Part shown: positions 1-38,790 of the stretch, one piece after another | Layout: every line of letters starts with the position of its first letter | How positions within the stretch are numbered: position 1 is the stretch's first letter | Virus record (IMG/VR): IMGVR_UViG_3300013132_004958 | Location: 1 to 38,790 of that record | DNA: 38,790 bases | Direction: 5' to 3' (one strand) | From: a virus | Notes under the pieces: generated by a model | The model's database searches: none | What the model was told of the DNA's origin: nothing | The model's input: only the letters and a program-made list of their open reading frames with translations | Translations under genes and position numbers: made by a program

Positions 1-1046
1 GATACACCTCCTGTATTACCTGCTATTGTTGCAGATGCGTAGGTAAAATCTGAGCCTCTAGAGACAATATTAATTTTACTGATAAAATTATTTACGGTAG
101 CATTAGAGGAAACGGTAGCATATGCAGTAGCATTAGACCCATCCCCAGTTACGATAATGTTTGGGGCGATAGTATAGTTAGATGTAGAGTCTGGTGAAAC
201 TGTAAATGCAGTATTTACAACTGCTACTCTATTACTACCGTTATAGTCTACTATTCTTCTTATTTGTCCGGAGCCAGCACCAGAAGATATGTAAAGTGCA
301 CTCCCTACATAAAAATCATTATTAGATGAGGCTGAGGCATTTAATCTATAAGTGGTGGTATTACCAACCATAGTTGGAATAGTTTCTCTTACATCATCAG
401 CCTGAAATTGACCTGTTAGAGTTGCTACGTAGTTTGAGCCAGTGTATTCTATTTTAATTACATCAATAGCACCTGAAACCGTGTTGCCAGCAACGTTAGC
501 GCTAGTTGCTACTGGCATATAATCATCTGTAGCAAACTTTTCAAATGTTGCTTCTGGAACCTTGTACATTAATTTCCAAGTGTACCCGTCGGCAGTAGTA
601 ATAAAATTACATGCACTTTCAGAAGTGCTTCCTCCAATACCTGCTGGGTCAACTGTAGAATTGGCACCTCTATTATTATCTAAAACTTTATAAACATAGT
701 AGGTAGCGCCACCATCAACGGCAACGTAAAAATCATTAGTAAAAATATCTACGTCTTGATCATCATATTGACTGTAGACTGTTCCTGACGCCCAGATCTT
801 TTTTGGTACTCCCATTATTACATCAGAAGCATTAATTTTTTTACCAAAAATTCCTTCTTCATATACATTAGTAACCACTTCTTTAATACTATCTCCGGGA
901 GTAGGTACCGGAGTATCACTGTTGTTAGCATACTGTGTGTGCTTAGACGCAACAACATAGTAGACATTATTAGCCGGTTCAGTGAGGGATTCAATGAACT
1001 GATCAGCTAAGTGTTGCTTAAATTTCTTTGTAACTAGTGTAGTCAT
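1..1046 (-). CDS. Baseplate wedge-like structural protein (gp8-like), 3' end outside window
   Basis: The reading frame is open from an ATG at 1046 to the left edge, so the C-terminus is missing. The visible part (about 348 residues) starts MTTLVTKKFKQHLADQF and contains a stretch TTADGYTWKLMYKVPE near residue 175. That DGYxWKxxY pattern is familiar from structural proteins encoded after gp6/gp7 in marine T4-like phages, often labelled gp8 or baseplate wedge. It is the last visible gene of the baseplate operon, 12 nt after the gp7-like gene. There is no Shine-Dalgarno sequence before the ATG; an AATAAATA box lies 6 nt upstream (separate entry). The CDS is well supported; the gp8 label is an inference from position and style. 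Confidence 0.75.
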   Translation of the reverse strand, partial: MTTLVTKKFKQHLADQFIESLTEPANNVYYVVASKHTQYANNSDTPVPTPGDSIKEVVTNVYEEGIFGKKINASDVIMGVPKKIWASGTVYSQYDDQDVDIFTNDFYVAVDGGATYYVYKVLDNNRGANSTVDPAGIGGSTSESACNFITTADGYTWKLMYKVPEATFEKFATDDYMPVATSANVAGNTVSGAIDVIKIEYTGSNYVATLTGQFQADDVRETIPTMVGNTTTYRLNASASSNNDFYVGSALYISSGAGSGQIRRIVDYNGSNRVAVVNTAFTVSPDSTSNYTIAPNIIVTGDGSNATAYATVSSNATVNNFISKINIVSRGSDFTYASATIAGNTGGV

Positions 1047-1052
1047 AATTAT

Positions 1053-1060
1053 TATTTATT
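1053..1060 (-). promoter_or_regulatory. Possible T4-type late promoter, leaderless
   Basis: On the minus strand the sequence is AATAAATA, then ATAATT, then the ATG of the gp8-like gene. It differs from the T4 late box TATAAATA at one position. The 6 nt spacing to the ATG equals that at gp4, and would place transcription start at or next to the start codon. AT-rich chance is a real alternative. Confidence 0.35.
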
Positions 1061-4000
1061 ATGAAATTATTACTGTGGAATTAACTAATAGTTGTACATT
1101 TGCAACAGGTAGGGTGGTAAGTCTACCAAAGTATTTTTTACCGGCAATATGTAACAGCTCTTTTAAAAGTTCTGAATATGTTTCTAAGGGAATACTTGTT
1201 CTTACTTCATAGGAATAATTTTGGTAGTAGTCACCATCTTGTAAAAACATACTATCATTTAAAAACCCCCTCACCGAAGAATAATATCCTTCTCCTACTC
1301 CTTGTCTTAATACATTTCCTTGTCCTGTTGCCTGCCTTACACCATCAAACGAATTAATTGTAATTTCTAGATCATCTTCATAACCAAAACCTGAACTTAC
1401 AATTTCCACAGACTGTATTGATCCGTTAGAAGCTACAACGTTAGCAGCAATATTAGCATTATCACCTACTGCTCTAGAAGACATATCTATTGCAGTACCA
1501 GTTACGTTTGCTTGAGTGCCGCTTGTCTTGCCAACCGCTATCTTATTTACCTCAAAATCAGTAAAAAGACTTGTTCTTTTTAGTCCGAGGGTTGTATTAG
1601 ATACTAATTTTATAACCCCTCTTGCAAGAGCAGAGGCGGTATAGGCTGATGTAGATTGAATAGTCACTGAACTATTAGTGGTAGTTCCTGTAAGGGTATT
1701 TCCAACGCCAAAAGTTCCTGAGTTGCTTGAAACGACAATTGTCCAAGAATTGCTACTTAAATCGTATGTTGAAGAATAAACAATACCATTACCGGTATTA
1801 GAAACACCATCATTAACATAAACAAATTCGCTTACTTCAAAGTTATTTCCTGTATTACCGGAGTAGTTGTTGGCCACTATTGAAATGGCAGGTGTATTAA
1901 TAGTTTGTTCAACTGCTTCACCTAAAACAAAACCCGGCCCGCTTTGAATGACGATATCTATTAGAATATCTTTCTTACCATAAGCAGCTACTTCTTTTTC
2001 AAGCGCCAATGCAAATGGGTTAGCATTATATTGTTCCCCGGGATTTAGCCCTGTTAGTGAAGAAATTGTTCCTATTGTTTTTGTGCTAAAAGTTAAAAGA
2101 TCAATTAACGGAAAAGTAATATCGCCTGACGGTAGTTTTGGAAACCCTAGAAAAGAAACAGGTACGAGACTAGCGCCTGTGCCGACCCCGGTTGCTCCTC
2201 CAGTTGAATTGACAATAGACACAGCAGGGGTAGAAACAATACCGTTACCTACGTTTGCTGAAAGAGTAACAGATAATATTACTCCAGATGCGTTTGTGGT
2301 AATAGATGCGTTTGCAGCCTCAAACGACCCTGCCCCTGTATTACCGCCACTAAATGTTACAATATTAGTATTATTATACCCGGTGCCTGCAAGTTCTATA
2401 TAAACTGAACTTAAATTGCCGTAGGTTGAATTTGCTCCAGTAATAATCATTTCCATATACTTAACAGAGTTTGCTCCGGGTCCATCGTTGTTAGCATTTA
2501 ATAAATCAGAACTAAGTCTTACATTTTCACTATTTTCAATAACACCAATGGAAAAGTCAGCGTTTTGACCCTGGTATATAACTATTGTATTAGCTGTGGT
2601 ATTAGTAGTAATACCTTTTATTTGTGTAATTGAATTAGCATAGAAAGTACTATTAACATTTATTAAACCAATCGTTGAGGAATTAGAGCCGATTACATTA
2701 CCGGTTGCAGATACGTCCGTGCATGAAACTGCAATTCCTCCTATATCTGACGCTACCAATATGGTTGTATTTTTGGAAGGTTCTCCTACCTTTATAACTG
2801 TATTTCCAAATGACCATCTGGTAGATGTAGTTAAATTAGTATCTACAAGTGTATAAGAAATTCCAGGAAACACACCATTACTAGAAGTTGTGATACTAAA
2901 AGTTCCTAGTTGTGTTGTGAGTGAAGAATTGCTGTAGACATTTACAACACTTGTGTTATTAAAAGAGCCGGAAATACTTCTTACAGAAATAAAATCTACA
3001 TTTGAATATGTAAATAAATTTTCTCTAGGAATTGCACCAATAACTCCTTCGGCACCGGTTGATTGTTGTTTGAGGTAGGTACCTACATGAATGCCGTTAG
3101 CGCCAATTGTTGCAGTATTAATTTCTAAAATTACGGTGTTAGATTTTGATTTTATTGTTCCAAATACATTATTAGTTCCAGCGGTCTGCTGCACTACTTG
3201 ATCACCAACCGAAAGTTCAGACCCTCCAAACGTTGCTACTAATGCTTTGTTTTTTTCGTAGAGAATTGTATTAGAAAAAACATTTCCTGATGATTGAGAA
3301 AGTATTAATGTCGCAGTGTTGGGGGTGGTGTTTAAGTTTTGAGTTACACCAACGCTAACAGAGATAGACGGTGTAGAAGTATTACCATTTAAAATTATAG
3401 TATTTTCTTCAAGCTCACCTGTTACATTGTTAAGTGAGAAAGAAAAGTTATTTTGAATTACTGTTTCAAATCTTTCAAAAGCTCCTACCGTATTACTAAT
3501 TGCTATTGTTTTTTCACTTACAAATGTATTAGCATCAACCGAATACCCCCAGCCGCCGTCTATAATAGTAAATCTTACTAGACCGGTAACAGAGTCCAGA
3601 CCAGTAACTCGAGCTAAGCCCTCCACCCCTTCTGGAGAGGTAAGTTTGACTATTTCACCAAGAGTGAATAATTCTCCACCTGTTGTAATATCTATGGAAG
3701 AAAGGGAGCCTACTATTTTTGGAGCATTTGCAATTAAGCCATCATCTAAAAGAGATTCACCTGTAAGAAAATTTCCTTTAACATTTGTAATATATGCAAT
3801 ATCAATTATCTTACCATTAATATTTCTAGTAATTACGTATTCGACAAATGCGGTTGCTTGAGAGATTGAGCCGGTAACCTGTTTACCTGGAAATATAATA
3901 TTTTTAAAAGATTGAGTTAGTTCTAGATAAGCCGGTACTACCCATGTGCCATCGGATGCTTTAAGAATATTATCGCCAGGGGTGTAAATTTGTACGTTGG

Positions 4001-4382
4001 CGCCATATACAAGTTTAAAAAGAAGATCTATTGATCTCTCAGATCCTTTCGATGTGAAAATATCTTGAGCTGCTTTAATAAGAGATCTTTGAGAGATGTT
4101 GGTAGAGGTCTGCACCCCTTTAAGATATTTTTCTTTAAAGTAAACAAGAAACCCTTCAAGGGTTTTATCTATGTCCCTGTAATCAAAAAGGCGTCTTAAA
4201 TGATAGTTAGGATTACCATCGGCTATAGTTTCCTCATCGTATGAGGAGTAGTCGGGATTATTTTCTTCAAGCCACTTATAATATTCTTCAACAAAAAGAA
4301 TAAAAAGAGGTCCCTGGTCTTTATAAAACTCAGGAAACTGAGACTCAATTAAAGGGGTAATATATTTTTCTACTAGTTTCAT
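1059..4382 (-). CDS. Baseplate wedge initiator, gp7-like (1107 aa)
   Basis: A very large protein following gp6, the place of T4 gp7 (about 1030 aa in T4). Residues 1-170 are a conserved-looking, charged and aromatic domain (MKLVEKYITPLIESQFPEFY at the start; a KGSERSIDLLFKLVYG segment near residue 115). Residues from about 180 to 1000 are Ser/Thr/Asn/Gly-rich beta-type sequence with recurring short G-T-N patterns, and the C-terminal 100 residues return to a charged, aromatic character. The ATG overlaps the gp6 stop by 4 nt (ATGA), so translation is probably coupled. Expected role: nucleates baseplate wedge assembly with gp53, gp6, gp25 and gp8. Length and synteny give the name; sequence similarity to T4 gp7 itself was not tested. 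Confidence 0.8.
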   Translation of the reverse strand: MKLVEKYITPLIESQFPEFYKDQGPLFILFVEEYYKWLEENNPDYSSYDEETIADGNPNYHLRRLFDYRDIDKTLEGFLVYFKEKYLKGVQTSTNISQRSLIKAAQDIFTSKGSERSIDLLFKLVYGANVQIYTPGDNILKASDGTWVVPAYLELTQSFKNIIFPGKQVTGSISQATAFVEYVITRNINGKIIDIAYITNVKGNFLTGESLLDDGLIANAPKIVGSLSSIDITTGGELFTLGEIVKLTSPEGVEGLARVTGLDSVTGLVRFTIIDGGWGYSVDANTFVSEKTIAISNTVGAFERFETVIQNNFSFSLNNVTGELEENTIILNGNTSTPSISVSVGVTQNLNTTPNTATLILSQSSGNVFSNTILYEKNKALVATFGGSELSVGDQVVQQTAGTNNVFGTIKSKSNTVILEINTATIGANGIHVGTYLKQQSTGAEGVIGAIPRENLFTYSNVDFISVRSISGSFNNTSVVNVYSNSSLTTQLGTFSITTSSNGVFPGISYTLVDTNLTTSTRWSFGNTVIKVGEPSKNTTILVASDIGGIAVSCTDVSATGNVIGSNSSTIGLINVNSTFYANSITQIKGITTNTTANTIVIYQGQNADFSIGVIENSENVRLSSDLLNANNDGPGANSVKYMEMIITGANSTYGNLSSVYIELAGTGYNNTNIVTFSGGNTGAGSFEAANASITTNASGVILSVTLSANVGNGIVSTPAVSIVNSTGGATGVGTGASLVPVSFLGFPKLPSGDITFPLIDLLTFSTKTIGTISSLTGLNPGEQYNANPFALALEKEVAAYGKKDILIDIVIQSGPGFVLGEAVEQTINTPAISIVANNYSGNTGNNFEVSEFVYVNDGVSNTGNGIVYSSTYDLSSNSWTIVVSSNSGTFGVGNTLTGTTTNSSVTIQSTSAYTASALARGVIKLVSNTTLGLKRTSLFTDFEVNKIAVGKTSGTQANVTGTAIDMSSRAVGDNANIAANVVASNGSIQSVEIVSSGFGYEDDLEITINSFDGVRQATGQGNVLRQGVGEGYYSSVRGFLNDSMFLQDGDYYQNYSYEVRTSIPLETYSELLKELLHIAGKKYFGRLTTLPVANVQLLVNSTVIIS

Positions 4383-6181
4383 TCTACTACAGGTATGACA
4401 GTTACATCAGTGTTTTTTTCAATAATTTTTATAATTGCATTTCTTGTTGCGGGTATATCTTTTATTAGAGGTATCACATGAATATGAATCCCTGTACCCT
4501 GAAAAGAAGATATATTTAAATTGTTTATAACAACTATTCCATTATCATAGTCAACTGTACCAATATTTTTTGCAAAAATAGGTGTGTTAGTTTCATTTAA
4601 ATTGTAGATGCCTATTGTGCTATCTTTATTATCCTGTATGACGCTTGTTGTTCCGTTATAAACAAATTTGGAAGAATAAATTGATTTAATACGCGTTTTA
4701 ACATAGTCTTCTTCTTCAGTATAAGATTCAATAAATTTTTCTAAACTAAATCCAAAATTTATTGTTGCACTATAATTAGTATTAAGTGTTGGTACTATTT
4801 CTTTGAATGGGTAGATATTTAAATCAATACCCAAAATGCTTGGATGGGCATTGTTAATCTCTTCGGCTAATTTACTATATCTTAGCGTTCTTTTAAAGTT
4901 ATTTAAGTTTACGGTATTATAATTACTAATAGCATTTTTTACTAAAGTCTCAATAGCTGAAGGGGCTAAAGAAGTAATATTAGTATTATAACGAACGTTA
5001 GATATTAGGGAAATATAAAGAAACTCTGGGTTAATTATTTCAGGATTAATTCCAATAGCCGCTCTTTTCTTAATAAATTCTTGATATCTATTTTTATCTG
5101 TTTGTGATGCACCGTCTCCAGTCTCTACATCTACTGCAATAAAGACTTTTCCAAATTGTGGTGGGTTTGCATCTTCTCCCCCAAAAGCTGATACTGCCTC
5201 TATTTCAGGAAAATTAGAAATTAAAATATTTTCATAGTCTGTAGTAGTGACAGCTCTATCCTGATTTTGATAAGATCTAGGGGCATTATATTTAATAGAT
5301 TCTATAGACTCACTTATACCTCCACCGGAAGCTTGCTGTTGAGTAGTAATTAATGAAATATTTGACTGCCCACTTATAGCACCATCAATAAAAAATTGAG
5401 AAGCACCGTTTGGTAATTCACCATTACATGTTCTATATTCGACTGCGATTACAGCTCCATTTTGTGGTCTTCTGCCAATTATATTATCACCAAACAATAC
5501 CTCGTATTGACCGTTTTCGGCTGCCTGAAGAAAGTAGATGTTTGAGTTTGCTGATTGACCGAGAAAAGAACTAGCTCTAGTGTGAGTAAAGGTGTTAGCT
5601 CCACTATTTTCAACTACTAGCACTGTTAAGCTTCTTGTATCTATTGTAGGGTTTGAAAGTACAAATCTTTGTGCTGTATTAGAAGTAGAATATACAAAGG
5701 AGTCAACAATATAAGAACCTTCATAAATTGAAAGCCCAGAAACGCTGACAACATTACTTGAATTTGCTGTAAGTACTAAATTTTCAGCTGATGAGAAGGT
5801 ATAGTTATTTGAGCCTACTTTACTAGTAAATGATGTGCCTTTAGGTACTAAAAGGGTAGATATACCGTTTACTGTGACTGTAAATGAAACTTTTGCTTCA
5901 GCTGATCTATAAGATCTAGGAATATAATTTAATTCTTTAGCATGAGAAACAACACTATCCCTGAGAGTAGCAGAGTCAAGAAACATCTCACTAGCCACCA
6001 TATTTAAATAAAAAGAATTTATATAGGTGTTATAAGCAAAAATATCTAAAAGTTGGTTAATATTTGACCCTTCATATTCGATATCTTTAAAGGGGGAGTC
6101 TGATCTTTTGAGATATTCTTTAAAATTAGACTTAAGCGTTGGAAAGTCTAATCCAGTAAGTTTGAGATTGGTATTAGCCAC
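4379..6181 (-). CDS. 6: Baseplate wedge protein gp6 (baseplate J family)
   Basis: 600 aa, close to T4 gp6 (660). The N-terminus (LDFPTLKSNFKEYLKRSDSP) and the segment DIFAYNTYINSFYLNMVASE are typical of gp6/baseplate-J proteins of marine T4-like phages. A central part around residues 290-350 carries APRSYQNQDRAVTTTDYENI, the conserved J-protein region. It starts at a GTG that overlaps the TAG stop of gp25 (TAGTG), with AGGA about 10 nt upstream. gp6 dimers form the backbone ring of the wedge and drive sheath contraction. Its position between gp25 and gp7 matches the T4 baseplate gene set. Confidence 0.93.
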   Translation of the reverse strand: MANTNLKLTGLDFPTLKSNFKEYLKRSDSPFKDIEYEGSNINQLLDIFAYNTYINSFYLNMVASEMFLDSATLRDSVVSHAKELNYIPRSYRSAEAKVSFTVTVNGISTLLVPKGTSFTSKVGSNNYTFSSAENLVLTANSSNVVSVSGLSIYEGSYIVDSFVYSTSNTAQRFVLSNPTIDTRSLTVLVVENSGANTFTHTRASSFLGQSANSNIYFLQAAENGQYEVLFGDNIIGRRPQNGAVIAVEYRTCNGELPNGASQFFIDGAISGQSNISLITTQQQASGGGISESIESIKYNAPRSYQNQDRAVTTTDYENILISNFPEIEAVSAFGGEDANPPQFGKVFIAVDVETGDGASQTDKNRYQEFIKKRAAIGINPEIINPEFLYISLISNVRYNTNITSLAPSAIETLVKNAISNYNTVNLNNFKRTLRYSKLAEEINNAHPSILGIDLNIYPFKEIVPTLNTNYSATINFGFSLEKFIESYTEEEDYVKTRIKSIYSSKFVYNGTTSVIQDNKDSTIGIYNLNETNTPIFAKNIGTVDYDNGIVVINNLNISSFQGTGIHIHVIPLIKDIPATRNAIIKIIEKNTDVTVIPVVE

Positions 6182-6609
6182 TATCGGATCCTGTTAAGAA
6201 CAAATTCTAGCGTGATTGGTTCTATTTTATTTATTACACTAAAAACAATAGTTAGTGCATATGCATTTTCTTCAGGCAGTGGTGAGGCAACCACGTTTAA
6301 TAAAGAAGCTCTAGGTTCATAATTTTCAATTGCATTTTCAACTAATCCAATTAAAGATGAAGTGGTCTGTGGAGTAATATTTTCAAACAGAATTTTATTT
6401 ACTTCACTGCCAAAATTTGGATTAAAAACTCTCTCACCTACATTTGTAAGCAGTAAGTTAATAATAGATTGCTTTACAGCGTCTTCATTAGTGACAGTTT
6501 GAACATCTTTTGTATCAGTGTTAAAGAATTGAGTAGTTAAAAAGTCTTGATATATTGTATCTTTTTTTTGATTGGGGGTGAACCTTTCAGCCCTTAAAAC
6601 AACTGCCAT
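6181..6609 (-). CDS. 25: Baseplate wedge protein gp25 (GPW/gp25 family)
   Basis: 142 aa against 132 in T4. It has the family hallmarks: a region around residues 45-75 reading NEDAVKQSIINLLLTNVGER followed by VFNPNFGSEVNKILFE, and a central VENAIENYEPRASL. gp25 links wedge to sheath and seeds sheath polymerisation. A good ribosome binding site (AGGAGACTAAA then ATG) supports the start. The stop overlaps the gp6 GTG by one base, and gp5 ends 2 nt upstream. No unusual features. Confidence 0.95.
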   Translation of the reverse strand: MAVVLRAERFTPNQKKDTIYQDFLTTQFFNTDTKDVQTVTNEDAVKQSIINLLLTNVGERVFNPNFGSEVNKILFENITPQTTSSLIGLVENAIENYEPRASLLNVVASPLPEENAYALTIVFSVINKIEPITLEFVLNRIR

Positions 6610-6610
6610 T

Positions 6611-7423
6611 TTAGTCTCCTATGAATACAGTACCTGAGCCGGACTCAATCTTATTAGATCCTACAGCGGACCCTGCATCGCCAGTATCAGCCGTATCACC
6701 AATTCTTGCAGCACCCATAGTTCCTCTATTAATATTGACTGTAGATCCGTTTATCACTACCGGCCCAGTAGCATTTAAAGTATAAGATCCATCTACTTGC
6801 GTATTTACGTTACCAATAACGTGTATAGTGTCATTTCCTAAAACAATCTTATAGTTGTCGTTAACTACTTTTTCTACTTTACGGCCCTCAAAGTTTATTT
6901 CGAAATACGTTCCAGAAGTATGAAAGAGATGTATGCGCTCTTTACCAGGGGTATCATCTATTTCGACAACGTGTCCTCGTTCAGTCCTTAGTACTTTATT
7001 GTACGGGTACCTGGCATCATACGCCGTCTGTGGCTCCATCGTGTCGTATGTTTTACTTATGTTATTAATCTCTCTAGCGGGTTCCGGAACGTCATGTTTC
7101 TGCTCATCATTGTTAGGAATTCCGTGAATAGTACCCATAATAACAGGCTGATTTGCATCATACCCATCCATAAAGAATCCTATTACAGTTGAGCCAACTG
7201 TAAGGCCGTTAGGAGATAGCCCAACCTTTTCGTGGCTTGGAAAAAAGGCTGGCATCATTATTGTTGCCCATGGAAGCTGATCTGTAGGCATTAATGCTTT
7301 ATTTTCTGAATGTAGGTTATAAACTCTGACCTTTACACGCCCTAATTTCTTAGGGTCTTCTCTATCTTCAACAACCCCTACAAACCAATGAAGTCCTTCT
7401 TGCCCTAACTGATGTGTTGTCAC
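6611..7423 (-). CDS. 5: Baseplate hub/spike gp5 lacking lysozyme, with PAAR-like C-terminus
   Basis: 270 aa, half of T4 gp5 (575). Residues about 10-110 are the gp5 OB-fold (HWFVGVVEDREDPKKLGRVK; QPVIMGTIHGIP). The T4 lysozyme domain is absent; the OB fold passes through about 60 residues to a short beta-prism-like segment (IVLGNDTIHVIGNVNTQVDG). Residues 234-270 read AARIGDTADTGD and end SGSGTVFIGD, which resembles a PAAR tip. It starts at GTG, with GGGAT upstream, inside a GTGA overlap with the gp27-like stop. Role: membrane-piercing spike on the gp27 ring. The OB-fold call is firm; the PAAR call is from motif reading. Confidence 0.88.
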   Translation of the reverse strand: MTTHQLGQEGLHWFVGVVEDREDPKKLGRVKVRVYNLHSENKALMPTDQLPWATIMMPAFFPSHEKVGLSPNGLTVGSTVIGFFMDGYDANQPVIMGTIHGIPNNDEQKHDVPEPAREINNISKTYDTMEPQTAYDARYPYNKVLRTERGHVVEIDDTPGKERIHLFHTSGTYFEINFEGRKVEKVVNDNYKIVLGNDTIHVIGNVNTQVDGSYTLNATGPVVINGSTVNINRGTMGAARIGDTADTGDAGSAVGSNKIESGSGTVFIGD

Positions 7424-8694
7424 TTGTATCCCATCCTCACGCAGTCCATAGAAATTTGATGCTTTGGTTTATAACCTTCTTCCATTGTAAGCATATGTCT
7501 AAGTTTTGTTATTAAGTAATTACCTGAATTTAATCTATCGTTGTTTTTCTTCTCTGTAGTACCTGAAGTCTCGGGTAAATTAAGCTGGACTAATTCACCC
7601 GCTGAAAGATAGTTATCACCATTAATTAACACTCTAACGGCATTTTGTGAAAGTAAGTTTGAAAATTCCTCTTTTATTCCCATACTAATATCAATAAAGT
7701 CATTGCCTTTAGTAAAATCTTTTGACATGAAGAACGTTTGCGAAATATTTTTTGATTCTTTTTCAATAAAAGCAGTGGAGTTAGGTAGCTTTGCTTTATT
7801 ATCAGCGGTGGTAAACTGTCTTGCTTTTTCGGCAAGTTTAAAGAGGGTTGTTTCTACTTGCTTTGAATGTATATCAAAAGACTTTACTTCATTAACAATA
7901 GAGCCCGAAGCAATTTTGTCTATAGAATTAAACTTACTTAAATGGTTAAATCTTAAAATATTTCTAAATGCATATTGCATTCTAGATTTATCCGAGCTTG
8001 TATCAGGCGCTCGTGTAAAGGTTCTAGTACCAATATCTTCTTTACCGTCCTTTAAAAGTTTTTCTATACTTTTAAACTGAACACCGTATTGATTTTCAAA
8101 AAATACAAATGTACCTCCGGATGGAAACTCTGCGCTAATTGCCCTTTGCTTTAACATATCTATTGCTTCAAAAGGGCTTAAATTAGGAATGGTAATTGGT
8201 ACCAGTCCTTTTGTTTTTTCTATTGATAGTTTAAAATCTTTAACTTGGCTGTCTTGAGAAATGTTTCTTAAAATGTCTGTTACTATATTATCAATAGTAT
8301 CATTATACGATTTTCCAACTGAGTTGCTAGCATTATAATAGTGTGTAGGTGATACTGCTTTAATGGTGTAGATAGAAGCCTTGCTTGATGGATGGGTGCC
8401 TGTGCCCTCAATGCTATAAACTAAAAATCCTTTTTTAGTTGAATTTTCTCTACCAGGTGTAAAATAAGAAACTGAAATAATTTCTTCACCGATTATAGGG
8501 TAGTCTTGTACTAGGTTAATAGAATCAACCATTGTTAATTCTAACAACATGGTTGGTTCATCTATATCTTCATAGATGTCCATGGAGAGTACTTGAGGTT
8601 TTATATTTACCTCAACCTGCTCCCCCGGTATACTCTTTTTAAGCATTATCTTTACAATCTCTACATCACCTGGTTCATAGTTTTTAATGCTCAT
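7420..8694 (-). CDS. Baseplate hub protein, gp27-like
   Basis: 424 aa (T4 gp27 is 391). It lies directly upstream of gp5, its structural partner. Residues 1-130 look like the hub tube domain (VNIKPQVLSMDIYEDIDEPT, then LLELTMVDSINLVQDYPIIG), and the middle contains IPNLSPFEAIDMLKQRAIS, typical of gp27/late-control-D type hub proteins. The C-terminus has the strand pattern GNYLITKLRHMLTMEEGY. Both ends overlap neighbours by 4 nt (ATGA at the start with gp53, GTGA at the end with gp5), so the three are probably translated in a coupled way. It would form the trimeric collar between the tail tube and the gp5 spike. Confidence 0.82.
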   Translation of the reverse strand: MSIKNYEPGDVEIVKIMLKKSIPGEQVEVNIKPQVLSMDIYEDIDEPTMLLELTMVDSINLVQDYPIIGEEIISVSYFTPGRENSTKKGFLVYSIEGTGTHPSSKASIYTIKAVSPTHYYNASNSVGKSYNDTIDNIVTDILRNISQDSQVKDFKLSIEKTKGLVPITIPNLSPFEAIDMLKQRAISAEFPSGGTFVFFENQYGVQFKSIEKLLKDGKEDIGTRTFTRAPDTSSDKSRMQYAFRNILRFNHLSKFNSIDKIASGSIVNEVKSFDIHSKQVETTLFKLAEKARQFTTADNKAKLPNSTAFIEKESKNISQTFFMSKDFTKGNDFIDISMGIKEEFSNLLSQNAVRVLINGDNYLSAGELVQLNLPETSGTTEKKNNDRLNSGNYLITKLRHMLTMEEGYKPKHQISMDCVRMGYK

Positions 8695-9536
8695 GATAAT
8701 AATTCTAACATCTGATCTTCTATTGTTGTGAGGTACTGACGATCAATTAACTTAATATGTTTACGAGACTCGTTAAGTTCATTTTCATAATCATAATAAG
8801 ATACGGGTTCCCAGTAGGCTTCTTCGTCAGCAGGTATTGCAGTGTAAATAGTATCTACATCGGAGCTTACTCTTGATTCACCAGAATCTTCAAACGTTAA
8901 TCCACCACCAGCTGTAAAAGTGTTTCTTATTCTAGAAACTACAACGGAGTTTGACTTAATAGCTAGAACATCTCCAGAAGCCGTTCCCTGTTTTACTCTT
9001 TCCCCAAGAATTATACCGGTGGTGCTAGTAGTAAGAGTAAGTTCTACTATTCTGTTAGTATCTACTATTCTATCCTCTTTTTTGCGCTCATAAGAACCTA
9101 TGGTATCGTTATACCCGTAAATGGGATTCCAATATTTTTTTCTGCCTGTTGAGAGGGCATTGTACCCGGAGACTGAAAGCATTGTATCGTCTTTATACCA
9201 GGCGTTTCTAAAAAAGGCAACTTTATTAAGAGACTTTTCTATAGAGCCATATTTTTTAATTATAAGCTTATTAAAATCATTAAGAGAAAGAGGCCACTCA
9301 TAATACGGATCAATTATTGAATTACTTAAGTATACCAACCATGCATACCTTTCGTCTTCGTAATATTTAAAGGCAATAGTATCTGGTCTCTCGCCCTCTT
9401 GAATAGTATAAGGATAAAAAACGGTAACTTGCTTTTCAACCGCTTCTTTAAATCTTACGCTTGTAATAATATTTGTTACAATATCATTATTGTAGGAGAC
9501 CGATCCTAGTTTGGTAAAGTAATTAAATAGTGACAT
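8691..9536 (-). CDS. 53: Baseplate wedge protein gp53
   Basis: 281 aa, longer than T4 gp53 (196). The N-terminal 110 residues carry the gp53 signature: VFYPYTIQEGERPDTIAFKY, a LysM-like fold, followed by YEDERYAWLVYLSNSIIDPY and YEWPLSLNDF. The extra middle part (about residues 160-235) is a small beta-rich insert (LTLTTSTTGIILGERVKQGT). The C-terminus (NESRKHIKLIDRQYLTTIED) is the conserved end. gp53 locks wedges to each other. The gene abuts gp48 (shared base at 9536) and overlaps the gp27-like gene by 4 nt. Confidence 0.93.
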   Translation of the reverse strand: MSLFNYFTKLGSVSYNNDIVTNIITSVRFKEAVEKQVTVFYPYTIQEGERPDTIAFKYYEDERYAWLVYLSNSIIDPYYEWPLSLNDFNKLIIKKYGSIEKSLNKVAFFRNAWYKDDTMLSVSGYNALSTGRKKYWNPIYGYNDTIGSYERKKEDRIVDTNRIVELTLTTSTTGIILGERVKQGTASGDVLAIKSNSVVVSRIRNTFTAGGGLTFEDSGESRVSSDVDTIYTAIPADEEAYWEPVSYYDYENELNESRKHIKLIDRQYLTTIEDQMLELLS

Positions 9537-10684
9537 TATTTAAACTCTGTGGGAGGTTGACCGTATTTGTATTTTTCTTCAAAATGATTTTGTGTAACGG
9601 GTCTAATTTCTTTAAAGTTCAAAGACATTTCTATTTCTACGGGTGAGGATGGAGAAAGACCTTCATTATCACTTACAAAAAAAGCAGGAACCCCGCCCGG
9701 TGCGTAGTTTAATGTCATAGATTCTAAAAAGCATGTAAGAAAGAAATAAGGGTCACCGGGTGTATCAACAAAACTTATATCGCACGTTTGAGGAAATTGA
9801 AATAAAAGCTTATCTGCTTTAGGGTGCATTCTAAGTTTAAACTGATAAATTATTTCTCTTAATGCTCTGTTGTCAGAAGAATTGTTTGGTGAGAATTTAT
9901 AACTAAAAGAATGTGATCTAAGATTAACGCCCTGGAATAAGAGAGCCTGATATGGATTTAAAACAGCGCCGGTTGCTTTATCTAATGCACTTCCTACACT
10001 ATCGCTAAGACCAGCAACTGTTCTAGCTCCATAATAAAGTCCCTCTTTCGTTGCTACGTCATTTTTGAGTAATTCACCAACCGCTTTACCAGCTTTTTCA
10101 AAGCTCTCTTTGGTTCCTCCCTTAACACCCTCGGCTACAATATTACCAACCTGCCCTTCTATAAAACCTGCAATACCAAGCTGCTTATCAGCGTAATTCA
10201 TACTAAATTGCTCAGACATATTTGCCGGTAAAGGAAGGAAGATATCTATCCCACCAATTTTTGATTGTTGTCCTAACGGCGCTTTCCTTTCGTACTCTTT
10301 AAAAGAAAACTTCATGTGTTTACCTGTTAAGCTTCGTGGAAAGGCGTACACACCACCATACTCAGGTGCTTTTACCTCTGAAGGTTTTAAATCACTTAGC
10401 TTTGAGGGAGGGGTAAAGTTGTCTTTAAACTTAGTAAAAGTTCCTAATTTACCAAGTTGATTTAAGGACTGAGAAACTGATGATTTTCCTCCAAATCCTG
10501 CTGCCCCTAGTAAGCCAGCCACTTTGTTTACACTATTTAATGATTCTCCTACACTTGTAGGTGATGTGCTTAAAAACCCATTAACCGCACTAGAAACTTG
10601 AGAAACGGCGCTGCTAAAGTTTTTCGTAACCTGGTCAGATATGGTTGTGACGGCTTTGAGCGCGTCTTCTACGTTCTGTGGCAT
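9536..10684 (-). CDS. 48: Tail tube cap / baseplate gp48
   Basis: 382 aa (T4 gp48 is 364). The N-terminal 110 residues are low-complexity Ser/Ala/Val helix. From about residue 110 it has the gp48/gp54 tail-tube fold (YAFPRSLTGKHMKFSFKEYE) and later ALLFQGVNLRSHSFSYKFSP, an inner-tube signature. It starts the left baseplate operon and is divergent from gp4 with only 11 bp between the two ATGs. No Shine-Dalgarno sequence is visible (AAAATATTT precedes the ATG). A GATAAATA box lies 77 nt upstream, inside gp4. gp48 sits on the hub and with gp54 starts tube polymerisation. Confidence 0.85.
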   Translation of the reverse strand: MPQNVEDALKAVTTISDQVTKNFSSAVSQVSSAVNGFLSTSPTSVGESLNSVNKVAGLLGAAGFGGKSSVSQSLNQLGKLGTFTKFKDNFTPPSKLSDLKPSEVKAPEYGGVYAFPRSLTGKHMKFSFKEYERKAPLGQQSKIGGIDIFLPLPANMSEQFSMNYADKQLGIAGFIEGQVGNIVAEGVKGGTKESFEKAGKAVGELLKNDVATKEGLYYGARTVAGLSDSVGSALDKATGAVLNPYQALLFQGVNLRSHSFSYKFSPNNSSDNRALREIIYQFKLRMHPKADKLLFQFPQTCDISFVDTPGDPYFFLTCFLESMTLNYAPGGVPAFFVSDNEGLSPSSPVEIEMSLNFKEIRPVTQNHFEEKYKYGQPPTEFK

Positions 10685-10689
10685 AAATA
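10682..10689 (+). promoter_or_regulatory. Possible T4-type late promoter for the rightward tail operon, leaderless
   Basis: Plus-strand CATAAATA, then TTTTCT (6 nt), then the gp4 ATG. One mismatch to TATAAATA. The T4 late start point lies about 6 nt after the box, so the mRNA would begin at or beside the ATG. gp4 has no Shine-Dalgarno sequence, and I see no other late box in the preceding 80 nt. The box overlaps the gp48 start codon on the other strand. Confidence 0.5.
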
Positions 10690-10695
10690 TTTTCT

Positions 10696-11130
10696 ATGAG
10701 TTATAAAGGATTTTTCAGGCCTAAAAATGCGGCCAAATATAAAGGCAATCCCAATAATGTTATTTATCGTAGCAGTTGGGAACTTAAACTTATGAAGCAT
10801 CTTGATGAACATCCAGATGTTTTACAATGGTCAAGTGAGGAATTCTGCATTCCGTATAGATCTCCAATAGATGGTAAAGTTCATCGATACTTTCCTGATT
10901 TTTTTGTAAAAAAGAAAGGTAGAGAGGGATTAGTAGAAACTGTAGTCATAGAAGTTAAACCAAAAAAACAAGTTCTCCCCCCTAAGGTAAAAGAAATTCC
11001 TGATAGAAGATATTTAAGAGAAGTAAAGACGTATGGAATTAATAGTGCAAAATGGAAAGCAGCTAAAGAATATTGTGAATCTAAAAAATGGAAATTTCAG
11101 ATTATGACTGAAAAAGAGCTTGGAGTATGA
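10696..11130 (+). CDS. 4: Head completion protein gp4
   Basis: 144 aa, near T4 gp4 (about 150). Very recognisable: KYKGNPNNVIYRSSWELKLM at residues 15-34, then DVLQWSSEEFCIPYRSPIDG, KVHRYFPDFFV and VVIEVKPKKQ. The E...D...ExK layout is that of a restriction-endonuclease-like fold. In T4 the protein is needed to finish packaged heads before tail joining. It opens the only plus-strand operon, divergent from gp48. The chosen ATG leaves a short leader before the conserved YKG motif, as in T4. The stop overlaps the next ATG (ATGA). The fold could suggest a TnsA-like or homing nuclease, but the similarity to gp4 is specific. Confidence 0.94.
   Translation: MSYKGFFRPKNAAKYKGNPNNVIYRSSWELKLMKHLDEHPDVLQWSSEEFCIPYRSPIDGKVHRYFPDFFVKKKGREGLVETVVIEVKPKKQVLPPKVKEIPDRRYLREVKTYGINSAKWKAAKEYCESKKWKFQIMTEKELGV
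10761..10768 (-). promoter_or_regulatory. Possible T4-type late promoter for the baseplate operon
   Basis: Minus-strand GATAAATA, one mismatch to TATAAATA, inside the gp4 coding region and 77 nt upstream of the gp48 ATG. That distance is like the one from the exact late box to gp32 (about 66 nt). It would give a leader of about 65-70 nt. Confidence 0.4.
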
Positions 11131-11762
11131 ATAAAATTTTTTCCAACTATGTCACTAACATGACGGAAGACAACGTATTAAATGCATCTTCGTGGTTTAA
11201 AGATAAAGTAACAGAGGCTAATAGTAAGGATGAAAAAAGAGAATCGGCATTTAATTCCAAGGTAGTAAATACTGCCAAGCTGATAAGAGATAATAGCACT
11301 AAGGGGGTATCTAGAGTACGTTTAGGACATCTCTATCTTTTTAGATATGACGCAAAGCTAAAACAAGAGCTTCCTTATTATGATATTTTTCCCGTCATTT
11401 TTATTATACAAAGAAAACAAGATGGATTTTTAGGATTAAATTTACACTATCTTCCTTACGAATTTAGAGCATCATTAATGGATTCACTTTATAATTTCGT
11501 GGTAGGCGAGGATGACTTGCAGAGGTTGCGTGCTACTTACAATATTCTAACCTCTACTACTAAACTAAGATTTTTTAGGCCGTGTTTAAAGCACTATCTA
11601 AATACTAATATTAAGTCTAGATTTATACACGTTAATCCAGATGAATGGGATACTGCTCTATTCTTACCGTTACATAAATTTAGAAAAGCTACGGCCCCTC
11701 AGGTTTATAGAGATAGTATAAAGTCAATTAGAAGAGCCTCACATCAAGGAAGAATAATTTAA
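11127..11762 (+). CDS. Conserved T4-like protein of unknown role, possibly DNA end protector (gp2-like)
   Basis: 211 aa, soluble, basic, no signal peptide. The core around residues 65-125 is rich in aromatics: GHLYLFRYDAKLKQELPYYD, PVIFIIQRKQDGFLGLNLHY, LPYEFRASLMDSLY; later RFFRPCLKHYL. I associate this style (FxYDxK...LPYYDxxP) with a protein encoded next to head-completion or tail genes in marine T4-like phages, but I cannot name it surely. In T4, gene 2 (DNA end protector) is beside gene 4, so gp2 is a candidate on position alone. The start has TTGGAGT upstream and overlaps the gp4 stop (ATGA); the stop abuts gp54. Co-transcription with gp4 and gp54 indicates a virion assembly role. Confidence 0.6.
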   Translation: MNKIFSNYVTNMTEDNVLNASSWFKDKVTEANSKDEKRESAFNSKVVNTAKLIRDNSTKGVSRVRLGHLYLFRYDAKLKQELPYYDIFPVIFIIQRKQDGFLGLNLHYLPYEFRASLMDSLYNFVVGEDDLQRLRATYNILTSTTKLRFFRPCLKHYLNTNIKSRFIHVNPDEWDTALFLPLHKFRKATAPQVYRDSIKSIRRASHQGRII

Positions 11763-12670
11763 TGGCAACAGCATCCGATTCAATTAATAGAGTAATATCT
11801 AAGGGTAGAGATGTAGCCGGGGCGGTAGGTGCGTTAACCGATCTGCCTGGTGTGCCTGAAGGAATTAGAAATGCTGTTGGATCTCTTTTTGGTACGGGTA
11901 GAGGTTTGCCACCAGGTCAAAATAGAAGAGACTTAAACAATTTTTTAGGAACCGTTTCAAAGCTTAAAGGATTTACACGGCCGGCTTATTTTTATGTTGA
12001 GATTCAACCTCCTCTTGCATTAAGAGATCAGGCTCAAGAGGCTCGAAACTTAGCTTTTTTATGTGAGTCGGCCAATCTACCAGGCGTGTCTTTCGCCACT
12101 TCAGATATTAGAAGATATGGGTTTGGACCAACAGAAAGAAAACCATATGCGCCTATTTTTGTTGATACAACAATGACTTTTTTTGCTGATGCGTCGGGAA
12201 TGGTGCAAAAATTCTTTTATAGATGGATGAATAGCATTATTCAATATGATGAAATGCCTTGGGGTAATGGAAATCTTGTGAACGGTTTTGCAATGAGTCC
12301 ATTTAAAGTAAATTATAAAGAGCAATACGCAACAGATATTTTAGTTACCACTGTTGACGAAGCTAACAATGATATTATAAATGTAAGGTTTAGAGAGGCG
12401 TTTCCAATTTTTATGGGTGATATTAATCTTGGATGGGGTGATACTGACTCTATTTCTAGATTACCAATTACATTTACTTACTTTAATTGGAAAATAGAAA
12501 AAATAAATGTAGGACAGATTCAAGAAAATAGAGAACCTGGACTTATTCAAAAATTAATAAAGGCAGGAACTGCTATTCAGACTCTTGCTACAATTAAGAA
12601 ACCTAATAATGTTGCGGACATAATTAATGTTGTGGGCAATGCAAAAATTGCACTTGGTGGACTTAGATAA
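11762..12670 (+). CDS. 54: Baseplate tail tube initiator gp54
   Basis: 302 aa (T4 gp54 is 320). After an Ala/Gly-rich N-terminus the tube fold begins at about residue 65 (LKGFTRPAYFYVEIQPP), followed by LAFLCESANLPGVSFATSDI, the sequence type shared by gp54 and tail tube proteins, then FVDTTMTFFADASGMVQKFF and FREAFPIFMGDINLGWGDTD. gp54 caps gp48 and starts tube and sheath polymerisation. AGGAAG lies upstream of the ATG. It is followed 18 nt later by gp26. The T4 48-54 pair is split here: gp48 is on the opposite strand, about 1 kb away. Confidence 0.88.
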   Translation: MATASDSINRVISKGRDVAGAVGALTDLPGVPEGIRNAVGSLFGTGRGLPPGQNRRDLNNFLGTVSKLKGFTRPAYFYVEIQPPLALRDQAQEARNLAFLCESANLPGVSFATSDIRRYGFGPTERKPYAPIFVDTTMTFFADASGMVQKFFYRWMNSIIQYDEMPWGNGNLVNGFAMSPFKVNYKEQYATDILVTTVDEANNDIINVRFREAFPIFMGDINLGWGDTDSISRLPITFTYFNWKIEKINVGQIQENREPGLIQKLIKAGTAIQTLATIKKPNNVADIINVVGNAKIALGGLR

Positions 12671-12688
12671 TTTTAAGGAGAATATAGA

Positions 12689-13396
12689 ATGGCTTTGCCA
12701 AAAATTGAACATCCAACGTTTGAATTAGTACTACCTTCTAATAAGAAAAAGATTAGATTCAGACCTTTCCTAGTTAAAGAAGAAAAAATACTTCTTATGG
12801 CTATGACTGGGGAAGATCCTAATGAGATTGCATCGGCGTTAAAACAGGTTATTAATAACTGTATGCTTGATGATGTAAATGTAGAAGAGCTTGCTACTAT
12901 CGACGTTGAGTATCTTTTTATTAAAATAAGAGCAAAATCAGTTAACAATATTATTAAGTTAACTTATAGAGATCTTGAAGATGATAAGCGGTATGATGTT
13001 GAAGTTAATTTGGATGAAGTAGAAGTTAAGTTCAGTGATGAGCATAACAATACTATTATAGTTAATGACAAAATTAAGTTCACTATGAAGTACCCTACTG
13101 CAAACATTTCTCTTAAATTAAAAGAGTCAAATAACGCTGGAGACATTCTTTTTGATATTCTTAAAAACTGCATTGATAAAATTTATGATGGTAATAATGT
13201 TTATAATGCGGGCGACTCCTCTCAAGAAGAACTGGAAGAATTTATTACTAGTTTAGATGTAAAGACGTTTAATCAAGTACAAAAATTCTTTACGACAATG
13301 CCAAAACTTTTTTATGAAATTAAATACACCAATAGCTTAGACAAGGAGAAAACAATCACTTTAGATTCTCTAAATGATTTTTTTACATTGGGCTAA
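12689..13396 (+). CDS. 26: Baseplate hub assembly protein gp26 (upstream frame of a frameshifting pair)
   Basis: 235 aa (T4 gp26 is 208). The N-terminus MALPKIEHPTFELVLPSNKK and IRFRPFLVKEEKILLMA is the gp26 signature of T4-like phages. A strong ribosome binding site (AAGGAG) precedes the ATG. The last codons are GAT TTT TTT ACA TTG GGC TAA, giving a perfect -1 slippery heptamer 10 nt before the stop (next entry). Normal termination yields this 235-residue product; slippage would add about 58 residues resembling gp51. Such short/long pairs are the classic design of tail assembly chaperones in other phages. Confidence 0.9.
   Translation: MALPKIEHPTFELVLPSNKKKIRFRPFLVKEEKILLMAMTGEDPNEIASALKQVINNCMLDDVNVEELATIDVEYLFIKIRAKSVNNIIKLTYRDLEDDKRYDVEVNLDEVEVKFSDEHNNTIIVNDKIKFTMKYPTANISLKLKESNNAGDILFDILKNCIDKIYDGNNVYNAGDSSQEELEEFITSLDVKTFNQVQKFFTTMPKLFYEIKYTNSLDKEKTITLDSLNDFFTLG
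13378..13384 (+). promoter_or_regulatory. Programmed -1 ribosomal frameshift site T TTT TTT
   Basis: In the gp26 frame the heptamer reads T_TTT_TTT, matching X_XXY_YYZ. A -1 slip continues TAC ATT GGG CTA AGT CAT and stays open until TGA at 13561-13563. The -1 frame has no usable start codon before its conserved part. I did not find an obvious strong stem-loop or pseudoknot just downstream by eye. Confidence 0.75.
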
Positions 13397-13563
13397 GTCA
13401 TAATAATTTAAGCAACTACTACCGAGTAATATTTGGTTTAGCCCAGCATCACAAATGGTCGGTTAGTGAAATAGAATCAATGATTCCTTTTGAAAGGGAC
13501 TTATACGTAGAGATGCTTCTTGATTACTTGGAAAGAGAAAAAGAGCGATTAAAAAGTAGATGA
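13384..13563 (+). CDS. gp51-like frameshift extension of gp26 (tail/baseplate hub assembly chaperone)
   Basis: This is the part read in the -1 frame after the slippery site: about 59 residues beginning YIGLSHNNLSNYYRVIFGLA and continuing QHHKWSVSEIESMIPFERDL, ending LLDYLEREKERLKSR. The pattern YYRxxFxLAxHHKWSxxEIE is that of small tail assembly chaperone T-domains and of what marine T4-like phages carry after gp26, where T4 has gp51. There is no ATG, GTG or TTG with a ribosome binding site before this motif; the first ATG lies after the HHKWS core. The stop overlaps the next gene's ATG (ATGA). I read it as a gp26-gp51 fusion made by frameshifting. The alternative is reinitiation at a non-standard codon. 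Confidence 0.72.
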   Translation, partial: YIGLSHNNLSNYYRVIFGLAQHHKWSVSEIESMIPFERDLYVEMLLDYLEREKERLKSR

Positions 13564-14819
13564 TAGGGGCACTAACTCAAGAACAGGCAAATGAAGTAAC
13601 TGGCGCTGCGGTAAAGGGCGCCGGTTTTTTTCTTGCCGTTTCCCCTGCACTTAAAGCAATATTAAGCAGTGTAAACGAACTTAATCAAACGTCGGCAAAG
13701 GTGGCCGAACTTGTATCCTCTTACTTTGACGTAAAGATTACGCCAGCCCAGCAGCCTACTGCTAAAGTAGAAGAAAAAGAAGGCATTAGTTCTATAGCCG
13801 GTAGAACAAAAGAGCGTGCATTTGATCTAGCAAAGTTAGCTTTAATCATACCACTTTTATTTAATAAGGATGCTAGAGAGTATCTTGCCTCATTCCTTCA
13901 AGGTTTGTTTGGTGCAGAAACTATGACAGGGTTTAACACCGGTCTTAAAATAGTAGGAGGTATTCTTGTAGGAGTATTCGCTTACAAACTATTTAAACAA
14001 GTAGCAGATACCTTTACAGCATTTAAGCGTCTTTCCCAGCTGGTTGGAACTTTATTTGTATTATCAGAAGCTGCTGCAAACTCAGCAGCAGATGAAAAAG
14101 AAGAGCTGGAAAAGAAAAGACAAAAAGACAAAGCTAGAAGAAGAAAAGCTAGACAGGCTAAACGTAAACGTTTACAAAGAATAAAAAAATTAAAAGGTGT
14201 GGTAAGTAAGTTTAAGTTTGCCGGTCCTTTCGGTATTGTTGCTGGAATCATAGTGGGTGTTGGTGTTGGTACTATGATAGATTTAGTAACAGGTAGTGAA
14301 GAAAAAGCTGAAGAGGAGGAAGAGAAAGCGGAAGAATCTGATGAAGATCCTCCAGAAGTATCTGATGAAATTGATACTTCCAACTTATTTGAAATAATAA
14401 AGAAAAACGCAATTGAAAATTTAACACTCGGTCTTATATCAACTGAAACTATTGAAAATACTAAGAAAGTATTTAAGGGGGACGAAAAGACAATTGCGCA
14501 AAACAGGGCTGCTATTTCTGGAATGAGTTCTGGAGCAGGGGAGTTTGGAGAGTCGTCTGGTGGCGGAGGTGGTTTGGAGCCTGATCTTGCAGCACCTAAA
14601 CCCGCTGCAGCACCTCCGGCTGCGGCAAAAGAGGAATCAAAGCCCCCTGAACAACAAGCACCTATAAGTGCCCCGGAGCCTTCGCCAACACCTGCTGGAG
14701 ATAAAGTCAACGAGACCTCTGAAGAAGTTGCGTCAGAAAAGAAACGTCAAGCCGCTACTGCAACCAACGTAACGGTCAATAATATAGATAATAGTATTCT
14801 AGTTAAGAAAGCAGCATAA
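13560..14819 (+). CDS. Membrane-active tail/structural protein of unknown function
   Basis: 419 aa, not recognised by name. Hydrophobic helices lie at about residues 16-40, 96-107, 128-146, 160-172 and 222-244 (GIVAGIIVGVGVGTMIDLV). Between the last two is a very basic segment (KARRRKARQAKRKRLQRIKK near residues 191-210), and afterwards a run of Glu/Asp and a Pro/Ala-rich tail ending NVTVNNIDNSILVKKAA. The tail motif VNNIDNS resembles VVNNTFDNSR in the next protein, suggesting a shared partner. It sits between gp26/51 and a tape-measure-like gene, where T4 has 27-28-29, so a tail interior or DNA-ejection channel role is plausible. The ATG overlaps the gp51-like stop; the end overlaps the next ATG (TAATG). 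Confidence 0.7.
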   Translation: MIGALTQEQANEVTGAAVKGAGFFLAVSPALKAILSSVNELNQTSAKVAELVSSYFDVKITPAQQPTAKVEEKEGISSIAGRTKERAFDLAKLALIIPLLFNKDAREYLASFLQGLFGAETMTGFNTGLKIVGGILVGVFAYKLFKQVADTFTAFKRLSQLVGTLFVLSEAAANSAADEKEELEKKRQKDKARRRKARQAKRKRLQRIKKLKGVVSKFKFAGPFGIVAGIIVGVGVGTMIDLVTGSEEKAEEEEEKAEESDEDPPEVSDEIDTSNLFEIIKKNAIENLTLGLISTETIENTKKVFKGDEKTIAQNRAAISGMSSGAGEFGESSGGGGGLEPDLAAPKPAAAPPAAAKEESKPPEQQAPISAPEPSPTPAGDKVNETSEEVASEKKRQAATATNVTVNNIDNSILVKKAA

Positions 14820-16633
14820 TGGCTGAAGAAAACAAACTACTTTCATCAGAAGAAATACAGCAATTAAAATCTAAAGGCTACGAAAGTAGAGGACTAGGCT
14901 TTGCTAAAGATAATAAATTTGTTTCAAATAAAGAGATAGATGATATTGTTGCTCAAATTAGAGAAACAAGCCCTTTTAAACTTTTACAAAAAAGAGTTGA
15001 TAAGGTAGAAAGTGATTTGCTAGACGTGTATGAATATGTTACTGATCCAAAAAATGATATTGAAAGAAAAATCTTATCGTCTAAAGGAGCAGAAAAAGAA
15101 GTATTAGCAAGCCTTTCGTCTATTAATAATAGCATTATTGGTGTAGGTAAAAGTTTTAAGACTCTAGAGACAATATTTGCTGGCCTCATAGCTAATAGAA
15201 AAGCTGAAGAATATAAAACTGAAGAAACAGCGCAGGAAAAAGGCGTACTTAAACCTACTACGAGAAGAGAGCAAGTAAGAGAAAGCGGTGATTCTTTTTC
15301 AAGTTTATTAAAAAGCTTTTTCTTAAACCCGGCTGTTATAGCAGCATTTTCAGGCTTAGTTTATTTACTTTTACCTAAAGATGTTAAAGAAAAAATAAAT
15401 TCTTTCTTCTCTGGTTTCTTAAAAGGGCTGACAGACAATACAACAGAATTGACTGGCTTTCAAAAAGCACTACTTGCATCAGCGGCCGCCCTTGGTACAT
15501 TTTTAGGTGCTAAGGCGCTTGAAAAAATCTTTGATGCTGTATCTACTGTAGTTTCTCTTATTAATAAAGCAAAGACTACCTTTGGTGCTTTAAGGAAAAA
15601 GGGGCTTAAAGGATTAGCTGTTGGAGCTGCTGCTGTAGGAGGGGCTGCAGCTGCAGGAGTCGCAATTGCAAGCGCGGTGGGAGGTGAAGAAAAGCCTGAG
15701 CCTGAAGGAAAGCCAAGTCCAGCAGGGTCAGCCCCGCCCCCAACCCCTTCTCCATCAGCAGGAGGTGCTGCAGCTGGACCTGCTGCTACACCTGATACCA
15801 AACCCCCTGTATCTGGATCTGCTCAACCAACGCTGCCCCCTGGTAGTAAAGAAGATCCAATGAATGCTGATTTAAACGCTTACGTTAAGAAAAAAGATTC
15901 TGGAGTAGACCTGGAAGGGTTAAATCCTAATCTTAAAAAACGTCTTGCAGGAATGGCAAAAGAATATAACGAAAAGACTGGTAAAAAAATACAGATTAAT
16001 TCAGCGTTTAGAGACCCAAAAGAACAGGCTGAACTTTTTGCTAAGATTGGTCCTCCAAACGCAGCTCCTCCTGGAAAAAGTAAGCACGAAGTAGGAACAG
16101 CTTTTGATATGAACAGTGGTGATGCGGCTACTGCAATTCAATTAGGTTTGTTTAGTAAATATGGATTTACTAGACCTATTGCAAAAGAAACATGGCACGT
16201 TGAACCTGTAGAAAATAGAGGAGGTTCTTTCCCGGACAATCCTGTTTCTCCTGGAAGGCCAGTAATTGTTGCATCTGCTGTGGGTGCTGTCGATCCTGGA
16301 TCGGGTAAAAAGGTACCTGAAACGTTTATTAAGCCAAAAATTGCTGCTACAGCTGCTGCAGCACCAGTAGCAGATATTAACGAATTAGAGCCTGCTTCAA
16401 CCTCGTTGGAGCCTTCCAGTGCTTCAAAAGGAACATCAGTCATGTCTTCCTCCGAAGATATAGAGTCTATGGGAGTTGGAGGTGGCCGAGGCGCTGTGGT
16501 TAATAATACATTTGATAATTCTAGACAATTAGCCGAAAAGGAAGGGGCTGATGCACCCCTTCCAATTCCTTCTCCTGTAGCTAACAGAGGTTCTTTAAGT
16601 AGAGGTACTAAACATAGTACCGCTTACGCTTAA
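14819..16633 (+). CDS. Tape-measure-like tail protein with M15 (VanY-type) peptidase domain
   Basis: 604 aa, the length of T4 tape measure gp29 (590). Residues 1-165 are helical and charged. Hydrophobic segments follow at 166-186 (FLNPAVIAAFSGLVYLLLP), about 215-235 and 262-290 (Ala/Gly-rich). A Pro/Ala linker (290-345) leads to an M15 D,D-peptidase domain at about 370-465: SAFRDPKEQ near 395, SKHEVGTAFD near 421-431 (the family SxHxxGxAxD zinc motif) and WHVEP near 459. It would cut peptidoglycan peptide cross-links during injection. This fits with gp5 having no lysozyme. The stop meets the gp32 stop tail-to-tail with no gap. Tape-measure identity is inferred from size, position and hydrophobicity. 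Confidence 0.78.
   Translation: MAEENKLLSSEEIQQLKSKGYESRGLGFAKDNKFVSNKEIDDIVAQIRETSPFKLLQKRVDKVESDLLDVYEYVTDPKNDIERKILSSKGAEKEVLASLSSINNSIIGVGKSFKTLETIFAGLIANRKAEEYKTEETAQEKGVLKPTTRREQVRESGDSFSSLLKSFFLNPAVIAAFSGLVYLLLPKDVKEKINSFFSGFLKGLTDNTTELTGFQKALLASAAALGTFLGAKALEKIFDAVSTVVSLINKAKTTFGALRKKGLKGLAVGAAAVGGAAAAGVAIASAVGGEEKPEPEGKPSPAGSAPPPTPSPSAGGAAAGPAATPDTKPPVSGSAQPTLPPGSKEDPMNADLNAYVKKKDSGVDLEGLNPNLKKRLAGMAKEYNEKTGKKIQINSAFRDPKEQAELFAKIGPPNAAPPGKSKHEVGTAFDMNSGDAATAIQLGLFSKYGFTRPIAKETWHVEPVENRGGSFPDNPVSPGRPVIVASAVGAVDPGSGKKVPETFIKPKIAATAAAAPVADINELEPASTSLEPSSASKGTSVMSSSEDIESMGVGGGRGAVVNNTFDNSRQLAEKEGADAPLPIPSPVANRGSLSRGTKHSTAYA
16536..16563 (-). terminator. Rho-independent terminator for gp32, embedded in the opposite-strand tail gene
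   Basis: The minus strand reads GGAAGGGG, an 8-nt loop, CCCCTTCC, then TTTT. The perfect 8-bp GC-rich stem lies about 70 nt past the gp32 stop, inside the coding sequence of the convergent peptidase gene. The plus-strand side lacks a T-run, so it should act on the gp32 transcript only. Confidence 0.75.
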
Positions 16634-17539
16634 TTACTCTTCCGCTAATTTCTTAAAGAAGTCGATATCTTCATCATCCTCATCAACCGTTGACATTACC
16701 GGGGTTGGTTTCGACTTCATAGCCTTAGGAGCCTGTTGTCTCTCCTGTTCATCTTCATCCCATGGTAGGTCATTAGCTGTTGTCTGAGGCTTAGGAGACC
16801 CGCTGGTTAACCCAAGGACACGGTTTAGTTTATCCTTTAGTTCATCATACGATTTAAAATTTTTTGAATCAACAAACTCCGAGAGCGGAAACTCAGTCTT
16901 CCAGACCTTTTCGAGTTTAGAATCGTCATCAAGAAGAGGAGCGGGACTATCAAACTCCGACTTATCGTAATTACGATATCCTTCTACATTACGAATCTTA
17001 AGTTTGAAGTTAGCACCTTCCCAGAGATCAAAAGGATTAATTGGCTTTTCGTCTTCAAATTTTGGTTCCATTGACTCTTTAAGCTTTTCAAAGATTTTTT
17101 TACCGTACTTAAAGAGAAATACCTTACCTTCGTTTTCAGGGTGGGCAGGGTCTTTTACCACAAAAATATTTGAGTAATAAGAAAGTCTGCGCTTTTGTTT
17201 GCGCACTAATTCTTTATTTGACTCAATTCCTGAATTCCAAAGAAGAGTGTTATGTTCGGATACTGGGTCTTTTTGACCGAGTGTGGTCAAAGACTTTTCA
17301 ATATACCAGCCTCCAGGTCCTTGAAAGCCATGATCCCAAACACGAACAAAAGGTACGTCCTCGTTCTGTGGTGCTGGAAGAAAGCGAATAATAGCGTAGC
17401 CGTTACCGGCCTTATCAACATCCGGTTTCCAGAATCGTGTATCTTCTTGTTGGGTTGTTGTGGTGTTGAGTTTGTTAAACTCGTTGGAAAGATTTGCGAA
17501 AACCGATTGACGGTTCTTTTTTAGGGATTGAAAATCCAT
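16634..17539 (-). CDS. 32: Single-stranded DNA-binding protein gp32
   Basis: 301 aa, exactly T4 size. Clear gp32 core: DKAGNGYAIIRFLPAPQNED at about 43-62, VRVWDHGFQGPGGWYIE, SYYSNIFVVKDPAHPENEGK, VFLFKYGKKIFEKL and the DLWEGANFKLKI segment. The acidic C-terminal tail (DEDDEDIDFFKKLAEE) is the usual protein-binding tail. Unlike T4, which holds zinc with His64, Cys77, Cys87 and Cys90, this protein has no cysteine at all. A strong ribosome binding site (AAAGGAG) precedes the ATG; an exact late box TATAAATA lies 66 nt upstream, and a terminator lies downstream. It coats ssDNA and recruits gp59 and the replisome. Confidence 0.97.
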   Translation of the reverse strand: MDFQSLKKNRQSVFANLSNEFNKLNTTTTQQEDTRFWKPDVDKAGNGYAIIRFLPAPQNEDVPFVRVWDHGFQGPGGWYIEKSLTTLGQKDPVSEHNTLLWNSGIESNKELVRKQKRRLSYYSNIFVVKDPAHPENEGKVFLFKYGKKIFEKLKESMEPKFEDEKPINPFDLWEGANFKLKIRNVEGYRNYDKSEFDSPAPLLDDDSKLEKVWKTEFPLSEFVDSKNFKSYDELKDKLNRVLGLTSGSPKPQTTANDLPWDEDEQERQQAPKAMKSKPTPVMSTVDEDDEDIDFFKKLAEE

Positions 17540-17605
17540 TGTAATACTCCTTTAACGTTATATGCGATGTATACGACTTATCCACAATACTCATGACGAT
17601 AAGTG

Positions 17606-17613
17606 TATTTATA
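17606..17613 (-). promoter_or_regulatory. T4-type late promoter TATAAATA upstream of gp32
   Basis: Exact match to the T4 late -10 box on the minus strand, in the 74-bp gap between gp59 and gp32, one of the longest gaps of the window. gp33, the late co-activator, is encoded just upstream. Predicted leader is about 60 nt. Confidence 0.8.
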
Positions 17614-18198
17614 TTAACTGGTTTGCTTAAATTTTTCAAGCGTTAGTACTTTATACTTCTCTAAATCTACTGCAAAAAAAGGTCTATATTTTTTTAACTT
17701 TAGATATTCTGTCGGCCAGAGTATTTTTTCTTCTATCTTTTTATTCCACATTTTAAAACAATTTGTAAGATCATTAATAATTAAGATTGTTTCAGGTGAT
17801 ATATTTTTTCTTAGATATTGTTTTAGAAGGAAAGGGTGTTGTCCTTCTTCTACGGCCAGGTTACTGTTAAAATCTTCTTTAAGACAATCTAACTCGTTAA
17901 TGTAAGTGTAGCCAAGCGACTCAATTCTCTTTTTCCATTTCCTATAATTTTTTTCGGCCACTTGTTCGTTTACTAAATCACCAACCCAGCAGTCACCGAT
18001 TAAAAAATTAGAAGCTAAAAAGTTTATACAATCACTGTGCTTGGAGAGCTTGTGAAAGAAGTACTTGTCACTTCTTTGTTCGAGAGCTTTTATTGTTGCT
18101 CTTGTTCTGCCGTTATATTTAAAGTAGTCGTATGTTTTAGAATTGAAGTGGTTTTTTATAGCAATGTAAGTCTTGTATGCACCAAGGGCATCCATCAT
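17614..18198 (-). CDS. 59: Helicase loader gp59
   Basis: 194 aa (T4 gp59 is 217). N-terminus MMDALGAYKTYIAIKNHFNS and DYFKYNGRTRATIKALEQRS are characteristic, followed by KYFFHKLSKHSDCINFLASN and NFLIGDCWVGDL. gp59 loads the gp41 helicase onto gp32-coated forks. The order gp33-gp59-gp32 is the same as in T4. Two adjacent ATG codons are possible starts; the gene begins 1 nt after gp33 ends. Its stop directly abuts the late promoter for gp32. Confidence 0.93.
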   Translation of the reverse strand: MMDALGAYKTYIAIKNHFNSKTYDYFKYNGRTRATIKALEQRSDKYFFHKLSKHSDCINFLASNFLIGDCWVGDLVNEQVAEKNYRKWKKRIESLGYTYINELDCLKEDFNSNLAVEEGQHPFLLKQYLRKNISPETILIINDLTNCFKMWNKKIEEKILWPTEYLKLKKYRPFFAVDLEKYKVLTLEKFKQTS

Positions 18199-18199
18199 A

Positions 18200-18472
18200 T
18201 TAAATAGGAAGTTTAGCTGATTTAGTAATTAGGTTTTGTTCTTCGGCTTCGAGTTGAATTTTAGCTTTCATTTTGGCGCTTCCCTTTATTAAGGAAGCAG
18301 CTGTTTCTATTTCTATATCATTAACCGTGCAGTAAAAAAGAACAGCATCAATGTACTCCATTTTTCTCTCTGCAACCAATTTATCAATTTCCTGCATAAA
18401 CTGAGTGGGAGATTTAGCCGGGGTAATCTCTAAATTATCAATTTGCGTCAAATAAGAGGTATTACTATCCAT
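18200..18472 (-). CDS. 33: Late promoter transcription co-activator gp33
   Basis: 90 aa, acidic and helical, somewhat shorter than T4 gp33 (112). It contains SPTQFMQEIDKLVAERKMEY and DAVLFYCTVNDIEIETAASL, and a C-terminal SAKMKAKIQLEAEEQNL. This matches the gp33 type of marine T4-like phages and lies directly upstream of gp59, as in T4. gp33 binds the RNA polymerase beta flap and connects it to the gp45 clamp for late transcription. Its presence supports reading TATAAATA boxes here as late promoters. ATG overlaps the upstream stop (TAATG). Confidence 0.85.
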   Translation of the reverse strand: MDSNTSYLTQIDNLEITPAKSPTQFMQEIDKLVAERKMEYIDAVLFYCTVNDIEIETAASLIKGSAKMKAKIQLEAEEQNLITKSAKLPI

Positions 18473-18822
18473 TATTTGAACACCACGGCACCGAGAAGAG
18501 CCGCTTGTACAATAAATCCAAATCCAATAGTAATAATATTAAGCATGTCTTTCTTTATTAAAGCCTTGATAAAGAATAGTGTAAGCCCACCCCAGATAAA
18601 AAACACTACATCGAGAGAAGGAATTACATTTGATACTGCAAAAATTAATCCTAGCAGTGAAGGGATAGTGGCGCAGTGTAAAAACATCACTGCAAGCCAT
18701 CCTATTCCTTCAGCCGAAAGATGAGAGAACTTTTCAACAATAATTGCTTTTACTTTATTTGCAAAAGCATTTAATGCCTGTAAATTAAATATTTTTTTCT
18801 TTGTAGAAGATGTGGCGTCCAA
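18472..18822 (-). CDS. Three-helix membrane protein, candidate holin
   Basis: 116 aa. Predicted membrane helices at about residues 40-64 (GWLAVMFLHCATIPSLLGLI), 66-88 (DVVFFIWGGLTLFFIKALI) and 92-115 (IITIGFGFIVQAALLGAVVF), after a basic cytoplasmic N-terminus. Start: TTG at 18822, supported by AGGTAGG about 6 nt upstream; no ATG occurs before the first helix. It overlaps the end of the SleB-type hydrolase gene by 38 nt, so the two are co-translated. Three helices plus adjacency to a cell-wall hydrolase suggest a class I-like holin, but no family was recognised and a conserved membrane protein with another role is possible. Confidence 0.65.
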   Translation of the reverse strand: MDATSSTKKKIFNLQALNAFANKVKAIIVEKFSHLSAEGIGWLAVMFLHCATIPSLLGLIFAVSNVIPSLDVVFFIWGGLTLFFIKALIKKDMLNIITIGFGFIVQAALLGAVVFK

Positions 18823-19354
18823 TTTTACCTACCTTTTCTTTATTCCATTTAGGGTTAACGTAATCGGCGTGATAGTATAATGCATCCTTCATTCCTGCTA
18901 ATCTAAAGTTTTCAAGCAAAACTTTTTTAGCTACTTCGTAACTTTCGTCATATGCTTTAGGGTTAACCGGTCTGTTTTTATGCACCGTATCACAGTACCA
19001 AGAAAATTGGCAGACGACGTTTTGATAAAAAATATTTTTCTGATATACAACCTGACAAATATCTTTAGGAAACCTTGGATCATTTGCTCTATTGATTGTA
19101 ACCTGTGCAACTGCTACCTTACCTTCGAAAGGTTCATATCCTGCCTCTTTGTAAATATTAATTGCAAGGCAATCCAGCTGCTTCATTCTTTGATCGGCAG
19201 TATAGTATGCAGGAATGCCGTTTACGTAAGAACTAAATTTAAAATTAAAAACGGAAACGACGCAAAACACTACCAGTAAAAAACTAATTGCGTAAATAAA
19301 AGATTGTAAGACAAGTGTAGTATTATCATCTAAAGTATTTTCGGACTTTAGCAT
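18785..19354 (-). CDS. Cell-wall hydrolase, SleB/CwlJ type, membrane-anchored
   Basis: 189 aa. An N-terminal hydrophobic helix at about 14-38 (LVLQSFIYAISFLLVVFCVV) acts as signal-anchor. The SleB-type domain covers about 55-180: LDCLAINIYKEAGYEPFEGK with the presumed catalytic Glu70, VAVAQVTINRANDPRFPKDI, then CQFSWYCD. These are lytic transglycosylase/amidase-type murein hydrolases. A near-perfect ribosome binding site (AAGGAGG) precedes the ATG. With a membrane anchor and no cleavable signal it may be a signal-anchor-release-type endolysin. It overlaps the holin-like gene, giving a lysis pair just before gp33. A structural or infection-stage role is less likely from position. Confidence 0.82.
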   Translation of the reverse strand: MLKSENTLDDNTTLVLQSFIYAISFLLVVFCVVSVFNFKFSSYVNGIPAYYTADQRMKQLDCLAINIYKEAGYEPFEGKVAVAQVTINRANDPRFPKDICQVVYQKNIFYQNVVCQFSWYCDTVHKNRPVNPKAYDESYEVAKKVLLENFRLAGMKDALYYHADYVNPKWNKEKVGKIGRHIFYKEKNI

Positions 19355-19379
19355 AAAACCTCCTTAGTTAGTTTTGGGC

Positions 19380-20006
19380 TTAGATTGCTTTCTGAGTAAA
19401 CTCAGCTTTTTTAAATCCAAGTTGTCTGGCTTTCCAGTCGTTCTGATCGAACCCTTCCAGACTCTCCCATTTTTCTCGATGTTGATCTAGAAACATAAAA
19501 ACGTGTTTCCAGTCAGTCGTAAGAATAATATTTTCTAACTCTTCCTTTAGTTGTAGAAAATCATGATATACTTTTGTGTCAATTTCTATATGTATAACCT
19601 CAGTTAACTTGCCTTCATTATCAATGAAATCCAAATTAAAATCAAGCCCCCATTTTGAAGGGCATCTTAATAGGTATGCTAACTTAGGTATCATTTTGCT
19701 ATGTGAGATGAGTTGCTTTTTTGCTTCTCCCTCAAATGAACAGCGGTGTAGAACTATGCTATGATCAAGAACAAATCCATTCGGTATTTCTAATTCAAAC
19801 CATTGCTCTTGCCAGCAATAATGATTCAAACAGCTAGTCATAAACTGTTCGAACCCGCTAGCGTAATAGTACTCTTGTTCTAGATGGGTTAGTTCAAACC
19901 CATCTTTATCATAAAAAGAGATACCATCTTCTCTTACTAGCTTAGAGTCTACAGGCTGAGTACACACTGCATCTCTAGTTATGAAAGGTGAAAGTAACCT
20001 AAGCAT
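19380..20006 (-). CDS. Hypothetical protein
   Basis: 208 aa, no signal peptide or membrane helix, not recognised. It is acidic and aromatic: EYYYASGFEQFMTSCLNHYC at about 46-65, HYCWQEQWFELEIPNGFVLD, then GLDFNLDFIDNEGKLTEVIH and IEIDTKVYHDF. The arrangement GLDFNLDF...VIHIEID...E could hint at a nuclease-like core but no convincing motif is present. No Shine-Dalgarno sequence precedes the ATG; instead CCTAAATA, 5 nt, ATG resembles the leaderless layout seen at gp4. It lies between the lipoprotein gene and the lysis pair, with 24-25 nt gaps on both sides. Confidence 0.7.
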   Translation of the reverse strand: MLRLLSPFITRDAVCTQPVDSKLVREDGISFYDKDGFELTHLEQEYYYASGFEQFMTSCLNHYCWQEQWFELEIPNGFVLDHSIVLHRCSFEGEAKKQLISHSKMIPKLAYLLRCPSKWGLDFNLDFIDNEGKLTEVIHIEIDTKVYHDFLQLKEELENIILTTDWKHVFMFLDQHREKWESLEGFDQNDWKARQLGFKKAEFTQKAI

Positions 20007-20030
20007 AAGAATATTTAGGTTACGAGAGAT

Positions 20031-20723
20031 TTAACGTACAGTAGCTTGAATAACTACTGCATTAGGATCTTCTAATGTCTTAGCAATACGTGCTTTAACA
20101 GACTCATCCCTAATGGTGTTAGAGATGAGTGAGCTTCTGTCTACCTGTGATACAGGTTTTACCGTAATTTCATCACTAGATGTCTTGTCAAGCTCTTTAA
20201 GTCTGTCTTCACGAGACTTTTTATTATCTTTTTGAATAAGTCGGCGACCTTCATCGTTAGAAAGTTTAAGCATTACAAATGCCCTAAAATGATCACCGTC
20301 TTTAACAACGGCAATGTTTTCCCGTGTAAAGAAATTTAATTCTTGACTTACTCTAACCTTACTTACTCGATCGATTTCACGGTTGACATTTTTAGCTCCT
20401 ACTCCTGACTCAATAGTTGTTTCTTGAATAAGACTATCTACCTTAGTGCCAAGTCTTTCAGCAAGTTGAATCTTAGCACTTAGCATTGCCTTATCAATTG
20501 CAAATTGCATATCCTTACTAACGTCTGTGGAAGTGACGAAGATGTCTTTGCCGTCAGTTTGTTGTTTGGCAAGAAACCATTCAGGAATATGGTTTGTTTT
20601 ACTTGCAGGAATTTCAACCATCTTATTAGGGTCATTGCCTGATAGTCCTAGAGTAGAACATCCCGTTGTAATAAGCCCTAGAGTACAGGCGGCAATAAAA
20701 GTCATTAGCATTTTCATAATCAT
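20031..20723 (-). CDS. LPP20-family outer membrane lipoprotein
   Basis: 230 aa. Signal peptide at residues 1-21 with a lipobox ending ITTGC (Cys22). The following part (IPEWFLAKQQTDGKDIFVTS, then KAMLSAKIQLAERLGTKVD) is typical of LPP20/FlgP-type domains: a W near the start, then A-x-x-x-Ala-rich helix. The C-terminus SRSL-free tail ends ANAVVIQATVR-like (DPNAVVIQATVR). The ATG overlaps the stop of the DUF4384 gene by 4 nt, so both are translated together. In bacteria such lipoproteins accompany CsgG-like or flagellar outer-membrane complexes. Here a role in altering the host envelope during infection or lysis is inferred only. Confidence 0.75.
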   Translation of the reverse strand: MIMKMLMTFIAACTLGLITTGCSTLGLSGNDPNKMVEIPASKTNHIPEWFLAKQQTDGKDIFVTSTDVSKDMQFAIDKAMLSAKIQLAERLGTKVDSLIQETTIESGVGAKNVNREIDRVSKVRVSQELNFFTRENIAVVKDGDHFRAFVMLKLSNDEGRRLIQKDNKKSREDRLKELDKTSSDEITVKPVSQVDRSSLISNTIRDESVKARIAKTLEDPNAVVIQATVR

Positions 20724-21463
20724 TTCCGTTTAATTAAAATGTTGTAGGTAAAAGTCCTTTTAGAGTAATTAGGTATTGCATTAATTATCTCATATAACGT
20801 ATTTTTGTTCAACGTGTTACGGTCAAACTCTACGTAATGTTTCGTAAACAAAAAGAGAATAGTTTCTTCGTCTTGTTTTACTCCTTTATGAAGGTAGTTA
20901 ATGTACTGCTTACTGTTACCAGGAAAAATAAATTCTTCATCTATTAAATTATTATCTGTAAGTCCGAAAGGAAATAATACGTCTATTCCTTTTTTATGCA
21001 TACTGAAGACGTATAAGTAAAGTTCTTCTTTAGCATTCACGTTAAATTGTAAGGGTTCACCAGTAAAATAAATGTTCTTACCGCTTACATCTACGTCGAT
21101 ATATCTTGATTTTTCTACTTCAAGTACAACATCAACCTTACAAATACCGTTACCTATACTTTCTTTTTTTGAGATTACTTTTTTTACAGTACCAGCTACT
21201 GTATAGTCTTTTTCAACGTAATAGTTACAGTAAGCGTAATTTTTAATATCGTAGCAGTAATTCTTTTTGTTAACAATGAATTCTTTATTACTAAAAGAAT
21301 CTAGCGCTGATTTAATCGCCTTACTCTCTGCAGCTGCACATGCAAGCCCAATATTCTGATTTAAATTTAAAAGCTCGGAACCAGTACCAGAAGTGATTGC
21401 AGCAGCGCAGATAGAGGGAACAAAAAGACTACAGCTTAAGGTCTTTTTTAACAAGGTAGACAT
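20720..21463 (-). CDS. Exported DUF4384-domain protein
   Basis: 247 aa. Residues 1-21 form a signal peptide (LLKKTLSCSLFVPSICAAAI). Residues about 25-110 resemble the N-terminal part of exported repeat proteins with paired cysteines (NYCYDIKNYAYCNYY). Residues 130-215 have the DUF4384 pattern: NVNAKEELYLYVFSMHKKGI, DVLFPFGLTDNNLI, then FLFTKHYVEF. DUF4384 proteins occur with LPP20 and CsgG-like proteins in Gram-negative bacteria. The gene overlaps its upstream neighbour by 35 nt and its downstream lipoprotein by 4 nt. No clear Shine-Dalgarno sequence before the ATG. Function unknown; periplasm or outer membrane location is predicted. Confidence 0.72.
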   Translation of the reverse strand: MSTLLKKTLSCSLFVPSICAAAITSGTGSELLNLNQNIGLACAAAESKAIKSALDSFSNKEFIVNKKNYCYDIKNYAYCNYYVEKDYTVAGTVKKVISKKESIGNGICKVDVVLEVEKSRYIDVDVSGKNIYFTGEPLQFNVNAKEELYLYVFSMHKKGIDVLFPFGLTDNNLIDEEFIFPGNSKQYINYLHKGVKQDEETILFLFTKHYVEFDRNTLNKNTLYEIINAIPNYSKRTFTYNILIKRK

Positions 21464-21932
21464 ACGTATATGCGTTCTGTTTAGTTATTTCAAGCTCTTT
21501 TTGAATTAAATCTATAACAAATTTATCGCCTTTGTCTTTATGCTCTAAGTAAAGGTCTCGTGCAATTTTACGTTTGCCACCCTTACGGTCAGGGGTGCTT
21601 GTTTCACTATTAACGTTAGTGTAATCGGTAAACGCACCGGAGCCTAGCATATCAGTAATCCTATCAATACGCTCATTAGCTTTATTGATAATACTTTCAA
21701 TCTTAGGTACGTTATTATTAAGAGATTGTTCTACTGATGTCATAGCGAATACATAAGCCCTTTTACAATTGTCAAGAGGAGGAATACCATATTTGTTAAG
21801 AATAGCGTTAGCTGCTTTGAGGGGATTAGGGTGTGAGTCTAAGTACTCGCGTACCTGCTGTACAGCCCTACAAGGACCTGCAGTTGGTTGAATTTTAAGT
21901 TTAGTAAGTACTTCAGTAACGTTAGTTTCCAT
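21429..21932 (-). CDS. Hypothetical protein with possible DNA-binding C-terminus
   Basis: 167 aa from the ATG at 21932, which has AAGG 5 nt upstream. An earlier in-frame ATG at 21953 coincides with the expected transcription start of the promoter at 21960-21988 and is less likely. Residues 1-60 contain GPCRAVQQVREYLDSHPNPL; the middle is helical (VPKIESIINKANERIDRITD); the C-terminal 45 residues (RKIARDLYLEHKDKGDKFVI, then LEITKQNAYTYVYLVKKDLK) look like a small winged-helix or HTH unit. It is the first gene after a host-like promoter and leads the exported-protein pair. Not recognised beyond that. Confidence 0.7.
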   Translation of the reverse strand: METNVTEVLTKLKIQPTAGPCRAVQQVREYLDSHPNPLKAANAILNKYGIPPLDNCKRAYVFAMTSVEQSLNNNVPKIESIINKANERIDRITDMLGSGAFTDYTNVNSETSTPDRKGGKRKIARDLYLEHKDKGDKFVIDLIQKELEITKQNAYTYVYLVKKDLKL

Positions 21933-21959
21933 ACAAACCTTATTAGTTATCATACTAAT

Positions 21960-21988
21960 ATTATAACTGTTACGGAAAATTATAACAA
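21960..21988 (-). promoter_or_regulatory. Sigma70-type promoter
   Basis: Minus strand: -35 TTGTTA (21983-21988), 17-bp spacer, -10 TATAAT (21960-21965). It lies at the end of the exonuclease gene and would start transcription near 21953, driving the 21.4 kb gene and the exported pair. Host RNA polymerase could use it early. Confidence 0.7.
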
Positions 21989-22669
21989 CTCCTTACTAAA
22001 GTTGCGGAATATTGTAGTTACTTCGTCTTTAAATTCGTCTGTCTTTTTAGGAAATATTTGAGGTTCTCCGTCCTCAACAGCAATTATTACTACAATATAA
22101 GGAACGTTAATATTATAACGCTCTTCAATCATCATTCCGTAAGTAGTAAGCTGTAAGAAGTAACTTTTTATCCATTCTTCTTTTTTAGGTTTAGTGGATG
22201 TCTTATAATCAACTATTGCATTTTTTCCAGAAAGGTTACAGAACATATCACATCGACCAGCTGTTCGTAAAAAATCAGAATATAAAGGTAATTCTATTCC
22301 GTAAACATCTCCTACATTTTTATCGATAAAAGGTTTAACTTGCTTAAAAAGATCTGCTGTTAGGGGTGAATTATTATCTAAAAAATTTTCTTCATTGAGA
22401 ACATATTTTTCACACACTTTATGAAGTTTGGTTACTCTATTTGTTGCACGTGTTTTTATTTTATTAGCGGTTTCTTTTCCTACTCGTGCTTGCCATTCAA
22501 ATAGTTTTGTTTTATCCATTACTGATCCAAGCACTGTAGTAACAGACGGATATTTTTCTCCAGAGGGGGTCTTATAAAACCTTTTGCCGTTTTCAGAAGT
22601 TTCTATAAGTTCTACTTCAGGTAAAAGTTTTAGGTTAAATGTTTTAGTTCTTGTCGACAGCATCTTCAT
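21980..22669 (-). CDS. PD-(D/E)xK exonuclease (RecB/MGME1-like)
   Basis: About 229 aa. Conserved nuclease layout: KRFYKTPSGEKYPSVTTVLG near the N-terminus, a DVYGIELPLYSDFLRTAGRCD segment and NAIVDYKTSTKP, giving the Asp...Asp-Tyr-Lys core, followed by YFLQLTTYGMMIEE. This is the PD-(D/E)xK exonuclease common in marine T4-like phages beside PhoH. It may take part in recombination or host DNA breakdown. A TTG at 22684 extends the frame but no ribosome binding site supports it; ATG at 22669 or 22663 is preferred. The gene overlaps the end of phoH. Confidence 0.82.
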   Translation of the reverse strand: MKMLSTRTKTFNLKLLPEVELIETSENGKRFYKTPSGEKYPSVTTVLGSVMDKTKLFEWQARVGKETANKIKTRATNRVTKLHKVCEKYVLNEENFLDNNSPLTADLFKQVKPFIDKNVGDVYGIELPLYSDFLRTAGRCDMFCNLSGKNAIVDYKTSTKPKKEEWIKSYFLQLTTYGMMIEERYNINVPYIVVIIAVEDGEPQIFPKKTDEFKDEVTTIFRNFSKELL

Positions 22670-23402
22670 ATTTAAGTTTAGCAAGAATATAATCCTTTAC
22701 TAAACTGCTCCTAACTATATCATCAGCGAAAAATTCTATACGCGTAAAGGCGTTCATATGGTGGGCAATATCGAAAAATTTAAGTATGCCGGACTTATCG
22801 TTTGCTTTTCTTAAATCTGTTTGTCTATAGTCTCCACACCAAATTATTTTTGATCGATAACCTACCCTAGTCATTACTGTATCGATCTCTTCAAAGTTCA
22901 TATTTTGCATTTCATCTACAATTATAATTGCGTCGTCAAAAGACATTCCTCTAATAAACGATGTGGATATAAAATTAACGTATCCCTGCTCCTCAAGTCT
23001 ATCGTATGCGTCTCTCCTTCCAAATAGTGTTTCACATATCTGTCTGTACGGTTGTTGATAGATTTCCATTTTTTCGCTGACGTCGCCAGGAAGATGTCCT
23101 ATCTCTCTAGACTGTACCGCCGAGCGTACAATAATAATTTTGTTAAAGGGATTTGATTTATCAAGAATTTCTTCGAGTGCTTTGTAAAGAGCTATGAATG
23201 TTTTACCAGTACCAGCAACGCCATGTAATGCTATAAAATAATCACCTCTTTTATAGGCGTTAAAAAATTGTTTTTGATTTTCTGTTAGAGGATCAAAAGT
23301 TTTAAGGTGGTCTAATTTAAGTTTAAGTGCTGTACTTGCAGTTGTTTTTTCTTCTGTGTTAATTGATGCTAGTTGGAGATTTGTATTTGATCTCTTAGCC
23401 AT
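22644..23402 (-). CDS. phoH: PhoH-like ATPase
   Basis: 252 aa. Walker A GVAGTGKT at residues 61-68, Walker B IIIVDEMQN at 159-166, NQKQFFNAY upstream and GDYRQTDLR downstream, all standard for PhoH P-loop NTPases. Widespread in marine phages; in bacteria linked to phosphate stress and RNA metabolism, but the phage role is not settled. The ATG follows the 78-aa protein by 8 nt. It overlaps the exonuclease gene, suggesting they act or are regulated together. Confidence 0.94.
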   Translation of the reverse strand: MAKRSNTNLQLASINTEEKTTASTALKLKLDHLKTFDPLTENQKQFFNAYKRGDYFIALHGVAGTGKTFIALYKALEEILDKSNPFNKIIIVRSAVQSREIGHLPGDVSEKMEIYQQPYRQICETLFGRRDAYDRLEEQGYVNFISTSFIRGMSFDDAIIIVDEMQNMNFEEIDTVMTRVGYRSKIIWCGDYRQTDLRKANDKSGILKFFDIAHHMNAFTRIEFFADDIVRSSLVKDYILAKLKYEDAVDKN

Positions 23403-23410
23403 GTGCGCCC

Positions 23411-23647
23411 TTAAAAATCGTTAACTCTACTCCCCCGGTGTTTATTTTTTATATTTTTTAACAAGTCTCGAAACCCAGAAGCAGGTTTTGTAATTCCAAG
23501 ACGTGCAGGGTCACTTAACCCCGGGGACCCGGTGATATATCTTTCTAGATGTGGGTTATTAGCTTTAAACTCATCTAGTTCAGATATTTTCATAACGTGT
23601 TCTACAACTTCACCTGTTTCTTTATTTTTAAATTCGTATGTTGGCAT
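23411..23647 (-). CDS. Small conserved protein with FmdB-like N-terminus
   Basis: 78 aa. It begins MPTYEFKNKETGEVVEHVMK, like the N-terminal beta-hairpin of FmdB/zinc-ribbon proteins, but has no cysteine, so no zinc site. The middle SELDEFKANNPHLERYITGS and the end SGFRDLLKNIKNKHRGS are of a type I associate with marine T4-like phages. Its ATG overlaps the stop of the upstream 54-aa gene (TAATG). Function unknown; the constant neighbourhood of PhoH is the only clue. Confidence 0.75.
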   Translation of the reverse strand: MPTYEFKNKETGEVVEHVMKISELDEFKANNPHLERYITGSPGLSDPARLGITKPASGFRDLLKNIKNKHRGSRVNDF

Positions 23648-23811
23648 TAGTTATCGTCATGCTTAAGAATTTTATTTAAGTCGTTTGTTTTGAGTACTCT
23701 ATCAATAGATCTTATTTGTTTATTTTTAAAGAGTAGTTTTTTTCTTTTTGCGTCGTGATGTCTATCATCAGTTTCGTACTGCTTTTTAAATTTTTTAAGA
23801 GTCTTACTCAT
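23647..23811 (-). CDS. Small basic protein (54 aa)
   Basis: 54 aa, MSKTLKKFKKQYETDDRHHD then AKRKKLLFKNKQIRS. Strongly basic and helical, no hydrophobic segment. The stop overlaps the next ATG (TAATG), and the start lies 1 nt after the upstream stop, so it fills an otherwise unexplained 165-nt gap in a tightly packed operon. This coupling is the main evidence that it is translated. Could bind nucleic acid by charge; no family recognised. Confidence 0.65.
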   Translation of the reverse strand: MSKTLKKFKKQYETDDRHHDAKRKKLLFKNKQIRSIDRVLKTNDLNKILKHDDN

Positions 23812-23812
23812 T

Positions 23813-24223
23813 TTAGAATAGGTCTGGAAATGCCTTTTTAATAACGTCTGCTGTTAATGATTTAAATGGAAGTTTTTTATCTTTTATAGCTAACATCAGT
23901 ATAGCATCATTTTTATCTATTCCTTCAATAAATTGAATATAGAGAGATTCCCTTTTAAATTTTGTAAGGTTAGGATTACCACCTTCTACAAAAAGATATA
24001 TTTTTCTAGCCTCTTGATAGAGTCTACTCTCTTGATCAACGTACTCACATGGCTTGTATGGGGGGTCACCTTCAGGAAGAAGAAACTTTATTGAAGGGTC
24101 AAATGCATATTTTAGTAGCATCAGTAAAGTAGGATTTGCATTTTTCTGTAAAAGCTCTACTCTATCTTTTACTTGCTTAGGCTCGGCACACTCTTTTAAA
24201 ATACTATAGATTGATTTTTTCAT
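23813..24223 (-). CDS. Conserved phage protein (DUF6433-like)
   Basis: 136 aa, soluble, helical. Characteristic segments: FDPSIKFLLPEGDPPYKPCE at about 62-81, then QEARKIYLFVEGGNPNLTKF and KRESLYIQFIEGIDKNDAIL, LAIKDKKLPFKSLTADVIKK, ending AFPDLF. I associate this with a family of unknown function (DUF6433) seen near RNase H in marine T4-like phages; the family name is from memory. The ATG overlaps the RNase H stop by one base. Confidence 0.75.
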   Translation of the reverse strand: MKKSIYSILKECAEPKQVKDRVELLQKNANPTLLMLLKYAFDPSIKFLLPEGDPPYKPCEYVDQESRLYQEARKIYLFVEGGNPNLTKFKRESLYIQFIEGIDKNDAILMLAIKDKKLPFKSLTADVIKKAFPDLF

Positions 24224-25086
24224 TAGAACTCATTTATATGTTCAATAAGAAATTTCATTTTGTTTTCAATCATATAATTGAAAATTTTATCCCTTGTTTT
24301 ATCTGCTTGCGAAATATACTCTATTACTATTCTTTCTTTGACGTTTTCAGGAACCCTCGAAAGATTAATTAAAAGAGAGTTTCTTTTGTAATATTGAACG
24401 ACCTTTTCATCCTTTACAGAATGCTCAATATCACTATTTAACCATAGCTCTAGTTTTTTTGAGTTTACTGGTCTTTGTCTAATATTATTTATTAGACAAT
24501 CATCTGGTGATAAAATGTTAGGAATACCATCACCTCTATCGCCTTTAATAATTAGCTCTTTAAGGTACCTTTCTGGAGAGGGTTCTTTAATGTGTTTTTT
24601 ATTAATAGGATCATATTGCTCAACATTATTATATTTTTGAAGTTGTCTGAAGTCTTTATCTCCGGAAAGAATAATAGTTTTTTCTTGTTCGGTGGAATAG
24701 TTAGAACAGTATTCCATAATTAAAGTTGCGATAACATCGTCTGCTTCCGCACCTTCAACTTGAATAACTCTATATGTAAAAAACTCTTTAAGCTCTAATT
24801 TTATTTTATTAAGAGTATTAAAAATAAGAGACCAGTCAAGTTCTGAATTCTCCCTATTTTTCTTCCTGTTAGCTTTATAGTATGGAAAAACATCTCGTCT
24901 CCATAATTTTTTATCATCACAGGCAATAACTAATTCTCCGTACTCACTAAACTTTGTTTTAAGTGATCGGATGGAATTAAGAACCATGTGACGAAACAAT
25001 CCCTCGTCAATTTTAGTATCAGTATGATTACCAATCTGGGACATAAAATTAGCAATCATTACTTGATTTAAGTCAAGCAAAATCAT
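24223..25086 (-). CDS. rnh: RNase H / 5'-3' exonuclease (FEN family)
   Basis: 287 aa (T4 RNase H is 305). FEN-family acidic motifs: MILLDLNQVM (Asp5), ELVIACDDKKLWRRDVFPYY, QVEGAEADDVIATLI, SGDKDFRQLQ and GDRGDGIPN. T4 RNase H removes RNA primers and adjacent DNA on the lagging strand. In T4 rnh lies upstream of 33-59-32 with one gene between; here PhoH, the exonuclease, exported proteins and the lysis pair have been inserted between rnh and gp33. It begins 9 nt after the GmhA gene. Confidence 0.94.
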   Translation of the reverse strand: MILLDLNQVMIANFMSQIGNHTDTKIDEGLFRHMVLNSIRSLKTKFSEYGELVIACDDKKLWRRDVFPYYKANRKKNRENSELDWSLIFNTLNKIKLELKEFFTYRVIQVEGAEADDVIATLIMEYCSNYSTEQEKTIILSGDKDFRQLQKYNNVEQYDPINKKHIKEPSPERYLKELIIKGDRGDGIPNILSPDDCLINNIRQRPVNSKKLELWLNSDIEHSVKDEKVVQYYKRNSLLINLSRVPENVKERIVIEYISQADKTRDKIFNYMIENKMKFLIEHINEF

Positions 25087-25095
25087 TTTATTATT

Positions 25096-25686
25096 TTACA
25101 TCTTTACTGTCTTTAAATCAACTACCGTTTGTGTAGTGCGAATATGTTGTGCAATAATATGCATCAGAATTTGGTGACAGTCTTCTACTACTCCGTAGTT
25201 ATTAATAGGTATGTGTAAATTAATGCTACTAAAATACAAGGCTTTACCCCCGTCAAATCCTGTTAAAGTGATCGTCTTCATTTGTATTGCGTTAGCAACG
25301 GTAAGGGCTCTTAGGATGTTTGGTGAATTACCACTACTAGAAATACAAATAAGTACGTCATCTTTTTTTGCCTGTAGTGCAAGTTGAGCGGCAAATATTT
25401 CATCGTAACCTGTATCATTTGCGAGTGCAGTAATTAAAGACATATTACTAACTAAAGAATGAACTTTAGGAAATAATGCGGTGTTAGTGGCAATACCCTT
25501 AGAGTGATCGCATGAAAGATGTTCTGCGATTGCAGCTGATCCTCCGTTACCACAAACAAAAATGTCTTTAAAACTAGTTATTGCGTTTTCAATTACTGTA
25601 ATTGCTTCATTAAGAGTATCATCGGATATATTATCTAAACCTCTATTAATAAAGTTAACATAATCTTTTTTAAAATTATCTATCAT
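25096..25686 (-). CDS. gmhA: Phosphoheptose isomerase, GmhA-like SIS domain
   Basis: 196 aa, the family length. Core SIS motif FVCGNGGSAAIAEHLSCDHS at about 42-61, followed by VLICISSSGNSPNILRALTV and HQILMHIIAQHI, as in GmhA, which turns sedoheptulose-7-phosphate into glycero-manno-heptose-7-phosphate. The adjacent gene encodes the matching heptose kinase type (HddA), which strengthens the assignment. The ATG overlaps the kinase gene by 11 nt. First step of nucleotide-heptose synthesis, cytosolic; likely for host LPS or virion glycan. Confidence 0.9.
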   Translation of the reverse strand: MIDNFKKDYVNFINRGLDNISDDTLNEAITVIENAITSFKDIFVCGNGGSAAIAEHLSCDHSKGIATNTALFPKVHSLVSNMSLITALANDTGYDEIFAAQLALQAKKDDVLICISSSGNSPNILRALTVANAIQMKTITLTGFDGGKALYFSSINLHIPINNYGVVEDCHQILMHIIAQHIRTTQTVVDLKTVKM

Positions 25687-26656
25687 TTAAAACCACCTCT
25701 GACCCTTTCTGTGTTAATTTAAATTTGTATTCCTTTAAGGGCAGTGAATCTCTAACATTTTGTTTTTTGTTAGGGGGTACAAAGAACATAAGGAACCCTC
25801 CTCCTCCTGCTCCTAATAATTTACCACCAATAGCTCCTGCTCTTAATGCTGTAGCGTAGTACTCATCAATTAAATCGCTAGTAATTCCGGCAGTAAGTTG
25901 TCTTTTAAGTGCCCAAGAGTAATCAAGCATACCACCTAAGTCTCTTATACTATTGGATTTACTTAAAACTTTTGCACCGTCATACGCAACATCTACTAAT
26001 TTTTTAATGTAAAGTTTTGTTTGTTCCTGCTGGATAATATTATTAGTTGTTTTTTCTAAAAGCACATTTGCAACTCTATTAATGTCTGTATAAAAAAACA
26101 TAAGATGGTTTTCAAGTTTTTCTAAAGTTTCAGACGTAGTGTTAACTGGTGTTACCTGAACGTCATTAGAGTAAAACTGAATAAAATTAATGCCTCCAAA
26201 AGCAGCAGCATATTGATCTTGTTTGCCTAGTTTTTCATTACATCTTACACGCTCAATAAAAAAAGCTGCTTCAGCAAGTTCATGTTTTGTCGGAGTGTAG
26301 TTTTCCTTCTCATATAATGCTTTACATAAACCGACAGTGTAGGACGACGATGATCCTAGTCCTGTTCCTTTAGTAGGAATATGACAAAAAGAACTTATTT
26401 CTAAATTGTTTAGTACCTCAAAATGAAGAAGTGTTTCTCTTATTCTGTCATGATTTAAATATGCAGAATTTTCTACTATTTCTATTTCATCGTAACATGC
26501 TTTTATTCTTTGTTTTGGAGATTCATTTATAGCAATAAACATACTTACATCAATAGAAGTAGAAAGAACGGCTCCAGAATGATGCTCGTAATACTCTGGC
26601 AAGTCTGATCCGCCGCCAAAAAAACTTACTCTAAGAGGGGTTTTAGTTACTATCAT
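25676..26656 (-). CDS. GHMP-family sugar kinase, HddA-like (heptose-7-phosphate kinase)
   Basis: 326 aa. N-terminus TKTPLRVSFFGGGSDLPEYY, ATP-binding motif PTKGTGLGSSSSYTVGL at about 95-110, and C-terminal GAIGGKLLGAGGGGFLMFF: all three GHMP motifs are intact and the start is typical of D-glycero-D-manno-heptose-7-phosphate kinase (HddA) and related fucose-type kinases. Pairing with GmhA points to the heptose pathway. It overlaps the glycosyltransferase gene by 4 nt (ATGA). Confidence 0.88.
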   Translation of the reverse strand: MIVTKTPLRVSFFGGGSDLPEYYEHHSGAVLSTSIDVSMFIAINESPKQRIKACYDEIEIVENSAYLNHDRIRETLLHFEVLNNLEISSFCHIPTKGTGLGSSSSYTVGLCKALYEKENYTPTKHELAEAAFFIERVRCNEKLGKQDQYAAAFGGINFIQFYSNDVQVTPVNTTSETLEKLENHLMFFYTDINRVANVLLEKTTNNIIQQEQTKLYIKKLVDVAYDGAKVLSKSNSIRDLGGMLDYSWALKRQLTAGITSDLIDEYYATALRAGAIGGKLLGAGGGGFLMFFVPPNKKQNVRDSLPLKEYKFKLTQKGSEVVLNDR

Positions 26657-27645
26657 AATCCTCGATACTCAATTATAGGTCCTCTTGACTTTCTTAATTC
26701 TACTGTAGGGTATTGCATCTTTAATTCTGTTAAAAGATCAGTCCATTGAGCGGTAATTTTTTTCCATGAGTATCTACTATCGGCGTAAGTTTTAACTAAT
26801 TTAAGATAATTTTGAGTTTCTTCTTTTTCTACGATACTAATTGCATGCTCTAATTGATGATAGAAAATATTTGCATGTGTTTGAGGATTATTATCTCCCT
26901 GGTACATATAATTTAGTCCTCCAGATGTATCCGAAAGCCCTCCGTAATTAGGATGCACACAAAGAAGCCTGGCGGACATTCCTTCAATAACACTTCTGCT
27001 ATTACATTCAAGCCATATTGAAGGGTAAGCATGAATATGAGCGTTAAGCAAGTGCTCTTTAACTACACTGTTTGGTTGATTACCATGATAAGTCATCTGA
27101 GGATGATTTCTAATTTTATCGTAAAGAGGTTCAAATTGTTTATCTGATTCATCCCACCCATAAATTTTTAAACTAGAAAATACATCTAGATGAATATTTT
27201 TATATTTTTCAGCAAGTTTTTCAAATACAGGTATTAGTATCTGTAAACCACGCTGAGGTGTAGATGTATAAACTAATCTAATTTTATCAAACGTTTTGTT
27301 TATTACTGGCAAAGGATCAATTGGGGTATCAATTACAATGCCTTGTCTGTCGTATGGTAGCCCACACACCAATTGGTATCTTGAATATTGCCAATTACCG
27401 CAAAATACTAATTTATGAAATCTAGTACGACTGTTAATGTCTTTTAAATGATTAGTCTCAGGATCTTCCGGCAAATCGTGCAACCAATAAACGCGAATTT
27501 TCTCTTCTTCTATTTTTCGTACTCTTGAACAGATAATTTGAAAGTCATCGGCGAGACCTTCGGGAAGTCTTTCGGCAAGCCCTCTTTTTACACTTTCAGT
27601 TCCTCCAGTACTATTAATACTAATTTCATTTTCTTCAAAAGGCAT
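26653..27645 (-). CDS. Glycosyltransferase, GT4-like
   Basis: 330 aa from the ATG at 27645, chosen because AGGAG lies 7 nt upstream and the overlap with the GalE-like gene shrinks to 11 nt. The protein starts MPFEENEISINSTGGTESVK, as GT4 enzymes do. The GT4 features are YTSTPQRGLQILIPVFEKLA (nucleotide-sugar site), AHIHAYPSIWLECNSRSVIE with the E-x7-E-like end, and VHPNYGGLSD. It probably transfers a sugar made by the surrounding genes onto LPS or a phage structure. Acceptor unknown. Confidence 0.85.
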   Translation of the reverse strand: MPFEENEISINSTGGTESVKRGLAERLPEGLADDFQIICSRVRKIEEEKIRVYWLHDLPEDPETNHLKDINSRTRFHKLVFCGNWQYSRYQLVCGLPYDRQGIVIDTPIDPLPVINKTFDKIRLVYTSTPQRGLQILIPVFEKLAEKYKNIHLDVFSSLKIYGWDESDKQFEPLYDKIRNHPQMTYHGNQPNSVVKEHLLNAHIHAYPSIWLECNSRSVIEGMSARLLCVHPNYGGLSDTSGGLNYMYQGDNNPQTHANIFYHQLEHAISIVEKEETQNYLKLVKTYADSRYSWKKITAQWTDLLTELKMQYPTVELRKSRGPIIEYRGL

Positions 27646-28591
27646 TATTGTTTCTCCTATACCACTCCCAAGCACTGTTAATAATAATATCAATACTACT
27701 GTGTTTATACTCGAATGCTGTTGCTAGTTTAAATTTAGTTGAGTCGGCTACCAAGTATGCTGGATCACCGGGGCGAGGTGCGCTAATTTTACTTTGTATA
27801 TTTTTACCGGTACTAGAAATAAACCTAGTTGCTAACTCTTTGACTGATACACCTTCACTTGTGCCGAGATTAAATGTATGAATACCTTGATTAGTTTTAA
27901 GATACTCTAGCGCTTTAAAGTGTGCATTACAAACATCAAGTACGTGTAAGTAGTCTCTTACACAAGATCCATCTTTAGTGTTGTATGTATCACCAAAAAT
28001 ATTAAATATTTTATTTGTAATTGCGCTATAACATAATTTTTGTAGGACGTGGTCGGAGTTTAAATGATCTCCAACATCCCCATAACCACCGGCAACATTA
28101 AAGTATCTAAAGATTACTGAGGGTATATTGTTATACTTCCATAGGTCCTCAAGGTAGCTTTCGCACATTAATTTGCTTTTACCGTAAGCCGTTTCCGGGT
28201 TAAGTGTATCATCTTCTTTGCAGTTAACGTCTTTAAATCCGTAGACAGAAGCTGTAGATGAAAATATTACCGGTCCTTTCCATCCCATGCAAGTTAAAAT
28301 ATCAAGTAAGGAAGAAGTAGCCCCAATATTATTATGATAATAAAGAGAAGGTCTTATTGTGCTATGAGTTACATCGGCGGATGCGGCTAGATGAAATACT
28401 GCATCCACATTTAGTGAATGTGCTTCGTAAGCTACAGAATTTTTTATTATGTTATCGTGTACAAATTCATCACAGTATTTGTGATTAGGTAATTCTGTAT
28501 CAGCTCCTAATACAAAATGCCCATGCTCTTGAGCGACTTTACATAATACAGAACCAATATATCCGGAGCTACCGGTTATGAGCAGTCTCAA
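27635..28591 (-). CDS. galE: UDP-glucose 4-epimerase-like SDR enzyme
   Basis: 318 aa. Rossmann motif TGSSGYIGS at 6-14, FHLAASADVTHS, catalytic Ser/Thr at 112-113 and YGKSK (Tyr136, Lys140), FRYFNVAG and VRDYLHVLDV. These are the hallmarks of extended SDR epimerases of the GalE group (E. coli GalE 338 aa). The substrate could be UDP-Glc/Gal or another NDP-sugar. The start MRLLITG lies inside the upstream nucleotidyltransferase gene (23-nt overlap). Confidence 0.87.
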   Translation of the reverse strand: MRLLITGSSGYIGSVLCKVAQEHGHFVLGADTELPNHKYCDEFVHDNIIKNSVAYEAHSLNVDAVFHLAASADVTHSTIRPSLYYHNNIGATSSLLDILTCMGWKGPVIFSSTASVYGFKDVNCKEDDTLNPETAYGKSKLMCESYLEDLWKYNNIPSVIFRYFNVAGGYGDVGDHLNSDHVLQKLCYSAITNKIFNIFGDTYNTKDGSCVRDYLHVLDVCNAHFKALEYLKTNQGIHTFNLGTSEGVSVKELATRFISSTGKNIQSKISAPRPGDPAYLVADSTKFKLATAFEYKHSSIDIIINSAWEWYRRNNNAF

Positions 28592-28985
28592 TTCTTTTCC
28601 TCAATTCAGTGGTACTAAATCCATGATCACGATTATTAAAATACAATTCTATATTACTATCTAGGCAGTATTGCTTGGCTGTAAAATCTCGTCCGTGGTA
28701 GTCAGCTCCTACAAATCTAATATCTGGTTTTACTGACCGTAATATTTCTTCTATTTCATTTTCGTAAATGTATGGAATAATTTCGCTAATATATTTACAG
28801 GAGTTAAGTTGTACGTACCGTTCAAACAGACTTTGTACAGGTTTGTTTTTTTCTATTCTTTCTAAAGAAGGATCAGCTTGTAGCCCTACTATAAGGTAAT
28901 CACAGTTTTGTCTACATTCACCAAACATTAAGTTATGACCGGCGTGACATAAGTCAAACGCACCAAATGTAATTCCTACTTTCAT
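28569..28985 (-). CDS. Cytidylyltransferase-like nucleotidyltransferase (TagD/HldE-C type)
   Basis: 138 aa. FGAFDLCHAGH at 7-17 contains the HxGH motif; SLFERYVQLNS and a C-terminal FSTTELRKRI (about 122-131) complete the small nucleotidyltransferase fold. This group includes glycerol-3-phosphate cytidylyltransferase and the heptose-1-phosphate adenylyltransferase half of HldE. With GmhA and the HddA-like kinase beside it, activation of a heptose phosphate is the most coherent role, but no GmhB phosphatase is in the window. It overlaps both neighbours (4 and 23 nt). Confidence 0.83.
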   Translation of the reverse strand: MKVGITFGAFDLCHAGHNLMFGECRQNCDYLIVGLQADPSLERIEKNKPVQSLFERYVQLNSCKYISEIIPYIYENEIEEILRSVKPDIRFVGADYHGRDFTAKQYCLDSNIELYFNNRDHGFSTTELRKRIETAHNR

Positions 28986-29251
28986 AGATCAAACTCCACT
29001 GCTTTAACGCTATCATATCTAAATGATCTCCAACCTTTAGCATCTAAGTCAAATACCGGGCATACATCTAAATTCTGTTCTTTTACTCGATCAGTTTTCT
29101 TTTCATACTCTTCGGTGAGTTCCGGTTTAAGAGTACAATTCATAATACGTTCGCTGCCGTCTTTTTTTATAAAAATAACCCTTATATGACCCATTTTAAG
29201 CATATCAACTAACCATTGACGGCCTTCCGGTGTATCTACTTTACTAGCCAT
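28982..29251 (-). CDS. Small SH3-like (DUF2693/WYL_2-type) protein
   Basis: 89 aa. Pattern HIRVIFIKKDGSERIMNCTL at about 22-41 and VFDLDAKGWRSFRYDSVKAV near the end is that of a small phage beta-barrel family known as DUF2693 or WYL_2 (name from memory). GGAG precedes the ATG. It comes right after the terminator of the 29.3 kb gene, so it needs either read-through or its own promoter, and it begins the LPS operon with a 4-nt overlap to the nucleotidyltransferase gene. Confidence 0.78.
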   Translation of the reverse strand: MASKVDTPEGRQWLVDMLKMGHIRVIFIKKDGSERIMNCTLKPELTEEYEKKTDRVKEQNLDVCPVFDLDAKGWRSFRYDSVKAVEFDL

Positions 29252-29266
29252 TTATTTCTCCGCAAT

Positions 29267-29292
29267 AAAAAAAAGGGGACGCAAGGTCCCCT
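29267..29292 (-). terminator. Rho-independent terminator
   Basis: Minus strand: AGGGGAC, 5-nt loop CTTGC, GTCCCCT, with an 8-nt T-run at its end. Perfect 7-bp stem, 22 nt after the stop of the 85-aa gene. A textbook intrinsic terminator. Confidence 0.9.
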
Positions 29293-29313
29293 ATTTTAGC
29301 TTAAATTATAATA

Positions 29314-29571
29314 TTAAGCAAGACCCTGGGCAATCGCGCGGTATCCAGCAGCAATAACTTTACGTGAAGGTGTGCCGAGACGATACTTGTTAACAACGCG
29401 ACCTTTAGTATCTACATGGCGATTGTTATAGATGGGGAGACCATCTTCCATACGAAGTACGGAAACAACTTTAGAGGGAGAAGCAATACCAAATTGAGCA
29501 GTAATTTGCTTGGCAGACATTTCACGCCCATCAAAAAAAGCTATACGAAGTTTTTGTTTTTGAGTTAACAT
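29314..29571 (-). CDS. Small HTH-type DNA-binding protein, monocistronic
   Basis: 85 aa, basic. Residues about 15-40 (GREMSAKQITAQFGIASPSK then VVSVLRMEDGLPIYNN) look like a helix-turn-helix with a wing, ending KYRLGTPSRKVIAAGYRAIA. I associate this type with a short protein of marine T4-like phages. It has its own sigma70 promoter, a strong ribosome binding site (AAAGGAAA) and its own terminator, so it is probably expressed early and at high level. Target unknown. Confidence 0.8.
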   Translation of the reverse strand: MLTQKQKLRIAFFDGREMSAKQITAQFGIASPSKVVSVLRMEDGLPIYNNRHVDTKGRVVNKYRLGTPSRKVIAAGYRAIAQGLA

Positions 29572-29616
29572 AAAAATTTCCTTTCAGTTAATAATAAAGT
29601 TTGCCATAAGGCAGAT

Positions 29617-29648
29617 GTTATAATATAAAACCCTGTTTTGTAAATCAA
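29617..29648 (-). promoter_or_regulatory. Sigma70-type promoter for the 85-aa HTH gene
   Basis: Two overlapping readings on the minus strand: TTTACA, 16 bp, TATAAC; or TTGATT, 17 bp, TATTAT. Either gives a leader of about 40 nt. The leader holds a small hairpin TGCC-TTAT-GGCA, then the ribosome binding site. Confidence 0.68.
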
Positions 29649-29791
29649 CTATTGTCACCATCACCTTTGGATGGCTTAGCTGTTACGGAACCGTAAAGTT
29701 GAGATTCAATCATTAGTTTACGGAAATTAGTCTTAGCTTCGCTATTTCTAAACTTAGTTAGTGCAAGCATAATTTTTGTTTGTTTTGCCAT
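29645..29791 (-). CDS. Small protein (48 aa)
   Basis: 48 aa: MAKQTKIMLALTKFRNSEAK, then TNFRKLMIESQLYGSVT, ending with a Lys/Gly/Asp tail. Basic N-terminal helix, no membrane segment. It fills a gap between the 63-aa gene and the promoter of the HTH gene. The ribosome binding site is weak. The regular helical pattern and lack of any other feature in this 147-nt stretch support translation, but moderately. Function unknown. Confidence 0.55.
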   Translation of the reverse strand: MAKQTKIMLALTKFRNSEAKTNFRKLMIESQLYGSVTAKPSKGDGDNS

Positions 29792-29811
29792 TTTAAAATT
29801 ACTGGACGTTT

Positions 29812-30003
29812 TCATTTTATAATCGTATAAGCCTCTTTAGTTAGTTTAACAACATTGCCCTTTTCGTTTCTTAAAACGAAATAGTATTTTCCTTCAATTT
29901 CTTCCTCATTAATAATGTCCCCTGTTACGATTTCATTATTAAATTTGTTTTTAAGTTTGACGTTTGGTCTAACGTTATATTTTGGTTTATTAGGAAATTT
30001 CAT
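29812..30003 (-). CDS. Small beta-rich protein (63 aa)
   Basis: 63 aa from the ATG at 30003 (MKFPNKPKYNVRPNVKLKNK), continuing EIVTGDIINEEEIEGKYYFV and ending KLTKEAYTIIK. Predicted SH3- or Tudor-like small barrel. A longer in-frame start at 30039 lies deeper in the resolvase gene; 30003 has AGG about 8 nt upstream and leaves a 14-nt overlap, so it is preferred. No family recognised. Confidence 0.6.
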   Translation of the reverse strand: MKFPNKPKYNVRPNVKLKNKFNNEIVTGDIINEEEIEGKYYFVLRNEKGNVVKLTKEAYTIIK

Positions 30004-30541
30004 AGTATAGGCCTGCTTTTGCAACATAGTAACTATCAATTATATCTGATACCGGGTTTGTGGATGATTCTGATAATTGTAGATGTTTACGTATATCAAA
30101 TCCAGTTTCGTTTTTAAACGCAATTTCCATTGCTACTTTATTAGAATTACCTTTACCGGTCGCTTGCTTCTTTACCACTGTAGGAGGTATTGTGGTAAAC
30201 GTGACGTTTGATCTCCAAAGGGTCTGCTTAAGTATTCCACAGTTTTCAGCAATGTTAAAGACTCGACCTGTTGAAGCGAAAGAATAGTCTTCTATAAAAA
30301 TGTGGTTAGGTTCTTTATCGTAAAGTATAGAAACAATCCAGTGAGTAATATTATAATATCTTTCCTGATCGTGATTAAATTCAGGTGCTAATGTTCCGTA
30401 GACTGGGTGTCTAGAACCTTCTATTTTTTTATTTGTAGTATAAAAGTAGAATTGGCATCCGTTAAAATTAAATTCATCACCTTCGAATAAGCAGCATGCC
30501 GGGCTGGTTAGGGATAAATCAATCCCTAAAATCTTCATCAT
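29990..30541 (-). CDS. RuvC-like Holliday junction resolvase
   Basis: 183 aa. RNase H-fold nuclease motifs: KILGIDLSLTSPACCLFEG (Asp8), HIFIEDYSFASTGRVFNIAE (Glu), PTVVKKQATGKGNSNKVAM and VSDIIDSYYVA (acidic end). This is the RuvC-type crossover junction endonuclease that marine T4-like phages have in place of T4 gp49. It would debranch replicated DNA before packaging. The start (double Met) lies inside the zinc-ribbon gene (23-nt overlap). Confidence 0.86.
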   Translation of the reverse strand: MMKILGIDLSLTSPACCLFEGDEFNFNGCQFYFYTTNKKIEGSRHPVYGTLAPEFNHDQERYYNITHWIVSILYDKEPNHIFIEDYSFASTGRVFNIAENCGILKQTLWRSNVTFTTIPPTVVKKQATGKGNSNKVAMEIAFKNETGFDIRKHLQLSESSTNPVSDIIDSYYVAKAGLYYEIS

Positions 30542-30677
30542 CTAAATCTTCTTCTTCCTCTTCATGTTCGATTTCGCTGCCACAATAAGGACAGAACGAA
30601 ACGGGATCTTCAGTCTCGTAAGTTGACTCTACGGTAAATTCACTATCGCATTCAAAACAATTAAATACAGGTTCCAT
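30519..30677 (-). CDS. Zinc-ribbon microprotein (52 aa)
   Basis: 52 aa. CFEC at residues 7-10 and CPYC at 29-32 form a four-cysteine zinc ribbon; the C-terminal third is nearly all Glu/Asp (IEHEEEEEDLDDEDF). The ATG overlaps the dCMP deaminase stop (TAATG) and the 3' end overlaps the resolvase start, so it is embedded in the operon. An acidic tail on a zinc ribbon suggests protein-protein contact, for instance with RNA polymerase, but this is conjecture. Confidence 0.72.
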   Translation of the reverse strand: MEPVFNCFECDSEFTVESTYETEDPVSFCPYCGSEIEHEEEEEDLDDEDFRD

Positions 30678-31084
30678 TACGCCTCCGGGTAAATTAACAG
30701 ACCTGCTTTATGTAGCAATTCTAACCCCGAGCTATCTCTGTAAGGATGTCTCCAGTATAGAGTTTTTATTCCTGTTTGAATAATTAATTTAGAACACTCT
30801 ATACAGGGGGCATGTGTAAGAAACATTGTAGCGTCTTGTCCGGAATTACCTTGTCTGGCTAGTTTACAGATTGCGTTAGCCTCAGCATGTATTACTTCCG
30901 GTTTTGTTTTATACTCACTATCCTCGCAGGTGTTATCCATTCCTGCAGGGGTACCATTATATCCAAATGAAATAATATTTTTATCCTTTACTATTACGGC
31001 TCCTACTTTTAGTCTTTTTGCATAAGACAGCTTTCCTGTCTCTTCAGCTACGGACATAAAATAGTTAACAAATTTATTATTCAT
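30677..31084 (-). CDS. dCMP deaminase
   Basis: 135 aa (T4 gpcd is 193). Zinc site: HAE at 66-68 and PCIEC at 93-97, the canonical deoxycytidylate deaminase motifs; GYNGTPAGMDNTCED upstream is typical. It converts dCMP to dUMP, supplying ThyX encoded upstream in the same cluster. Start overlaps the isocitrate lyase stop (TAATG), so the two are translationally coupled. Confidence 0.93.
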   Translation of the reverse strand: MNNKFVNYFMSVAEETGKLSYAKRLKVGAVIVKDKNIISFGYNGTPAGMDNTCEDSEYKTKPEVIHAEANAICKLARQGNSGQDATMFLTHAPCIECSKLIIQTGIKTLYWRHPYRDSSGLELLHKAGLLIYPEA

Positions 31085-32355
31085 TAATGAAACTGTTCGA
31101 CTTCAGTAGAATTTTTCATCGCAGTCGTAGAAGAGTCCGCCTCAATTGTAGTTGTAACGGCATCAAAATAAGAAGTTCCAACTTCTCGTTGATGCTTGAC
31201 AGCGGTAAATCCCTCTTTCTGTAAATCAAACTCTTGTTCTTGAAGTTCAACAAACGCTGACATATTGCGTTGACGGTATCCAGAAGCAAGCCTAAACATT
31301 CCAGCATTAAGAGAGTGAAAACCAGCAAGAGTAATAAATTGAAATTTATACCCCATAGCACCCAGTTCTTTTTGAAATTTTGCAATCGTGTCATCATCTA
31401 AGTTTTTCTTCCAGTTAAACGAGGGTGAGCAGTTATAAGCTAACATTTTTTCAGGGTATTGTTTATGTATTGATTCAGCAAACTTTTTAGCATATTCGAG
31501 ATCAGGTTTACCTGTTTCACACCATACAAGGTCGGCATAGGGTGCATATGCAAGCCCTCTGCTAATTGCTTGATCAAGCCCAGATTTAGTTCTATAAAAT
31601 CCTTCTACTGTGCGTTCCCCTGTAAGGAAGGGTTTGTCATTTTCGTCTATGTCTGAAGTAACTAGGTCAGCAGCTTCGGCATCTGTGCGAGCAACCACAA
31701 TAGTAGACACCCCGCACACATCAGCAGCCAATCTCGCCGCATTAAGTTTATTAATTGCTTCTCTAGTTGGTACAAGGACTTTACCTCCGAGGTGTCCACA
31801 TTTTTTGACTGATGCGAGTTGATCTTCAAAGTGTACTCCTGCCGCTCCGGCTCTAATCATTTGTTTCATTAATTCAAATGCATTAAGTACTCCTCCAAAT
31901 CCTGCTTCTGCATCAGCAACAATTGGAACAAAATAATCTAGATCTCCTGAGCCTTCCATCCACTGAATCTGATCAGCGCGACGAAAGGTATTATTAATTC
32001 TTTCTACTACTTTTGGTACACTATATGCAGGGTAAAGAGATTGGTCAGGATACATTTCTCCCGCGGCGTTTGCATCCGCAGCAACTTGCCAGCCTGACAG
32101 ATAAACAGCCTTAAGACCGGCCTTGGCCTGCTGAAGTGCTTGCATGCCCGTTAGTGCGCCTAATGCATTTACAAATGGTTCAGACTGTAAGTCATTCCAT
32201 AGTCTTTCTGCGCCCTTAGACGCAAGTGTGTAATCTTCAACTAATGAACCTTGCAGTCTAACCACATCAAGGGCGGAGTAGTTTCTTTGTACGTCTTTCC
32301 ATCTTGGATTTTGCGACCATTTAAAACTTAACTCGTAGGCTATATTTTCTAACAT
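31084..32355 (-). CDS. aceA: Isocitrate lyase (glyoxylate shunt)
   Basis: 423 aa, about the size of E. coli AceA (434), and complete. [66 protein letters not shown], the catalytic KKCGHLGGK (Cys186, His188), [24 protein letters not shown], and a C-terminus ending STEVEQFH like the bacterial enzyme. It splits isocitrate into glyoxylate and succinate. Strong ribosome binding site (TAGGAGAAAAAATG). It lies 8 nt after nrdB and overlaps dCMP deaminase, inside the dNTP operon. GC content appears higher than in neighbours (two 60-nt lines counted at 57%). No frame or active-site damage, so likely active. Confidence 0.97.
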
Positions 32356-32363
32356 TTTTTCTC

Positions 32364-33350
32364 CTAAGCTGCTTTACCCCAAACGTCATCCCATTTGCCA
32401 GAAAGAGCACCTTTAGCATAATCAGTAACTCTATTCTCAAAAAAATTACCGTGAATAGGGGCGTTTATCATCTCTTCAACCCATAGTAAAGGGTTTCTTT
32501 TTACTTTAAAAATACCTTTCATGCCCATAGAAATTAATCTTCTATCAGCAATGTATCTAATATATTGCTTTACTTGCTCGGGGGTTAGATCTTCCATTGG
32601 TCCTAAATTAAAAGCTAAATCAATAAATTTGTCTTCTAACTCTACCATTTTTTCTCCAATAGAATATATTTTAGATTTTAAACTATCGTTCCATATCTCA
32701 GGATTTTCCTGTATGTAAGTTTTAAATAATTTTAGCATTGATTCAGTATGCATTGTTTCATCTACTATGGACCAGGTAACAATTTGACCCATTCCCTTCA
32801 TCTTACCATGTCTTGGAAAATTTAATAACATAATGAATGAAGAAAATAACTGCATACCTTCAGTAAATGCTGAAAATACTGCAATATGTGTAGCGGTATT
32901 TTCTTTTGAGGAATTTTTAGATGAAATATTCATAATATATTCGTGTTTTTCTCTCATTTCATGATATTCCATAAACTCATTATACGTCGTCTCCGGGAGG
33001 CCTAAGGTTTCAATTAAATGGGAGTACGCCGCTACGTGTAATGCTTCTCTTGCTGCAAATCCAAGTAGCATCATTCTTACTTCTGGTTGAGAAAAATACG
33101 GTAAGTAATTTTTTACATACCCTCCAGCGACATCAATATCTCCTTGAGTAAAAAATCTAAATATATGAGTCAAAAACGTTTTTTCTGATTGAGTGAGTTT
33201 TTTAGCCCAGTCTTTAACATCTTCGAGCATCGGTACTTCCGTGTGAAGCCAGTGTGACTGTTCATGCTTTAGCCACGCTTCATACGCCCACGGGTAGTCA
33301 AACGGTTTAAAGTAAGTTCTCTCTTGAGTTAAACCTTTTGTATCTTTCAT
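32364..33350 (-). CDS. nrdB: Ribonucleotide reductase class Ia, small subunit
   Basis: 328 aa. Diiron ligands are present: Asp71, Glu102, His105, Glu164, Glu198, His201, and the radical Tyr109 four residues after His105 (EALHVAAY). Provides the tyrosyl radical for NrdA. AGGAAA precedes the ATG. Located between isocitrate lyase and the 2OG oxygenase gene. Its size is that of cyanophage NrdB rather than T4 NrdB (388). Confidence 0.95.
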
Positions 33351-33363
33351 CTGTTTCCTCTTA

Positions 33364-33957
33364 TTAAAAAAAGTTTAAGTTTATAACACATCTCACTTTA
33401 CTGTCAGTACAGGTAGTTCCAGTGTGCTCAAGATCAGAATTAAATACTAACAAACGATTAGCAATAGACTCTACTTCTACATTATCTTCTAAAATTGTTT
33501 TACCATTATTACTGTTAACATAATAAATGGCAGTTTTAAGTCCGCGATCGCCAAGAGATCCAAGACTTGTTTCATTATCAACATCTCTAATTACCCCTCT
33601 ATAATCTTTATGCCATCCGTGCTTTTCTATAGAACTATAAACAGGATTTAAATTAGCTTTTGCTCTTAGTAGCGCTAGTGGATAGTTTATTTTATTAAGT
33701 ATTGGTGCAATAATAAAATTAAAATGATCACTTACTATACCGTGCGGTTGCATATAAAAAACGTGCACTAGCTGAAAATTATATAATGTATCTTTTTCTT
33801 CGGGTGTTGGGGTTTTTGCGTGCTCGAACGGGCCTACTACATCACAATAATAAAACCACGGTAATTGATTATCACAAAATCCTATCATTACCTTTTCAAT
33901 TAGTTTATGCTCTTCGAGAGAAAGAAAATTATCAAATACTTTATATTTTACCTCCAT
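33364..33957 (-). CDS. 2-oxoglutarate/Fe(II)-dependent oxygenase
   Basis: 197 aa. Iron site: WHKD (His116, Asp118) and distal His178 (LEHTG), 2-oxoglutarate-binding Arg189 (KVRCVINLNF). A double-stranded beta-helix dioxygenase of the prolyl-4-hydroxylase-like group, common in marine T4-like phages with unknown substrate. Placed between nrdA and nrdB with 2-13 nt gaps, so co-made with ribonucleotide reductase; DNA-base or protein hydroxylation are both possible. Confidence 0.88.
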   Translation of the reverse strand: MEVKYKVFDNFLSLEEHKLIEKVMIGFCDNQLPWFYYCDVVGPFEHAKTPTPEEKDTLYNFQLVHVFYMQPHGIVSDHFNFIIAPILNKINYPLALLRAKANLNPVYSSIEKHGWHKDYRGVIRDVDNETSLGSLGDRGLKTAIYYVNSNNGKTILEDNVEVESIANRLLVFNSDLEHTGTTCTDSKVRCVINLNFF

Positions 33958-33959
33958 AA

Positions 33960-35756
33960 CTATCCTTCACATGCAAGACATGCATCGCCTTCTACTAAAG
34001 CTTTCATATCAATTTCTTTTATTACTTCTCTCTCTATTCGTTTTGCTACTTTATCAGCTTTTGCAAGTTTTTCTGATCTACAATAGTAAAGTGTTTTCAA
34101 TCCTTGTTTCCATGCCTGAAAATGAACGGCATGTAAGTACTTAATATTTACATCCGGTCTGAAAAAGAGGTTAACGGATTGCGCTTGGTCAATGTAATTT
34201 TGTCTGTCAGCTGCGTGCTCCACGACCCATCTTTGGTCAATCTCCATAGACGTCTTGTAGACATCCTTTGTCCATTCATCCATCCACTCAAGGTGCTGAA
34301 CCGATCCATCGTTTGCAATAATACTTGACCAGGTTTCATCGTACCAACCCTCCTTTTGTTTTTTGGCTTCTTTACGGATAAGTTTGTCTAAGTATCTGTT
34401 TTTATTAAGTGATGATCCACTTAAGGTGTCCTGTCTATAAGCATTAGCCCGAAAAGGCTCAATAGAAGGAGAAGTGTTACCCATGATGATGGATGAACTA
34501 GCATTAGGAGCAATAGCGAGCATATGACTAAAGCGTAAACCGGTACCTTTAGCATCAGGAGCCTCTCCACGCTCCTTACCAAGCTCTTTATTAGCTTCAT
34601 CTAATCCCTTTTTAATGTGCTTAAAAATTTTGTGATTAGCGGATATGGCCAAAGCACTTTCCCAAGGAATATTGTTACGCTGCAAATAAGCATGGAACCC
34701 AAGGGCACCAATACCAATAGAACGTTCTCTTTGGGCACTATACTTTGCACGACTGATAGGGTCAGGAGCATTATCAATAAAGTGCTGAAGGACATTGTCA
34801 AGCATTTCGGCAACATCTCTAAGAAATAGTTTATCATTTTTCCACTCATCGTAGTATTCCAAATTTAAAGACGAAAGACAACAAACGGCAGTGCGCTCTT
34901 TATCGGTAGGTAGGATTATTTCTGAACAAAGGTTTGATTGTCTTATTTTAAGTCCAAGCTTTTTTTGAAACTCTGGCATCATTCTATTAGATGTATCAAT
35001 AAAATGTAGGTATGGTTCACCAGTCTGCATTCTGATTTCTAAAATGCGTTGCCACAATTCTCTTGCCGATATTTTATCTCTTACGTCACCGTTATGTGGA
35101 TCTTTTAATTCCCAGGTATCGTCGCAATGGGGGTCCTGCATACACTTTTCAATTAGCTGCATGAAGTCATCAGTAACATTAATACCATGATGAAGATTCA
35201 AGGTCCTCATGTTAGGATCTCCGGTTGGTTTTCTCATCTCCAGAAAAATGAGAACATCAGGATGACTAATGTCAAGATAAGCAGCGTAACTGCCACGTCT
35301 GGTACGGCCTTGTCTGTAAGCCAAACTGGAAGCATCGTAAGTCCGAAGATGAGGCATAACCCCAACAGATTTGTCATCAGCTGAACGAATTCCAATTCCG
35401 ATTCCAACCCCTCCCCCGAGCATTGAAAGCCAATTTACCTCCGATAGACAATCCACAAGACCTTCAGCGGAGTCATCAAGGTAAGGAAGAAAACACGATA
35501 TAGGAAGACCGCGCTTACTCCGACCAAAAGATAAAATGGGAGTAGAGTAAGAAAGCCAATGTCTAGAAGAATATCCATAAAGCCTTTGCGCATGATCTTG
35601 GTTCGACCCAAATGATTTAGAGACATAAGCAAACCTTTCTTGAGGAGACTCTTCGTCCTCCCGCATGTAACTTTCTTTTAGTCTTTTTAATCCTAGTTCA
35701 TCAAACAGTGTGTCTTGAGAAAAATCTACCTCTATGCCGTGAATCAAATCAGTCAT
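33960..35756 (-). CDS. nrdA: Ribonucleotide reductase class Ia, large subunit, without ATP cone
   Basis: 598 aa, shorter than E. coli or T4 NrdA (about 750). All catalytic residues are present: Cys88 (ISCF), NLCSE (Asn275, Cys277, Glu279), Cys292/293, the Tyr557-Tyr558 radical pair (LYYCR) and a C-terminal CLAC (593-596) for re-reduction. The sequence starts directly at the catalytic barrel, so the N-terminal ATP-cone (activity site) is missing, and with it dATP feedback inhibition. This is a domain loss, not a truncated gene. First of the RNR genes, 18 nt after thyX. Confidence 0.95.
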   Translation of the reverse strand: MTDLIHGIEVDFSQDTLFDELGLKRLKESYMREDEESPQERFAYVSKSFGSNQDHAQRLYGYSSRHWLSYSTPILSFGRSKRGLPISCFLPYLDDSAEGLVDCLSEVNWLSMLGGGVGIGIGIRSADDKSVGVMPHLRTYDASSLAYRQGRTRRGSYAAYLDISHPDVLIFLEMRKPTGDPNMRTLNLHHGINVTDDFMQLIEKCMQDPHCDDTWELKDPHNGDVRDKISARELWQRILEIRMQTGEPYLHFIDTSNRMMPEFQKKLGLKIRQSNLCSEIILPTDKERTAVCCLSSLNLEYYDEWKNDKLFLRDVAEMLDNVLQHFIDNAPDPISRAKYSAQRERSIGIGALGFHAYLQRNNIPWESALAISANHKIFKHIKKGLDEANKELGKERGEAPDAKGTGLRFSHMLAIAPNASSSIIMGNTSPSIEPFRANAYRQDTLSGSSLNKNRYLDKLIRKEAKKQKEGWYDETWSSIIANDGSVQHLEWMDEWTKDVYKTSMEIDQRWVVEHAADRQNYIDQAQSVNLFFRPDVNIKYLHAVHFQAWKQGLKTLYYCRSEKLAKADKVAKRIEREVIKEIDMKALVEGDACLACEG

Positions 35757-35774
35757 GAAACCCTCTATGGTTTA

Positions 35775-36455
35775 TTATTGTTGTACGTAATTTTGAATCA
35801 TTGGAAAGACTTCTTTGATCACAAAAGCACACTGTTTGGCAATTTCAATGTGTTCTTTTTGTGTTCCGTTACCGGATCGTAGTTGTATGTAGTGCATCCA
35901 AGACCTCAGAGAACCATTACAATACAGTCTCGATAAAGTATTTCCCTCCGGTAGAACACTTCTTGCTTGCTCTTTAGCAATACCCTTTTCGACAGCCCAC
36001 TCATACGTATGCCGGGCTTTTTCAATAAGCTGTCTTTGTAAATTTTCCCACTGATAAGCAATAATTCTCTGCTCATCATTCTCTATGTCTAAAGGGATGG
36101 AGTTTTGACGGTTACGAGGGTCTTGTAGTCTTGCCTCTCTAAGAACAAAAGAGAGTTCGTTAGTAGGGTCAGCATAGCGCTGGGAGAATTCTTGGAATGA
36201 AAAACTTCTGTGTCTAAGGATTTGTCTGGCAATGTCTCTTGTGGTGTTAATTTCAAGGCAGACGGAGACCATTTCCAAGGGAGACCAATGTCCGTTTCGG
36301 ATAAGGTATTGGATGAGTTTTTCTGATGTCTCTGTATTGAACTGATTGGAGGGATTGGAGACACGTGAGCAGTACGCGACAAGATCCTGTAGGTTGGATA
36401 ACTCTTCAACATTATGGTGAGGTTTACTATAACTTATAAGTTTACATTCAAACAT
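35775..36455 (-). CDS. thyX: FAD-dependent thymidylate synthase ThyX
   Basis: 226 aa. The ThyX motif RHRx7S is exact (Arg81-His82-Arg83 to Ser91, RHRSFSFQEFSQRY). C-terminal LRSWMHYIQLRSGNGTQKEH is the substrate-binding part. Methylates dUMP to dTMP with folate and FAD, in place of T4's ThyA. dUMP comes from the dCMP deaminase in the same cluster. Start overlaps the upstream dehydratase gene by 8 nt. Confidence 0.96.
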   Translation of the reverse strand: MFECKLISYSKPHHNVEELSNLQDLVAYCSRVSNPSNQFNTETSEKLIQYLIRNGHWSPLEMVSVCLEINTTRDIARQILRHRSFSFQEFSQRYADPTNELSFVLREARLQDPRNRQNSIPLDIENDEQRIIAYQWENLQRQLIEKARHTYEWAVEKGIAKEQARSVLPEGNTLSRLYCNGSLRSWMHYIQLRSGNGTQKEHIEIAKQCAFVIKEVFPMIQNYVQQ

Positions 36456-37464
36456 TTAACCACTCATTATTATTCAAATACCAATTAGTAACTTGCTCAA
36501 TTCGATCGGTGAATGAATATTTAGGTGTCCATCCGAGGTTGGCCATGCGTGAGCCATCTAAAGCATACCTTAAATCATGCCCCGGTCTTGAGGAATGAAA
36601 ATCAACAAACTCATACACAAGAGGCCTGTTTTGTATTTCTGATATTGTTACCGCAAGTTTATAATTATCTATTTCTTCTTTACCAACAAAATTAAATTTT
36701 TGTAATCTGGCACCCGTGTCATCTTTTAATGTAGGGACATTTGACTTTAATAAAAATAGTAATGCGTCAGCAACATCGTTGGCATGAATGTAATGACGTG
36801 ACCCCGGTGTAGCTTTATCTCTATCAGAATGAATGTAGATTTTTTCACCATGATGTACTCTTCTAATACACATAGGAATATATTTTTCTGGATGCTGTCG
36901 TTCACCAAATACATTCATGGTATGAGTAATGTACATGGGCATGGAATAAGTATTTTCAAACGCCACACACAATTCTTCTCCACCGGCCTTAGAGGCACTA
37001 TAGGGGTTGGTAGAATTATACCTATCCATTTCCATGTACTTAATGTTACCGGGTGCCGGACCGAACACTTCATCAGTAGAAAAATAAACAAACCGTTCAA
37101 GTCGATCTTGTTTACGGGCAAAATTAAGAATGTTACAGGTACCGACTACGTTGTCCATTACAAACTCAAGCGGGTAATCAATTGAACGATCAACGTGACT
37201 ACCGGCGGCCAGGTGAAGTACATATTCGACCTTGCCAATTAAGTTCTCAATCATTGAATTGAGTTCAGCCTTTAGGTCGTGATGTACGATCTTTACTCTC
37301 TTTCTTTCTGGATTATCTTTCAAAATGTCTTGTAGGCGGTTTAAGTTGCCAGAGAAGTCAAGACGGTCAAGAGAAATAATCTCCCAATCCGTCTCATTTA
37401 AAATTTGATTAATAACGTGATGGGCAATAAATCCGGCCCCACCGGTAATAAGGACTCTTTTCAT
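36448..37464 (-). CDS. rmlB: dTDP-glucose 4,6-dehydratase-like SDR enzyme
   Basis: 338 aa from the ATG at 37464, which overlaps the primase stop (ATGA) and has GGAAG upstream; an ATG 12 nt earlier is less likely. Rossmann motif TGGAGFIAHH at 7-16, HLAAGSHVDRSI, STDEVFGP (Ser129-Thr130-Asp131-Glu132, the dehydratase Thr-Asp-Glu) and YSASK (Tyr155, Lys159). It makes a 4-keto-6-deoxy NDP-sugar. It stands 8 kb away from the other sugar genes, between primase and thyX. Confidence 0.87.
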   Translation of the reverse strand: MKRVLITGGAGFIAHHVINQILNETDWEIISLDRLDFSGNLNRLQDILKDNPERKRVKIVHHDLKAELNSMIENLIGKVEYVLHLAAGSHVDRSIDYPLEFVMDNVVGTCNILNFARKQDRLERFVYFSTDEVFGPAPGNIKYMEMDRYNSTNPYSASKAGGEELCVAFENTYSMPMYITHTMNVFGERQHPEKYIPMCIRRVHHGEKIYIHSDRDKATPGSRHYIHANDVADALLFLLKSNVPTLKDDTGARLQKFNFVGKEEIDNYKLAVTISEIQNRPLVYEFVDFHSSRPGHDLRYALDGSRMANLGWTPKYSFTDRIEQVTNWYLNNNEWLNV

Positions 37465-38444
37465 ATTTTCTTCCATTGTGAAAGGCGCATCTTTGCTTGA
37501 AGGCCACTAAAGGTATTTTCTTTAATAATAGACATCGGGTCAATTCCTTCCATAACCATATCATTTACATCTTTTATTTTTAATGAGTCCGGCCATACTA
37601 CAATAGTATAGCCCTTATCAATTGATTTTTCCATACGTCTGACAATCTGTTCATTTCTAGGTTCATTATCATATACAAACACCCCGTTAGGAATATCGTA
37701 TGATACATCGGCCCCGGCCATGGCAATAGCGTTATCAATAAACATAGAGTCGATAGGACCTTCCAAAACGTAAACCGTCTTGGACATATCCACAGTATCC
37801 AGTCCAAAGATTTTAGGTTTTGTATCGTCAAACATGATGGTAATATACCTGAGACCGTCAGGCTTAAAACTGCGGCCTTGCACGGCAAAACAGTTGTCTT
37901 CTTTGTTAATGAATGGGATTATCAGCCTGGCCTCGTCCCCAGCGTCTCCATTGAATTTTCCAGGGACAATTGAGTTTATCCACTGTTTAAACTTCGGACA
38001 AAAGCATAGTTTGTAGTGATATTGAGGAGGTATTTTTCTCCTCATAACGTATTTTTTAGCCGGATGATCGGCCTCAAGCTGGCTGATTTTCTTTAGTGTT
38101 TTAAGAGGAGAATAAATGCGAAACTTAGGAATATGAACCTTGGAGATATCAGGCTCTTTTTCTTTCTGCTCTTTTTGAAGATACTTCTCTTGATTGTATT
38201 CGTTGTACAGCTGTTGATCAAACTGCTTTAGGAAATTCCCAAAGGACATTGAAGCACCACAATTGTGGCAGAAGTAAAGGAGGTAATCTTTCTTTTCGTA
38301 AATATAACCTCTAGACTTATAAGTGTTCTTTTTAGAGTCACCGCATATAGGGCATCTAAAATTATAAGTCTTTTGATTTACTTTGGTGAACCGCTCTAAA
38401 CGGTTTGAGAGTAGTTGGGTATACTTGTGATCGATGAATAACAT
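37461..38444 (-). CDS. 61: DNA primase gp61
   Basis: 327 aa (T4 gp61 is 342). N-terminal zinc finger CPIC (31-34) and CHNC (59-62); TOPRIM region with VYVLEGPIDSMF (Glu228), VYDNEP (Asp259) and KDVNDM (Asp292). It makes RNA primers with the gp41 helicase on the lagging strand. It follows a good sigma70 promoter; AGGA in the leader lies inside one arm of an inverted repeat. Overlaps the dehydratase gene by 4 nt. Confidence 0.94.
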   Translation of the reverse strand: MLFIDHKYTQLLSNRLERFTKVNQKTYNFRCPICGDSKKNTYKSRGYIYEKKDYLLYFCHNCGASMSFGNFLKQFDQQLYNEYNQEKYLQKEQKEKEPDISKVHIPKFRIYSPLKTLKKISQLEADHPAKKYVMRRKIPPQYHYKLCFCPKFKQWINSIVPGKFNGDAGDEARLIIPFINKEDNCFAVQGRSFKPDGLRYITIMFDDTKPKIFGLDTVDMSKTVYVLEGPIDSMFIDNAIAMAGADVSYDIPNGVFVYDNEPRNEQIVRRMEKSIDKGYTIVVWPDSLKIKDVNDMVMEGIDPMSIIKENTFSGLQAKMRLSQWKKI

Positions 38445-38447
38445 TAA

Positions 38448-38493
38448 TAATCCTGGATTGAACAGCGCACATAGCGATTATATACCAGGATTA
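38448..38493. repeat. 9-bp inverted repeat flanking the primase promoter (operator-like)
   Basis: TAATCCTGG at 38448-38456 and CCAGGATTA at 38485-38493, perfect, 28 bp apart. One arm covers the primase ribosome binding site, the other lies within the promoter spacer. The transcription start falls between the arms, so an RNA hairpin cannot form from both; a protein-binding site is more likely. Confidence 0.5.
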
Positions 38494-38505
38494 GGGAGAA
38501 GGCAA
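38477..38505 (-). promoter_or_regulatory. Sigma70-type promoter for primase
   Basis: Minus strand: TTGCCT (38500-38505), 17 bp, TATAAT (38477-38482). Transcription would start near 38470, with a 25-nt leader before the primase ATG. Likely to drive the primase-rmlB-thyX-nrdA block. Confidence 0.75.
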
Positions 38506-38525
38506 CTAGTGTTTAAAAAAACTTT

Positions 38526-38762
38526 TCAAACCTTACGTGGGCGATAATATATCCAATGACGACAGCTGCACCTAGGATCATCCAGCGCCATCTTTACAAT
38601 ACCAAGGCGCTCGTCCATGCTATCAAATTTTGTCATGAGTGTTTCATGCTGTTCTTTTTGCTCCTTGCGTAGTTCTTTTACGTCTGAGGCAATATTTTTT
38701 ACTTCGTTTTCTAGCACGGCTATCCTTGAAGAGGAATCAAATAATTCCATTGCGTGTTCCAT
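38526..38762 (-). CDS. Small coiled-coil protein, apparently frameshifted before a C-terminal membrane helix
   Basis: As read, 78 aa. The N-terminal 55 residues are a heptad-rich coiled coil (IAVLENEVKNIASDVKELRK). The last 21 residues (DDPRCSCRHWIYYRPRKV type) look unlike protein. Shifting by one base at the AAA of GTAAAG (38593-38595) gives RWRWMILGAAVVIGYIIAHV and a stop at 38513, a membrane helix with basic flank, as in small XhlA-like phage membrane proteins. The likely true product is therefore coiled coil plus helix, ending at 38513. A second ATG at 38750, with GGAA upstream, may be the start. A TATAAC -10-like box lies just before the gene. Confidence 0.6.
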   Translation of the reverse strand: MEHAMELFDSSSRIAVLENEVKNIASDVKELRKEQKEQHETLMTKFDSMDERLGIVKMALDDPRCSCRHWIYYRPRKV

Positions 38763-38790
38763 TTGTTATACAGCTAAAGACGCAGCAGAA

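Follow-up and report, generated by a model that had tools for sequence, protein, structure and literature searches.

A putative -1 frameshift adding a gp51-type domain to gp26 in a T4-like tail assembly chaperone locus

The gp26 locus of the window, i.e. the whole analysed stretch of DNA, a 38,790-base virus record, very probably encodes a G/GT-type tail assembly chaperone (TAC) pair, in which a -1 slip adds a gp51-type domain to gp26 (Table 1). The G/GT (TAC-N/TAC-NC) scheme was adopted because of the anatomy of the site, its conservation and the gp26 N-terminal domain, which models like the HK97 and YqbN chaperones. A -1 frameshift fusing gp26 to gp51 had been proposed in an earlier, sequence-only reading of the window, and the proposal gained support from the conservation of the site and of the -1 frame, which is open ahead of any start codon, from a stem in the clade of the window and from the chaperone-like gp26 model.

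According to the proposed mechanism, most ribosomes would read gp26 to the TAA at 13394, resulting in TAC-N of 235 aa. A minority, with tRNA-Phe in both the P and A sites on U_UUU_UUU, would slip back one base, in the window's clade presumably with the help of a stem that follows about 7 nt later. Slipped ribosomes would pass the stop and add the gp51-type domain of about 60 residues, giving TAC-NC of 291 aa. By analogy to lambda G/GT, the short form may coat the tape measure (or hub) protein in a complex which the long form may join to the tail tube subunits. We infer the slippage itself, its frequency and the protein partners. The 102 distinct loci described below support the view that T4-like phages have one tail assembly chaperone in two forms, gp26 being the short and gp51 the long one. 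The candidate stimulators supplied here are open to direct reporter assay.

Table 1. Features of the chaperone locus and its neighbours in the window.
Feature	Coordinates	Strand	Basis
Tail-tube-like gene, directly upstream of the chaperone gene	11762-12670	+	phrog_45 tail tube 4.7e-31, PF23849 3.4e-11
gp26, putative TAC-N zero-frame product, 235 aa	12689-13396	+	PF12322, phrog_150, AlphaFold2 model
Putative slippery heptamer U_UUU_UUU (T7 run)	13378-13384	+	Sequence; U_UUU_UUN kept in 102 distinct loci
-1 extension, gp51-type domain (putative TAC-C), FFYIGLSHNNLSNYYRVIFGLAQHHKWS...	13378-13563	+	Open frame, phrog_634, conservation
Candidate stem, 5' arm (columns 15-23), 7 nt past the heptamer	13392-13400	+	Clade alignment; the window's register uses 13388-13396
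Zero-frame stop TAA, ends the short product	13394-13396	+	Sequence
Candidate stem, 3' arm (columns 62-70)	13439-13447	+	Clade alignment; the window's register uses 13438-13446
Next gene, 419 aa, candidate tape measure or hub gene	13560-14819	+	ORF; ATGA overlaps the -1 stop (13560-13563)

gp26 and its slippery site

The gp26 ORF of the window was matched by PF12322 (2.9e-59) and phrog_150 (3.7e-64) in profile searches, and an NCBIfam search gave no match. An AlphaFold2 model of gp26, made with 40 input sequences, had a pLDDT of 86. Foldseek alone found nothing significant for this model, and the match to the HK97 TAC was seen in a second structure comparison only. The best matches were the HK97 TAC 2ob9 (Z 7.9, rmsd 4.1 over 84 residues) and YqbN 3klu (Z 7.2), both aligning with residues 1-87 of the model, although a Z under 8 is modest when taken alone. 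The 2ob9 entry bears the HK97 TAC name in its title, and YqbN is an XkdN-type tail chaperone. These were followed by 5ir0 (Z 5.1) and by remaining rows with Z of at most 2.7. As two chaperone-type matches were found on top, far above the rest, the model supports a TAC-N fold for gp26 residues 1-87.

The heptamer T_TTT_TTT, described in the sequence-only reading as slippery, is present in the gp26 frame, where the run is read GAT TTT TTT and the 3' end of the gene reads GAT TTT TTT ACA TTG GGC TAA. The distance from the run to the zero-frame TAA was measured as 9 nt and not 10 nt as had been stated. Runs of seven or more T occur 23 times on the + strand of the window, and in-frame TTTTTTN heptamers 15 times in the 11,580 codons of its longer ORFs. 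A T7 run alone is therefore unremarkable in this AT-rich window, and the weight of the site comes from its conserved place.

Conservation was studied in 116 gp26 loci from IMG/VR and cultured phages, picked by gp26 protein similarity and not by the site. An in-frame U_UUU_UUN close to the gp26 stop was found in 112 of the 116 loci, the window included, of which 102 were distinct, meaning that they had distinct -1 peptides; owing to their kinship the 116 loci are not independent trials. The conservation of run and frame that the earlier reading had proposed to check was thereby observed. The gp26 identity of the relatives to the window went down to about 22%, and the heptamer was present in cyanophages, pf16, Aeh1, nt-1, YB07, AF3, S-PM2 and P-SSM4. 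Its last base in the distinct loci was U in 47, C in 52, A in two and G in one. The zero-frame stop was located 0-8 codons past the heptamer in the relatives, mostly 1 or 3. Six loci had this stop 8 codons past the heptamer, with the -1 frame unchanged. In comparison to the slippery site of lambda, G_GGA_AAG, the site of the window locus is of the U_UUU_UUN type.

That this contig alone would contain a decayed gene or a sequencing or assembly error was found to have a negligible probability. Some technologies do make errors in homopolymer runs, but the same layout was seen in 102 distinct loci including S-PM2, P-SSM4, Aeh1 and nt-1, and an assembly error was ruled out by independent contigs with 39-66% protein identity and the same site. 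Transcriptional slippage, in which an extra U inserted by RNA polymerase at the T7 run takes ordinary translation into the -1 frame, would fit the seven T of the window but is very improbable, as 52 of the 102 distinct relatives have six T only (TTTTTTC). Six T is short for polymerase slippage. Furthermore, the pattern exactly fits the tandem-slippage heptamer, and the Shine-Dalgarno (SD)-like and stem elements described below are of kinds that act on ribosomes. A -1 slip of the ribosome is thus the preferred explanation for the T7 run.

Coding in the -1 frame and the neighbouring genes

In agreement with the earlier reading, the -1 frame of the window is open through the gp26 stop, extending from the TGA at 13375-13377 directly before the run to the TGA at 13561-13563, and has no usable start. 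The first ATG, GTG or TTG of this frame comes about 34 codons in, with the ATG at 13480, which lies within the conserved domain and at which no Shine-Dalgarno sequence was found. The gp51-like nature claimed for the -1 peptide was confirmed by a profile search, in which it matched phrog_634, 'baseplate hub assembly catalyst', at 6.8e-23.

Past the slip, the stops in the relatives numbered 0 in 6261 codons of the -1 frame, compared to 636 and 578 in the others, the zero being partly by construction up to the frame's own end, which is constant at 47-83 codons. Over its first 19 codons, variation in the -1 frame was highest at third positions, both for the window's clade and for the U_UUU_UUC group. 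A start codon is absent for 19-34 codons of the -1 frame in the window and several relatives, and across the relatives the first start is scattered from 3 to 34 codons in, so that no common start accounts for the conserved N-terminal stretch of the -1 peptide. Judged from these codon patterns, the -1 extension is under coding selection without a start of its own.

An alternative would be two separate proteins, with the gp51 frame translated by termination-reinitiation at a start overlapping or just past the gp26 stop. Some relatives do have an ATG overlapping or near this stop, which could also start the gp51 frame; many isolates are annotated as two genes, several have UAAUG or UGAUG, and K475, BX-1, Cygsa01 and D533 have UAAUG at the gp26 stop and no U_UUU_UUN. 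For the window this explanation is nevertheless improbable, considering the distant first start without Shine-Dalgarno sequence and the scatter of first starts in front of a -1 peptide that is conserved from the slip onward. The near-invariant heptamer, moreover, is not needed for reinitiation. Reinitiation, transcriptional slippage and assembly error were all rejected for the window locus, leaving -1 frameshifting as the preferred reading.

The -1 stop and the start of the following ORF are close together in 54 of 101 relatives, at a distance between -8 and +2 nt. Given this tight spacing, an ATGA overlap in the window, translation of the following gene may be fed by frameshifting. The downstream ORFs of the window showed no detectable similarity to T4 gp29. 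An ORF of 604 aa at 14819-16633 has a VanY-type peptidase domain (PF02557, 2.7e-8) and matches the tape measure profile phrog_16823 (2.3e-8) through the peptidase part; it is possibly a tape measure protein with a cell-wall enzyme.

Candidate stimulators of frameshifting

About half of the U_UUU_UUC loci (27 of 52) had a GGAGGG-like element at -15 to -10 relative to the heptamer. The Glu codon in this SD-like element was GAG in 27 of 32 U_UUU_UUC loci, compared to 343 of 1205 (28%) elsewhere in these genes (p 1e-10). The Leu codon before it likewise favoured G (p 9e-6). GGAGG or GAGGG was present at most 22 nt upstream of the heptamer in 27 of the 52 U6C loci compared to 7 of the 47 U7 loci, and no SD-like stimulator was found in the window's clade. 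The SD-like GGAGGG element is a likely stimulator in many U_UUU_UUC relatives.

In the window's clade, the 60 nt downstream of the heptamer folded better than shuffled sequences, with a mean z of -2.97 for 31 loci. An alignment of 35 loci contained a stem of 9 pairs, columns 15-23 with 62-70, after a spacer of 7 nt. The stem cells were paired at 92.4%, compared to 21-36% in slid controls, and the covariation score was higher than in all 500 shuffles. RNAalifold recovered 8 of the 9 pairs, 3 of them with changes on both sides. A candidate for the downstream stimulator that the earlier reading proposed to look for was thus found in the clade, but the window's own fold of -14.6 kcal/mol (z -1.24) was moderate compared to shuffles and shifted in register from the clade consensus. 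A close relative hardly folds (-4.2). Both arms of the stem are also coding, and part of the pairing may therefore follow from the codons. There is good, though not conclusive, evidence for the downstream stem as the likely stimulator in this clade.

T4, other lineages and known systems

T4 genes 26 and 51 lie on opposite strands. T4 gp26 ends at the same Phe-Phe as the window protein (KEFFELL), but the codons are TTC TTT, which is not slippery, and the Phe-Phe of the T-even relatives of T4 with that ending is likewise TTC TTT. The slippery site is therefore gone where a separate full-length gene 51 is present. T4 gp51 was matched by PF12322 over residues 1-201 (3.9e-52) and by phrog_634 over residues 147-246 (1.2e-23), and was also found, at 3.4e-12 in a search of a six-sequence set, by a profile made from frameshift fusions only. 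By these profile matches, T4 gp51 is a full-length homologue of the whole fusion, with a gp26-like part and the C-terminal domain. The earlier statement that T4 gp26 and gp51 are separate genes was correct insofar as there are two genes, but the proteins are not unrelated, as gp51 is gp26-like and carries the same C-terminal domain. No informative match was obtained when a T4-type gp51 model was used for a fold search. T4 gene 26 (2803-3429 of L029) also matched phrog_1140 (gp28, the baseplate hub distal subunit) weakly, at 9e-4, and this could be a further relative.

The four phages with UAAUG and no heptamer, three Vibrio phages and one Pseudomonas phage, are distant gp26 relatives, BX-1 being annotated as Ackermannviridae. 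Their layout suggests a third arrangement, in which the genes are split and expressed by reinitiation. Relatives with a separate start and no run had been named in the sequence-only reading as evidence against a fusion; such relatives exist in these four cases, and the fusion reading stands for the window. A wider scan for the heptamer-less type gave two further loci only, so that this variant rests on four genomes. In Vibrio phage vB_VmeM-32 (90409-91218 of H107) the fusion query matched in one piece across the frameshift point, and this phage may accordingly hold an in-frame fused gene.

There is about an even chance that the stimulator has been exchanged within one homologous gene. U_UUU_UUC loci, those of many cyanophages among them, would then often rely on an upstream SD-like GGAGGG, and the window's clade would combine U_UUU_UUU with a downstream stem. 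Elsewhere frameshifting would have been dropped, either by a separate full-length gene 51 in the T-even phages or by a stop-start overlap in the distant Vibrio and Pseudomonas phages.

As far as papers citing the work describe it, frameshifting in T4-like TAC genes was already published in 2022, and the window is a new example with added detail. The abstract of the 2022 study reportedly describes frameshifting as conserved in several T4-like groups, with T4 using genes 26 and 51. In the citing papers (PMC10885494, PMC12846349), the identification of the TAC genes of T4-like phages is credited to Vladimirov, Gautam and Davidson (2022, Virology 566:9-15, doi 10.1016/j.virol.2021.11.003). Judged from these papers, the TAC-N/TAC-NC genes of that study appear to belong to the same gene families as those of the window. 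The link of T4 hub assembly to the G/GT scheme made in the earlier reading is thus supported but not new (Vladimirov et al. 2022). Some T4-like phages are described as having a short and a long gene in place of frameshifting (PRFect, PMC10885494), and TAC-N genes of T4-like phages are described as having known poly-T -1 signals (PMC12846349).

The gpG/gpGT pair of lambda, a case of the -1 frameshift conserved in long-tailed phages, adds a C-terminal domain in the long form as proposed here (Xu, Hendrix, Duda 2004). T4 gp26 and gp51 are hub assembly chaperones (PMC3004832). The TAC locus of the Vandenendeviridae and Andersonviridae, likened here by its description, likewise has a -1 frameshift at a T-rich site in a myophage TAC gene, but the motif is GTTTTT and these are other phage families than that of the window (PMC12846349).

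Cyanophage gp51 has been described as lacking the first ~200 residues and having about 20% of the normal length, and Aeh1 as having no gp51 (Sullivan et al. 2010, PMC3037559). In Aeromonas phage Aeh1 (2244-2426 of L033), U_UUU_UUC was found followed by an open and unannotated -1 gp51 frame. Both annotation gaps would be explained by the first part of the protein being gp26 and the rest being reached by frameshifting.
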